Assembly (NCBI RefSeq): GCF_022548875.1
Contig: NZ_JAKZEW010000035.1
Location: 725-48,939, forward strand
Direction of reading: 5' to 3'
Origin: Glycomyces sp. L485
Lineage (GTDB): Bacteria > Actinomycetota > Actinomycetes > Mycobacteriales > Micromonosporaceae
Length of the DNA stretch: 48,215 nt
The notes beneath the pieces were generated by a model. It made no database searches. It saw nothing but the letters and a program-made list of their open reading frames with translations, and was not told where the DNA came from. Below are positions 1 through 48,215 of the stretch, piece by piece. Within the stretch, counting starts at the first letter, position 1; each line of letters opens with the position of its first letter. The position numbers and the translations under genes are program-made.

Positions 1-21
1 CGCAACGTGCTGGGGAACAAG

Positions 22-1209
22 GTGCTCCCCGCGCGAGCGGGGATGAGCCTTCAGTAACGCGATTGAAGGGAAGGGGCGCGCTGTGCTCCCCGCGCGAGCG
101 GGGATGAGCCCTTCATAAATCGGACATCCTGAAGCGCGCTCGGCGTGCTCCCCGCGCGAGCGGGGATGAGCCGGGAGTAACCCATGGCAATACCGATCGT
201 TACACGTGCTCCCCGCGCGAGCGGGGATGAGCCCGTAGCGACCGCGATCACGGTAGACACCGCGATGTGCTCCCCGCGCGAGCGGGGATGAGCCGTGTCT
301 GCTTGAATGCGTAGTTGCCCGCGATTAGTGCTCCCCGCGCGAGCGGGGATGAGCCCCAATGCGATCCCGCCGCATCCGCTGCACGGATGTGCTCCCCGCG
401 CGAGCGGGGATGAGCCTCGCCATAGCACGCGCGCGGTTAGGCACGTATTGTGCTCCCCGCGCGAGCGGGGATGAGCCACGGACAATCGACGCAAGTGATG
501 AGCAAATTCTGTGCTCCCCGCGCGAGCGGGGATGAGCCCGGCTCCGGATTGCGAGTGTGCTGTCGGACTGGGTGCTCCCCGCGCGAGCGGGGATGAGCCC
601 CTCGGGAAATACCCAATAGCCCGCAGGTTTCAGTGCTCCCCGCGCGAGCGGGGATGAGCCCCGTGCGGTAGTCGTCAACCGGATACACGTTCTGTGCTCC
701 CCGCGCGAGCGGGGATGAGCCAGAATCTTACCGTCGTCCTTTTCGTACTGTCCAGTGCTCCCCGCGCGAGCGGGGATGAGCCCCAAACCATCCATTCATC
801 CGCGCGCACTGTAGTGTGCTCCCCGCGCGAGCGGGGATGAGCCGGTTGCTAGCTAGTAGTGACCGGCCGGACCCTTGTGCTCCCCGCGCGAGCGGGGATG
901 AGCCCGCAATTGCGCCTTGCTTAAGCAACCGTCTCCCGTGCTCCCCGCGCGAGCGGGGATGAGCCCGCTGGTCTTGACGTCCAAGCATCGGATGTCGTGT
1001 GCTCCCCGCGCGAGCGGGGATGAGCCCATCCATATGCAACGGGTTCGAATCCCGTACATGTGCTCCCCGCGCGAGCGGGGATGAGCCTTCTGCCCCAGTC
1101 ATCATAATCGTCGTCATGCCGTGCTCCCCGCGCGAGCGGGGATGAGCCCATAGATATCCGCGCCACACGCAGAGAAACCCCGTGCTCCCCGCGCGAGCGG
1201 GGATGAGCC
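22..1209 (+). CRISPR. Type I-E CRISPR array, leader-distal part (20 repeats, 19 complete spacers)
   Basis: Twenty copies of a 28-nt repeat, which begins GTGCTCCCC and ends GGGGATGAGCC and contains a GC-rich inner palindrome, start at 22, 83, 145, 206, 267, 328, 389, 450, 511, 572, 633, 694, 755, 816, 877, 938, 999, 1060, 1121 and 1182. I see no variation among them. Spacers are 33 nt, apart from one of 34 nt (111-144). The repeat matches the actinobacterial type I-E class, and by that family's convention the crRNA reads left to right, so the leader and cas genes should lie left of position 1. Bases 1-21 look like the end of a further spacer. The array appears to stop at 1209, 30 bp before an insertion sequence. 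No cas gene is in the window. Confidence 0.97.
1027..1059 (+). other. CRISPR spacer carrying a tRNA T-arm-like sequence
   Basis: This spacer contains ACGGGTTCGAATCCCGT, a 5-bp stem closing a TTCGAAT loop, which is the canonical T-psi-C arm of a tRNA. No full tRNA can be built from it, so it is a spacer captured from a tRNA-bearing source such as a phage tRNA gene or an integrative element that uses a tRNA 3' end as its attachment site. The T-arm fold is seen directly; the source is inference. Confidence 0.6.
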
Positions 1210-1239
1210 GCTATCCCACTCCTCTAGATAATTCATTAG

Positions 1240-1255
1240 CCTGACCGATTCATGA
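1240..1255 (+). repeat. Left terminal inverted repeat of the IS1380 element
   Basis: It reads CCTGACCGATTCATGA and matches the right end (2957-2972, opposite strand) at 13 of 16 bases. Confidence 0.8.
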
Positions 1256-1288
1256 GTTTGAGTCGCGTTGGCGTGTCGTGACGCAAGA

Positions 1289-1353
1289 AGTGCCTTTCTA
1301 CCTGCGATGATACTGGTTCTGAAGCCATAGTAGACATCGCCAAGAAAGGCACT
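1289..1353 (+). other. Hairpin in the 5' end of the IS, upstream of the transposase
   Basis: AGTGCCTTTCT (1289-1299) is perfectly complementary to AGAAAGGCACT (1343-1353). An inner pair GCGATG/CATCGC lengthens the stem after a small internal loop. It ends 6 nt before the GTG start of the transposase. Such structures in IS leader regions often stop transcription or translation entering from outside; that role is inferred here. Confidence 0.6.
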
Positions 1354-1359
1354 CTGACG

Positions 1360-2805
1360 GTGAACGGTACCGGAATACGACCGCGGCTGCGGGTAGGCGG
1401 CGAGGTTGACGGCCTCGTTGGGCGTGTCGGGACGCGTCTGGTGGCCGAGGTCGCCGACCGGATCGGGTTGACCGGCGGCCTGATAGCAGCGCTCGATCCC
1501 GGTGGCAGGCAACGCGATCACGCACCGGGCCGGGTGATGTGCGATGTCGCGGTCGGCCTGGTCGACGGGGCCTCATGCATCGAGGACCTGGCCGCTCTCA
1601 GAGCCGAGCCGGACCTGTTCGGGCCCCTCGCCTCGTCCTCGACGATCTGGCGGACCCTCGACGACATCAATGGTGCGGCGTTGGAGCGGCTGCGCGCGGC
1701 GCGGGCCGCCGCGCTGGAGCGGGCGGTGTCCCTGGCCGGGTACGCGGCCATGCCCCCGCCGGTGACCGCGGCCGGAGCGCCGATTCGGGCGACGGTCATC
1801 GATCTGGACGTGACGATCACCTGCTGCCGCTCCGAGAAGGAAGGCGCGGCCCCGACCTGGAAGCGCACGTACGGGTTTCATCCGCTCCTGGCCAGCCTCG
1901 CGGACCTGGACTGCTTCCTGTCCGGGATGCTCCGGAGCGGCAACGCCGGCTCGAACACTGCAGCCGACCACATCGACGTGCTCTTCGACGCCCTCGCCGC
2001 GGTCCCGAAGGCGTGGCTCGACCACCCGGTCCGCGTCCGGGGCGACACCGCCGCCTTCACCCACGACTTCCTCGCCCAGATCCGCGCCCTCCGCCCCGAC
2101 ACCGACACCGACACCGATGAGCGTGCGGGGCTTGACATCCGGTTCTCGGTCGGATGCCGGGTCGACGCGGTCGTGCAAGCGGCGATCAGTGCGGTGCCCG
2201 AGGAGGCGTGGAGCGCCGCGACCCGATCCGACGGTACCGAATCGCAACGCGGCCAGACGGTCGAGATCACCGACCTGGTCCGCGCGGCCTCCCCGGCCTG
2301 GTTCAAGCCGTGGCCGACCGGGATGCGGCTGATCGCCCGCCGCGAGCGCCCCCACTCGGGCGCGAAACTCACCTTGTGGGAAGCGGCGACCGGCTGGCGC
2401 CATCAGGTGGTCGCCACCGACTGCCCCGCCTCCGAGACCGTTCCGGTCCCGCGCGAGGAAGCCGAGCACCGCCAGCACGCATGCGTCGAAGACCGGATGC
2501 GTCAAGGCAAGCAGATGGGACTGGCTCTGCTGCCCTCCCGGATCTGGGACATCAACGCCGCCTGGCTCGAACTGGTCATCTGCGCCGACCAACTCACCGC
2601 ACTGACCCGGCTGCTCGGCTTCGACGACCACGACCCCATGCGACGGACCGAAATCAAACGCCTGCGCTACCGGATCCTCCACGTCCCCGGCCGCATCACC
2701 CGCACCGGCCGACAAGTGTTCCTGCACCTGCCCCGCTCCTGGCCATGGATCGAAAGCCTGCGCACCGCATGGGCCCGCATCACCGCCATTCCCATCCCGG
2801 CCTGA
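1360..2805 (+). CDS. IS1380-family transposase
   Basis: This 481-aa DDE transposase cuts and pastes its own element. The length is right for the family. Candidate catalytic acidic residues are in the VIDLD stretch (residues 147-150) and in RGDTAAF (D229), with the expected C-terminal segment around EDRMRQGKQMG near residue 380. The reading frame looks intact from a GTG start, and no strong Shine-Dalgarno is visible, consistent with low expression. A short run of alternating Thr-Asp codons near residue 250 comes from a small tandem repeat. The element is probably still able to move if both ends are functional, but that cannot be told from sequence alone. Confidence 0.9.
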   Translation: MNGTGIRPRLRVGGEVDGLVGRVGTRLVAEVADRIGLTGGLIAALDPGGRQRDHAPGRVMCDVAVGLVDGASCIEDLAALRAEPDLFGPLASSSTIWRTLDDINGAALERLRAARAAALERAVSLAGYAAMPPPVTAAGAPIRATVIDLDVTITCCRSEKEGAAPTWKRTYGFHPLLASLADLDCFLSGMLRSGNAGSNTAADHIDVLFDALAAVPKAWLDHPVRVRGDTAAFTHDFLAQIRALRPDTDTDTDERAGLDIRFSVGCRVDAVVQAAISAVPEEAWSAATRSDGTESQRGQTVEITDLVRAASPAWFKPWPTGMRLIARRERPHSGAKLTLWEAATGWRHQVVATDCPASETVPVPREEAEHRQHACVEDRMRQGKQMGLALLPSRIWDINAAWLELVICADQLTALTRLLGFDDHDPMRRTEIKRLRYRILHVPGRITRTGRQVFLHLPRSWPWIESLRTAWARITAIPIPA

Positions 2806-2956
2806 GCGACACCGCACGCGAACCCACCGTCGGAAACGGCCACGATCCCCTACCCCGCAAGCAAACCACCCGATGAAAGGCCACACCAGACAACCCCGCC
2901 ACGGTTCCTCCTGCCCCGCAAACGAAAACGACGAACAGGAACAAACCTCTCAACCT

Positions 2957-2972
2957 TCATGAATAAGGCAGG
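2957..2972 (-). repeat. Right terminal inverted repeat of the IS1380 element
   Basis: The plus strand reads TCATGAATAAGGCAGG. This AATAAGGCAGG-type end is common in actinobacterial IS1380 elements. Confidence 0.8.
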
Positions 2973-2987
2973 TTAACAGCGCCAGAG

Positions 2988-3590
2988 CTACTTGAGCGAG
3001 ACAATTCGGACCGTCGCGCCGAGCCCTGCCAAGGTCTCCTGGGCTTGAGCCGCGGTCGCGTGATCGACTCCAGACAGGAAGGTTGAAGGGGTGCTGTCAG
3101 CGACCGTGGCAGCGGGCTTGAATGCCATCCCCGTCAATGAGCGAATCGCTGTGATGACGCGGATTCTCGTGACACCTGCGCCCGGGTCGTCGAGAACTAC
3201 CGCATACAGGCCTGAGCTGCGAGGGCGGGTGGATTCATTTGGTGATTCGAGAATCCGTTGCTTCTGTCGATCGAACTCGTCGCGGGTGATGAGGTCTCGG
3301 TCAAGAAGCTCAGCGAGTTTGGCGAGCTGATCGATGCTTGAGGAGCTGTGGGTCTCGTCCGGTGCCTGCGGGGTGGGGACATTCGGGTCGGCCGGGGTGC
3401 GAGGGAGCATCCGGCGGAGTTCGACTTGCTCTTTATGGCCGAATGTGGCCCGAAACTGCACGACTTCCCAGCCCTGAGCGCCGTACTTTCCCAGCTCTCG
3501 GTCGCGCTTCCGATAGTCGAGACCGCCTGTCCATTTTGCGCTTGGTTTTGGCACCATGACGGTTTTGTACTCGTAACGGGGCTCATTCAT
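2988..3590 (-). CDS. DUF4177-SHOCT protein with C-terminal ribosomal L7/L12-like domain
   Basis: A 200-aa soluble protein in three parts. Residues 1-62 resemble DUF4177 (YEYKTV start, then GAQGWEVV). Residues 85-115 form a SHOCT motif (LAKLAELLDRDLITRDEF). Residues 126-200 resemble the C-terminal domain of ribosomal protein bL12 (RIRVITAIRSLTGM, then a Gly-Ala-Thr-Val end). Start: an upstream in-frame ATG at 3623 is possible, but GGAGG seven bases before the ATG at 3590 and the DUF4177 homology favour 3590. SHOCT domains are short oligomerisation or membrane-association modules. The L12-like domain is an inference from pattern, and the function is unknown. The gene ends 15 bp from the IS1380 element. 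Confidence 0.8.
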   Translation of the reverse strand: MNEPRYEYKTVMVPKPSAKWTGGLDYRKRDRELGKYGAQGWEVVQFRATFGHKEQVELRRMLPRTPADPNVPTPQAPDETHSSSSIDQLAKLAELLDRDLITRDEFDRQKQRILESPNESTRPRSSGLYAVVLDDPGAGVTRIRVITAIRSLTGMAFKPAATVADSTPSTFLSGVDHATAAQAQETLAGLGATVRIVSLK

Positions 3591-3795
3591 TGTGAGCCTC
3601 CTTGATGTCGTGCGCTGAGCCACTTGGTCTCCGTCAGGAAGCCCATACCCCCGGCGATAGCACCCGATCCCATATTCCTATGGTCGCGCGACGACGGCCA
3701 TGGTGGTACCGAACGCCTCATCACGCTCTGAAATGAGCGCCAGTGGGAAACACCTCGCGCATACAAGGGCCAAAGCCTCTGTCAGGGCAATATGG

Positions 3796-4791
3796 CTAGG
3801 CGGTGAGTTCGGCGAGGAGCTCCTCGCCGGTCCAGTCCCGCCGCCCTCCTGCCTCGGCGTCGCGGACGAGCGCGACGAGCTGCTCGTTCGCAGGAGCCCG
3901 CGTCCCGTACCGGTCCGCCAGCGCGACGATCTCGCCGTTGAGGTAGCCGACCTCGGTGGTCCGGCCGGCCTCCAGGTCCTCCCACATCGACGAGCGAGCG
4001 AGCGGATCGATGGCGAGCATGCGGGCGGCCACGCGGGTGAAGAGCGCGTCGGGCGCGCTGAGCAGGGCGGGCATCCAGCGCGGCGGCAGCGGCGTGAGCC
4101 GCTCGGGGGCGACGCCGGCGGCGTCGAACGCCGCCAGCGCCTCCCGCTGTGCGAGCGCCAGGCATCGCCGGTAGGCCTGCTGCGAGAGCTCTTCCTTCAG
4201 TGGCAGGCCCGACAGTGCGTTGACCGCGTTGTTGAGATTGAGCAGGAGCTTGGCCGCCAGCACGGCCTCCATGTCGGGGCGCAGAACCAATCCCAGCCCG
4301 GCCCGTTCGAACGCCGCGGTCCAATCGTCGAGCGAGGGATCCGACTGGACTTCGAGTTCACCGGTGGTGGCGGCGTGGAACCAGCCCGCGCCCCGGTCCA
4401 CCACGTTGAACCCGACCATCCCCGGCAGCACGGTCACGCCGGGGAGTCGGTCGTGCAGTATCTGGGCGTTGTGCAGGCCGTTCTGGAAGCTGACGACGAC
4501 CGCGCCCGGTTTGAGGCGGGAGGCCAATTCGTCGCCTGCGTCGGCTGTGGCCGCGGACTTCACGGTGACGAGTACGAGATCGGCCTCGGCGGCCACGTCG
4601 GCCGCGGTCTCGTACCGCGGGGCGGGCACGTTGAGTTCGAGGCCGTGCAGGTCGGTGAGGGTGATGCCGTGCCCGGCGATCTGCCGGGCCAGCCGCTCCC
4701 GGCCGACGAACGCGACGTCGCTCCCGGCCGCGGCGAGTCGGCCGCCGACGAAGCAGCCGATGCTTCCCGCGCCGTATACACAGATCATCAT
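3796..4791 (-). CDS. panE: 2-dehydropantoate 2-reductase family protein (KPR/ApbA)
   Basis: A 331-aa NADPH-dependent oxidoreductase of the ketopantoate reductase family, which reduces 2-dehydropantoate to pantoate in coenzyme A synthesis. The N-terminus has the Rossmann motif YGAGSIG (G7, G9, G12). A VTVKS stretch near residue 76 and the helix AAKLLLNLNNAVNALSG carry residues typical of ApbA domains. The helical C-terminal domain ends near the C-terminus with LEAGRTTEVGYLNG. No pantothenate genes adjoin it and many actinomycetes carry several paralogues, so the true substrate may differ. It is divergent from the methyltransferase at 4905. Confidence 0.82.
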   Translation of the reverse strand: MMICVYGAGSIGCFVGGRLAAAGSDVAFVGRERLARQIAGHGITLTDLHGLELNVPAPRYETAADVAAEADLVLVTVKSAATADAGDELASRLKPGAVVVSFQNGLHNAQILHDRLPGVTVLPGMVGFNVVDRGAGWFHAATTGELEVQSDPSLDDWTAAFERAGLGLVLRPDMEAVLAAKLLLNLNNAVNALSGLPLKEELSQQAYRRCLALAQREALAAFDAAGVAPERLTPLPPRWMPALLSAPDALFTRVAARMLAIDPLARSSMWEDLEAGRTTEVGYLNGEIVALADRYGTRAPANEQLVALVRDAEAGGRRDWTGEELLAELTA

Positions 4792-4904
4792 GGACGGATG
4801 CTACCGCCGCCGAGGCGGCGTTCGACCGCCTCGCGGCGAGATCGGCAACCGTTTCCTATGCCGCCGCGTGTTAGCGGTGACCAAAGAATGGAGAGGGTTT
4901 GCGA

Positions 4905-5720
4905 ATGATCGAGTCGCGAGGCAAGACCACCGAGGAGCGGTACCAGTCGGGGGAGAACTACACCGGCGCCGGCAACCTGAAGACCAGGCAGAGCCTCTAC
5001 GCGTACAAGACTCCCCGGTACGACCTTCCCGCGATCGTGGCCGACCGGATCGGCGGCGAGCCAGAACGCGTCCTCGACATCGGTTGCGGCAACGGCAACT
5101 ACACCCGCCACTTGCGTGAGCGGTTCCCGGTCGCGCAGGTCGTCGGTGTCGACCTCGCGCCCGGGATCATGGCGGATCTGGCCGAGCCCACGATCGTCGC
5201 CGACGTGGCGGACCTGCCGTTCGACACCGGCAGCGCCGACGTCGTCCTGGCGATGCACATGCTCTACCACGTGCCGGACATCCCGGCCGCGCTCGACGAG
5301 CTCGGCCGCGTCCTCACTTCCGGCGGGGTCCTGTTCGTCTCCACGGTCGCCGACGACGACAAGCCCGAGTTCGCCGAAGTGTGGCGCGAGGCCGCGGCCG
5401 AGGCGCTCGGCATCGACGTCGGGGACAACCGCGCGGCCGTGCTCGACCGGTTCTCACTGGCGAGCGCGGAGGCGATGCTCGCCGAGCGCTACGCGTCGGT
5501 GCGGCTGCACGACCTGCCGGGCGTCATCGACCTGCCCGAGCCGGGCCCGCTCGTGGACTTCTACCGCTCGATGAGGTCGTTCGTGGAACTCGACGAAGCG
5601 GAGTTCGAGGCGGTCCTCATCTCGGTCGAGTCGCGACTGATGCGCTACTTCGAGACCCGGGACACGTTCCGGATCACCAGCCACCCGGGCATCCTCGAGT
5701 GCCGGGACCCGCGCTGCTGA
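4905..5720 (+). CDS. Class I SAM-dependent methyltransferase
   Basis: A 271-aa protein with the seven-strand methyltransferase fold. Motif I is VLDIGCGNGNYT near residues 56-67, the acidic loop GVDLA follows, and the motif after VLAMHMLYHVPD is typical of the UbiE/Methyltransf_11 group. The ATG at 4905 is chosen because GGAGAGGG lies 8 bp upstream; a TTG two codons earlier is less likely. The substrate cannot be told: there is no partner in an operon, as the downstream neighbour is the DAHP synthase attenuator. The C-terminal region resembles small-molecule methyltransferases. Confidence 0.85.
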   Translation: MIESRGKTTEERYQSGENYTGAGNLKTRQSLYAYKTPRYDLPAIVADRIGGEPERVLDIGCGNGNYTRHLRERFPVAQVVGVDLAPGIMADLAEPTIVADVADLPFDTGSADVVLAMHMLYHVPDIPAALDELGRVLTSGGVLFVSTVADDDKPEFAEVWREAAAEALGIDVGDNRAAVLDRFSLASAEAMLAERYASVRLHDLPGVIDLPEPGPLVDFYRSMRSFVELDEAEFEAVLISVESRLMRYFETRDTFRITSHPGILECRDPRC

Positions 5721-5749
5721 GCCGTACCGCTCCCGGTGGCTGCTGAGCG

Positions 5750-5779
5750 TGGACGAGGCTCGCCGCCGTGTGCTAGGGT
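5750..5779 (+). promoter_or_regulatory. Probable promoter of the DAHP synthase leader transcript
   Basis: TGGACG (5750-5755), an 18-bp spacer and TAGGGT (5774-5779) match the actinobacterial housekeeping promoter pattern. The expected start, about seven bases further on, falls on the A of the leader-peptide ATG at 5787, so the mRNA is predicted to be leaderless. Confidence 0.6.
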
Positions 5780-5786
5780 TCCCGGC

Positions 5787-5858
5787 ATGTCTACGGCAGT
5801 TCGTTGGTATACGCGCTTTACGCTGGCTCCGGGTGGAGCCGGTAGTCACGCGCGCTGA
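5787..5858 (+). CDS. Aromatic-residue leader peptide upstream of DAHP synthase
   Basis: A 23-codon ORF (MSTAVRWYTRF...HAR, then TGA). Trp (TGG, 5805-5807) and Tyr (TAT) are adjacent and Phe (TTT) follows three codons later, an unusual density in a small peptide. TAT and TTT are rare synonyms in this GC-rich sequence. There is no Shine-Dalgarno; the ATG coincides with the predicted transcription start. The arrangement fits a sensing peptide whose ribosome stalls when charged aromatic tRNAs are scarce, controlling the downstream DAHP synthase gene through the RNA structures at 5815-5907. Ribosome-mediated attenuation of aroF-type genes is known in Corynebacterium; here it is inferred. Confidence 0.72.
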   Translation: MSTAVRWYTRFTLAPGGAGSHAR

Positions 5859-5886
5859 CTAGACGAACACCCGGAGCCAGCAAGGC
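5815..5886 (+). promoter_or_regulatory. Predicted antiterminator hairpin of the attenuator
   Basis: CTGGCTCCGGGTG (5823-5835) pairs perfectly with CACCCGGAGCCAG (5868-5880). The stem can grow through G5822-C5881 and, past a 2-nt bulge, 5815-5819 with 5882-5886. That extension uses the 5' arm of the terminator, making the two structures mutually exclusive. A ribosome stalled at the Trp-Tyr codons would leave 5823-5835 free; a ribosome at the stop codon would cover the start of the second arm. Confidence 0.65.
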
Positions 5887-5912
5887 AGAGACGACCGTCT
5901 CTGCCTTTCGTC
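5882..5912 (+). terminator. Attenuator terminator hairpin
   Basis: AAGGCAGAGAC (5882-5892) pairs with GTCTCTGCCTT (5897-5907) around a GACC loop and is followed by TCGTCGTT. It lies about 85 bp before the DAHP synthase start and so is placed to abort its transcription. The T-tract is weak, as is usual in high-GC actinomycetes. Confidence 0.75.
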
Positions 5913-5991
5913 GTTATGGCGGGCCGGCCCGGTGTGGTAGTCCACGAGTGGATGCGGACCCGCCTCGCAGAGAAGATGGGATTCCCGCTCA

Positions 5992-7074
5992 ATGTCAACG
6001 TCCACAGACTCCTCCCCGCAGACCAACGACCTGCACGTCGTCGGATTCCAGCCTCTGGTCTCCCCTGCCGCTCTCCGTGACGAGCTCCCCTTGGGCCAGG
6101 ACCGGGCGGCGCTCGTGCAGAACGGCCGCCAGGCCGTCAAGGACGTTCTGACCGGGGACGACGACCGTCTCCTTCTCGTCGTCGGCCCCTGCTCCGTCCA
6201 CGACCCGGACGCGGCCGTGGACTACGCGCACCGGCTGGCCGCGGCCGTCGCCCCGCTCAGCGACGACCTGTGCGTGGTCATGCGCGTGTACTTCGAGAAG
6301 CCCCGCACGACCCTCGGCTGGAAGGGCCTGATCAACGACCCGCACTTGAACGGCACCCATGACGTGGAGCTCGGGCTCCGTCTGGCGCGCCGGGTCCTGC
6401 TCGACGTGCTCGACGCGGGCCTGCCGGTCGGCTGCGAGTTCCTGGAGCCGACGAGCCCGCAGCACATCGCCGACGCCGTCTCCTGGGGCGCCATCGGCGC
6501 GCGCACCACCGAGAGCCAGGTGCACCGCCAGCTCGCTTCGGGCCTGTCGATGCCGGTCGGCTTCAAGAACACCACCGACGGGGACTTGACGTCGGCCATC
6601 GACGGCTGCCGGGCCGCGGCCGGCGACCACGTGTTCTTCGGCGTCGACGAGGAGGGCCGCGCGTCCATCGTGTCGACCAGCGGCAACCCCGACTGTCACA
6701 TCATCCTCCGCGGCGGTCGCGGCGGCCCCAACTACGGGGCCGCGGACGTCCGCGACGCGCTCGCCCTCCTGGCCAAGCACGAGATGCCCGAACGTCTGGT
6801 CGTCGACGCCAGCCATGCCAACAGCGGCAAGGACCACGTCCGCCAGGGCGAGGTCGTCCGCGAGCTCGCCGACCGGATCGCCGCGGGGGAGCGGGGCATC
6901 GCGGGCCTGATGATCGAGAGTTTCCTGGCCGAGGGGCGGCAGGAGCCGGGGCCGCTGGAGACGCTCGAGTACGGCAAGAGCGTGACCGACGCCTGCGTCG
7001 GCTGGGAGCAGACCGAGGCCCTGCTCGGCGAGCTCGCCGCCGCCGTCCGAAAGGGACGTGCCGCGCGCGGCTGA
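5992..7074 (+). CDS. aroG: 3-deoxy-7-phosphoheptulonate (DAHP) synthase, class I
   Basis: A 360-aa cytosolic enzyme that condenses phosphoenolpyruvate and erythrose 4-phosphate, the first step of the shikimate pathway. GPCSVHD (65-71) and KPRTTLGWKG (103-112) are the signatures of the E. coli AroF/G/H type, and VDASHANSGKDH near residue 265 holds metal and substrate ligands. Length is normal. The ATG at 5992 is the most likely start, although the Shine-Dalgarno is weak (GAAGATGGGA). It is preceded by an attenuator with a Trp-Tyr-Phe leader peptide, so control by aromatic amino acid supply is expected. It is monocistronic and convergent with the gene ending at 7198. Confidence 0.95.
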   Translation: MSTSTDSSPQTNDLHVVGFQPLVSPAALRDELPLGQDRAALVQNGRQAVKDVLTGDDDRLLLVVGPCSVHDPDAAVDYAHRLAAAVAPLSDDLCVVMRVYFEKPRTTLGWKGLINDPHLNGTHDVELGLRLARRVLLDVLDAGLPVGCEFLEPTSPQHIADAVSWGAIGARTTESQVHRQLASGLSMPVGFKNTTDGDLTSAIDGCRAAAGDHVFFGVDEEGRASIVSTSGNPDCHIILRGGRGGPNYGAADVRDALALLAKHEMPERLVVDASHANSGKDHVRQGEVVRELADRIAAGERGIAGLMIESFLAEGRQEPGPLETLEYGKSVTDACVGWEQTEALLGELAAAVRKGRAARG

Positions 7075-7104
7075 ACCGTGGCCCGACCGGGGTGCAAGGC
7101 CACT

Positions 7105-7155
7105 CGACTTCGTAGGCGCCCGCTGCTTGCGTTGAAGCGGGCGCTCACGAAGTCG
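7105..7155. terminator. Bidirectional terminator between convergent genes
   Basis: CGACTTCGT (7105-7113) with ACGAAGTCG (7147-7155), and inside them GCGCCCGCT (7116-7124) with AGCGGGCGC (7136-7144), form an 18-bp stem with one 2-nt internal loop. It sits between two genes that converge on it, so it can serve both. Confidence 0.8.
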
Positions 7156-7197
7156 GCACGCACCTGAGACGAGAACCGGCGGATCCGGCGCCGAGCA

Positions 7198-8007
7198 CTA
7201 CCGGCGGCCCTCGGCGAGGCGCACGAGGTGGGCGTGCGCGTACTCGCACACCACCGCGTGGCGGTAGACCGCCGCGGGCACGTCGGTGTTCGAGTCGGCG
7301 CGGATGGCCAGGTCGCCGCACTGCCACCGCAGGAACGTCGGATCACCGGTGAGGTCGGTGAGGATCGACAGGATCGAGTCGTCGAAGCGCATGGAGTGGA
7401 CGGCCCGCCGGTACTCCTCGGGCGTCAAGCACAGCGCGAACGGCAGGTTCATCAGGCACAGCGCGGTCTGGATGTCCAGGTTGAGCACGCGGCGGCGGTG
7501 CGGCTCCGGGTCGAGCGGCGGCATGTCCAGGCCCGAGAAGTCCAGCCCCCGCGCCCGGACCGGCCCCGGGCCGAGCGCAGCCAGGACGTCGTAGACGTTG
7601 ATGTCGTGCTCGATCACCGCCCTGTCGCCGAGCCCGGCGAGGTCGAGCGGCCGCAGCCCCACCGGCTCGATCCGGGTCCCCTCGGCGTTGCGGACGATGA
7701 AGTTCAACAGGTTCGTCTCGATGACGAAATGCCGGATCAGCAGCTCGACGGCGAGCGGGGACACGAAGCGGCGCAGGAACCACAGGCACAGGACGTCCAT
7801 GGCCGTGTGCGCGGTCCAGCGGATCGGCGTGAGCCGCTTCGCGATCACGATGAGCACCGCGAGCACCCGCGAGACGGGCCTGGCGACCGGGTAAAGCCAG
7901 GTGCGGGTCCAGCGGCGCTGATCGTCGGCGACCATGCGGGCCACCGCCGGGTCGAGCGGCTTGGCCGGATCGGCGACGACCGCGTCCCACATCGACGGGT
8001 CAGACAT
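7198..8007 (-). CDS. Protein of unknown function, coupled to the ketosynthase fusion gene
   Basis: A 269-aa protein I do not recognise. Its ATG at 8007 overlaps the last 8 bp of the ketosynthase-fusion gene, so translation is probably coupled and the two products are likely to work together. Two hydrophobic stretches (VSRVLAVLIVIA and AMDVLCLWFL, residues 38-75) could bind the membrane. Conserved-looking polar patches are RHFVIETN, IEHDINVYDVL and, near residue 200, MRFDDSILSILTDLTGDPTFLRW. The His/Glu/Asp clusters might bind a metal, but no known motif is evident. The start was chosen over an upstream in-frame ATG because the latter would run deep into the preceding gene. Confidence 0.75.
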   Translation of the reverse strand: MSDPSMWDAVVADPAKPLDPAVARMVADDQRRWTRTWLYPVARPVSRVLAVLIVIAKRLTPIRWTAHTAMDVLCLWFLRRFVSPLAVELLIRHFVIETNLLNFIVRNAEGTRIEPVGLRPLDLAGLGDRAVIEHDINVYDVLAALGPGPVRARGLDFSGLDMPPLDPEPHRRRVLNLDIQTALCLMNLPFALCLTPEEYRRAVHSMRFDDSILSILTDLTGDPTFLRWQCGDLAIRADSNTDVPAAVYRHAVVCEYAHAHLVRLAEGRR

Positions 8008-9814
8008 GGTCGAGCTCCTCCAACTGGAGGGCGTAGAGCCGCGCGACGACCTTGGCGGTCTTGACGATCGCGTCGGCAGCGGCCTCGTCGACACGGTCGG
8101 AGGCGAGGATCGCCTGGAGCTTCGCGAAATGGTCGTCGTCGGCTTCACCGTGATAGGCGAGGAAGGCGACCTGGTCGTCCCCGAGGCCCAGCAGGTCCTT
8201 GAACCGCCGCGCCCACTCGGCGGCCTTGCCGGTGCCGAGGCCCTCGATGATGAACATCGCCCCGAGCAGTCCGACCGGGTCGGGTGCGCTCGCGGTGTGG
8301 AACATATAGGCCGACAGGGCCTCCGAGCCGATGTTCTTCTCGCCCGAGCGGATCTCGTCGAGCGAGCCGCCGCAGGCCACGAAATCCCGTTCGATCATCA
8401 TGAAGTCGCGGTGCTCCTCGGCGGCGTGGCCGATCGCGGCGCTGCGCAGATCGAAGTTCTCCACCGAGAAGTTCGACGCGGCCCGCGAGATCCACCGCGC
8501 GCCGTCGGCGACCTGCTGGCGCAGGTTGAACAGCAGCCTCCGGTAGTCCTCGATCGTCGCCGATCCGTCGGCGAGGCGGCGCATCACCGGGACCTCGTCG
8601 AGCCGCCGCTCGAAGTCCTCCCATACCGCCTCCAGCCGGGCGAAGACGGTCCCGCGCGCAGGAGCGGCCTCGCGAACCGGCGCCGGGGCCGGCGCCTCCC
8701 GATCGGCGTCCACGCAGGTCAGGTGCGCGAATGCGAACGAGAAGCGTCCCGACTCGGGCACGGCCAGCAGGATCGTCTGGCCGGGTTCGAAACGACCCGT
8801 CCGCCAGCACTCCTCCAAGGCGATGAAGATCGAGGCCGCCCCGGTGTTGCCGCGCGACTCCAGATTGGAGAACCACTTGTCGGTGTTCAAGGCCGAGCCG
8901 GAGGAGGCGATCTGGTCGAAGATGATGTCGCGGAAGGCGTTCGTGCTGTAGTGGCAGAGCACGTGGTCGAGCCGGTCGAGGTCGACCAGGCCCAGACGCG
9001 TCAGCTCCTTGAACTCGCGCAGCCCCGCCTCGGCCAGCGCACCGAGCGCGGCGGTGTCCTGGCGCAGCCGCATCATCCCCGCGTTCTCGGCCGCCGAGGC
9101 GGTACCGAGGTCCTGCCAGGTCTGCCCGGCCACCGGCTCGCCGCCGTCGCCCATCCCGGCGCGCATGCACACTTGGTGCTCGTGCGCGAGGGAGACGCCG
9201 CGGACCCAGTCGACGCGCAGCGACGGCCGGTCCGGGCGCGGCCGGGGCTCGACGACTACCGCGCCCGCGCCGTCGGAGAGCATCCACCGCAGGAAGTGCG
9301 CGTCGGCCTCCCCACGGTTGAACCGCGAGTGGCGCAGCCACCGGCTGGACAGCTCCGAGCCGACCACCGCGGCGCGGCGCAGGTCGCCGAGCCGGACTTT
9401 CGCGGCGGCCGCGTCGAGCGCAGCGAGACTCGACGCGCACACCCCGGCGGCCGACAGCAGCTGCATCGGGCCGCCGCCGAGCCGCCCGTGCACCATCGAC
9501 GCGAAGCCCGGCACGAGCAGGTCCCCTTGGGTGGTAGCGGTAGCGAGCATGTCCAGCTCGCCCGCGCCGAGACCGCGGTCGGCAAGTGCTTCGCGAAGCG
9601 CCGCGGCGGCCAGCTCCTCGTTCAGCTCGGTCGTGCGGCCCTGCGCGTCGAGCGCATAATGGCGCGAGGTGATCCCGTTGGCGGCCAGAATTCGGCGGCG
9701 CAGCCGGTCGCCGCGCTCGTCGACGCCGCCGAGACGCCCGGCGATCTCGTCGTTCGCGACCGGCGGCCCAGGAAGGTACGAGCCGGCGGCGGTGATGAAG
9801 GCGGTCTCAGTCAT
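8000..9814 (-). CDS. Ketoacyl synthase III fused to haem-oxygenase-like di-iron domain
   Basis: A 604-aa two-domain protein. Residues 1-365 form a KAS III/FabH-like thiolase fold with the triad Cys126 (SAAGVCASS), His288 (CHYSTNAF) and Asn323 (SRGNTGAAS), which should condense an acyl starter with a malonyl-type extender. After an Ala/Pro-rich linker (372-388), residues 390-604 resemble the TenA/PqqC-like 'iron-containing redox enzyme' group: EEH at 466-468, Glu524 (FIIEGLG) and H555-x3-D559-x2-H562, the spacing seen in haem-oxygenase-like di-iron oxidases such as UndA and CADD. The first-helix ligands are less clear. The start is uncertain; the ATG at 9814 fits the FabH N-terminus, but GGAGG is only 1 nt before it. 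The product is unknown; an oxidised or shortened beta-ketoacyl-derived lipid is a guess. Confidence 0.88.
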   Translation of the reverse strand: MTETAFITAAGSYLPGPPVANDEIAGRLGGVDERGDRLRRRILAANGITSRHYALDAQGRTTELNEELAAAALREALADRGLGAGELDMLATATTQGDLLVPGFASMVHGRLGGGPMQLLSAAGVCASSLAALDAAAAKVRLGDLRRAAVVGSELSSRWLRHSRFNRGEADAHFLRWMLSDGAGAVVVEPRPRPDRPSLRVDWVRGVSLAHEHQVCMRAGMGDGGEPVAGQTWQDLGTASAAENAGMMRLRQDTAALGALAEAGLREFKELTRLGLVDLDRLDHVLCHYSTNAFRDIIFDQIASSGSALNTDKWFSNLESRGNTGAASIFIALEECWRTGRFEPGQTILLAVPESGRFSFAFAHLTCVDADREAPAPAPVREAAPARGTVFARLEAVWEDFERRLDEVPVMRRLADGSATIEDYRRLLFNLRQQVADGARWISRAASNFSVENFDLRSAAIGHAAEEHRDFMMIERDFVACGGSLDEIRSGEKNIGSEALSAYMFHTASAPDPVGLLGAMFIIEGLGTGKAAEWARRFKDLLGLGDDQVAFLAYHGEADDDHFAKLQAILASDRVDEAAADAIVKTAKVVARLYALQLEELDHV

Positions 9815-9858
9815 GCCTCCATTGAGCACCTCTGGAAGCGCCCGCGGCATCGGCTGAG

Positions 9859-9889
9859 GTACTCAAACCGGTGCGCGAACGTACTCAAA
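9859..9889 (-). promoter_or_regulatory. Two TTTGAGTAC direct repeats (MacR-like half-sites)
   Basis: On the minus strand TTTGAGTAC occurs at 9889-9881 and again at 9867-9859, 22 bp (two helical turns) apart. They lie between the response-regulator stop and the ketosynthase-fusion start. The MacR regulator of Streptomyces coelicolor is reported to bind the inverted repeat TGAGTAC-N2-GTACTCA; here each half-site lacks a good second half. Control by the adjacent regulator is inferred. Confidence 0.55.
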
Positions 9890-10526
9890 TCCCGCCGTCG
9901 ATCCCGTGCTCGATCGCATAGCGCACCAACTGGGCCCGGTTGTGCAGCTGCAGCTTGCTGAGCGTGCGCTGCACATGGTTCTGGACGGTCCGGTGCGACA
10001 GGTACAGCCGCGCCGCGATCTCCTTGTAGGTCAATCCCTTCGCGACCAGGCGCAGGACCTCGGTCTCCCGCTCGGACAGACTCGGATGCCCCTCGGGCGC
10101 TTCGGCGTTCGCCAACCGCCGATACTCGCCGAGGACCATGCCCGCCAGGCCCGGCGTGAACACCGCGTCGCCGGCGGCGACCCGCTCGACCGCTTCCACC
10201 AGCTCGGGGGCCGACGCCGACTTCACCAGATAGCCGCGCGCGCCCGACTTCACCGCCTCCAGGACGTCGGCCGACTCGCCGCTGGCCGACAGCACCAGCA
10301 CCTTTGTCGGGCAGTCCTCGCCGAGCCCCCGCAGAACCTCCACACCAGACAGATCCGGCAGCTGCATGTCGAGGATCGCCACCTCGGGGCCCATCCGCCG
10401 GATCGCTGCCAGCGCCGCGCGCCCCTCGCCCACGCTCGCCAGCACCCGATGCCCGGCCTCGGTCAGGTCCCGGCTGATCGCCTCCCGCCAGATCGGATGG
10501 TCATCGACCACTATGAGCGTCGCCAT
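9885..10526 (-). CDS. NarL/LuxR-family response regulator (MacR-like)
   Basis: A 213-aa DNA-binding response regulator. The receiver domain (1-120) has the acidic pocket VVDDH at 7-10, phospho-acceptor Asp53 (ILDMQLPD) and the lysine in GYLVKSAS. The C-terminal LuxR-type helix-turn-helix begins at LSERETEVLRLVAKG and contains RTVQNHVQRTLSKL. The gene overlaps the end of the kinase gene by 26 bp, so the two are co-translated. The cognate kinase has a MacS-type N-terminus and the TGAGTAC repeats just downstream resemble MacR sites, so I expect it to control the ketosynthase-fusion operon. Confidence 0.93.
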   Translation of the reverse strand: MATLIVVDDHPIWREAISRDLTEAGHRVLASVGEGRAALAAIRRMGPEVAILDMQLPDLSGVEVLRGLGEDCPTKVLVLSASGESADVLEAVKSGARGYLVKSASAPELVEAVERVAAGDAVFTPGLAGMVLGEYRRLANAEAPEGHPSLSERETEVLRLVAKGLTYKEIAARLYLSHRTVQNHVQRTLSKLQLHNRAQLVRYAIEHGIDGGI

Positions 10527-11634
10527 CGGTCCTCCCCCGCGAGCGCGGCACCCGCATCTCGACTTCCGTTCCCTGACCGGGAACCGACTCGACGGCGACC
10601 TTGCCGCCGAGCTCGGTTACCCGGCCCTCGATCGACTGGGCCACGCCCAGGCGGCCTTCGGCCTCGGCCTCGGCGAGGCGCCCCGGCTCGATCCCCGGGC
10701 CGTTGTCCCGCACCGTCACCGTGACCGACTCGGCGTCATCCTCGACCAGCAGCCACACCCGCGTCGACGGCGGACAGTGGTCGCGCACGTTGTCGAGCGC
10801 GCTGGCGACCGCCGCGGCGAGCTGGTGGGCGGCGTGCGCGGGCAGCCGCACCGGCACGGCCGGGGCGGCGATCGTCACCGCGTCTGCGGAGTGGCGGCCG
10901 AGCAGTCCGCGCACGTCGCGCTGCCCGTCGAGCGGGTGGCGGTAGGACTCGGAGGTGATGAGCGAGCGCAGCGACGCCTCCTGCTCCCCCGCGAGGCGGC
11001 CCAGTTCGGCGGCTTCGCCGCCGATCGCGTTGCCGCGCCGCTGGACCAGCGCGAGCACCTGGAGCACCGAGTCGTGGATGTCGCGCGCGAGCCGTTCGCG
11101 TTCGCGTGCGGCGGCATTGCGCGCGGCGGCCTGGCCCAGGCGCTCCTCGGCCTCGACGCCGAGCCGCGTCAGGTGGCCGACCATGAGTCCGGTCAGGACG
11201 AGAAGCACCGCCTCGCTGAAGGTGTTCTCGCTGACGCCGCCGCGGAAGACCGTGCCGACGCCGGCGACGATCGCCCCGGCGACGACGCCGCTGCGCCTTC
11301 CCCGGGCCACCGCCCAGGCCAGTACTGCGCCGGCGAGCCACGGCCCCACGGAGACCGGCGTCGTCCGCCCCTCGACGGCGAACACCCAGGCCGAGGCGAT
11401 GACCGCGGCGACCGTGACCGCCAGGTCGATGTAGAGCAGAGCGGGACGGTAGCCGCGGTGGGTGTACAGGTAGCCGACCGACCCGGTCCATGCCGCGATC
11501 GCCGCCACGAGCAGGAAGGCGAGGGCCGGACGCGCGAGAGAGTCGAACATCAGAGCGCAGAGGACCACCGGATAGCCCAGGGCGGCGAACCGGAAGACCG
11601 CGATCGCGCGCCGCAGTTGCGTCTGAATGCCCAC
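10501..11634 (-). CDS. MacS-type membrane sensor histidine kinase
   Basis: A 377-aa kinase. The N-terminal part (10-155) has about five to six membrane helices with the GYLYTHRGYRPALLYIDL segment typical of the actinobacterial MacS (DUF5931) group. A HisKA_3 dimerisation domain follows with His187 in RDIHDSVLQVLALVQRR, then an HATPase domain with the DNGPGI box near residue 314. The start is GTG at 11634. No extracellular sensor domain exists, so the signal is probably within or near the membrane. It is first in a leftward operon with the response regulator, ketosynthase fusion and the unknown gene, and is divergent from the patatin gene. Confidence 0.92.
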   Translation of the reverse strand: MGIQTQLRRAIAVFRFAALGYPVVLCALMFDSLARPALAFLLVAAIAAWTGSVGYLYTHRGYRPALLYIDLAVTVAAVIASAWVFAVEGRTTPVSVGPWLAGAVLAWAVARGRRSGVVAGAIVAGVGTVFRGGVSENTFSEAVLLVLTGLMVGHLTRLGVEAEERLGQAAARNAAARERERLARDIHDSVLQVLALVQRRGNAIGGEAAELGRLAGEQEASLRSLITSESYRHPLDGQRDVRGLLGRHSADAVTIAAPAVPVRLPAHAAHQLAAAVASALDNVRDHCPPSTRVWLLVEDDAESVTVTVRDNGPGIEPGRLAEAEAEGRLGVAQSIEGRVTELGGKVAVESVPGQGTEVEMRVPRSRGRTDGDAHSGR

Positions 11635-11748
11635 ACTGAGATTCTTTCAGTCCGCTCCCGCGGAGCTTGGACCGGACAAAGCAGCCTCGAACGGTTATCA
11701 TGTGACAGAACTGGTTCCGCCGCATCAGCCCTCAGCCGAGGAGGCCGC

Positions 11749-12810
11749 GTGCGCGACATCTACGACCCGATGGCGGATCGATACTGGGCCGACGACCACC
11801 CGGTGCTGGAGCTCCTCCGCTGCCGCGGGCGATCGGGCGCCGGCCCCGGCGGCCACGGCGACGGCCACCGGCTCGGACTCGCCGTAGAAGGCGGCGGCAT
11901 GCGCGGGGTCGTCTCGGCGGCTATGCTCACCGCGCTCGACGACCTGGGGCTCCGTTCGGCGTTCGACGCGATCTACGGCTGCTCGTCCGGCGCGGTCAAC
12001 GGCGCCTACTTCACCGCGGGCGACACCTGGTACCCGCTCACCATCTACTTCGACGACCTGCTCACCAGGCGCTTCGTCGACAAGCGGCGGTTCCTCAAGG
12101 GCCGCCCGGTGCTCAACCTCGACTACGTCTTCGAAGAGGTCCTGGAGACGGTCAAGCCCCTCGACTACGAGAGGATCCTCGAAGACCCCGTCTCGTTCCA
12201 AGTGTCGGTCACACTCGTCGACGAACTGGAGACCCTCAGCGTCGACGACTTCGCCTCCAAGGACGACCTCAAGGAGGGGATCCGGGCCAGCTGCTGGCTC
12301 CCCGTCGCCGTCCCCGGCGCCGGGAGCTTCCGCGGCAGCCGCGCGATCGACGGCGCCGTCCTCACCGCTCACCCCTACGCGCTCGCGCTGCGCGACGGAT
12401 GCACCCATGTGCTCTCGCTGAGCACCAAGCCGCTGCGGCCGCCGCCGAAGCGGGTCACGGCGGGCAAGCGCTTCTCCGCGACCTACATGGAGCGCATCCG
12501 GCCCGGCCTCGGCAAGGGCCACCTCGAATCGCTCGACCGCTACCGGGGCCAGCGACGGCAGCTCCAGGAGTGGATGACCGAGCCCGGCCCCGGCCCGTAC
12601 GTCCTCGACTTGGCCCCGCTGCCGTGGATGGCCGAGGTGGGCCGCCAGGAGCTGGCCCTCGACAAGATCATGGCGGCGGCGCGGCAGGCCCACGCCGTCA
12701 TGGCCGCGGCCGTCGAAGCCGTACCCGTCTCCGAGCTGCGCGACGGCCGCTTCGCCTCCCTGCCCAGGTTCGTGAACGTCAGGGAGAACCGAACAGAAAG
12801 CCGAGATTGA
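11749..12810 (+). CDS. Patatin-like phospholipase
   Basis: A 353-aa serine lipid acyl hydrolase. The oxyanion loop GGGMRG is at 48-53, the nucleophile motif G-C-S79-S-G at 77-81, and the catalytic Asp of the dyad in D201-G-A, all in patatin order. The reading frame is open far upstream, so the start is a judgement: GTG at 11749 with GAGGAGG 4 bp before it is preferred over the ATG at 11770. There is no signal peptide, so it should act on cytosolic-side lipids. It is divergent from the MacS-type kinase gene, so shared control is possible but not shown. Confidence 0.88.
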   Translation: MRDIYDPMADRYWADDHPVLELLRCRGRSGAGPGGHGDGHRLGLAVEGGGMRGVVSAAMLTALDDLGLRSAFDAIYGCSSGAVNGAYFTAGDTWYPLTIYFDDLLTRRFVDKRRFLKGRPVLNLDYVFEEVLETVKPLDYERILEDPVSFQVSVTLVDELETLSVDDFASKDDLKEGIRASCWLPVAVPGAGSFRGSRAIDGAVLTAHPYALALRDGCTHVLSLSTKPLRPPPKRVTAGKRFSATYMERIRPGLGKGHLESLDRYRGQRRQLQEWMTEPGPGPYVLDLAPLPWMAEVGRQELALDKIMAAARQAHAVMAAAVEAVPVSELRDGRFASLPRFVNVRENRTESRD

Positions 12811-12813
12811 ATC

Positions 12814-12951
12814 CCGCACCAAAGCGGTCAAGTGCGGCTACGAGTTCCCGTGGCTCCGTATCGGCCTCAGCCGTGCCGTCCTGGCAGCCGAACGCCTCGA
12901 CCACCCAGAGGCCGCCGGGCGGGCGCTATGGCGCTTCTCCAACAGGTTCCG
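12814..12951 (+). pseudogene. Possible gene remnant between patatin and sulfotransferase
   Basis: One plus-strand frame reads as protein-like text (KAVKCGYEFPWLRIGL, then SRAVLAAERLDHPEAAGRAL) and ends TAA at 12958-12960, but it has no start codon or ribosome site and an upstream stop in frame. I cannot name the family. It may be the tail of a decayed gene or chance, since GC-rich frames are often open. Confidence 0.25.
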
Positions 12952-12983
12952 ATCGACTAAGGCCGACCCCGGCTCGCGCGGTC

Positions 12984-14186
12984 TCAGCGCATGCGCAGCT
13001 GTTGGATCGTGTTCGGGTAGTCGCCGAAGGCCCGCTCGACGTCGCCGGTGGACAGGCCGTACCGCGCCAGCTCGTATTCGTGGGCGCGGCCGATGCCCGG
13101 GCCGGCCAGGGCCGCGTCGAGGTTCGCGGCGTCCGCATCGGTCCACCGCGCGCCGATCCGCTCGTACAGCATCGGCGTGCCGCCGAACGGGTCGGCCATG
13201 AGGCTCGCGTACGGGATGTCGATGATCGACTCCCGAGGCAGGACGGTCCGGGCCTTGCGGGCGCGCTCGATCGAGTCGGCCGTCAGCTCCAGCCAGGTCG
13301 ATCCGATCCGGTGCAGGTCGGGGCCGCGGACGTGGAGCGCCATCGACGTCTCCACCAGGCTGCACAGCGAACCGATGACGGTGACCGGGTCGCGGTGGAT
13401 CCACACGATCACCGCGTCGGGGAACGTGGCGCGGATGAGCGGGAGGTGGTCGAGGTGGGCGGGCGAATCGAGGATCCAGCGGGCCGGGGCCCGCCCGTGC
13501 TGGAGGACTTGGAGGGCCCGCTTGAGGTAGTCGTAGTCGGGCGCGAAGTCGTGTCCGGCGAGCCGATCGCGGTAGTCGGGCATGTCGGCGCGCCTGAGGT
13601 GGTGGGTGCCGTGGGGGAGCAGGTGGATGCAGTCGTCGGGCTTCGCGGGGTCGAAGCCGTGGGCGGCCGCGTACTTCGGCGCGAGGCGCCGCGTCGACTT
13701 CAGCAGCTGCGCCAGCGATTTGACGCGCTGCTTCCGTTCCCGTTCGGGCTGTTCGAGGTCGGTGTGGAACATCTCCCACAACAGCGGCGCGCGATGCCCG
13801 GCGGCGCGTGCGATGACCTCGCGGGTGAGTGTGGTGGCGGTGCGGGGGAGGCCGACGATGAAGACCGGGCTCGCGATGGGCTCTTCGCCGATGGCGGGCC
13901 GCTCGCGCAGGAGCCGCATGACGCGCAGCCGGTTCTGCACGCGCAGTTGGAGGTCGGCCAGGGCGGTCTGCCAGCCGACGGCGGTCATGTTCTCCACTTT
14001 GGAGTAGGAGTGCAGGAGCGCGCGGAAGCCGTCGAGGAAGGCCTCGTCGCCCTCGACGGTGCCGCCGCCGGCCTGCTCGGCCTTGGAGAGGAGGAGGTCG
14101 AAGACATGTTCGGGGGTGCGCTGGCCGGCGACGGTGGGCCCCAGCAGGGCGTTGAGGAGTCGGGTGCTGGTCGGTATGCTCGGCAT
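12984..14186 (-). CDS. Sulfotransferase family protein
   Basis: A 400-aa enzyme of the PAPS-dependent sulfotransferase superfamily, which transfers sulfate to hydroxyl or amino groups. The 5'-phosphosulfate loop is IVGLPRTATTLT (110-121) and the 3'-phosphate motif IHRDPVTVIGSLCSL lies near residue 225. The long helical N-terminal region (1-100) is typical of the actinobacterial group that resembles eukaryotic carbohydrate sulfotransferases. The second of two in-frame ATGs (14186) is chosen because GGAGG is 5 bp upstream. The acceptor is unknown and there is no linked pathway. Confidence 0.88.
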   Translation of the reverse strand: MPSIPTSTRLLNALLGPTVAGQRTPEHVFDLLLSKAEQAGGGTVEGDEAFLDGFRALLHSYSKVENMTAVGWQTALADLQLRVQNRLRVMRLLRERPAIGEEPIASPVFIVGLPRTATTLTREVIARAAGHRAPLLWEMFHTDLEQPERERKQRVKSLAQLLKSTRRLAPKYAAAHGFDPAKPDDCIHLLPHGTHHLRRADMPDYRDRLAGHDFAPDYDYLKRALQVLQHGRAPARWILDSPAHLDHLPLIRATFPDAVIVWIHRDPVTVIGSLCSLVETSMALHVRGPDLHRIGSTWLELTADSIERARKARTVLPRESIIDIPYASLMADPFGGTPMLYERIGARWTDADAANLDAALAGPGIGRAHEYELARYGLSTGDVERAFGDYPNTIQQLRMR

Positions 14187-14533
14187 ACGTTCCTCCATGT
14201 CTGCCGATAGTCGGGGATCGGAGACATTCTCTCACAACACTCTGTAGTGGTTCGATGTCCGAAAGGTTGCCGAAAGCGGCGCAACGGCGACGCTGCGGGT
14301 CTGCAATGAGCATGCAAGCCTGGTTGCGGGGTCGTGTTCGCGCACCGGGACACCGAGTTTGTTCGGGTGGAGCGGGTGTACGCGCTCTGGGCCGGAGCTA
14401 CGCGGAGGTGACAACCGCGCCCGCGATGAGCTGTGCGATGCCGTCGCGCTCCGCTTGCCCCGTGAGCATGGCGGGCGTCGGTCGGTCCATATCAGTCTCT
14501 GCCTCAAGGAGGCGGTGATCGGCTCAGGCGGCC
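14187..14533. other. Intergenic stretch with no recognisable gene
   Basis: This 347-bp stretch separates two leftward genes. Open frames exist on both strands, but none has a ribosome site together with protein-like content. I see no RNA gene. It presumably holds the sulfotransferase promoter at its left edge. Confidence 0.5.
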
Positions 14534-14932
14534 TCACAGGGTCGGGAGGATCCGTTCGAAGAACTCCCGGTCGCCCTCGAAGATCGGCACCATCGCGAGG
14601 AACTCCTCCGGAGTGACCCACTGGGTCTCACTCACTTCGCCCGGATCGGGGACCACCTCGCCGGGCTCGGCCTCGGCCGTCCACCAGTGCAGGACGAACG
14701 AACCGTCGTCGGTCGACGACTCCCAGACCTTCGCCGAGGGCGCCACTTCGAGTCCGACCTCTTCTCGGACCTCGCGGACGAGCGCGTCCGACTGGGATTC
14801 GCCGGGCTCGATCGTGCCGCTCAGCGGCGCCCAGTATCCGGGCCTGCGAGCCTCAGGGCCGCGCCGGATGACGAGCACTTTCCCCCCGCGCCTGAGGACC
14901 GCGACGATCGCCTCCCGGTTCGAGGTCACCAC
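14534..14932 (-). CDS. NUDIX hydrolase
   Basis: A 132-aa single-domain protein. The complete Nudix box G-x5-E-x7-REVREEVGL occupies residues 39-61, with all metal-binding glutamates present. It should hydrolyse a nucleoside diphosphate linked to another group; the overall look (VLVIRRGPEARRPGYWAPLSG) is of the MutT-like house-cleaning type. Its ATG overlaps the end of the upstream DinB-like gene by 7 bp, indicating translational coupling. Confidence 0.92.
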   Translation of the reverse strand: MVTSNREAIVAVLRRGGKVLVIRRGPEARRPGYWAPLSGTIEPGESQSDALVREVREEVGLEVAPSAKVWESSTDDGSFVLHWWTAEAEPGEVVPDPGEVSETQWVTPEEFLAMVPIFEGDREFFERILPTL

Positions 14933-15468
14933 CTCTTGCGCTCCTCCCGCCAGGAGCGCATCGGCTCGGGCAGCTCCATGCGGGCGAACTTCCCCGTCCA
15001 GTCGGCCGCCTTGTAGCCGATGTCCAGGTCGGTGTGGTGCAGTTCGACCTCGGTCAGGCGCCGGGGGAGGAGCAGCGCTGCGCTGAACAGCGGGCCGTCG
15101 AGGACGCGCACCTCGGTCCGCCAGGCGGCGTCGGTCAGCGACTCGGCCTCAGCGGCGAAGGCCTCGGCGGACTCGGCGACGTCATCGCGCAGGTCGTCCG
15201 CCGAGCGCCCGGCGCCCGCCTCGATGTCCGCGTCCCGCGCTTCGGCGCGCACGTAGGCCGGGGTCTCGATTCCCGTCCGGGCCCAGTCGAGGAGGTTCCG
15301 CATTGCGTCGGCGTTCCTGGCGACGTGGGTGAGGAGGTGGCCCCGCGTCCATCCCGGCAGGAGCGACGGCCGGCGCACCTCGTCATCGGTCAGGCGCCCG
15401 ACTGCGGCGACCAGTCGGTTGGTCGCGACTTGCAGTGCGCTCAGCAGCTCGGCTCGTTCGGTGGTCAT
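14926..15468 (-). CDS. Maleylpyruvate isomerase family (DinB/MDMPI) protein
   Basis: A 180-aa helical-bundle protein of the actinobacterial mycothiol-dependent maleylpyruvate isomerase type. LLPGWTRGHLLTHVARNADAM (37-57) supplies one metal-binding His, and VELHHTDLDIGY near residue 140 supplies the others, the usual three-His site of the DinB superfamily. In actinomycetes such proteins are mycothiol-dependent enzymes or thiol transferases. The partner NUDIX gene overlaps it, but no substrate is suggested by context. Confidence 0.82.
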   Translation of the reverse strand: MTTERAELLSALQVATNRLVAAVGRLTDDEVRRPSLLPGWTRGHLLTHVARNADAMRNLLDWARTGIETPAYVRAEARDADIEAGAGRSADDLRDDVAESAEAFAAEAESLTDAAWRTEVRVLDGPLFSAALLLPRRLTEVELHHTDLDIGYKAADWTGKFARMELPEPMRSWREERKRW

Positions 15469-15544
15469 GATCGCATCGTATCGACCTTCCGGCCTCGCAG
15501 GGAAGTCCAGCTCGACTCCAGCCCCGCGAGGTCGCGTCGGGCGA

Positions 15545-15640
15545 CCCGCCCACGCCGATGCCGTGCGGGGTGAGTTTCGCGGCGATGACCGCGCCCGACG
15601 TGACCGCTTCGAGGCAGCCGGTGTTCCCGCAGCTCAGCCG
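15545..15640 (-). pseudogene. ROK-family (glucokinase/repressor) remnant
   Basis: A short minus-strand frame reads LSCGNTGCLEAVTSGAVI, matching the zinc-binding signature CGxxGCLE of ROK kinases and repressors. Nothing of the N-terminal ATP-binding or helix-turn-helix part is nearby; the upstream side runs straight into the 3' end of the ABC transporter gene. It is therefore a decayed fragment left by deletion. Confidence 0.65.
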
Positions 15641-17391
15641 TGCCAGCGCCGCCACAGCGCGGCGTAGGAGCCGCCGCGCGCGAGCAGTTCGTCGTGGGAG
15701 CCGAGCTCGGTGATGCGTCCGCGCTCGACGACCGCCACCCGATCGGCGTCGTGAGCGGTGTTCAGCCGGTGTGCGATCCCGACCACGGTGCGACCGGCGA
15801 GGATCCGGCTGAGCCCTTGCTCGATGCCGCTGGCGGCGTTGGGACTGAGCATCGAGGTCGCCTCGTCCAGCACGATCACCTCCGGCTTGGCCAGGATCAC
15901 CCGCGCCAGCGCGACCTGCTGGATCTCCGCGGGTGTGAGCGCGTGGTCGCGTCCGCCCACTTTGGTCTCCAGTCCGTCCTCCAGCCGCCCGGGCAGATCA
16001 CCGGCGCCGACGGCCTCCAGCGCTTCGAGCAGGTGGCCGTCCTCCGCATCCGGCGCGCCGAGCCTCAGGTTCGAGGCGAGCGTGTCGTTGAACAGGTGGT
16101 ACTCCTGTGTCGCGAGGATGATGAACCGACGCAGCGTGTCCTCGTCGATCGTCCCGGCCTCGGCCCCGCCGAGGTGCACGGCCCCGCGATCGGGCCGGTG
16201 GATCCCCGCCATTAGACGCGCCAGTGTGGACTTGCCCGCGCCGGTCGGGCCCACCAGGGCCAACCGCTCGCCTCGCCGCAGTACCAGGTCGACGCCGTGT
16301 AGGACCGGCCGTTCGGGGTCGTAGCCGAAGCCGACGCCTTTGAGTTCGATGATCTCCTCCGCCTCGCGGTCCGGCAGCCCGCCGCCCTCGATCGCGTTCT
16401 CGGCCTGCACGCCGACCAGGCGCGCCAAGGAGACGCCGCCGATCTGGACCTGCTGCAGCGAAATGATCATCTCTACGGCCGGGGCGACCGCGAGCTGCAT
16501 GATGAGCACGACCGTGGTCGTCTCCGCCAGTGACAGCCGCCCGGTCGCCGTCAGGTACCCGCCGACGACCAGTACCGTCAAGCACGGCAGGAACGCCGAG
16601 AAGTCCAGGACTGGAAACAGCACCCGCTGCAGTCTCATCATCCGCATCCGTGCGGCGTACTTGCGGTCGATGGCCTGGTCGGTGAGGGCGACGCGCCGCC
16701 GTTGCCAGCCGAACGCCTCGACGGTCTTGATGCCGTCGATCGTCTCGGCCACGGTCGCGGTCAGGTCGGCGCCGGCCGCCTGGACGGCGTGGAACGCCTC
16801 GAATGCACGCTTGAAGTACCAGCGCAGCACCAGGAGCATCGGTGGCACCGCCACCAGGATCGTCAGCCCCAGCACCGGCGAGACGACGAACGCGCCCGCG
16901 ACGTAGACCAGCACCGAGACGAAGCCGGTGAAGAACTTCGGCGCGGCCGAGGTGATCGAGTGCTGGAGCTGGCCGACGTCCAAGTTGGTCCGTCCCAGCA
17001 GGTCACCGGTTCCGGCGGCCTCGATCTGCCCGGGAGGCAGCGCGAGGACCCGCTCGAGGAACTCCTCTCGCACGTCGGCACCGACCTGCTCGCTGAGCAC
17101 GGCCAGCTGCCGGTGGGCGGCCCAGGCCAGGCCTGCCTGGACGAGCACGGAAGCGAGGATCAGACCCAGCTGCCACGGCAGATCCGAACCGGGGTCGGGG
17201 CCGCCGGCGGCCCAGGAAGCGAAGCCTTCGGTCATGATGCCGACGACATAGGGCGCGCCCATCGCCGCGAGCGCCGCCATGATCGTCAGCGCCACGATGA
17301 GTGCGAACCGCCATCGGTGACGGCCGACGAGCTCGCGCAGGTAGGCACGGGTCTGCTTCGGAGCGGCGACGGGCAGCTTCTGGATGATCAT
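15634..17391 (-). CDS. ABC exporter half-transporter with canonical Walker A/B but degenerate signature
   Basis: A 585-aa membrane protein: six transmembrane helices (1-320), then a nucleotide-binding domain. Walker A GPTGAGKST (381-389), Walker B VIVLDE with catalytic Glu510, and an H-loop GIAHRLN are intact. The signature, normally LSGGQ, is LTPAEIQQ (485-492). Its start overlaps the end of the partner gene by 4 bp (ATGA type), and the partner has the opposite set of defects, so the two must form a heterodimer with one working ATP site. Exported substrate is unknown (drug, peptide or lipid are possible). Confidence 0.93.
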   Translation of the reverse strand: MIIQKLPVAAPKQTRAYLRELVGRHRWRFALIVALTIMAALAAMGAPYVVGIMTEGFASWAAGGPDPGSDLPWQLGLILASVLVQAGLAWAAHRQLAVLSEQVGADVREEFLERVLALPPGQIEAAGTGDLLGRTNLDVGQLQHSITSAAPKFFTGFVSVLVYVAGAFVVSPVLGLTILVAVPPMLLVLRWYFKRAFEAFHAVQAAGADLTATVAETIDGIKTVEAFGWQRRRVALTDQAIDRKYAARMRMMRLQRVLFPVLDFSAFLPCLTVLVVGGYLTATGRLSLAETTTVVLIMQLAVAPAVEMIISLQQVQIGGVSLARLVGVQAENAIEGGGLPDREAEEIIELKGVGFGYDPERPVLHGVDLVLRRGERLALVGPTGAGKSTLARLMAGIHRPDRGAVHLGGAEAGTIDEDTLRRFIILATQEYHLFNDTLASNLRLGAPDAEDGHLLEALEAVGAGDLPGRLEDGLETKVGGRDHALTPAEIQQVALARVILAKPEVIVLDEATSMLSPNAASGIEQGLSRILAGRTVVGIAHRLNTAHDADRVAVVERGRITELGSHDELLARGGSYAALWRRWHG

Positions 17392-19112
17392 CGGGTGACC
17401 GCCTCTCGGTACTCGGCCTGCCGCAGCAGCTCGGCGTGGGTGCCGGCCGCGACCCCGTCGGCGACGAACTGGACGCGGTCGCAGACGGCCAGCAGCTGGG
17501 GGGAGTTGGTGGCGATCACGGTGGTCCGACCGCGACGGTGGCGCACCAGGCGTTCGGCGATGCGCGCCTCGGTCTGGGCGTCGCAGGCGCTGGTCGGATC
17601 GTCGAGGAGGAGGATCTCGGGCGCGGCCAGCAGCGCGCGGGCGAGCAGCAGTCGCTGGCGTTCGCCTCCGGAGAAGTTGCGTCCGCGCTCGCCTACCAGT
17701 GTTTCGAGGTCATATCCGCTGTCGGGGACCTCGTCGCTTTCGACCAGGGAGAGGTCGACGCCGACGATGTCGACAGCAGAGGCGGTGTGGACGGCCCGCA
17801 TGATGTCCGCGTCGGTCTGCTCGCCGTCCACGTCGAGCTGCTCGCGCAGCGGCCCGCTGAACAGTTGAGCGTGGGTGTCCAGCAGGTGGATGCGCGAGCG
17901 CACGATCGCGGTGTCGAACTCGCTCAAGGGGATCCCGCCGATCGTCGCGGGCGTTGCGTCGCCGTGGCCGCCGAGCCGGTCGAGCAGGTCGTCGGCGCCC
18001 ATGCCGTCTTTGACGGCGACGCCGGTGACGAGCCCGGCCTCGGCGGTGACGCCGGTGCCCGGATCGTGAAGCGTCGCTTCGCTCGGCCAGCCCCGCATCC
18101 CGGATGCGACCGGTCCGTCCTCCTCGGGGATGCCGTGGACCCGGCGGGCGGCGACGATGGCGCCGGTGAGCGCGTCGACGCTCATGATCGCGAATCCGAG
18201 GGGGCGGGCGAGCGCGACGAGGTAGCCGAACAACGCCACGAACTGCCCGACGGAGATGACGCCGTCCAAGGTCATGCGCGCGCCGAGCCAGAGGATAACG
18301 AGCAGGAGCGCACCGGGCAGGGCCAGTCGCGTGAATTCGAGCCAGGCGGCCGCCGTCCCGACGCGCACCCCCGCCAGGCGGGTCTTCTGGGAGGCTGCGC
18401 GGTAGCGGCCGGTGAAGTGGGCCTCGCCGCCGATGCCGCGCAGTACCCGCAGCCCGGCGACGGCGTCGACGCCGATGCCGGTCTGCTCGCCGAAGCGTTG
18501 GCGGCGCACGCCGCCGCGCGACTCCAGGAGCAGGAACAGCGGGCGCAGGATCATGAACATGGCCGGCAGGCCCAGGCCGACGGCGAGGACGAACCACCAC
18601 GACTGGGTGGCCAGGATCGCCAGCGCCAGCGCGAATGCGAAGACCGAGGAGATCAGCCGGCCGGTCATCATGGACAGGAAGCTGAGCGAGGTGGCGTCGG
18701 AGGCCGAGACCGAGACGAGCTCGCCGGCGTCGGCGCGCTGCTTGAGCGGTGCCCCTACGGCGACGACCGCGTCGACCAGGCGCCGTTGGACGCGGAACTC
18801 GGTGTCCATGAAGGCGTACATCATGTAGATGAAGCTGATCACGCCGGTGAGCGTGGTGAGGCCGATGAGGACGGCCAAAGCGCCTGACCACCAGTACAGG
18901 GCGGCGCGGTCGTCGGCGACGAGGCCGTCGTCGACGGCGCGGCCCACGACGTAGGGGATGAACTGCTGGCAGCCGAGGAACACGCAGGTGACGATCGTGT
19001 TCACCAGGACGAGCTTCCGCTGGGCGCGCAGCAGCCAGCCGATGACGGCGAGGGCGGGCCTGGAGTGGCCCAGCGGCTTCCCGGGGTCGCGGGGTGGGGT
19101 GAATCGTGCCAT
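17388..19112 (-). CDS. ABC exporter half-transporter with lost Walker A and H-loop
   Basis: A 574-aa partner of the next gene. Six membrane helices occupy about 20-310. The nucleotide-binding domain retains a good signature FSGGERQR (480-487), but the Walker A region (about 363-376) reads VAVKDGMGADD with no Lys-Ser/Thr, the catalytic Glu after Walker B is Asp505, and the H-loop His is replaced (VIATNSPQ). It should not hydrolyse ATP itself but supply the signature to the partner's Walker A. Start: ATG 19112, with GGAG four bases upstream; a GTG at 19127 is possible. Confidence 0.9.
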   Translation of the reverse strand: MARFTPPRDPGKPLGHSRPALAVIGWLLRAQRKLVLVNTIVTCVFLGCQQFIPYVVGRAVDDGLVADDRAALYWWSGALAVLIGLTTLTGVISFIYMMYAFMDTEFRVQRRLVDAVVAVGAPLKQRADAGELVSVSASDATSLSFLSMMTGRLISSVFAFALALAILATQSWWFVLAVGLGLPAMFMILRPLFLLLESRGGVRRQRFGEQTGIGVDAVAGLRVLRGIGGEAHFTGRYRAASQKTRLAGVRVGTAAAWLEFTRLALPGALLLVILWLGARMTLDGVISVGQFVALFGYLVALARPLGFAIMSVDALTGAIVAARRVHGIPEEDGPVASGMRGWPSEATLHDPGTGVTAEAGLVTGVAVKDGMGADDLLDRLGGHGDATPATIGGIPLSEFDTAIVRSRIHLLDTHAQLFSGPLREQLDVDGEQTDADIMRAVHTASAVDIVGVDLSLVESDEVPDSGYDLETLVGERGRNFSGGERQRLLLARALLAAPEILLLDDPTSACDAQTEARIAERLVRHRRGRTTVIATNSPQLLAVCDRVQFVADGVAAGTHAELLRQAEYREAVTR

Positions 19113-19396
19113 GCGCTCCGCTCTCACAATCGCCGTCGAGGGCGAGCGAACGCTATCAAGACTCGGTGGCCGCTGGGAATCCGTTTTTCGGCACGTGGAC
19201 CGCTGGGCCCGTCCAGGCAGAGCTGCGCACTACGGACGCGTAAACCCCGGCCGATCCGCTCAGGCGAGTCTCGGGATGACTGCGATCGCGCCCTCCCTGT
19301 CGTCGACCACCTCAAGATGATCAAACCTCGAATTTCTAAGAAGGCTCCTGATCCAATGACCCGATCGGGAGCCGACTCCGATGAGATGTCGGAAAA

Positions 19397-19606
19397 ATGC
19401 AGGTGCGGCACGCCCGCGACTATGGGAAGCTCCAGCCCGTGGAGTACTCGCGAATAGACGGCGTCGACGGCATCCGGTACACGAAGCGCTTGCGGCTCGA
19501 ACCGGTCGGCCCCGTCAAAGCCCGCGACCTGTGGCTTGTGCAAAGCGACGACGGAGTCTGGCCCTGGTACGCCGGCGAGAAGCCGGGCTTGGAGCAGGCG
19601 CAGTAG
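19397..19606 (+). CDS. Small protein of unknown function
   Basis: A 69-aa ORF (begins MQVRHARDYGKL, ends GEKPGLEQAQ) with amino-acid use that looks like real protein: few Arg/Ser/Pro runs and aromatic residues in DLWLVQSDDGVWPWY. The upstream GATGTCGGAAAAATG gives only a weak ribosome site. I do not recognise the family. It precedes a GNAT pseudogene and could itself be a remnant of a longer gene. Confidence 0.4.
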   Translation: MQVRHARDYGKLQPVEYSRIDGVDGIRYTKRLRLEPVGPVKARDLWLVQSDDGVWPWYAGEKPGLEQAQ

Positions 19607-19618
19607 CGGGCGAAGCAT

Positions 19619-19970
19619 ATGGGCGAATCGTGGTGTCTCCACGGCGTGCACAAGTGGATCGCATACGACCGGGCGAACGGCGAGGCCGTGGGCCGAGGTG
19701 GACTGTCCCGCACACCAGTCGACAACGACTGGGTTCGCGTTCGAGGTCCTTGGGATGCAGGCCGTGGTCTCGTGCACCGCCAGGCACAACATTCGATCGC
19801 GCGCCGTCATGGAGCGCATCGGTATGCGGTACGCAGGCGAGATCCGGACGCACGGCAGGGTAGAGGGGATGGAAGGGGAACAGGAGGACGCGCCGTTCAC
19901 GGTGCATATCCTGCTGCGCCAGGACTGGGCCCGAGCGGTCGAGGCGGCGACGTGCGGTCTCGGCCTGTGA
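19619..19970 (+). pseudogene. GNAT acetyltransferase pseudogene (internal deletion and frameshift)
   Basis: The first frame gives HKWIAYDRANGEAVGRGGLSRTPVDNDW (split: HKWIAYDRANGEAVGR, then GGLSRTPVDNDW), typical of RimJ/RimL-type acetyltransferases. Near 19730 homology jumps to another frame, FAFEVLGMQAVVSCT followed by HNIRSRAVMERIGMRYAGEI, and ends at TGA 19970. The segment that should lie between them, including the acetyl-CoA pyrophosphate loop (R/Q-x2-G-x-G/A), is missing. The gene is thus a broken copy lacking its cofactor-binding motif. Confidence 0.8.
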
Positions 19971-19999
19971 CGCCCAAACCACACGTCTTCCGATGGTTG

Positions 20000-20401
20000 C
20001 TAGAGATTTTTACTGATGCCGCTGGTCAGGTCCGTGACCGTGATGTCGGAGAATTCGACGGTCATGGGCGGCGAGCAGTTCGGCTGGAATGAAGCGGTCG
20101 TCGTCAGCGAGAAGACCGCCTTGCCGTTCTGCACGGTGAAGACGCCTTCGGCGAAGACGCTCGTCTTGTTCGAGGCGTTCGGGTTCTTGCCTCCGTTGTT
20201 GACGCATTCGGCCGTCGCGGAGATCTGGACTTCCACCTCCGGCTCGTTGCCGAGCCCGGCGATCTTTCCCGAGACGGTCAAGGTGCCGTCCGACACGATG
20301 GCCGAGGCGCCGACGAAGTGCGGGTTCCCGGCCCACGCGGCGGATGGACCGGCGAACAGCAGCGCAGCCGCGGCGAATGCCACAATGATGAACCTTTGCA
20401 T
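20000..20401 (-). CDS. Small secreted protein
   Basis: A 133-aa protein with a clear Sec signal peptide (MQRFIIVAFAAAALLFAG, cut after AWA near residue 24). The mature part is beta-rich and begins GNPHFVGA. GTLTVSGKIAGLGN and two cysteines (in AECVNNGG and QPNCSPP) suggest a small immunoglobulin-like fold with one disulfide. Similar secreted proteins of unknown role occur in Streptomyces relatives. AAGGA lies 8 bp upstream of the ATG. Neighbours give no clue to function. Confidence 0.8.
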   Translation of the reverse strand: MQRFIIVAFAAAALLFAGPSAAWAGNPHFVGASAIVSDGTLTVSGKIAGLGNEPEVEVQISATAECVNNGGKNPNASNKTSVFAEGVFTVQNGKAVFSLTTTASFQPNCSPPMTVEFSDITVTDLTSGISKNL

Positions 20402-20737
20402 GATGTCGTCCTTTTAGGTTGTGATTGCGACGGCCGTGCGCGGTCGCCGGTCACCCGCGGAGACCGACGGACTCCAATGCAGAGAACAGCGGCCGCAGAC
20501 AGCTCTGGCATCAGAGGTCGCTGGACGAGGCGCAGGCGCCGTGCGGCCTGGTCGGTCTCGGTGCTCACGCGCCCGACCTGTTCGCGACTCCGATCAGCGG
20601 ACAGAATAACACTGTCGGTGATCTTTATCTCTCTGATAGTGACGATGGCGAGTCGACTTCCGCACGCGATTGCAGTGCCGGCGAAAGCGAGCCGAGCAGC
20701 ACTGGCATGCACCACAAGCGAGCCGAAGCCCCTTCGG
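20402..20737. other. Intergenic stretch
   Basis: This 336-bp stretch holds the upstream region of the secreted-protein gene. TATC-TCTCT-GATA at 20625-20637 and the pair CACTGTC/GATAGTG around it are weak palindromes that could bind a repressor. No gene or RNA is recognised. Confidence 0.4.
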
Positions 20738-21508
20738 TCAGGCGAGCTTCGGTACCGCCGCGGCCAAGAGCTCGCGGACCTTGCCGAGGTTGGCCTCGAA
20801 CACCTTGAACACGGCCTCCTGCGTGACCGCCTCGACGTCGGGGTCCTCGTCGAGCCCGGCATCGTAGTCGGTGACCAGTGCGATGCCCGCGAACGGGATG
20901 CCCGCCTCGGCCGCGAGAGGGGCCTCGGGGGACTGGGTCATGTTGACCACGTGCCACCCGGCGGCGCGGTGCCAGGCGGACTCGGCGCGGCTGGAGAACC
21001 GCGGGCCGTTGACCACCACGACTGTGCCGCCGTCGTGCGCCGTCACGCCCACCTCGGCCGCCGCGTCGAGCATGACGCGCCGCAGCCGCGGGTCGTACGG
21101 TTCGGCGAACGGCGCATGCACGGGCCCGTCCTCGAATTCATCGTAGAACGTGGACGCCCGCCCCCACGTGCGGTCGACGACCTGGTCGACCACGACGAAC
21201 TCGCCCGGCCTGATCTCCGGGCGCAGCGACCCGGCCGCGAACGGCGAGATCAACGCCCGCACACCGAGTTGCCGCATCGCATCCACATTCGCTCGGAAGT
21301 TGACCTTGTGCGGCGGGAAGCGGTGGTCGGCGCCGTGCCGCGGCAGAAACGCCACCCGCACCGAGCCGAAAGCGGCGATGGTCACCGGCGCCGACGGCGC
21401 GCCCCAACGGGTGTCGACCGCAACGGTCTGGGCACCATCGGCGAAGGCGTAGAAACCGGTGCCGCCGAAGACGCCGATGTCAGCGCGGGCCTGGGTCTGG
21501 TCGTTCAA
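20738..21508 (-). CDS. MTAP/PNP-family nucleoside phosphorylase
   Basis: A 256-aa trimeric-type phosphorylase that splits S-methyl-5'-thioadenosine or a purine nucleoside with phosphate. GGTGFY (15-20) is the phosphate-binding turn, PRHGADHRFPPHKVNFRAN (split across 56-74) holds the HxxxP-H-x-V-N-x-R-A-N motif, and VVNGPRFSSRAES and VVNMTQSPEAPLAAEAGI build the base and ribose sites. The NMTQSPE text is closer to MTA phosphorylases, but the exact substrate is open. The start is TTG at 21508 behind GAGGAG. It lies 10 bp downstream of the glycosyltransferase fusion gene, in one operon. Confidence 0.88.
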   Translation of the reverse strand: MNDQTQARADIGVFGGTGFYAFADGAQTVAVDTRWGAPSAPVTIAAFGSVRVAFLPRHGADHRFPPHKVNFRANVDAMRQLGVRALISPFAAGSLRPEIRPGEFVVVDQVVDRTWGRASTFYDEFEDGPVHAPFAEPYDPRLRRVMLDAAAEVGVTAHDGGTVVVVNGPRFSSRAESAWHRAAGWHVVNMTQSPEAPLAAEAGIPFAGIALVTDYDAGLDEDPDVEAVTQEAVFKVFEANLGKVRELLAAAVPKLA

Positions 21509-21518
21509 CGAACACTCC

Positions 21519-22817
21519 TCAACGATTGACTGCGGATTCGCGGGCGCGCGCCAGTTGCACCCGCATGTCCTTGACGGCCCTCAAGGTGCCCCCGACCGTG
21601 CCGGTCACCTTGCTCCTGCCGACCCTCGGCCGATACGGGACCGGGGTCTCGGCGATGCGCCACCCGTCGAGCCCGGCGCGCAGCACCATTTCGAGCGGCC
21701 AGCCCGAGCGCCGGTCGGCCAACCCCAGACCGAGCAGCGCCTCGCGGCGGGCGGCCCGCATCGGGCCGATGTCGGTGACCTCGGCGCCGCACAGGCGCCG
21801 CACCCGCCGCGCCAAATACCGGTTCGCGAGGCGGTTGTGCAACGTGATCGCCCCGGCCTCAGGGTCGCGCGCGCCGAGCGCCAGATCGGCCTCGCCCCCC
21901 AGCACCGGTTCGCAGACCCGGCTCAGATCACCCGGATCGAGCGAGGCGTCGCAGTCCATGAACGCCACGACCGGCGCGGTCGCGGCGGCGAGCCCCGCAT
22001 AGCAGGCCGCGCCGAAGCCGCGCCGCGACTCGGACACCACCTCGGCACCGAGCGAGGCCGCGACCTCGGCCGAGCCGTCGTCCGAACCGTTGTCGACCAC
22101 GATCGGCCGATAGCCCTCGGGCATCCGCTCCAGCACCCACGGAATCCCCTCACGCTCATTGAGCACCGGCAGCACCACGTCCACCCTCGCCGTACTGAGC
22201 AACTCCCCGACCCGCCGCGCGGTGCGCGTGCGCGGCGCGAGCCCGGCGACCGCCAGCGCGTCCTCGGCCTCGTCAAGGTCGCGCAGCACCGGCAGGTCGG
22301 CGACGGTCAACCCCAGGGCGTGCAGCTGCTTCCGCTGGATCAGACCGGTGTCGTTCCTGCTCATCGGCACGTTCCGGAACGCATCGGGATGCGGCCGGGC
22401 CATCGCCAGCGCCCACCAACCGCCGTCCTCTGCCAGCCCCAGCGCCGCCTCGTACCCGCCGTCGACCACGACGGCCAACGACTCGTCGAGCAGCTCGGGC
22501 GTCACCTGCGGCGTGTCCATACCGATCTGCAGACCGGGACCGCCCGAGTGCGCCCACGCCGCGGCCAGCCGCTCGTTGAACGTCCCGCTCACCTGCGCCA
22601 CCACCTCGAAACCCTCGGGGAGCCAAGGCCCCGGCTCGCCCTCGAGCGCCACGATGCGCCTGTCGGCACCGCAGGCGGCGACGGCTTCGAGCGTGTCCGC
22701 GAGCGACGCCTCCGCGACCGACGCGGCCTCCACATCGGTCAGTGGGGGAGAGAGCCTGGTCTTCACCCGGCCGGGCACCGGCGACTTGGCCAGGACGAGG
22801 AGATGGGTCCGCTGCAT
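21519..22817 (-). CDS. DUF2064-glycosyltransferase family 2 fusion protein
   Basis: A 432-aa two-domain protein. Residues 1-205 are DUF2064 (LVLAKSPVPGRVKTRLSPPL at 7-26), a nucleotidyl/glycosyltransferase-like fold also annotated as TIGR04282. Residues 210-432 are a GT2 domain (VVLPVLNEREGI, VVDNGSDDGS and the metal-binding DCD in VAFMDCDASLDPGDL). The two are more often separate genes. The fusion suggests that an activated sugar is made or checked and then transferred. It is divergent from the OmpR/kinase pair at 22931, followed by a membrane GT-C-like protein and an epimerase: a glycan or glycolipid cluster. Confidence 0.88.
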   Translation of the reverse strand: MQRTHLLVLAKSPVPGRVKTRLSPPLTDVEAASVAEASLADTLEAVAACGADRRIVALEGEPGPWLPEGFEVVAQVSGTFNERLAAAWAHSGGPGLQIGMDTPQVTPELLDESLAVVVDGGYEAALGLAEDGGWWALAMARPHPDAFRNVPMSRNDTGLIQRKQLHALGLTVADLPVLRDLDEAEDALAVAGLAPRTRTARRVGELLSTARVDVVLPVLNEREGIPWVLERMPEGYRPIVVDNGSDDGSAEVAASLGAEVVSESRRGFGAACYAGLAAATAPVVAFMDCDASLDPGDLSRVCEPVLGGEADLALGARDPEAGAITLHNRLANRYLARRVRRLCGAEVTDIGPMRAARREALLGLGLADRRSGWPLEMVLRAGLDGWRIAETPVPYRPRVGRSKVTGTVGGTLRAVKDMRVQLARARESAVNR

Positions 22818-22930
22818 GCGACCGATGGTACGTTTCGCTCCAGTACAGCGGGGCCGGCAGAACCTTACGGTCCGCGAAAGTCTCGGCCCAAAGGATGACG
22901 GGGGGACCGGCGATCGGTCATCGTAGGCAT

Positions 22931-23620
22931 ATGAGTTCTGACGCCGACCCGCGTGTCCTGGTCGTCGACGACGATCCCGCGCTGGCCGACGTCGTCGCCC
23001 GCTACCTGCGCCGCGAGGGCTTCGAGGTCGACTACGCCTCCGACGGCGCCACCGGTCTGCAACGCGCCCTGTCCACCCTCCCCGACCTGGTCGTCCTCGA
23101 CTTGATGATGCCGGGCATGGACGGCTTCGAGGTGTGCCGCCGCCTGCGCCGGTCCACCTCGATCCCCGTGGTCATGCTCACCGCCCTCGGCGAGGAGAAC
23201 GACCGCATCAGCGGCCTCGACCTCGGCGCCGACGACTACATCACCAAACCGTTCTCGCCGCGCGAACTCGCCGCCCGCGTCCGCGCCGTACTGCGCCGCG
23301 CCGGCGGCGCCACCGGTCCGGCCGAGCTCCTCACCGGCGGTGGCATCGAGATCGACACGTTCGCGCACGAGGTGCGCCGCAAAGGCGAGCCCGTCACCCT
23401 CACCAGCAAGGAATACGACCTGCTCGTGTGCTTCCTGACCAGCCCCGGCCGCGCCTGGAGGCGCGAAGAGCTCCTGGAGACGGTGTGGGGTTGGCGCATC
23501 GGCGACACCTCCACCGTCACCGTCCACGTCCGCCGCCTGCGAGAGAAGGTCGAAGACGACCCCTCCGCGCCCCGCCACCTCAAGACCGTGCGCGGCGTCG
23601 GCTACCGCTGGGAGGACTGA
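22931..23620 (+). CDS. OmpR-family response regulator
   Basis: A 229-aa regulator with a receiver domain (VVDDDP at 11-16, phospho-acceptor Asp57 in VLDLMMPG, TKPFSPRE lysine) and a winged-helix domain ending in the usual TVRGVGYRWED. The ATG at 22931 is chosen because the protein then begins just before the receiver; no strong ribosome site is visible. Its stop and the kinase start overlap (TGATG). It probably controls the divergent glycosyltransferase gene and its own operon. Confidence 0.93.
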   Translation: MSSDADPRVLVVDDDPALADVVARYLRREGFEVDYASDGATGLQRALSTLPDLVVLDLMMPGMDGFEVCRRLRRSTSIPVVMLTALGEENDRISGLDLGADDYITKPFSPRELAARVRAVLRRAGGATGPAELLTGGGIEIDTFAHEVRRKGEPVTLTSKEYDLLVCFLTSPGRAWRREELLETVWGWRIGDTSTVTVHVRRLREKVEDDPSAPRHLKTVRGVGYRWED

Positions 23621-24843
23621 TGCGACGCTACCTGGGTTCGGTCCTGTTCCTGGCCATCGCGATCCTCGGGGCCGGGGCGATCGCGGTCGCCTTCGAGTTC
23701 CCCGCCGGCGACATCATCGTCCTCATCTCCATCGCCGCGGTCGCCTCCGCGGTCGCCAGCCTCATCGGCGGCGTCGTGCTGCGGCTGCTGCGCAGCCGCC
23801 CCGCCCGCGTCCAGACGATCACCGTCGCGCTCTCCTCGGTCCTGGTCGCCGCGACCGGCGTCGTCACCGCCGCGCTCGCCATGTTCATCTCCCTGCACGA
23901 CCTGGTCGTGCTGTTCGTCGTCCTCATCGTCGCCTCGGGCGTCGCCCTCGGCGCGGCCTGGCAGCTCGGCGACGACATCGGAGCGGGCGCCAAGCAGGTC
24001 GGCGACTACGCCCGCACCATCGTCGGCCGCGACGGCAGCGTGAGCGCCGAGCGGGCCCCGTCCGTCACCGGACCCGGCGAGCTCGCCGCGCTCGGCGCCG
24101 AGCTCGCCGACGTCTCCAGGCGCCTGGAGGAGTCGCAGCGCCGCGAAAGAGCCCTGGAAGCTTCACGACGCGAACTCATCGCCTGGGTCTCCCACGACCT
24201 GCGTGCACCCCTGGCCACGATCCGCGCGATGACCGAGGCCCTCGACGACGACGTGGTCGACGACGACGCCACGGTCAAGCGCTACCACTCCCAGATCCGC
24301 ACCGACGCCGAACGCCTCACCGCCCTCGTCGACGACCTGTTCGAGCTCTCCCGCATCAACAGCGGTTCGCTCCGGCTCGGCACCGAGAAAGTGGACCTGT
24401 GCGACGCCGTCGCCGACGCCCTCGCCGGCGCCAGCGCCGCGGCCGAGATCAAGGGCGTCAACGTCCGCGAGCGCATCGGCGCCGCACCGCCGGTCGAGGT
24501 CTCGGCCCGCGAGTTCTGCCGGGCCTTGGACAACCTCGTCGACAACGCCATCCGGCACACCAGCCCCGGCGGCACCGTCGTCATCGAAGCGGCCGGAGAC
24601 GGCGACGCCGCCCTCGTCCACGTCACCGACGAATGCGGCGGCATACCCGAGACCGACCTGCCGCGCGTGTTCGACATCGCCTTCCGCGGCGACGAGGCCC
24701 GAGGGCGCGACGACCGCGGCGGCGGACTCGGCCTCGCCATCACCCGCGGCCTCATCGAAGCCCACGCCGGGACCGTCTCGGTCGCGAACTCGGGCCGCGG
24801 CTGCCGGTTCACCGTCCGCCTCCCTGCCGGGAGCAGCCGGTGA
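23620..24843 (+). CDS. Sensor histidine kinase
   Basis: A 407-aa membrane kinase, partner of the OmpR regulator. Four predicted membrane helices lie in 1-115 with almost no extracellular loop, then a HAMP-like stretch, HisKA with His192 (WVSHDLRAPLATIRAM), and an HATPase domain with N box (DNLVDNAIRHTS) and G boxes (DECGGIP, GGGLGLAI). DECGGIP has Cys where most kinases have DxGxGI-type residues, a small deviation. The GTGA overlap with the next gene (24840-24843) shows tight coupling, which suggests the kinase and the membrane protein function together. Confidence 0.93.
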   Translation: MRRYLGSVLFLAIAILGAGAIAVAFEFPAGDIIVLISIAAVASAVASLIGGVVLRLLRSRPARVQTITVALSSVLVAATGVVTAALAMFISLHDLVVLFVVLIVASGVALGAAWQLGDDIGAGAKQVGDYARTIVGRDGSVSAERAPSVTGPGELAALGAELADVSRRLEESQRRERALEASRRELIAWVSHDLRAPLATIRAMTEALDDDVVDDDATVKRYHSQIRTDAERLTALVDDLFELSRINSGSLRLGTEKVDLCDAVADALAGASAAAEIKGVNVRERIGAAPPVEVSAREFCRALDNLVDNAIRHTSPGGTVVIEAAGDGDAALVHVTDECGGIPETDLPRVFDIAFRGDEARGRDDRGGGLGLAITRGLIEAHAGTVSVANSGRGCRFTVRLPAGSSR

Positions 24844-26126
24844 CGGACCGACGCAAGGCGGCCCTGACCGCCGCCGCCCTGGCCGCGTGGGCGCTGCTCC
24901 TGGTCGCAGCGTGGCTGCTTGGCCAGTACAAGGTCGCCATCACTGAAAAGAGCCTCAAGCTCGGCGCGATGCCCCTGTTCGGCCGGTGGGAATGGCACTT
25001 CGAGCCCCGCCTGCTCGTGCCGGTCGCCGTAGGCGCGCTCATCATCGCGGTACTCCCGGCTATAGCCCGGGACCGGCGCTGGCGCCTTGCCGTCGCCGCC
25101 ACCGCCCTCGCCGGGATCGCCATGAGCCTCGCGCTCGCCTACGCCCACTCACACCCAGGCACTTGGGAGGACCTGCACCACCACTACGGCGACCCGATCC
25201 ACTTCGTCGACGACGCAGGGGGCGTCCGCCCGTTCCTGGAGACCTACACCGACATCCAGCGCACCGGTGCGTTCCCGATCCACCTCCAGTCCCACCCGCC
25301 GGGCCTGGTCCTGTTCCTGTGGGCCGCGGCGCAGATCGGCCTCAAGGGCGTCCTGTTCGAGAACACGGTCACGATGCTCGCGGTCGCCGCCGCGATCGTC
25401 GCGGCACTGGCCATCGCCCGCGACGTCGCCGGTGAACGCCTCGCCCGCAGGGCCGCGCCGTTCCTGGTCGTCGCCCCCGCCGCGTTCTGGCACACCAACG
25501 CCGACATCGTCTTCGGCGGCGTCACCCTCACCGCGCTCGCCTGCCTCATCCTCGCGACCGGCCGCGAAGGGCCCAAAGCCGTCTGGCTCACCGTCGTCGG
25601 CGGCCTCCTCGCGGGCGCCGCACTCATGCTCTCCTTCTCGATGGTGCTCCTCGCGATCCCCCTCGTCGTCGTCGCGCTCCGGCGCCGGCGCTGGATCGTC
25701 CTCGCCGCGGGCGGCGCGCTCGCCGCACTCGTCGTCCTCACACCGCTGGTGTGGGGCTACTGGTGGCTCGACGGCCTCCAGGCCACGCGCGAGCGCTATT
25801 ACCACGGCGTCGCCTCCGTGCGCGGCTACTGGTACTTCCTCATCGGCAACCCCGCAGTGTTCGCGCTCGCGCTCGGGCCCGCGACCGCCGTCGCGCTCGC
25901 CCGCCTGCGGGACCGGCGCATGTGGATCGTCGTGGGATCGTGCCTCGCCGCGGTCGCGCTGGCCGCGCTCTCGGGCATGTCCTCTGCCGAGACCGAGCGG
26001 ATCTGGCAGCCGTTCATGCCGCTGGTGCTGCTCGCCGGATGCGCCCTGAACCGGCCGAGGGCCTGGCTGGCCCTCCAACTGGCCGTCGCCGTCGTCCTCG
26101 CCGCCGCCCTGCGCGTGCAGTGGTGA
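24840..26126 (+). CDS. Polytopic membrane protein, GT-C glycosyltransferase-like
   Basis: A 428-aa protein with about ten membrane helices. The first large extracytoplasmic loop (from TWEDLHHHYGDPIHFVDD) contains acidic residues, and HLQSHPPGLVLFLW follows: the 'H-PP-G' text and layout are typical of GT-C enzymes (PMT/ArnT-like), which take sugars from polyprenyl phosphate carriers on the outer face. Starts at GTG 24840, overlapping the kinase stop by 4 bp. With the GT2 fusion and the epimerase it may build and transfer one sugar. The assignment to GT-C is by pattern only. Confidence 0.72.
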   Translation: MTDRRKAALTAAALAAWALLLVAAWLLGQYKVAITEKSLKLGAMPLFGRWEWHFEPRLLVPVAVGALIIAVLPAIARDRRWRLAVAATALAGIAMSLALAYAHSHPGTWEDLHHHYGDPIHFVDDAGGVRPFLETYTDIQRTGAFPIHLQSHPPGLVLFLWAAAQIGLKGVLFENTVTMLAVAAAIVAALAIARDVAGERLARRAAPFLVVAPAAFWHTNADIVFGGVTLTALACLILATGREGPKAVWLTVVGGLLAGAALMLSFSMVLLAIPLVVVALRRRRWIVLAAGGALAALVVLTPLVWGYWWLDGLQATRERYYHGVASVRGYWYFLIGNPAVFALALGPATAVALARLRDRRMWIVVGSCLAAVALAALSGMSSAETERIWQPFMPLVLLAGCALNRPRAWLALQLAVAVVLAAALRVQW

Positions 26127-26148
26127 CCCGAGAGAAAGGCAGAAACCC

Positions 26149-27177
26149 ATGCGAGTACTGGTGACCGGCGGGGCCGGATTCATCGGGGGTCAGATCGTCG
26201 AGCAGCTCGCCGCGCGCGGCGACCAGGTCGTCGTTCTCGACTCCCTTGCCGCGCACGAGGAACCGCCCGAGCACTTGCCGGACAGCGTTGAACTCCTCGT
26301 CGGGGACCTCGGCGACGAGCGAGCTCTTCGCCGGGCGGTCGAGGGCGTCGACGCGGTCTGCCACCAGGCCGCCCGCGTCGGCCTCGGCGTCGACTTCGAC
26401 GACGTGTCCGACTACGTCGCCGACAACGACCTCGGCACCGCGAATCTCCTGCGCGCCTTGTGGCGACGCTCCTTCACCGGCCGCCTCGTAGTGGCCTCCT
26501 CGATGGTCGTCTACGGCGAGGGCCGCTACCGCTGCCCCGAGCACGGCGACGTCCGCGCCGAACCCCGGCGCAGGGACGACCTCGACGCCGGTCGCTTCGA
26601 ACCCCGCTGCGGATGCGGCGCGGACCTCGAATGGGCGGCGGTCCGCGAGGACGCCCGACTCGACCCCCGCAACGTATACGCCGCCACCAAGGTCCACACC
26701 GAGCACCTCTCGTTCCTCTATGGACGGGAGTCCGAGGCCACGGTGTGCGCCCTGCGCTATCACAACGTCTACGGCCCCCGCATGCCCCGCGACACCCCCT
26801 ACGCCGGAGTCGCCAGCATCTTCCGCAGTGCCCTCGAAGCAGGCAAGGCCCCCCGCGTCTTCGAAGACGGGAACCAGACCCGCGACTTCGTCCACGTCCG
26901 CGACGTCGCCCGCGCCAACCTCCTCGCCCTCGACTCCGCGTGGACCGGCGCGGCCAACATCGCCAGCGGCGAGCCCCACAGCGTCGGCGACATGGCGCGC
27001 GCCCTCGCCGCCGGGTTCACCGAGGCCACCGAACCGGTCGTGACCGGCGAATACCGGCTCGGCGACGTTCGCCACGTCGCCGCCTCGCCCGATCTCGCCG
27101 CGGAAGCGCTCGGCTTCCGCGCCGAGACCGGGTTCGCCGAGGGCATGGCCGACTTCGCCCACGATCCCCTCCGCTGA
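26149..27177 (+). CDS. NAD-dependent epimerase/dehydratase with Cys-rich insertion
   Basis: A 342-aa extended short-chain dehydrogenase. It has TGGAGFIGG (6-14) for NAD binding, SSMVVYGEG, and the catalytic Y-x3-K in NVYAATKVHTE, as in nucleotide-sugar epimerases and dehydratases. Between the Ser and Tyr motifs lies an insertion with Cys residues (RYRCPEHGD, then RCGCGADLEW about 30 residues later), resembling a small zinc ribbon. This insertion is not found in GalE or RmlB but I recall it in some actinobacterial epimerases. Ribosome site GAAAGG precedes ATG 26149. Last gene of the TCS-glycan operon. Confidence 0.9.
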   Translation: MRVLVTGGAGFIGGQIVEQLAARGDQVVVLDSLAAHEEPPEHLPDSVELLVGDLGDERALRRAVEGVDAVCHQAARVGLGVDFDDVSDYVADNDLGTANLLRALWRRSFTGRLVVASSMVVYGEGRYRCPEHGDVRAEPRRRDDLDAGRFEPRCGCGADLEWAAVREDARLDPRNVYAATKVHTEHLSFLYGRESEATVCALRYHNVYGPRMPRDTPYAGVASIFRSALEAGKAPRVFEDGNQTRDFVHVRDVARANLLALDSAWTGAANIASGEPHSVGDMARALAAGFTEATEPVVTGEYRLGDVRHVAASPDLAAEALGFRAETGFAEGMADFAHDPLR

Positions 27178-27243
27178 CCGTTCCACAGTTCTCACCGGCC
27201 GGGGGTCTCCCCTCTCGCCCGGGGAACCCACGCGCCGTGGCGG

Positions 27244-30039
27244 TCACTCGTCGGGAACGAAATCGCCTGCCATGGCGAGGATCTGGACCGCCGCCTGTCC
27301 CCACTGGGCGATCTCGTTGGTCGCGATCCAGTACCAGGTGCTCGGGTTGAGCGTGTCGGCCACCTCTTCGGCCTGCCGGTCGGGGTCCGGGAAGATCTCC
27401 CAGCTCTTGATCGGGTTCCGGAACCGGTGCCAGGCGTGCTCGGCCTGCGACTCATCGCCGGTCCGGAGGTAGACGAACGCGTTGGCGCGCGCATAGGCGT
27501 ACAGGAACAGGTCGGCGAACCGGCCTCCGTACTCGGCCTCCTGCTCTTGGCGGCTGGCGGTGTAGAAGCGGGAGTAGCGCAGCCAGTCCGCCTCGAACTC
27601 GGGCATGTCGACAGTCAAGATGAGCTCGGCGCAGATCTCGATGCGGCCGAACGCGTTGGCGAGGTTGCTGCGCTCGACGACCGGCTGCTGGGCGATGGCG
27701 TACCGGCGCGTCTCCATGTTGTACTTGGCCGATCCCTGCGCGAAGCCGTTGGGCTGGGCCGCGATGGTCTCCATGGTGCCGAGGACCTTCTCGCGGCAGG
27801 CCTCCCAGTCCGGTCCGCGGCGCTCCCACTCGGTGAGCCAGGCCGCGGCCAGGGCCGCCCAGCTGGTGCCGAAGCTGATGTCGAGCGCCGTCGGGTCCGG
27901 CACGTAGTCGTCCTCGGGGTCGCGGATCTTGCGGCCGGTGTCGAGGACCAGCGCGGTCTTCTCGCTGTCGGAGAGCAGGTGGAGCAGGTCCCCGGTGCGC
28001 TCGTCGGCGGTGAGGTAGTAGAAGTACCGCCGGTAGTTGGCGTTGGAGATGCGCACCTGCTTGGACGAGTCGCCCCAGTGCTGGACGCCGTGCCGCGTGC
28101 CCAGGCCCGCCCACTCGCCCAGGTGGTAGACGTTGACCTCGCTGGTCTTGCGGGTCATCGCCTCGGCGAATCGGAAGACGTCGGCCCGGTTGGAGTGCAG
28201 ATAGGCCTGCCACAGCCACATGTCCGGGGAGATCTCGGAGTTGTCCCAGGCGTAGCCGCCCACGTCGTACTTCCAGGTCTGCCGGTCGGGGTCCATGGAG
28301 TGCATGACGTCGCCGTAGTCCCAGAACCCGTACCAGTGCCGCTCGTCCTGCTGGCTCCGGTAGTAGTCGAAGAAGAAGTCGAGCGAGTCCTCGACTTCGG
28401 CTTTCACCGGGTGCGAGCGGTCGACCGGGCCGAACATCCCGCCGAAGGCGCCGGCCGCGGCCATGTGCTCGGTCGGGGCGATCACCTGCGGCTGGGCGCG
28501 CACGACGTCGGCCATGTGCCCGAGACGTTCGCGACTCGGGGTAGCCTCGGTCACCCAGAACTGGAGCTCGGTCGTGCGGGCGACGCCGTACGGGGTGCCG
28601 AATCCGGGCTCGTAGTCCTCATAGGTGATGTCGAGGGCGTCGAGCTGTTTCTCGTAGGTGTCTTGGCCCATCCCGTCGTGGTAGAACCGGTTGTCCATCG
28701 GCTGGGCCTCGGGCGACCACATCCACAGCGTGACGGTGGCGGTGTCGGTGTGGGCGTCGCGGATGTCGAGTCCGGTGGGGTGACGCTGCCAGAAGTCCTT
28801 CATGCCGAAGGCGAAGCCGCCCCATGGGCCGCCGAGGTAGCCGAAGCCCGAGGCGCGGCCTCCTTGGTCGACAGGGACCCAGCCGTGCCCGGCCTTGGTG
28901 CGCTTGCGGATCGAGAAGCCCTCGCTGGTCAGTTGGGAGAGCGAGTAGTCGCCCCAGGTGGGGATCCAGTGCAGGCGCGCGGTCACGCGCTGGTCCCATG
29001 TGGAGGGATCAGGCAGGGCCTGTCCGGCGATCTGGGCCCGGCGCGGCGCGTCGCCGGGGTTGCGGCGCAGGCCGGTGATGCCCTTGACGGCCTCGGTCAG
29101 CTGGCCGTGGCCCTCGCCGACGAAGCGGACGTGCCGGTCGTAGAGTTCGTCGGTCAGTGCGACCTTGAAGCGGACGCCGAGACCGGCGATGAACGCCTCT
29201 GACCCGTCGGAGTCGTATATGAAGTTGTGGACCATCCGGAAGGACTCGCCGCCGGCGTAGAAGTACAGGCGGACGGTGAACGGCAGCCAGGACTTCTTCC
29301 CGCCCTCGTTCTTGCGGTGGTGGCCCTCGACCCGCACCACGGCCCGGACCGGGCCGTCCTGCTCGACGGTCACCTCCTCGACCTTGCTGGTGTATCGCTC
29401 GCGGGTGACCGAGGAGGTCTCGGGGTCCGGGGCCTCGGCCTGGGTGATGTTGACCAGGTGGCCGCAGGTGACGATGGTGCGGTCGCCGCGCTTGACGTGC
29501 TTGATCAGGTCGGTGCCCCACTTGGCGATGCGGGCGGTGATCACGCCGGTGTCGATGTCGATGTGCTTCCAGGACTCAGAGACGGTGACCGGAGTCGAGG
29601 GCGATGCGGGCTCGCCGGCGCTGAGCGTGAGGTGTTCGGCGGTGGCGTCGGGTCCGACGGCATGGCCGGTCCACTTCAGGGACCCGTCGGGCCAGTAGGC
29701 GAGCGGCCAGGTCTGTACCGGGACGTCGGCGCCGTCGTCGCCGACGAGTTTGAACTGCTGGTCGCCGGGGAACCGGCCCCGCCCCCAGGGAACGCCCCAG
29801 GTCGAGCCGGGGGTTTCGGCGGGTTTGCCTTCGAGCCAGGAAAGGTCGGCGAAGTCGGGGCCCTGCGGCGCGGATCCGCCGCCTCCGGCGAGTTCTTCGG
29901 CGCTCGCGGGCGAGCCGTCGAGCAGTGAGGCGGCCGCGGCGACTCCTGCCGTCGTCGCGAGTACGTTGCGACGGCTCATGCCGCCGAGGGAGTCGTCGGA
30001 TGAGGGTGGCGGTCGGAGTGGTTGCGAAGGGTCGGACAT
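27244..30039 (-). CDS. Tat-exported exo-rhamnogalacturonan lyase, PL26 family
   Basis: A 931-aa secreted enzyme. A Tat signal is at residues 22-40 (SRRNVLATTAGVAAAAS), so it is exported folded. The rest matches the three-part architecture of the PcRGLX group: an N-terminal beta domain, a central domain with FRMVHNFIYDSDGSEAFIAG, and a helical (alpha/alpha) C-terminal part with many Trp/Tyr. The family cuts rhamnogalacturonan I from one end by beta-elimination, giving an unsaturated galacturonosyl-rhamnose unit. GGAGG four bases before the ATG supports the start. Its promoter (30102-30130) and a LacI-type operator (30074-30087) face it. Convergent with the epimerase gene. Confidence 0.85.
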   Translation of the reverse strand: MSDPSQPLRPPPSSDDSLGGMSRRNVLATTAGVAAAASLLDGSPASAEELAGGGGSAPQGPDFADLSWLEGKPAETPGSTWGVPWGRGRFPGDQQFKLVGDDGADVPVQTWPLAYWPDGSLKWTGHAVGPDATAEHLTLSAGEPASPSTPVTVSESWKHIDIDTGVITARIAKWGTDLIKHVKRGDRTIVTCGHLVNITQAEAPDPETSSVTRERYTSKVEEVTVEQDGPVRAVVRVEGHHRKNEGGKKSWLPFTVRLYFYAGGESFRMVHNFIYDSDGSEAFIAGLGVRFKVALTDELYDRHVRFVGEGHGQLTEAVKGITGLRRNPGDAPRRAQIAGQALPDPSTWDQRVTARLHWIPTWGDYSLSQLTSEGFSIRKRTKAGHGWVPVDQGGRASGFGYLGGPWGGFAFGMKDFWQRHPTGLDIRDAHTDTATVTLWMWSPEAQPMDNRFYHDGMGQDTYEKQLDALDITYEDYEPGFGTPYGVARTTELQFWVTEATPSRERLGHMADVVRAQPQVIAPTEHMAAAGAFGGMFGPVDRSHPVKAEVEDSLDFFFDYYRSQQDERHWYGFWDYGDVMHSMDPDRQTWKYDVGGYAWDNSEISPDMWLWQAYLHSNRADVFRFAEAMTRKTSEVNVYHLGEWAGLGTRHGVQHWGDSSKQVRISNANYRRYFYYLTADERTGDLLHLLSDSEKTALVLDTGRKIRDPEDDYVPDPTALDISFGTSWAALAAAWLTEWERRGPDWEACREKVLGTMETIAAQPNGFAQGSAKYNMETRRYAIAQQPVVERSNLANAFGRIEICAELILTVDMPEFEADWLRYSRFYTASRQEQEAEYGGRFADLFLYAYARANAFVYLRTGDESQAEHAWHRFRNPIKSWEIFPDPDRQAEEVADTLNPSTWYWIATNEIAQWGQAAVQILAMAGDFVPDE

Positions 30040-30073
30040 GGTTCCTCCAGACCAGGACCGGCATCACTGCCGG

Positions 30074-30087
30074 TTAAAACGTTTGAA
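30074..30087 (-). promoter_or_regulatory. LacI-type operator, PL26 promoter
   Basis: TTAAAACGTTTGAA on the plus strand is symmetric at 6 of 7 positions per half. It covers about +9 to +22 of the PL26 transcript, a roadblock position. Confidence 0.65.
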
Positions 30088-30101
30088 CACTTGGATATCT
30101 C

Positions 30102-30130
30102 AATATAGTGATCCATCGATCAGTGGTCAA
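30102..30130 (-). promoter_or_regulatory. Promoter of the PL26 lyase gene
   Basis: Read on the minus strand: TTGACC (30130-30125), 17-bp spacer, TATATT (30107-30102), a near-consensus sigma-70-type promoter. The start is expected near 30095. Confidence 0.75.
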
Positions 30131-30407
30131 GCGATTGCCGGAGGCTGGTCGCGGACTTGCCCATGGCGGCCTCGAACTCGGGTTCGAAGTGTCTTCACTC
30201 GATCGTTTGAAGCCTCTTGAAAATGTCAAAGACCTGGTTAAGGAGGCATTGCCATCGAGAAGAGTCTATGTTTGAATATTTAGGACCGAGATTCTACGAG
30301 ATCCGGCGCAGGCCGTTCTCCGCCCACTGACCGGCGCTCGATCGGGGCCCGGGGCGCAGCGGCAACTCATCAGCATAGCAATGTGAGAGCCAAGATCGGG
30401 AGCAGCA

Positions 30408-32633
30408 GTGAAAACGTTTACGAGATTTCGGGCCGTGGTGGCGACGGCCGCAGCGGCCGCCGTCGCCGCGGCGACGACATGGGTGCTGGCACCCCATGGA
30501 CACGCCCAAGAGGGCCGACACGAGGCGGAGGGCCCGTCGGCCGTCTGCGAAGGAACCGTCGATTCGAACCACTCCGGCTACTCCGGAGACGGGTTCTGCA
30601 ACACCCCCAACACCGCCGGCACCGCGGTCGAGTTCACCGTGAACGCCCCGGCCTCGGGCGCGGCGAGCCTCGAGATCAGGTACGCCAACGGTGCGAGCCA
30701 GAACCGTCCGGCCGACGTCTCGGTCAACGGCACTGTGGTGCGAACCGGGGTGGCGTTCGCGAGCACCGGTGCGTGGAGCTCCTGGTCCACGAGCACCGTG
30801 ACGGTGCCGGTGTCGGCCGGGTCCAACACCGTTCGGATCGCTGCGACCGAGTCGTCCGGCCTCGGCAACATCGACTACCTCGACTTCGCGATGAGCGACG
30901 ACCCCGAGCCGTCCGAAGGCCGCCGGATGGAGGCACTCGACCGGGGTGTCGTGGCCGTGCGGTCCAGCAGCACCGACGTCCTGGTCAGCTGGCGGCTGCT
31001 GGGTCTCGACCCCGAGGGCATCGCCTTCAACGTCTACCGCTCGACCGGCGGGGGCAACGAGGTGAAACTCAACTCGAGCCCCCTGACGGGAGGCACCAAC
31101 TACGTCGACTCGGCCGCGAACCTGTCCCAGTCGAACACCTACCGGGTCGCCCCGGTCGTCGACGGCGTCGAGCAGGAGCGCAGCCCCGGGTTCACGCTGT
31201 CGGGCAACCACGCCCAGGAGCCGGTGGTCCGCGTTCCGCTTCGCGACGGCGGCCCGATCCAGTTCGTCTGGGTCGGCGACCTCACCGGTGACGGCGCGTA
31301 CGACTACGTGATCGACCGCCAGACCTCCCCGCAGAGCATCGAGGCCTACTCGAGCGACGGCGACTTCCTGTGGGAGGTCGACATGGGGCACAACAGCATC
31401 GACCAGAACAACATCGAAGGCGGCTCGTCCACCATCGACGTCGGCCACAACGACGGCGTCACCGTCTACGACTTCGACGGCGACGGCCGCTCCGAGGTCG
31501 CGGTCAGGATCGCCAACGGCGTCACCTTCGGTGACGGAGCCAGGTTCAACCACGGCAACGACACCGAGCAGTTCATCGCCTTCCTCGACGGCCGGACCGG
31601 CGCGCTGCGCGATGCGGCGCAGGTTCCGACCGACTACATCTCCGACGGTCCGATGTACGCCCGGTTCGCCGCCTGCTACCTCGACGGCACCACCCCGAGC
31701 CTGGTCGCCTACATGAAGAACCGGGTCGGCAACGGTGGCTTCAACCTGATGGTGACCGCCTGGAGCTTCGACGGCGCCAATGCCGACATGCAATGGAAGT
31801 GGCTGCGCAACGGGAACCACCCCGACGGGCACAACAGCCGCTGCATGGACGTCGATGGGGACGGCACCGACGAGTTCATCGAGATCGGATTCGTCCTCGA
31901 CGGCGACGGCACCCTGCGCTACTCACTGGGCGGCCAGGGAATCGTCCACGGCGACCGGTTCCACATCGCCGACATCGACCCGTCGCGACCGGGCCTGGAG
32001 GGATACGCCGTCCAGCAGGACAATCCCAGCGGCCTGCGCGAGTACTACTACGACGCCGCGACGGGCGAGATCATCTGGCGGCACACCCGAAGCGGCACCG
32101 CCGATGTCGGCCGCGGCATGGTCGGGGACATCGACCCGCGGCACCCGGGCATGGAGGTCTGGTCGTTCGACGGCCTCTACAACGCCCCGAGCAACCAGCT
32201 CACCGAACCCGACACCAATCTCCAACCATGGCCGCAGATGGGCCTGTGGTGGGACGGCGATGTCACGATGGAGCTGTTCAACGACGGCAAGATCGAGAAG
32301 TGGAACCCGAACAGCCCGACCCCGACCAACAGCGTGCCGCGGCTGGTGTCCACCTGGAACTACGGCGGGGTCGTCGGACCCCGCGGCCAGCCCGGCATCA
32401 TCGCCGACATCTTCGGCGACTGGCGGGAGGAGGTCGTGCTTCCCAACGGACAGTCCAACGAGCTGGTCGTTTACACCACCGACCGGCCGACCGACATCCG
32501 GCTGTACACCCTGGCGCACAACCCGGCCTACCGGAACGATATGACAGTCAAGGGCTACATGCAGTCCCATCATGTGGACTACTTCCTCGGCGCGGGCATG
32601 AGCACGCCGCCAAGGCCCGACATCTTCTACTGA
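30408..32633 (+). CDS. CBM35-rhamnogalacturonan lyase, PL11 family
   Basis: A 741-aa secreted enzyme: signal peptide (1-34, MKTFTRFRAVVATAAAA..., cut after GHAQ), a CBM35 carbohydrate-binding domain (about 38-165), then the PL11 eight-bladed beta-propeller catalytic domain (175-741) with many Asp-rich calcium loops (DLTGDGAYD, DFDGDGRSE, DVDGDGTDE) like Bacillus YesW/YesX. It cleaves the rhamnogalacturonan I backbone by beta-elimination. The GTG start has GGGAG 6 bp upstream. The first codons overlap a sequence resembling the locus LacI operator. A strong terminator follows at 32641. Confidence 0.93.
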   Translation: MKTFTRFRAVVATAAAAAVAAATTWVLAPHGHAQEGRHEAEGPSAVCEGTVDSNHSGYSGDGFCNTPNTAGTAVEFTVNAPASGAASLEIRYANGASQNRPADVSVNGTVVRTGVAFASTGAWSSWSTSTVTVPVSAGSNTVRIAATESSGLGNIDYLDFAMSDDPEPSEGRRMEALDRGVVAVRSSSTDVLVSWRLLGLDPEGIAFNVYRSTGGGNEVKLNSSPLTGGTNYVDSAANLSQSNTYRVAPVVDGVEQERSPGFTLSGNHAQEPVVRVPLRDGGPIQFVWVGDLTGDGAYDYVIDRQTSPQSIEAYSSDGDFLWEVDMGHNSIDQNNIEGGSSTIDVGHNDGVTVYDFDGDGRSEVAVRIANGVTFGDGARFNHGNDTEQFIAFLDGRTGALRDAAQVPTDYISDGPMYARFAACYLDGTTPSLVAYMKNRVGNGGFNLMVTAWSFDGANADMQWKWLRNGNHPDGHNSRCMDVDGDGTDEFIEIGFVLDGDGTLRYSLGGQGIVHGDRFHIADIDPSRPGLEGYAVQQDNPSGLREYYYDAATGEIIWRHTRSGTADVGRGMVGDIDPRHPGMEVWSFDGLYNAPSNQLTEPDTNLQPWPQMGLWWDGDVTMELFNDGKIEKWNPNSPTPTNSVPRLVSTWNYGGVVGPRGQPGIIADIFGDWREEVVLPNGQSNELVVYTTDRPTDIRLYTLAHNPAYRNDMTVKGYMQSHHVDYFLGAGMSTPPRPDIFY
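30409..30422 (+). promoter_or_regulatory. LacI-type operator-like sequence across the PL11 start codon
   Basis: TGAAAACGTTTACG covers codons 1-5 of the lyase. It shares the AAACGTTT core with the PL26 site and the 32675 site, but coding constraint alone could explain it. Confidence 0.35.
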
Positions 32634-32640
32634 ACGAACG

Positions 32641-32673
32641 GGGCCGCAGCGACCCGGCTCGCTGCGGCCCTTT
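32641..32673 (+). terminator. Rho-independent terminator after the PL11 lyase gene
   Basis: GGGCCGCAGCGA (32641-32652) pairs perfectly with TCGCTGCGGCCC (32659-32670), followed by TTT, 7 bp after the stop codon. Confidence 0.88.
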
Positions 32674-32674
32674 G

Positions 32675-32688
32675 ATCAAACGTTTACG
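32675..32688 (+). promoter_or_regulatory. LacI-type operator-like site upstream of the CUT1 binding-protein promoter
   Basis: ATCAAACGTTTACG, an AAACGTTT core just after the PL11 terminator and about 42 bp upstream of the next -35 box. It could be a secondary site allowing DNA looping with 32775-32788. Confidence 0.45.
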
Positions 32689-32729
32689 GAAATCGACGAT
32701 TCTCGAAGTGGAAATGTCGCGAGAGGATC

Positions 32730-32758
32730 TTGACAGTACTGGAAGACGCGCCTTACCT
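32730..32758 (+). promoter_or_regulatory. Promoter of the CUT1 substrate-binding protein gene
   Basis: TTGACA (32730-32735), 17-bp spacer, TTACCT (32753-32758). Start expected near 32765. Confidence 0.6.
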
Positions 32759-32774
32759 TGACAAAGGCAAGGAG

Positions 32775-32788
32775 TTGAAACGGTTTAA
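32775..32788 (+). promoter_or_regulatory. LacI-type operator of the CUT1 binding-protein gene
   Basis: TTGAAACGGTTTAA lies at about +11 to +24 of the predicted transcript. Its TTGAAACGGTT core recurs, on the other strand, upstream of the lacI gene (36244-36257). Confidence 0.6.
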
Positions 32789-32905
32789 GTCTCTTCATTC
32801 GGAAGTCGACGCCACCGGCCGACTTCCCCGGCAGGGGCCGAGACGACGACCGCGCACAAGGCCCGCGCAAGCGGGACCCCTCAAACAAACGGGAGACGAT
32901 CAACG

Positions 32906-34204
32906 GTGATCCGCAAGACGTACCAAGCAAGACGAAGGACGATCCTGACCGGGGCCGCGGCTGCGGCGACCGTCGGTGCGGCCGCCGCCTGCGGCGACGG
33001 CGACGGCCCGGCCGGCACGGCCGACGATCCGATTACCATCGGATTCGACTGGTGGGGCAACGAAACCCGCGCCGATCTCACCACGCAGGCGCTAGCCCTG
33101 TTCGAGGAAAAGAACCCCGGCATCAAGGTCCGCCCGAACTTCTCCGACTACGCCCCGCACTGGGAGAGCCTCACCACCCGGATGGCCTCCCAAGACCTGC
33201 CCGACGTGTTCCAGATGGACTACCCCCGCCTGCTCCAATTCGGCGGCACCGGCATGCTCACGCCCCTCGAAGGCCTCGTCGACACCTCCGACTTCCGCGG
33301 CAACCTGCTCGACACCGGCATGGTCGACGGCGAACTGCTCGCTGTCCCCGTGGCGGGCAACACCAACGGCCTGATCTACCGCGACGACTGGTGGTCCGAG
33401 CACGGACTGTCGGCACCCGAACCGGGATATACCTGGGACGACTACAGCGACGCGATCGCGACCCTGAGCCCTGCGCTCGGTGAGGAGAAATGGGCCGCCG
33501 AGGACTGGACGAACTCCTACATCTTCTTGGAGATGTGGCTGCTCCAGCAGGGCTCCTTCTTCTACTCCGAAGACGGATCGCAGCTCGGTTTCACCAAGGA
33601 GCAGCTCGTCGAGTGGTGGAGCATGAACTCGTCGCTCAAGGCCGACGGCCACCTGCCGCCGGCGGACGTGGGCTCCGAATGGGACGCCGGTGGAATGGAG
33701 GCGGACGCGATCGGCTCGATGATCCGCTGGGACAACGCCCTGGCCAACGTCTGGCCCTTCGTCGAGGACAACGGCGGCACCGTCGCCATCGGCGCCCCTC
33801 CCACCCTCGACCCCGGCAACCTCGGGATCTACCTCAAGCCCTCCATGCAGCTCGTGATCGCGGCGAACTCGAACCATCCCGAGGAGTCGGGGAAGCTCAT
33901 CGAGTTCCTCCTGATGGACCCCGAGGCCGTCAAGATCCTGGGAACCAACCGTGGCATCCCCGCCACCAACACCGGTCTCGCAAGCGTCGAGCTCGACCCG
34001 GCCTCGCAGGCGATCGTCGCGTACGAGGAGAGCGTCGCGGCGCACCTCGGTGCGCCCCCGCCCCCGCCGCCCGCCGCCGCCGGCGGGGTCCAGGTCAAGT
34101 ACACCGAGCTGGTCGAGCAGGTGCAATACGAGGAGATGACCCCCGAAGAGGCCGCCGAGCGGTTCTTCACCGAGGCGGAGACGCTCTTCGCTGCCGAGCA
34201 GTAG
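32906..34204 (+). CDS. Sugar ABC transporter binding lipoprotein, family 1 (orphan)
   Basis: A 432-aa extracellular solute-binding protein of the CUT1 type. The N-terminus has a twin-Arg-like RRRTILTG and a lipobox ending AAAC29, so it is a Tat-or-Sec lipoprotein held on the outer membrane face. The fold is the usual two-lobed MalE type (DLPDVFQMDYPRL, GLIYRDDWWSEHG). Near residue 383 it has a six-proline run in an Ala/Gly linker, unusual for the family. No permease or ATPase gene is adjacent, so it must use permeases encoded elsewhere. Position among lyases suggests it binds unsaturated rhamnogalacturonan disaccharides. GTG start, GGAG about 10 bp upstream. Confidence 0.9.
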   Translation: MIRKTYQARRRTILTGAAAAATVGAAAACGDGDGPAGTADDPITIGFDWWGNETRADLTTQALALFEEKNPGIKVRPNFSDYAPHWESLTTRMASQDLPDVFQMDYPRLLQFGGTGMLTPLEGLVDTSDFRGNLLDTGMVDGELLAVPVAGNTNGLIYRDDWWSEHGLSAPEPGYTWDDYSDAIATLSPALGEEKWAAEDWTNSYIFLEMWLLQQGSFFYSEDGSQLGFTKEQLVEWWSMNSSLKADGHLPPADVGSEWDAGGMEADAIGSMIRWDNALANVWPFVEDNGGTVAIGAPPTLDPGNLGIYLKPSMQLVIAANSNHPEESGKLIEFLLMDPEAVKILGTNRGIPATNTGLASVELDPASQAIVAYEESVAAHLGAPPPPPPAAAGGVQVKYTELVEQVQYEEMTPEEAAERFFTEAETLFAAEQ

Positions 34205-34243
34205 GAACCGAACCGCAACTTCACAGGAAGAGGTCGCCGCCAG

Positions 34244-36211
34244 GTGTCACGACTCGAACTGCCCCCGGTCGACGGGCTGGGAGCCCCGTACACCGGATGG
34301 ACACGGGCGCACTGGGAGGCGGTGGCCGACCACCTGCTCGACGCCGTCGACCCGTACGCCACGCCCGACTTCGCCCAGTTCCGCCTGCCGGGACGTCCCG
34401 GCCAGGCAGGACTGGCGAGCGACGGGCTGGAGGGATTCGCGCGGACCTTCCTGTTGGCCGCGTTCCGCATCAGTGACCTCAAACGGTCCCCGGGCGCGGA
34501 ACGCGACCGTGCGGCCGACCGGTTGCTGGAGCGCTACGCGCGGGGTCTGGAGGCCGGGACCGCCCCCGGCGGCCCGCACTCCTGGCCCGAGATCGCGGAC
34601 TGCTCCCAGCAGATGGTCGAGGCCGCCTCGATCGCGATCGCCCTGCACGAGACCAGGCCCTGGCTGTTCGACCGGCTCGGCGCGGCCGTCCGCGAACGGG
34701 TTGTGGCCTGGCTCGCCGGCTCCATCGGCAAGCGGACCCGCAACAGCAACTGGGTGCTCTTCCCGGTCGTCATCCAGCAGTTCCTCGCCTCGGTCGCCGG
34801 GCCGCACGTGCCCGAGGAGATCAAGGGAGGGCTCGACCGGATCGAGCAGTGGTACGTGGGCGAGGGCTGGTACACCGACGGCGACGGGCAGAGCTTCGAT
34901 TACTACGGCGGCTGGGCGATGCACCTGTACCCGCTGATGTGGGCGCGCATCTCCGGCGACGACGAGCGCGGGTCGCTGTACCGCGATCGCCTGCGACTCT
35001 TCCTGGAGCAGTACCAGCACCTGTTCGCGAAGGACGGCGCGCCGCTGCACCAGGGCCGGTCGCTGTGCTACCGGTTCGCCAACGTCGCCCCACTGTGGCT
35101 GGGCGAGCTCGCCGGCGCCAGCCCGTTTCCGCCCGGACGGGTCAGACGCCTGGCCGACGGCGTGCTGCGGCACTTCGTCGAGCACGGCGTCCCCGATGAG
35201 AACGGGCTGCTCAGTCTCGGCTGGCACGACCGGTTCCTGCCCTCGACCCAGGCCTATTCCGGTCCGGCCTCGCCGTACTGGGCCAGCAAGGGATTCCTCG
35301 GCCTGCTCCTGCCCTCCGACCATCCGGTGTGGACTGACATCGAAGTCGAGGCCCCTGTCGACGGCGGCGACCGGACGGTTGCGATGCCCGGTCCCGGCTG
35401 GCTGCTGCACAGCACCCGCCACGACGGGATCGTGCGGGTCCTCAACCACGGCAGCGACCGGGCCCGCCACCAAGGCGCCGACGGCGTCGACGACCCGCAC
35501 TACACCCGGTTCGGGTACTCCTCCCACACCGCGCCGGACACCGAGGACCAGGCCAGGCGCAGAGCAGTCGACAACCACGTGGCGGTCCTCGACGGGGACG
35601 GAGGCGTCTCGCGTCGCCGCCGGATCGAGCGCATCGGCGTCCACGACCGCTTCGCCGCCTCGGCGTACGAAGACGATCTGCCGTCCGGGCCGGTGCGAGT
35701 GGAGACCGCTGCGGTCGTGCGCGGCGCCTGGGAGATCCGCATCCACCGTGTCAACGCACCGGCCGGATCGACTGTCCGGGACGGCGGCCACAGCCTGGCC
35801 GATGCGCACCCGCCACTCGTGAACACGGACCGGACCTGGGCACTCGCCACACGGCCGGACGGTTTGACCAGCGCGATCATCGCACTGCATGGATTCGCGT
35901 CGGCGGGTGTGTCGCGTGCGGTGGCCGCCAACGCGCTCGGCCAGTGCTCCGCGGCGCCCTACCTCGTAGCACCCGACCATCCGGAAGGCGCCACGGTCCA
36001 CGTCTCGCTGGTCGTGCTCACCGGAGACCGGGTCGACCCAAAGGCGCTGCAGGACTCGATAGGAGTGACCGTCGAGGCCGATCAGGTGAAGGTTCGCTTC
36101 CCGGACGGCGAAAGCGTCGAAGTGACCCTGGGAGGCGAACCGTCCTACACCCGTCGTCCGGCCGACTCGGAAGCTTCGGTTCGCTGGCCGGGGGCGACGC
36201 CCCGGGTTTGA
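34244..36211 (+). CDS. DUF2264 domain protein
   Basis: A 655-aa protein without signal peptide. The N-terminal 370 residues are a helical toroid-like domain (SWPEIADCSQQMVEAASIAI, GWYTDGDGQSFDYYGGWAMH, and LSLGWHDRFLP) matching DUF2264; the C-terminal 280 residues form a beta-rich domain. Members of this family sit in pectin and rhamnogalacturonan gene sets, and the helical part resembles the (alpha/alpha)6 folds of unsaturated glycuronyl hydrolases. An intracellular role on the imported disaccharide is an inference. GTG start at 34244; AGGAAGAGG 10-12 bp before. Its stop overlaps the -35 box of the lacI promoter. Confidence 0.78.
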   Translation: MSRLELPPVDGLGAPYTGWTRAHWEAVADHLLDAVDPYATPDFAQFRLPGRPGQAGLASDGLEGFARTFLLAAFRISDLKRSPGAERDRAADRLLERYARGLEAGTAPGGPHSWPEIADCSQQMVEAASIAIALHETRPWLFDRLGAAVRERVVAWLAGSIGKRTRNSNWVLFPVVIQQFLASVAGPHVPEEIKGGLDRIEQWYVGEGWYTDGDGQSFDYYGGWAMHLYPLMWARISGDDERGSLYRDRLRLFLEQYQHLFAKDGAPLHQGRSLCYRFANVAPLWLGELAGASPFPPGRVRRLADGVLRHFVEHGVPDENGLLSLGWHDRFLPSTQAYSGPASPYWASKGFLGLLLPSDHPVWTDIEVEAPVDGGDRTVAMPGPGWLLHSTRHDGIVRVLNHGSDRARHQGADGVDDPHYTRFGYSSHTAPDTEDQARRRAVDNHVAVLDGDGGVSRRRRIERIGVHDRFAASAYEDDLPSGPVRVETAAVVRGAWEIRIHRVNAPAGSTVRDGGHSLADAHPPLVNTDRTWALATRPDGLTSAIIALHGFASAGVSRAVAANALGQCSAAPYLVAPDHPEGATVHVSLVVLTGDRVDPKALQDSIGVTVEADQVKVRFPDGESVEVTLGGEPSYTRRPADSEASVRWPGATPRV

Positions 36212-36236
36212 CACTCCCCGGACCGGGGACGATCAT
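36208..36236 (+). promoter_or_regulatory. Promoter of the lacI-family regulator gene
   Basis: TTGACA (36208-36213), 17-bp spacer, GATCAT (36231-36236). The -35 box overlaps the stop codon of the DUF2264 gene. Confidence 0.5.
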
Positions 36237-36243
36237 TGTTTCC

Positions 36244-36257
36244 GTAACCGTTTCAAG
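36244..36257 (+). promoter_or_regulatory. LacI-type operator upstream of the lacI gene
   Basis: GTAACCGTTTCAAG; the reverse complement CTTGAAACGGTTAC shares an 11-base core with 32775-32785. It lies at the predicted transcription start, indicating autoregulation. Confidence 0.6.
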
Positions 36258-36283
36258 GATTTCCGATCGACAAGGTGGGTGCA

Positions 36284-37360
36284 GTGGCGCGGAAGGCGAG
36301 CAGACCTGAGGACGGTGCGCGTCAATCCACCATTCGAGAGGTGGCCGAGCACGCGGGCGTCTCCGTCGCCACGGTCTCCCGGATCCTGTCCGGCAACTAC
36401 CCGGCCTCGCCGGCGACGCGGAGCCGGGTCATGCGCGCGGTGAAGGAACTCGACTACGTCGCCAACGTCCACGCGCGGGCCCTCGCCGGATCAAAGCACA
36501 AGAGCATCGCCATCATCGTCAACTCGGTGATCTCGCCGCACTACGCGCACGTCGCGCAGGGGGTCCAGACCATGGCGGCCGAGGCTGGCAGGCTGTGCCA
36601 GATCGGCACCACCGGCGGCGACGCCGAGCGTGAACTCGACATGGTGCGGTTCATGCGCGAGCAGCATCCGGAGGCGGTGATCCTGGTCGGCAACGTGAAC
36701 GCCGACGACGAGTACCGGTCCCGCATGAGCCGGTACGCGCACGCGCTGGAGGCCATCGGCTCCCGGCTGGTGCTGTGCGGCCGGCCGCCGCTGGGCCCGG
36801 ACGTCCCCGCGGTCGTCGTCGAATGCGACTACACCGGAGGCGCCTTCGCCGCGACCAGCCACCTCCTCTCGGCCGGCCACCGGCGCATCCTGTTCCTCGG
36901 CCAACGCCCCGGCTACACCACCGCCGAGGCCCGGATCGCGGGCTACCGGAAGGCCCTGGCCGCGCACGGTGTGCCGAACGATCCGGACCTGGAGGTCGAC
37001 GGCACCTTCGAACGGCACGAGGGCTACCGGATGACCAGGGAGCGCCTGGACGCCGGAACGCCCGACTTCACCGCGGTATTCGCCTGCAACGACCAGATCG
37101 CCGCCGGTGCCCGGCAGGCGCTGCTCGAACGCGGTCTCGGCGTCCCCGACGACGTGTCCATGGTGGGCTTCGACGACCTGCCCCCGGCGATGGACATCGA
37201 CCTGACCACCATCTACCAGCCCCACGAGGAACTGGGCCGCACCGCGGTCCGCCTCGCCCTGGAGCATGCCGAGAACGGCGGACCTCCGCCTCGCACAGTC
37301 CTGGGCACCCACCTGGTGATCCGGGGCTCGGTCCGCCCTCTCCTCCCCGCCCAGCGATAA
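36284..37360 (+). CDS. LacI-family transcriptional regulator of the rhamnogalacturonan/rhamnose locus
   Basis: A 358-aa repressor. The helix-turn-helix and hinge (residues 16-62: TIREVAEHAGVSVATVSRIL, then the hinge around residue 58) are canonical. The sugar-binding periplasmic-type domain follows, with VFACNDQIAAG and VSMVGFDDLPPAMDIDLTTI near the end. The GTG at 36284 is chosen for its AAGGTGGG ribosome site; an in-frame GTG three codons upstream lacks one. LacI-type sites stand before its own gene, both lyases, the CUT1 binding protein and the rhamnose importer, so a rhamnose- or disaccharide-responsive repressor is expected. Confidence 0.92.
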   Translation: MARKASRPEDGARQSTIREVAEHAGVSVATVSRILSGNYPASPATRSRVMRAVKELDYVANVHARALAGSKHKSIAIIVNSVISPHYAHVAQGVQTMAAEAGRLCQIGTTGGDAERELDMVRFMREQHPEAVILVGNVNADDEYRSRMSRYAHALEAIGSRLVLCGRPPLGPDVPAVVVECDYTGGAFAATSHLLSAGHRRILFLGQRPGYTTAEARIAGYRKALAAHGVPNDPDLEVDGTFERHEGYRMTRERLDAGTPDFTAVFACNDQIAAGARQALLERGLGVPDDVSMVGFDDLPPAMDIDLTTIYQPHEELGRTAVRLALEHAENGGPPPRTVLGTHLVIRGSVRPLLPAQR

Positions 37361-37490
37361 CGAGTCCGCCGCCGCGGCTCGGCTGGTCCCGGCCGGTGCA
37401 ACGCCCATGCGGCCCGAGCTGCCCTCAGGCCTCGTGAACGTTTCGATTCTTGTAAGGTCCGAGCAGGCCGATCCATGCTGTACTCAGGAC

Positions 37491-38015
37491 ATGAAGGCAA
37501 CAACCCCGTTCGCACCGTCGCGACTGAGCGGGTGGCTCATCGCCGCCGCCCGCATCGGAGTCGCGCTGATGTGGATCGACAACGTCTCCTGGAAGACCCC
37601 GCCGGGCTTCGGCGAGGGCGACCCGCCCTCGACGCTCTACCGTTGGACCCTCAACGGCGTCGAATACGAGGTCCTCGCCCCTTGGGCCTGGTTCATCGAC
37701 ACCGTCGTCGTACCGAACTTCACCGTCTTCGGATGGCTCGTCCTCGCCCTTGAGGCCTCACTCGGCGCATTCCTCCTCATCGGACTTTTCACCAGACTGT
37801 TCGCACTGCTCGGCGTAGTCCAGAGCCTCGCCATCACCTTCTCGGCCTTGAACGCCCCGCACGAGTGGTACTGGGCCTACCTGCTCATGATCCTCATCCA
37901 CCTCCTGCTCTTCGCGACCGCGGCCGGACGCTACGGCGGCATGGACGGGGTAATGCACTCGCACTGGGGCCACCGCGGGGGCCGACTCCACCGACTCATG
38001 AAGGCGGCGTCATGA
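37491..38015 (+). CDS. DoxX/TQO-like small membrane protein
   Basis: A 174-aa integral membrane protein with four helices. The pattern (ARIGVALMWIDNVSWKTPPGF, then VVVPNFTVFGWLVLALE and GLFTRLFALLG) matches the DoxD/DoxX group, which in archaea is a subunit of thiosulfate:quinone oxidoreductase but in bacteria often has an unknown redox-related role. Its stop overlaps the start of the next gene (ATGA), so they form an operon. An AACGTTTCGA sequence lies 46 bp upstream (37437-37446), a weak resemblance to the locus LacI operator. Confidence 0.78.
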   Translation: MKATTPFAPSRLSGWLIAAARIGVALMWIDNVSWKTPPGFGEGDPPSTLYRWTLNGVEYEVLAPWAWFIDTVVVPNFTVFGWLVLALEASLGAFLLIGLFTRLFALLGVVQSLAITFSALNAPHEWYWAYLLMILIHLLLFATAAGRYGGMDGVMHSHWGHRGGRLHRLMKAAS

Positions 38016-38383
38016 CCACGACCCACGATCTCGACCGGGCCGCGCTCACCTTCGGCCTCGCCTCGCTCGCCAGCCTCGTCTTCGTCTTCGAAGGACTCGA
38101 CGAGTTCCGGTTCATGACCGTCGGCGGCCCGGCCGCCGCCATCGCCGTCGTGCTCGGCGGCCTCGCCGTCGCCGCCGGACTCACCGGTATCCGAGTCCTC
38201 GCACTCCTGGCCGGCCTCGGCTTCGGCACCGTGGCCGTCCTCCAACTCGTCGCCACCGCCACCGGCGGCGACTGGCTCGGGGGCAACCTCAGCACGATGG
38301 CGTTCTGGCTCGGACTCGCCGTCGGCCTGCTCGTGATCGGCACTGCGCCGAACGTCACGGCAGCCGCCGCTGAAGGGAACTAG
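38012..38383 (+). CDS. Four-helix membrane protein of unknown function
   Basis: A 123-aa hydrophobic protein with four predicted membrane helices (from LTFGLASLASLVFVF to FWLGLAVGLLVIG). It overlaps the DoxX-like gene by 4 bp and is probably its partner in the membrane. No family recognised. A small hairpin (CCACGT at 38391-38396, ACGTGG at 38402-38407) follows 7 bp after the stop. Confidence 0.78.
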   Translation: MTTTHDLDRAALTFGLASLASLVFVFEGLDEFRFMTVGGPAAAIAVVLGGLAVAAGLTGIRVLALLAGLGFGTVAVLQLVATATGGDWLGGNLSTMAFWLGLAVGLLVIGTAPNVTAAAAEGN

Positions 38384-38636
38384 ATGGACTCCACGTTGCG
38401 CACGTGGACAGAGCGGTGGCCGGATCGATAGTTGGAGCCTCGGTCGCCGACGCCGGCATTGCCATGGTCGAGCGTCGGCACGAGCGGTCCGGCCACCTTC
38501 TGCTCTCGGTGGACGACGTCATCTGGGAATCGCGCGGTCTATGCGGTGACCTCGCGGCCCCCAGCGGCGCGACCGGGCGCCGGAAAGGGCGCGGAGAAGC
38601 CCGCGCACGGGAACGAATCTCTGCTAGACAGACCGT

Positions 38637-39698
38637 ATGACGGGAAAAGCCTCCAAGCTGCCGACGCGAAGAAGTCTGTCCCAGACCCCGCCTGTGCAGG
38701 CCGGACTCTTCCTCGGCGTCGGGCTCGCCTTCGCCGCCGTGCTCGTCTGGGCGGTGATCGAGCTCAAGACGCTCATCATCGTCCTGGTGGTAGCGGGCTT
38801 CCTCGCCGTCGGCCTGAACCGGCCGGTGCGGGCGATGACGCGGCGGGGCCTGCCCCGTTGGCTCGCGCTGGTCGTCCTCGTTCTCGGTCTGGTGCTGGTG
38901 TTCTGCGGCGGCTTCGCGCTCATCATCCCCGCGATCGTCAGGCAGACCACCGAGTTCGCGGCTGCCGCCCCCACTTACTACGACCAGGTCATGGCCAGTG
39001 GCTTCGCCCAGCGCTTCGGCGGCGAGTCGCGAGTGCTCGAACGGCTCCAGGGTCTGACCACGGCCGAGAACCTCTCAACGGCGGCCGGCGGCCTACTCGG
39101 CGGGGCGGTGTCCGTGGCGACCGTCGTCGGCTGGACGTTGACCGCCCTGATCCTGTCGCTGTTCATCCTGGTCGCACACGACCGCATCCGGGACAGCGCG
39201 CTGCGGTTCGTGGTGGCCTCCAAGCGCGCTCGGGCAGGGGAGATCCTCGACCGCATCCTCTTGCAGGCGGGCGCCTATCTCATGGGCGCGTTGACGATCG
39301 CCATCGCGGCCGGGGGAGCGGCCTGGATATTCATGGTGATCGCGGGCATCCCCTACGCCGCGATCCTTGCCTTCATCGTGGCCCTGACCGACCTCATCCC
39401 TCAGGTCGGGGCGACGATCGGCGCCGCCATCGTCACCTTGGTGGCCCTGACGGTCTCGCCGATGACCGCGGTCGCCGCCGTGATCTTCTTCGTGGTCTAC
39501 CAGCAACTGGAGAACTGGATCATCTATCCGACAATCATGGGCAGCGCAGTCAAGGTCTCCAACCTCGCGGCGCTCGTGAGCGTCCTCATCGGCGCCACGC
39601 TCTTCGGTGTGGTCGGGGTGATCCTGGCCGTCCCGTCCTACGCCGCGATCCGCCTGGTGGTCCAGGAGCTCGTGCATCCGCGGCTGGACGCACACTGA
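38637..39698 (+). CDS. AI-2E family transporter-like membrane protein
   Basis: A 353-aa polytopic protein of the AI-2E (TqsA/YdiK) family, a group including autoinducer-2 exporters and Na+/H+ antiporters. There are about eight helices, a conserved amphipathic middle (residues 105-180), and the family hallmarks ILAFIVALTDLIPQVGATIGA and VYQQLENWIIYPTIMG. The specific substrate cannot be predicted. It is monocistronic; the 253 bp upstream hold only a doubtful reading frame. Confidence 0.9.
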   Translation: MTGKASKLPTRRSLSQTPPVQAGLFLGVGLAFAAVLVWAVIELKTLIIVLVVAGFLAVGLNRPVRAMTRRGLPRWLALVVLVLGLVLVFCGGFALIIPAIVRQTTEFAAAAPTYYDQVMASGFAQRFGGESRVLERLQGLTTAENLSTAAGGLLGGAVSVATVVGWTLTALILSLFILVAHDRIRDSALRFVVASKRARAGEILDRILLQAGAYLMGALTIAIAAGGAAWIFMVIAGIPYAAILAFIVALTDLIPQVGATIGAAIVTLVALTVSPMTAVAAVIFFVVYQQLENWIIYPTIMGSAVKVSNLAALVSVLIGATLFGVVGVILAVPSYAAIRLVVQELVHPRLDAH

Positions 39699-39786
39699 CC
39701 GCGCCGAGCGGTCTCGTCACGGCGTCCATGGAGTTCCCCTGCCGACCGCGATGACATAGGGCGACATGCCCAGAGGCAGTGGACTA

Positions 39787-39843
39787 CCCGGTCTCGTGAT
39801 CCGGCCCGTAAGGTGAAGGGGCCGCGACCATCACGAGACCGGG
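39787..39843. repeat. Long inverted repeat just upstream of a small gene
   Basis: CCCGGTCTCGTGAT (39787-39800) and ATCACGAGACCGGG (39830-39843) are perfect 14-bp arms, with an inner pair CGGCCC/GGGCCG (39802-39807, 39819-39824). It ends 9 bp before the ATG at 39853 and lacks a T-tract, so it looks like a regulatory or repeat element rather than a terminator. Confidence 0.7.
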
Positions 39844-39852
39844 ACAGCGCAC

Positions 39853-40311
39853 ATGCCGATCATGACCAAGGCCCGCCGGGCGTACACCGTCTGGCGCTTC
39901 GGCGGCTACGCCAGGAACCGCCGCGACGCCGTCGCCAGCCTCTGGACGCTGCTCAGGCGCCTGCCGCGCAACCGCCCCATGCGCGACAGCGACACCGGCA
40001 CCGTCTATGTGCTCATGTCCCCGCCGTCCGACGACGACGCCATCTACCCGTGCGCCGTCGAGACCGCCGAGGGCGGCGCCCGGACGCTGTGCGTCTACGA
40101 CTCGATCCGTCGACGGCCCGCCGACGCCCCGGTCCCGCCGCTCCTTCGCACCGCCAGGCCATTCCTCGCCGGCGAGGTCGACCACGACTCCGTCCTGTGG
40201 CACCTGCCCGAGATCTTCTCCTTCGACGACGTCCGCAACGTCTCCGACGCGGAACTCGAAGAGCTGCACGGGCGGCTCCTAAGCCTCTACGACGCCTACC
40301 AGGCAATTTGA
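39853..40311 (+). CDS. Hypothetical protein
   Basis: A 152-aa soluble protein, not recognised. The N-terminal third is very basic (KARRAYTVWRFGGYARNRRD), the rest is acidic with VYVLMSPPSDDDAIYPCAVE and an end rich in Asp/Glu (SFDDVRNVSDAELEELHGRL). No membrane segment. The translation start lies directly after a 57-bp inverted repeat, which may control it. Confidence 0.65.
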   Translation: MPIMTKARRAYTVWRFGGYARNRRDAVASLWTLLRRLPRNRPMRDSDTGTVYVLMSPPSDDDAIYPCAVETAEGGARTLCVYDSIRRRPADAPVPPLLRTARPFLAGEVDHDSVLWHLPEIFSFDDVRNVSDAELEELHGRLLSLYDAYQAI

Positions 40312-40333
40312 GCCTATGCGGCGCGAATCACGC

Positions 40334-40363
40334 TTGCAAGGTGCCTTCCAGCGGCCGTATGCT
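40334..40363 (+). promoter_or_regulatory. Probable promoter of the LysE-family gene
   Basis: TTGCAA (40334-40339), 18-bp spacer, TATGCT (40358-40363), 54 bp before the GTG start. Confidence 0.5.
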
Positions 40364-40416
40364 GGCCGTGCGGCTCCGGTGCCGCCACGCCTTCCCGAAG
40401 AGAATCGGAACCGCCC

Positions 40417-41079
40417 GTGCTCGGAACCGTCGACCTGTGGACCTACATCGCCGCCACTGCCCTGATCATCCTGCTGCCCGGCCCGAACTCGCTGTACGTG
40501 CTCTCGGTCGCCTCCCGGCGGGGCCGCAGGGACGGCTTCGCCGCCGCCGGAGGCGTGTTCTGCGGCGACTCGGTCCTCATGATCGCCTCGGCCGCCGGCC
40601 TGGCCTCGGTGTTCGCGGCCTCGCCGATCCTGTACAACGCCGTCCGCTGGGCGGGGATCCTCTACCTGACCTATCTCGCCACCAGTCTCGTCCGGGCCGG
40701 GTGGAAGTCCTGGCGCGCCGCCAGACGCGGCGACTTCCCGCAGGGCGCCGAAGGCGGATCCGCGGTCGCGACCGCCGTTCGGACCGAGCGGCCGTTCGTG
40801 CGGGCGCTCGTCGCGAGCCTGCTCAACCCCAAGGCGATCCTGTTCTTCGTGGCGTTCTTCGTCCAGTTCGTCGACCCGACCTACGGCTATCCGGTGCTGA
40901 GCTACCTGGTCCTGTTCGTGATCCTTCAGACCTGCTCGATGGTCTACCTTTCGACACTCATCGTCAGCGGGGACCGATTCGCGCGGCTCTTCCGCGAGCG
41001 CCACGGCCTCGCGGCCGCAGGGAACGGCCTGGTCGGCGCCGTCATGATCGGTTTCGCCGCGAAGCTCGCCACCGGCTGA
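40417..41079 (+). CDS. LysE/RhtB-family amino acid exporter
   Basis: A 220-aa membrane exporter with six predicted helices and the family N-terminus (ALIILLPGPNSLYVLSVASRRG, residues 14-35, then GFAAAGGVFCGDSVLM) and SLLNPKAILFFVAFFVQFV in the middle. Closest in pattern to LeuE-type translocators. The GTG start is preferred because the protein then begins directly before helix 1. Convergent with the histidine phosphatase gene. Confidence 0.9.
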   Translation: MLGTVDLWTYIAATALIILLPGPNSLYVLSVASRRGRRDGFAAAGGVFCGDSVLMIASAAGLASVFAASPILYNAVRWAGILYLTYLATSLVRAGWKSWRAARRGDFPQGAEGGSAVATAVRTERPFVRALVASLLNPKAILFFVAFFVQFVDPTYGYPVLSYLVLFVILQTCSMVYLSTLIVSGDRFARLFRERHGLAAAGNGLVGAVMIGFAAKLATG

Positions 41080-41112
41080 ACGCCTGCTAGGCGCGCCCCG
41101 CGCCCGTGCCGG

Positions 41113-41751
41113 TCAACGGGCGGCAGCGCGGTCGAGATGGCGGGTCTCGCCGAGTCGGACGACCATGCGTCCTCGGTAGAAGTCGTCCTCGCACAGTTTG
41201 GTGATGCTGCCCGAGGGCGCCTTGAAAACGACATGGCCGAGCGAGGCGATCGGCATCTTGATCCAAGCGGCCACCACGAACGTCAAGGCGAAACCGTGGG
41301 TCACGATGACCTGGTGTTCACAAGGGCGATGGAGGATCTCGTCCATGGCCGCGTAGATGCGCTGTGCGACAGTGGCCTTGGATTCGGCCCCGGGCACATC
41401 AGTGTGTTCCATCCGCTCTCCGACCGCCGGCGGTGGGACGACGAGCCGATCCCACTCCTCGTGCGGCCTTCCCTCGGCCTGGCCGAACGACATCTCCCGC
41501 AGCCTGGGGTCGAGCACCGGCCGGACGTCGAACCATTCGGCGATCACCTCGGCCGTCTGCGCGGTGCGTCGCAGATCTGAGGAGAACAACTCCACCTCGG
41601 CGCCATCGGGCACATCGGCCAGCAGCGCCTGGCCGATGGAGTGCGCGGCGCGGATGCCGTCAGGCGTGAGCTGCGAGTCGTGCCACCCGCCGATCAAACC
41701 TTCGACATGGTGGGACGCTTCGGGGTGAGTGATGACGTAGAGAGTGCGCAC
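41113..41751 (-). CDS. Histidine phosphatase family protein with THP motif
   Basis: A 212-aa member of the phosphoglycerate mutase-like phosphatases. The second catalytic region (VIVTHGFALTFV, near 158) and LFSSDLRRTAQTAEVIAEWF are standard, but the first motif, normally R-H-G, reads THPEASHH (8-15): the nucleophilic His is kept and the adjacent Arg is Thr. This variant looks like a subfamily trait rather than decay because the rest is well kept. The start is GTG at 41751. Substrate unknown. Confidence 0.87.
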   Translation of the reverse strand: MRTLYVITHPEASHHVEGLIGGWHDSQLTPDGIRAAHSIGQALLADVPDGAEVELFSSDLRRTAQTAEVIAEWFDVRPVLDPRLREMSFGQAEGRPHEEWDRLVVPPPAVGERMEHTDVPGAESKATVAQRIYAAMDEILHRPCEHQVIVTHGFALTFVVAAWIKMPIASLGHVVFKAPSGSITKLCEDDFYRGRMVVRLGETRHLDRAAAR

Positions 41752-42015
41752 CGGCACAAGCCTTTCATGGCGTCGTGGACCGCAGCAGGTGGAGTGGAGG
41801 AGGCCGCCGACTGCGGTGGCCTCGCCGGGACCGTTGCAGATCGGCACCGCCGCGGTCGCCTGCTCGATGTGAACCGAGATGTCCAGACCCGCGACGAGTT
41901 CCGCAGGGGCGAGTGCGAGCCGTTCCTGTGCCGCATGGAGCACAATGTAGAACGCGGGACGCTGTTGTCGAGGTCGTAGACGGACTTCCGCCACCCTGAG
42001 ACTGAGGAGACCCCC

Positions 42016-42963
42016 ATGCAGCAGGCCATGATGCGCGCAGTTCAGTTCGACCGGTACGGACCGCCGGAGGTGTTGGGGGTTCGGGAGGCGCCCAGGCCCG
42101 TGCCGAAGGCGGGGGAGGTGCTGGTGAAGGTCCACGCGGTCAGCGTCAACCCGGTCGACTCCAAGATCAGGTCCGGGTCGCTGCGCCTGCTCACCGGCCG
42201 GCGTTTCCCGAGATCGATCGGCGTCGACTTCGCGGGCGAAGTGGTCGGGCTCGGCCCAGGCGTCGACGAAGCCCTTGCCGGCAAGGCGGTATGGGGCGCC
42301 ACCAAGCCCTTGTCGATCGGCGTCACCGCCGAGTACCTCGCGGTCGACGCCCGATGGTGCGGCCCCGCGCCCTCGGGCGTCGACTCCGCCGGCGCCGCCG
42401 CCCTGCCGCTCGTCGGCATCTCCGCCGTCATGGCGCTCGATGCGGTCGCGATCGAGTCCGGGATGCGACTGCTCGTGGTCGGAGCCTCGGGCGGTACGGG
42501 GAACGCCGTCGCGCAGATCGCAGCCGCGAAGGGCGCCCGCGTGGCGACAGTGTCGAGCCGGGCGAACCTGGACTTCTGCCGCGAGTACGGCGCCGAGGAG
42601 GCCTACGCCTACGACACGGGCGACGATCTCGGCGGGAGGCGATTCGACGCCATCGTCGACCTGGTCGGCACCGCGGTCGACCGCCATCGCGGGCTGCTGC
42701 GCCCCGACGGCCGGATGGCGACGCCGGCGGTCAAGGGCATGCCCGCCGCCTACGCCTCGGCCCTGCTGCCAGGCCCCCGTGTCCGGGTGGTCCAGATGAG
42801 ACCCGGCAGGGCGCACTTGGACCGCCTCGCCGCACACGTCGAGCGCGGTGAGCTGCGGCCGGTGATCGGCCGGTTCTACGCCCTCGACGAGATCGTCGAG
42901 GCGCACCGGTCGATGGACACCGGCCACAGCCGCGGCAAGCGCGTCATCCTCATCGCCGACTAG
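42016..42963 (+). CDS. Quinone oxidoreductase-like MDR protein (zinc-independent)
   Basis: A 315-aa NADPH-dependent medium-chain reductase. The GroES-like part has VLVKVHAVSVNPVDSKIRSG and the Rossmann part LLVVGASGGTGNAVAQIAAAKGA; the zinc ligands of alcohol dehydrogenases are absent. Typical substrates are quinones or alpha,beta-unsaturated carbonyls. GAGGAG lies 7 bp before the ATG. Divergent from the phosphatase across 264 bp in which I see nothing further. Confidence 0.9.
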   Translation: MQQAMMRAVQFDRYGPPEVLGVREAPRPVPKAGEVLVKVHAVSVNPVDSKIRSGSLRLLTGRRFPRSIGVDFAGEVVGLGPGVDEALAGKAVWGATKPLSIGVTAEYLAVDARWCGPAPSGVDSAGAAALPLVGISAVMALDAVAIESGMRLLVVGASGGTGNAVAQIAAAKGARVATVSSRANLDFCREYGAEEAYAYDTGDDLGGRRFDAIVDLVGTAVDRHRGLLRPDGRMATPAVKGMPAAYASALLPGPRVRVVQMRPGRAHLDRLAAHVERGELRPVIGRFYALDEIVEAHRSMDTGHSRGKRVILIAD

Positions 42964-43100
42964 GCGCCGCGGCGCCGCCCGAAGCGGCGACATCGTCCGC
43001 GACGGCGCAGCCGACCAGGAGCACCGGGTTCCCGGCGGCCGCCAGCGCCTCCCCGGCGCCGAACGGGGCGGCCGGGATGAGCGGCCCGCGGCGTCAGGGG

Positions 43101-43129
43101 TTGACCCGGGCGACTGCGATTTGTAAGGT
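43101..43129 (+). promoter_or_regulatory. Promoter of the rhamnose importer operon
   Basis: TTGACC (43101-43106), 17-bp spacer, TAAGGT (43124-43129), a near-consensus actinobacterial promoter with start expected near 43136. Confidence 0.75.
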
Positions 43130-43146
43130 TCTTATAGATCGATATA

Positions 43147-43160
43147 TTGAAACGATTCAG
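43147..43160 (+). promoter_or_regulatory. LacI-type operator of the rhamnose importer operon
   Basis: TTGAAACGATTCAG; its 12-bp core TGAAACGATTCA is symmetric at 5 of 6 positions per half. It sits at about +12 to +25, the same geometry as at the PL26 and CUT1 binding-protein promoters. Confidence 0.7.
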
Positions 43161-43175
43161 TGAACTGGGGGCGCC

Positions 43176-44699
43176 GTGTCCACTGGCGCAGACGAAACCG
43201 ATCCCAAACCGGTCGTCTCACTGGCCGGCGTCACCAAGGCCTTCGGCGCCGTCCGAGCACTGCGCGGTGCCCGCCTGGACCTCTACCCCGGCGAGGCCCA
43301 CGCCCTCGTCGGCGAGAACGGCGCCGGCAAGTCCACCCTCATCAAGATCCTCGCCGGCCTCTACCGCCCCGACGGCGGGCGTATCGAGATCGACGGCGTA
43401 CCGACCGCGTTCGCCGACACCGCCGCCGCCATGAACGCCGGGATCGCCGTCATCTACCAGGAACCCGCCCTCTTCGGCGACCTCACCATCGCCGAGAACC
43501 TCTTCATCGGCAGGCAGCCCCGGGTCCGCTTCGGACTCATCGACCGCCCCGCCATGAACCGCCGCGCCGCCGCCCTGTTCGACCGCCTCGGCGTCCCCAT
43601 GGACCCCGACCGGCCCGCCAAGGGCCTGTCCATCGCCGACCAGCAGATCGTCGAGATAGCCAAGGCCATCTCCCTCGACGCTCGCGTGCTCGTCATGGAC
43701 GAGCCCACCGCCGCGCTCTCCGGCGTCGAGGTCGAGCGCCTCTTCAGCGTCGTCAGGGCCCTGCGCGACGACGGCGCGGCCGTCCTGTTCATCTCCCACC
43801 GCTTCGAGGAGGTCGAGGCCCTGTGCCAGCGTGTGACCGTCATGCGCGACGGTGCCCACGTCTCCACCGACCCCATGGACGAGGTCACCGTCGACCAGTT
43901 GGTGCGCCGCATGGTCGGCCGCGAGCTCGGCGCCATGTTCCCCAAACAGGACGTCGAACCCGGCGAGGTCGTCCTCGAAGTCGAGGGCCTGAGCCGCGCC
44001 GGGATCTGCCGCGACATCACCTTCGAGGTCCGAGCCGGTGAGATCGTCGCGCTCGCCGGTCTCGTCGGCGCAGGTAGGAGCGAGGTCGTCCAGGCCGTGT
44101 TCGGGATCGAGCCGCGCGGGGCAGGACGCGTCCGCGTCGCCGGCCGTGAACTGCCTTCGGGCAACCCGCGGGCCGCCATGCGCGCCGGCGTCGCGCTCGT
44201 GCCCGAGGACCGCCGCCAGCAGGGCCTCCTTCTCGACCTGTCCATCATGCGCAACGCCACTTTGACCAGGCGCGGCCGCCTGTCCCGCTTCGGCTTTCTC
44301 GTCGGAGGGGCCGAAAGGCGCGCCGCCGAGAAGTGGACCGCGCGACTGAACACCAGGTACGGCAGGCTCACCGATGCGGCCGGGACCCTCTCGGGCGGCA
44401 ACCAGCAGAAGATCGTGCTCGCCAAATGGCTCGCCACCGGACCCAGGGTCCTCATCGTCGACGAGCCCACCCGCGGCATCGACGTCGCCACCAAGGCCGA
44501 AGTCCACCGTCTCCTGTCGTCACTGGCAGCCGAAGGCGTCGCCGTCATCATGGTCTCCTCCGAGCTTCTCGAAGTGCTCGGCATGGCCGACCGCGTCCTG
44601 GTCATGCGCGAAGGCCGCATCGCCGGGGAGCTCGACCGGTCCGACGCGACCGAAGAGGCGGTCATGCTCCTGGCCACCGGGCGGGAGTCCGTCGCATGA
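43176..44699 (+). CDS. rhaT: Rhamnose ABC importer ATP-binding protein
   Basis: A 507-aa double ATPase of the RbsA/CUT2 type. The first domain has Walker A GENGAGKST (about 47-55) and Walker B VLVMDEPTAAL with a degenerate signature LSIADQQ; the second lacks a full Walker A (LVGAGRSEV) but has LSGGNQQK and VLIVDEPTRGID, the usual asymmetry of this group. It drives sugar uptake through the two permeases encoded next. Rhamnose specificity is inferred from the RhaS-like binding protein. GTG start behind CTGGGGG; the stop overlaps the next start. Confidence 0.92.
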   Translation: MSTGADETDPKPVVSLAGVTKAFGAVRALRGARLDLYPGEAHALVGENGAGKSTLIKILAGLYRPDGGRIEIDGVPTAFADTAAAMNAGIAVIYQEPALFGDLTIAENLFIGRQPRVRFGLIDRPAMNRRAAALFDRLGVPMDPDRPAKGLSIADQQIVEIAKAISLDARVLVMDEPTAALSGVEVERLFSVVRALRDDGAAVLFISHRFEEVEALCQRVTVMRDGAHVSTDPMDEVTVDQLVRRMVGRELGAMFPKQDVEPGEVVLEVEGLSRAGICRDITFEVRAGEIVALAGLVGAGRSEVVQAVFGIEPRGAGRVRVAGRELPSGNPRAAMRAGVALVPEDRRQQGLLLDLSIMRNATLTRRGRLSRFGFLVGGAERRAAEKWTARLNTRYGRLTDAAGTLSGGNQQKIVLAKWLATGPRVLIVDEPTRGIDVATKAEVHRLLSSLAAEGVAVIMVSSELLEVLGMADRVLVMREGRIAGELDRSDATEEAVMLLATGRESVA

Positions 44700-45733
44700 G
44701 CACCCTCGTCAAGAGCACCGCCAACGTTCCGGCCGCCAAGACCGGATCGACGGCGCTCGACCTCGTTCTGCGATTCCGCGCGCTCGGCCTCGTCATCGCC
44801 CTGGCCGCGCTCATCGCGGCGACCACCGCCGTCAACCCCCGGTTCCTGAGCGCCCAGTCGCTCCGCGACCTCCTCTTCGCCGCGGCCATCACCGTGCTGC
44901 TCGCCTGCGGCATGACCGTCGTCGTCCTCACCCGCGGCATCGACCTGTCCGTCGGATCCGTCCTGGGGCTGTCGGCCTACGTCACCGCGAGCGCGCTGAG
45001 CGAATCCGGCGCCGCGACACCGGTCGCGATGCTCATCGGGCTGGCCGTGGGCGCCGCCTGCGGGGCCCTCAACGGCGCCGTAATCCACTTCGGACGAGTG
45101 CCGCCGCTGGTGGCGACCCTCGGCACCCTCTACGTCTTCCGCGGCACCGTCTACTTCCTCGCCGGAGGCTCGCGCATCAACGCCTCCGACCTCCCACGCG
45201 GCTTCCTCGACTTCGGCAACGGCACCGTCCTCGGCGTCCCCTACCTGTTCTGCGTCGCCCTCGTCGTGCTCGCGGCCGTCGGCGTCTTCCTCGGCCGCTA
45301 CAGGGCCGGGCGCGACCTCTACGCCCTCGGCTCGAACCCCGAGGCGGCCCGGCTGGCCGGCATCCGGGCCGGGCGGCGCCTCATGACCGCCTACATCGTC
45401 TCCGGCGCCCTCGCCGGTCTCGGCGGCGTGCTGTACGCGGCCCGCTTCGGCACCGTCGACGCCTCCGCCGGTTACGGATTGGAACTCAACATCGTCGCCG
45501 CCGTGGTCGTCGGCGGCGTCGCGATCTTCGGCGGCTCCGGAACCGTCCTCGGCGCCGCCCTCGGCGCGCTCCTGCTGGCCGTCATCAACAACGCCCTGCC
45601 GGTGCTGCGCATCGACCAGTTCTGGCAGCAGGCCATCGTAGGCGCGCTCATCCTCGCGGCGATCGCCCTCGACCGGCTCGTGAGCCTCCGGGCCTCCCGC
45701 GCACTGCGAACGAAGGGGTCCCATGTCGACTAA
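44696..45733 (+). CDS. rhaP: Rhamnose ABC importer permease 1
   Basis: A 345-aa CUT2-type permease with about ten helices and the family features TRGIDLSVGSVLGLSAYV, GALNGAVIHFGRVPPLVATLGT and ALGSNPEAARLAGI (the cytoplasmic loop that docks on the ATPase). Starts in a 4-bp overlap with the ATPase gene and ends 11 bp inside the next permease gene, so a balanced heterodimer is expected. Confidence 0.9.
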   Translation: MSTLVKSTANVPAAKTGSTALDLVLRFRALGLVIALAALIAATTAVNPRFLSAQSLRDLLFAAAITVLLACGMTVVVLTRGIDLSVGSVLGLSAYVTASALSESGAATPVAMLIGLAVGAACGALNGAVIHFGRVPPLVATLGTLYVFRGTVYFLAGGSRINASDLPRGFLDFGNGTVLGVPYLFCVALVVLAAVGVFLGRYRAGRDLYALGSNPEAARLAGIRAGRRLMTAYIVSGALAGLGGVLYAARFGTVDASAGYGLELNIVAAVVVGGVAIFGGSGTVLGAALGALLLAVINNALPVLRIDQFWQQAIVGALILAAIALDRLVSLRASRALRTKGSHVD

Positions 45734-46721
45734 GCTCCGCGATACGGCGGCGGTGCGGCTCCTGACGACCTGGGACGCCGCGATCATCGCCGCCACCGTC
45801 GTCTTCCTCGCCGCCGCCGCCCAGACCGTCGAGCACTTCGGCACCGCCCGCAACGCCGGGTTCATCGTCCTCGACCTCGCACCGATCCTCATACTCGCCC
45901 TCGCGATGACCCTCGTCGTCACCACCGGCGAGATCGACCTGTCGGTGGCCAGCACCGTCGGCCTCACCAGCGCCGCCATGGGAGTCATGTGGAACGCGGG
46001 GATCCCGCTGGAGACGATCATCCCCGCCGCGATCGGGATCGGCGCCTGCCTCGGCGCCGTCAACGGCCTGTTCATCACCGGCTTCGGCCTGCCATCGCTC
46101 GCGGTCACCATCGGCACCCTCGCGCTGTACCGCGGTCTCGCGTACGTCCTGCTCGGCGACACCGCCGTGGCAGACTGGCCGCGCGCCTTCACCGGCTGGA
46201 CCCTCGGCACCGTCGGCGAGACCGCGATCCCGAACGTCCTCATCCCGATGGCCGCGCTGGTCGCCGTTTTCGGGATCGTCCTGCACGCCACGGCGATCGG
46301 CCGGTCGATCTACGCGTCGGGCGCCAATCCGGTCGCCGCCGCCTACGCCGGGATCGCGGTGGGGCGCTTGAAGTTCTGGCTCTACGTCACCTCCGGCGCG
46401 ATGGCCGGGCTCGTCGGCGTCCTGTGGACGCTGCGGTACTCCTCGGCCCGCGCCGACAACGCCTACGGCCTCGAACTGACCGTCGTGGCGGTCGTCCTGC
46501 TCGGCGGCGTGTCGATCTTCGGCGGCAGGGGCGCGCTGCCGGGCGTCCTGGCCGCCGTGGTCCTGCTGACCGCGCTCCAGAACGCGCTGCGCCTGGCGCA
46601 CGTCTCGACCGAGGCGCTCACCGTTGTCACCGGCTCGCTGCTCATCGCAGCCGTACTCGCCCCGAACACCGCAAACGCGATCAGAGGCGCCCTGCGCGCC
46701 AGACGAAGTCGCACCGCATGA
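45723..46721 (+). CDS. rhaQ: Rhamnose ABC importer permease 2
   Basis: A 332-aa CUT2-type permease, second member of the pair: TTGEIDLSVASTVGLTSAAMGV, GAVNGLFITGFGLPSLAVTIGT and ASGANPVAAAYAGI are present in the usual order. Two different permeases in one CUT2 operon is the RhaPQ arrangement, unlike the single permease of ribose systems. Overlaps the previous gene by 11 bp. Confidence 0.9.
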   Translation: MSTKLRDTAAVRLLTTWDAAIIAATVVFLAAAAQTVEHFGTARNAGFIVLDLAPILILALAMTLVVTTGEIDLSVASTVGLTSAAMGVMWNAGIPLETIIPAAIGIGACLGAVNGLFITGFGLPSLAVTIGTLALYRGLAYVLLGDTAVADWPRAFTGWTLGTVGETAIPNVLIPMAALVAVFGIVLHATAIGRSIYASGANPVAAAYAGIAVGRLKFWLYVTSGAMAGLVGVLWTLRYSSARADNAYGLELTVVAVVLLGGVSIFGGRGALPGVLAAVVLLTALQNALRLAHVSTEALTVVTGSLLIAAVLAPNTANAIRGALRARRSRTA

Positions 46722-46732
46722 AAGGGAATCCC

Positions 46733-47803
46733 ATGTCTCGCAGACGAATCCTCCGCACCACCGCCCCGCTGCTCGCCGTCGCTCTGCTCGCCGCCTGCGG
46801 CGGCACAACGCAGGGCGACCAGGACGACGGCGGCGGACCCGGCGGCACCGACGCAACCGCCGACCCGAACGCCGAATACCGGACCGGCCTGTCGGTCGCG
46901 ATGCTGCCCAAGTCGGTGAACAACCCGTACTTCGAGGCGTCCAGCAGCGGCGCCGAGAGCGTCGTGAACGAGCTGGAGGGCGCCTACGAGTACACCGGGC
47001 CCTCCGACGCCTCCGCGTCCTCCCAGGTGAGCTACATCGACACGCTCAGCCAGCAGGCGACCGACGTGGTGCTGCTGTCCGCCAACGACCCCAACGCGCT
47101 GTGCTCTTCGCTCGAACAGGCCAGGGGCGGCGGCACCGTCGTCGTCACCTTCGACTCCGACGTGGACCCTGGCTGCCGAGACCTGTTCGTCAGCCAGGTC
47201 GACAGCGACGAGGTCGGCCTGACACTCCTGGAGATGACGGCCGAGCAGATCGGCGGTGAGGGCGAGGTCGCGGTCCTGTCGGCGACGGCCAACGCCACCA
47301 ACCAGAACGCCTGGATCGACGCCATCGGGGCCGAGCTGGAGTCGAACGCCGACTACGCCGGGATCGAACTGGTCGACGTCGTCTACGGCGACGACGAGGA
47401 CGAGAAGTCGTTCTCCGAGACCCAGGGCCTCATGCAGGCCCACCCGGATCTGAAGGCGATCATCTCGCCGACCACCGTGGGCATCGCCGCGGCGGCGCGC
47501 TACCTGTCGGGCTCGCAGTACCAGGGCGAAGTGGCGCTGACCGGTCTCGGCACCCCGAACCAGATGCGCGAGTTCGTCGAGGACGGCACGGTCGCCGAGT
47601 TCGCGCTGTGGGACCCGACCGCGCTCGGCGAGCTCGCCGCCTACACCGGCGCGGCCGCCGCGTCGGGCATCATCACCGGTGCCGAAGGCGAGGTCTTCAC
47701 CGCGGGCGACCTCGGGGAGTACACCGTCGGAGCCGACGGCGTCGTCACGCTCGGCCCGCCGACCAGGTTCAACGCCGACAACATCGACGAATTCGACTTC
47801 TGA
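46733..47803 (+). CDS. rhaS: Rhamnose-binding lipoprotein (RhaS type)
   Basis: A 356-aa lipoprotein: signal peptide with lipobox LLAAC22, a Gly/Asp linker, then a periplasmic-binding fold close to rhizobial RhaS: MLPKSVNNPYFEA, LSANDPNALC, ISPTTVGIAAAARYL, GLGTPNQMREFVEDGTV, EFALWDPTALGELAAY and the end FNADNIDEFDF. The ATG at 46733 is preferred (AAAGGGA 6 bp before) over the ATG at 46718 that overlaps the permease stop. It captures the free rhamnose released downstream of the lyases. The methyltransferase gene begins 17 bp later. Confidence 0.93.
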   Translation: MSRRRILRTTAPLLAVALLAACGGTTQGDQDDGGGPGGTDATADPNAEYRTGLSVAMLPKSVNNPYFEASSSGAESVVNELEGAYEYTGPSDASASSQVSYIDTLSQQATDVVLLSANDPNALCSSLEQARGGGTVVVTFDSDVDPGCRDLFVSQVDSDEVGLTLLEMTAEQIGGEGEVAVLSATANATNQNAWIDAIGAELESNADYAGIELVDVVYGDDEDEKSFSETQGLMQAHPDLKAIISPTTVGIAAAARYLSGSQYQGEVALTGLGTPNQMREFVEDGTVAEFALWDPTALGELAAYTGAAAASGIITGAEGEVFTAGDLGEYTVGADGVVTLGPPTRFNADNIDEFDF

Positions 47804-47820
47804 CGCAGGGGGACGGCACC

Positions 47821-48017
47821 ATGGCCGCCATGGAATACGAAGCGGTGAAGGAGGATCTCAGGCGCGCCTACGACGCGAACGCCGAGGCGCGAGCGCGCAT
47901 GGAGGACACGCCGTGGAAGCGGGCCGAGCGGGCCCGCTTCGCGGCGCACCTGAGGGAAGACGGCCTGTCGAGCCTGCTGGAGATCGGGGCCGGCCACGGC
48001 GTCAGCGGCCGCTACCG
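47821..48017 (+). pseudogene. Methyltransferase gene truncated by an IS200/IS605-type element
   Basis: Begins with ATG behind GCAGGGGGAC, 17 bp after rhaS. The first 65 codons read as the N-terminus of a class I SAM-dependent methyltransferase (YDANAEARARMEDTPWKRAE, then LLEIGAGHGVSGRY, motif I at about residues 53-64). Homology stops near 48017, where the mobile-element end begins; the remaining domain is not in the window. The frame stays open through the element end into tnpB. Confidence 0.75.
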
Positions 48018-48081
48018 GTTTTCCGGAGAGGGCTTCGTCCTTTGTTTAGGGCGGAGGTGGATCCGGGTCGATTGCCTGCTC

Positions 48082-48106
48082 GACAGTCCCGCGGAGCGGG
48101 ACTGTC
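48082..48106 (+). repeat. Subterminal hairpin of the IS200/IS605-type element
   Basis: GACAGTCCCGC (48082-48092) pairs with GCGGGACTGTC (48096-48106) around a GGA loop. Hairpins of this kind near the ends are what IS200/IS605 transposases recognise. Confidence 0.75.
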
Positions 48107-48156
48107 CGAACCGTTGGGTTTTCGGAATTGTCGTACCCCTGGTTTATCTTCGATCT

Positions 48157-48215
48157 GTGCTCCTTCGTTACCGGTACCGGGTGTATCCGACCGCGCCGCA
48201 GCGGGTTTCGCTCGC
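48157..48215 (+). CDS. tnpB: TnpB-family RNA-guided nuclease, N-terminal fragment (runs off the window)
   Basis: Nineteen complete codons from GTG (RYRYRVYPTAPQRVSLA) match the conserved TnpB/OrfB N-terminus, which usually reads Y-x-R-x-YPT-x-x-Q. TnpB proteins are omega-RNA-guided DNA nucleases encoded by IS200/IS605 elements and are ancestors of Cas12. The nuclease residues lie beyond the window. The gene is in frame with the interrupted methyltransferase upstream, with no stop between. Confidence 0.8.
   Translation, partial: MLLRYRYRVYPTAPQRVSL

Follow-up and report, generated by a model that had tools for sequence, protein, structure and literature searches.

A putative biosynthetic module joins an StlD/DarB-like ketosynthase, a haem-oxygenase-like domain with an altered ligand pattern and a DUF6999 protein

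Background

The dialkylresorcinol ketosynthase DarB has been reported to form 4-carboxy-2,5-dialkylcyclohexane-1,3-diones (PMC5515871), and DarA is listed as an aromatase (PMC3949708). UndA is described as a haem-oxygenase-like dimetal oxidase (HDO) that acts as a fatty acid decarboxylase (PMC13108848). The published HDO motif, E-H-E-H-(D/E)-H, accounts for ~85% of HDO groups, with E and H on helix 1, E on helix 2 and H-(D/E)-H on helix 3 (PMC11363339).

We analyzed a 48,215-nucleotide stretch of Glycomyces sp. L485 (contig NZ_JAKZEW010000035.1; the window), in which a preliminary description had noted a ketosynthase (KS) fused to a haem-oxygenase-like domain and followed by an overlapping gene. 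It knew of no characterised example of this fusion, and among the best-ranked matches in open-licence PMC papers we likewise found none for the KS-HDO fusion, the module described below or DUF6999. The module has the following parts:

8000..9814, minus strand: KS / haem-oxygenase-like fusion protein, 604 aa (start ATG 9812-9814; stop 8000-8002)
8705..9814, minus strand: StlD/DarB-like KS domain, residues 1-370
8648..8704, minus strand: linker joining the KS and oxidase domains, residues 371-389 (381-387 below pLDDT 50)
8000..8647, minus strand: haem-oxygenase-like domain, residues 390-604
7198..8007, minus strand: DUF6999 (PF22523) protein, 269 aa, overlapping the fusion gene by 8 bases

Domain organization of the fusion protein

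The fusion gene is a single open frame on the minus strand (604 aa counted from the ATG at 9814, 616 aa from the first ATG), in which Pfam finds ACP_syn_III/ACP_syn_III_C and then Haem_oxygenas_2 (PF14518), in agreement with the original claim that both domains share one polypeptide, which named no strand. The interdomain linker lies approximately where loci with separate domains have a stop and a new start, and the structure model of the fusion has a mean pLDDT of 87.5. The KS triad (C126, H288 and N323) and the oxidase residues E524, H555, D559 and H562 are present as first numbered and are invariant across 20 aligned fusions. Among the matches listed, the top relative is a Glycomyces protein of 604 aa with 90% identity; PF14518 occurs in all 120 listed homologues, and 4500 of 7992 scored candidates reach E 1e-20, with fusion status read only for the listed 120. 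On these sequence grounds the fusion is judged to be beyond chance. The host genome (4.4 Mb, 151 contigs) contains a single copy.

Conservation and distribution of the module

Genomes were scanned with DUF6999 as the anchor, and the best 80 of 83 confirmed stretches were taken as loci. This neighbourhood search, which the preliminary description had proposed for the fusion and its partner, found KS, oxidase and DUF6999 in the same order in 79 of the 80 loci, with L099 as the exception. KS and oxidase are fused in 33 of these 79 loci and encoded by separate adjacent genes in the other 46. The fusion itself is therefore not essential. Fused loci belong to Glycomyces, Catellatospora, Plantactinospora, Phytomonospora, Trebonia, Dactylosporangium, Longispora, Asanoa and three MAGs, and split loci to Microbacterium, Agromyces, Demequina, Cellulomonas, Isoptericola, Pseudactinotalea, Leifsonia, Serinibacter and Schumannella. 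In a tree that takes the split Pseudoalteromonas locus as its root, the split loci of Actinomycetota group in a single clade that sits within the fused ones, as expected if an early fusion was followed by one fission event.

Because the first scan was anchored on DUF6999, a second sampling used the fusion as query. At 1e-60 it matched nine of 394 genomes of the class, of which three have only a ~40% KS and six have KS and oxidase, all six with DUF6999 adjacent; these six comprise the window's own genome and five more, which may include organisms already covered by the DUF6999-anchored scan. DUF6999 was found in 3 of 296 genomes sampled from the phylum and in 6 of 150 from one family, and the fusion had a strong match in 18 of the 22 genomes of the genus to which the window belongs; the phylum and genus counts include the window's own genome. 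The distribution of the module is patchy. A Pseudoalteromonas plasmid carries the split set, with 46% identity over KS and oxidase and 26% over DUF6999; a 185-aa protein with no Pfam match (L105:9439-9996) is encoded directly upstream of its KS. One of the 14 control genomes, that of Caulobacter vibrioides, gave hits to PF22523 and PF14518, the two profiles covered by that search, and in this model organism they could make the module testable.

The original observation is confirmed, and it applies more widely than first described. Domains, order, conservation and ligand pattern can be read directly from the sequences, and together KS, oxidase and DUF6999 would constitute a conserved three-part biosynthetic module. 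Since the set is strictly retained (79 of 80 loci) in Actinomycetota and on a Pseudoalteromonas plasmid, it probably makes something specific.

Ketosynthase domain

The catalytic residues of the KS are encoded at:

9437-9439, minus strand: C126
8951-8953, minus strand: H288
8846-8848, minus strand: N323

The domain has both the StlD fold and the Cys-His-Asn triad. It scores 319.2 bits against NCBIfam NF005293 (StlD/DarB family beta-ketosynthase), below the cut-off of 450 bits; for comparison, the Pseudoalteromonas homologue scores 372.1 and a Prevotella protein 492.1. With TIGR00747 (FabH) it reaches 75.7 bits, below the cut-off of 292.1 bits for the housekeeping KAS III. Identity to StlD is 33.5%, and a separate FabH-like protein encoded in the same genome shares 25% with the module KS. 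Described at first as a complete KAS III, the domain retains the triad, but it resembles StlD/DarB more closely than a plain KAS III. Module KSs do not form one clade in the KS tree, where the Pseudoalteromonas KS falls on the StlD side (support 0.889). The FabH pair enters inside the actinobacterial group through a very long branch, which makes the root of this tree unreliable.

Oxidase domain and its ligand positions

PF14518 matches the whole fusion with 40.1 bits (cut-off 28.9) and the domain alone with 44.0 bits, beginning at profile position 53, past the first-helix motif. Altogether it was found in 16 of 17 diverse oxidase domains of the module, Pseudoalteromonas being the sole miss. 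Helices predicted by the model in this region include 421-448, 451-480, 516-542, 550-570 and 577-603. The Foldseek and VIA fold lists for the fusion model were filled by KS matches; because the fold search reached the KS only, the haem-oxygenase fold of the oxidase domain rests on profiles and predicted secondary structure. A profile of the 17 domains found 3dde, a haem-oxygenase-fold protein, in the PDB (1.3e-10) but none of the entries for UndA, CADD or SznF. The first-helix E-E-A-G-H of 3dde aligns with E466-E467-H468-R469-D470. The candidate ligands are encoded at:

8426-8428, minus strand: H463
8414-8416, minus strand: E467
8405-8407, minus strand: D470
8243-8245, minus strand: E524
8150-8152, minus strand: H555
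8138-8140, minus strand: D559
8129-8131, minus strand: H562

The 17 module oxidases were aligned jointly with 50 other PF14518 proteins (48 from a PF14518 search and two from Vibrio plasmids). An earlier comparison with five references (three of the 48 extracted plus the two from Vibrio), chosen partly for their E-E-x-x-H look, was repeated with all 50. Glu467, His470, Glu524, His555 and His562 are found in all 50 references, and position 559 is Asp (46) or Glu (4). The module oxidases depart from the references at a single ligand position, 470, where all 17 have Asp. Position 463 is His in all 17 and in two of the 50 references. H463, E467 and D470 recur in 199 of 199 module sequences (194 by pattern, five by direct reading), as does (Y/F)-H-x3-D-x2-H; this set combines the 120 listed homologues and the 79 loci, and organisms overlap between both.

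The module oxidase therefore departs from E-H-E-H-(D/E)-H at the second position (Asp470) and keeps the other five, and H463 is an extra invariant His two helix turns before D470. The UndA/CADD ligand spacing proposed earlier holds for the last helix and Glu524, but in the first helix His is replaced by Asp470, leaving five of six positions; the residues named in the proposed oxidase motif were correct, but it lacked the first-helix ligands. Three other residues were discarded as ligands because they vary: Gln replaces His468 in three MAG loci and Glu475 in L053, and Ala replaces Glu466 in P0082, P0106 and P0118. A crude E..H pattern before the last-helix motif has no discriminating power, its strict form occurring in 47 of 50 references and also in 34 of 199 module sequences owing to other E/H pairs within the wide stretch. 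Module oxidases are set apart from the references by alignment only, not by this pattern.

Judging from these alignments, the metal site is probably 2H/4C or assisted by His463. A 2-His/4-carboxylate ligand set is otherwise known from ferritin-like diiron enzymes. The replacement of the first-helix His in 199 of 199 sequences, as opposed to its presence in 50 of 50 references, would also suit a domain that is not a dinuclear iron oxidase, in which the change from His to Asp leaves a mononuclear, a Mn-dependent or a metal-free binding or scaffold domain for the KS. Possible precedents are described for ~9% of HDO groups, for which no motif was strongly predicted and which may rely on different motifs or lack a metal, and for PqqC, which works without a metal cofactor (PMC11363339). 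We consider this rather improbable, as the remaining ligand positions are all invariant, the replacing Asp is itself a carboxylate, and His463, located two helix turns before it, shows no variation either.

DUF6999 protein and neighbouring genes

The gene behind the fusion had been described as an overlapping 269-aa gene of unknown function. The 8-base overlap and the coupling were confirmed, and a purine-rich, ribosome-binding-like stretch precedes its start, but Pfam does name a family, PF22523 (281.5 bits, 7e-84; cut-off 27 bits). Across 34 sequences from Actinomycetota and Gammaproteobacteria with identities down to 23%, 21 columns are invariant, including D29, R92, H93, E97, N99, N107, H134, D135, D178, R200, D209, H250 and E255. 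This invariant pattern of His and acidic residues suggests an enzyme, possibly a metal enzyme. The model is nearly all helical (pLDDT 88.5, pTM 0.87), and no significant match was found among solved and viral folds. Its named relatives include proteins of Vibrio, Rheinheimera, Halomonas and Endozoicomonas. In L099 (Cellulomonas sp. KH9), a second DUF6999 stretch (residues 58-268; L099:10001-10633) lies in a locus without KS or oxidase.

Just upstream of the fusion lies a two-component pair:

9885..10526, minus strand: response regulator with a LuxR-type DNA-binding domain
10501..11634, minus strand: MacS-family sensor kinase (415 bits, cut-off 300)

In 15 of 17 Glycomyces loci (one of the 17 has less than 3 kb upstream), kinase and regulator closely precede the module on its own strand, and they also do so in the one Phytomonospora locus. 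In Catellatospora, the kinase is upstream on the same strand in five of six loci and the regulator in six of six, and in Trebonia both are downstream of the module. No kinase match was found in the remaining 54 loci; upstream flanks are short in a few of these. The pair looks like lineage-specific control. Apart from it, no gene family recurs near the module across many genera (crude gene finder, first 25 clusters, clusters of shadow frames set aside). Neighbours resembling DAHP synthase, methyltransferase and ketopantoate reductase were considered as module parts and placed outside it, because comparison with the 79 loci (flanks up to 10 kb) gave none of them a relative at E 1e-20. Elsewhere the window encodes a transposase close to the contig end (1360-2805; PF13701 DDE domain, 138 bits), two adjoining minus-strand ABC half-transporter genes (15634-19127; ABC_membrane plus ABC_tran) and one minus-strand frame with a DUF2064 and a family 2 glycosyltransferase domain (21519-22817).

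The location of the window's module directly behind a MacS-type two-component pair also bears on a very improbable reading in which the module serves stress protection, either through a factor that it makes or as that factor itself, and does not make a product for export, comparable to the HDO-type DtpC of Acinetobacter, whose role in desiccation survival is reported to depend on its predicted metal ligands (PMC13232832). However, the pair is adjacent in some lineages only, the presence of a KS argues for biosynthesis, and the DtpC operon as outlined in that source holds katE and no KS (PMC13232832).

Proposed chemistry

A two-step route to a lipid-derived product, as first suggested, is plausible from the domain content, and the product is probably a small lipid-like molecule. 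In the scheme that we tentatively put forward as possible, the module consists of an StlD/DarB-like KS, an HDO-fold oxidase with altered ligands that aromatises by oxidative decarboxylation, and DUF6999. The KS would condense a beta-ketoacyl with an alpha,beta-unsaturated acyl thioester in the manner of DarB/StlD, giving a 4-carboxy-2,5-dialkylcyclohexane-1,3-dione or a closely related compound. The tethered oxidase would then use O2 to take the carboxyl carbon and a neighbouring hydrogen off the ring, as UndA does with fatty acids. The resulting ring double bond would make the product a tautomer of a dialkylresorcinol, so that a single oxidative decarboxylation would replace a separate DarA/StlC-type aromatase; DUF6999 may then modify, protect or deliver the product. 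Such an UndA-like step on a DarB-type product would explain why the oxidase is tied to an StlD/DarB-like KS. The step is proposed on chemical reasoning, and we know of no precedent for it on a ring; with the first-helix His missing, the module oxidase may not share the chemistry of UndA. The module gene set contains no recognised gene for a carrier protein, a thioesterase or DarA. The more specific proposal of a second, O2-dependent dialkylresorcinol route, with a 2-His/4-carboxylate HDO tethered to an StlD/DarB-like KS and DUF6999 as a further enzyme, we regard as unlikely.

The fusion is compatible with either order of the two steps. The oxidase might act first by desaturating an acyl chain, so that the KS receives its alpha,beta-unsaturated partner and the cyclohexanedione leaves as the product. 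The HDOs PolF and MboA are reported to be capable of desaturation (PMC13108848), and DarB and StlD to condense an enoyl-type partner (PMC5515871). Ordinary fatty acid synthesis, however, already supplies enoyl thioesters, and we find this order unlikely. It is quite improbable that an OleA-like KS forms a beta-keto acid from two fatty acyl groups, which the oxidase decarboxylates to an unsaturated ketone.

Aromatisation by the oxidase can be compared with StlD-like KS genes that lack it. In G150, G589 and three Streptomyces plasmids, such a KS is followed by a different protein of ~320-343 aa, which may be DarA-like, judging by its general look. For instance, a Streptomyces plasmid (L107:5706-13107) and G150 (L174:5363-10684) have the KS and this protein (321 or 343 aa) in PKS-like gene rows. 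The 321- and 343-aa proteins share 47% identity over 286 columns; neither has a Pfam or NCBIfam family, and the PDB gave nothing for the first. A search with the ~320-343 aa partner found it in two of three KS-only genomes and in none of 26 genomes in which the fusion, the split pair or DUF6999 had been seen (17 where only the fusion was shown, G747, G785 and G813 with DUF6999 only, and six with the whole set). An alternative partner behind oxidase-less KSs is in line with the oxidase doing the work of the aromatase. For the StlD-like KS of G424 and of two Bacteroidota plasmids, neither the oxidase nor the alternative partner was recognised, so a KS of this kind need not have either. G150 also carries a PF14518 gene, at another place in its genome. 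On two Vibrio plasmids (L106:3876-7479, L108:2880-6414), a PF14518-type oxidase lies in a row of T_hemolysin-annotated, AMP-binding, oxidase and SDR genes.

Comparison with known systems

The partner protein is a plain member of DUF6999 (PF22523), a family with no assigned function, for which the module offers a first functional setting. With UndA, CADD, FlcE and 3dde the oxidase shares PF14518, the Glu of helix 1, the Glu of helix 2 and H-x3-D-x2-H on helix 3, but it differs from them by Asp470 in place of the first-helix His, the extra invariant His463 and the fused or adjacent KS. Like the fusion, SznF has an HDO-type domain within a multidomain biosynthetic enzyme; its companion is a cupin domain instead of a KS, and its own site is described as 3H/4C (PMC13108848). 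Should the module oxidase be active with Asp470, the haem-oxygenase fold would tolerate a ligand set beyond the 3H/3C, 3H/4C and mononuclear ones described there (PMC13108848). In contrast to StlD and DarB of the stilbene and dialkylresorcinol pathways, the module KS is fused to, or encoded beside, an oxidase, with no recognised aromatase.
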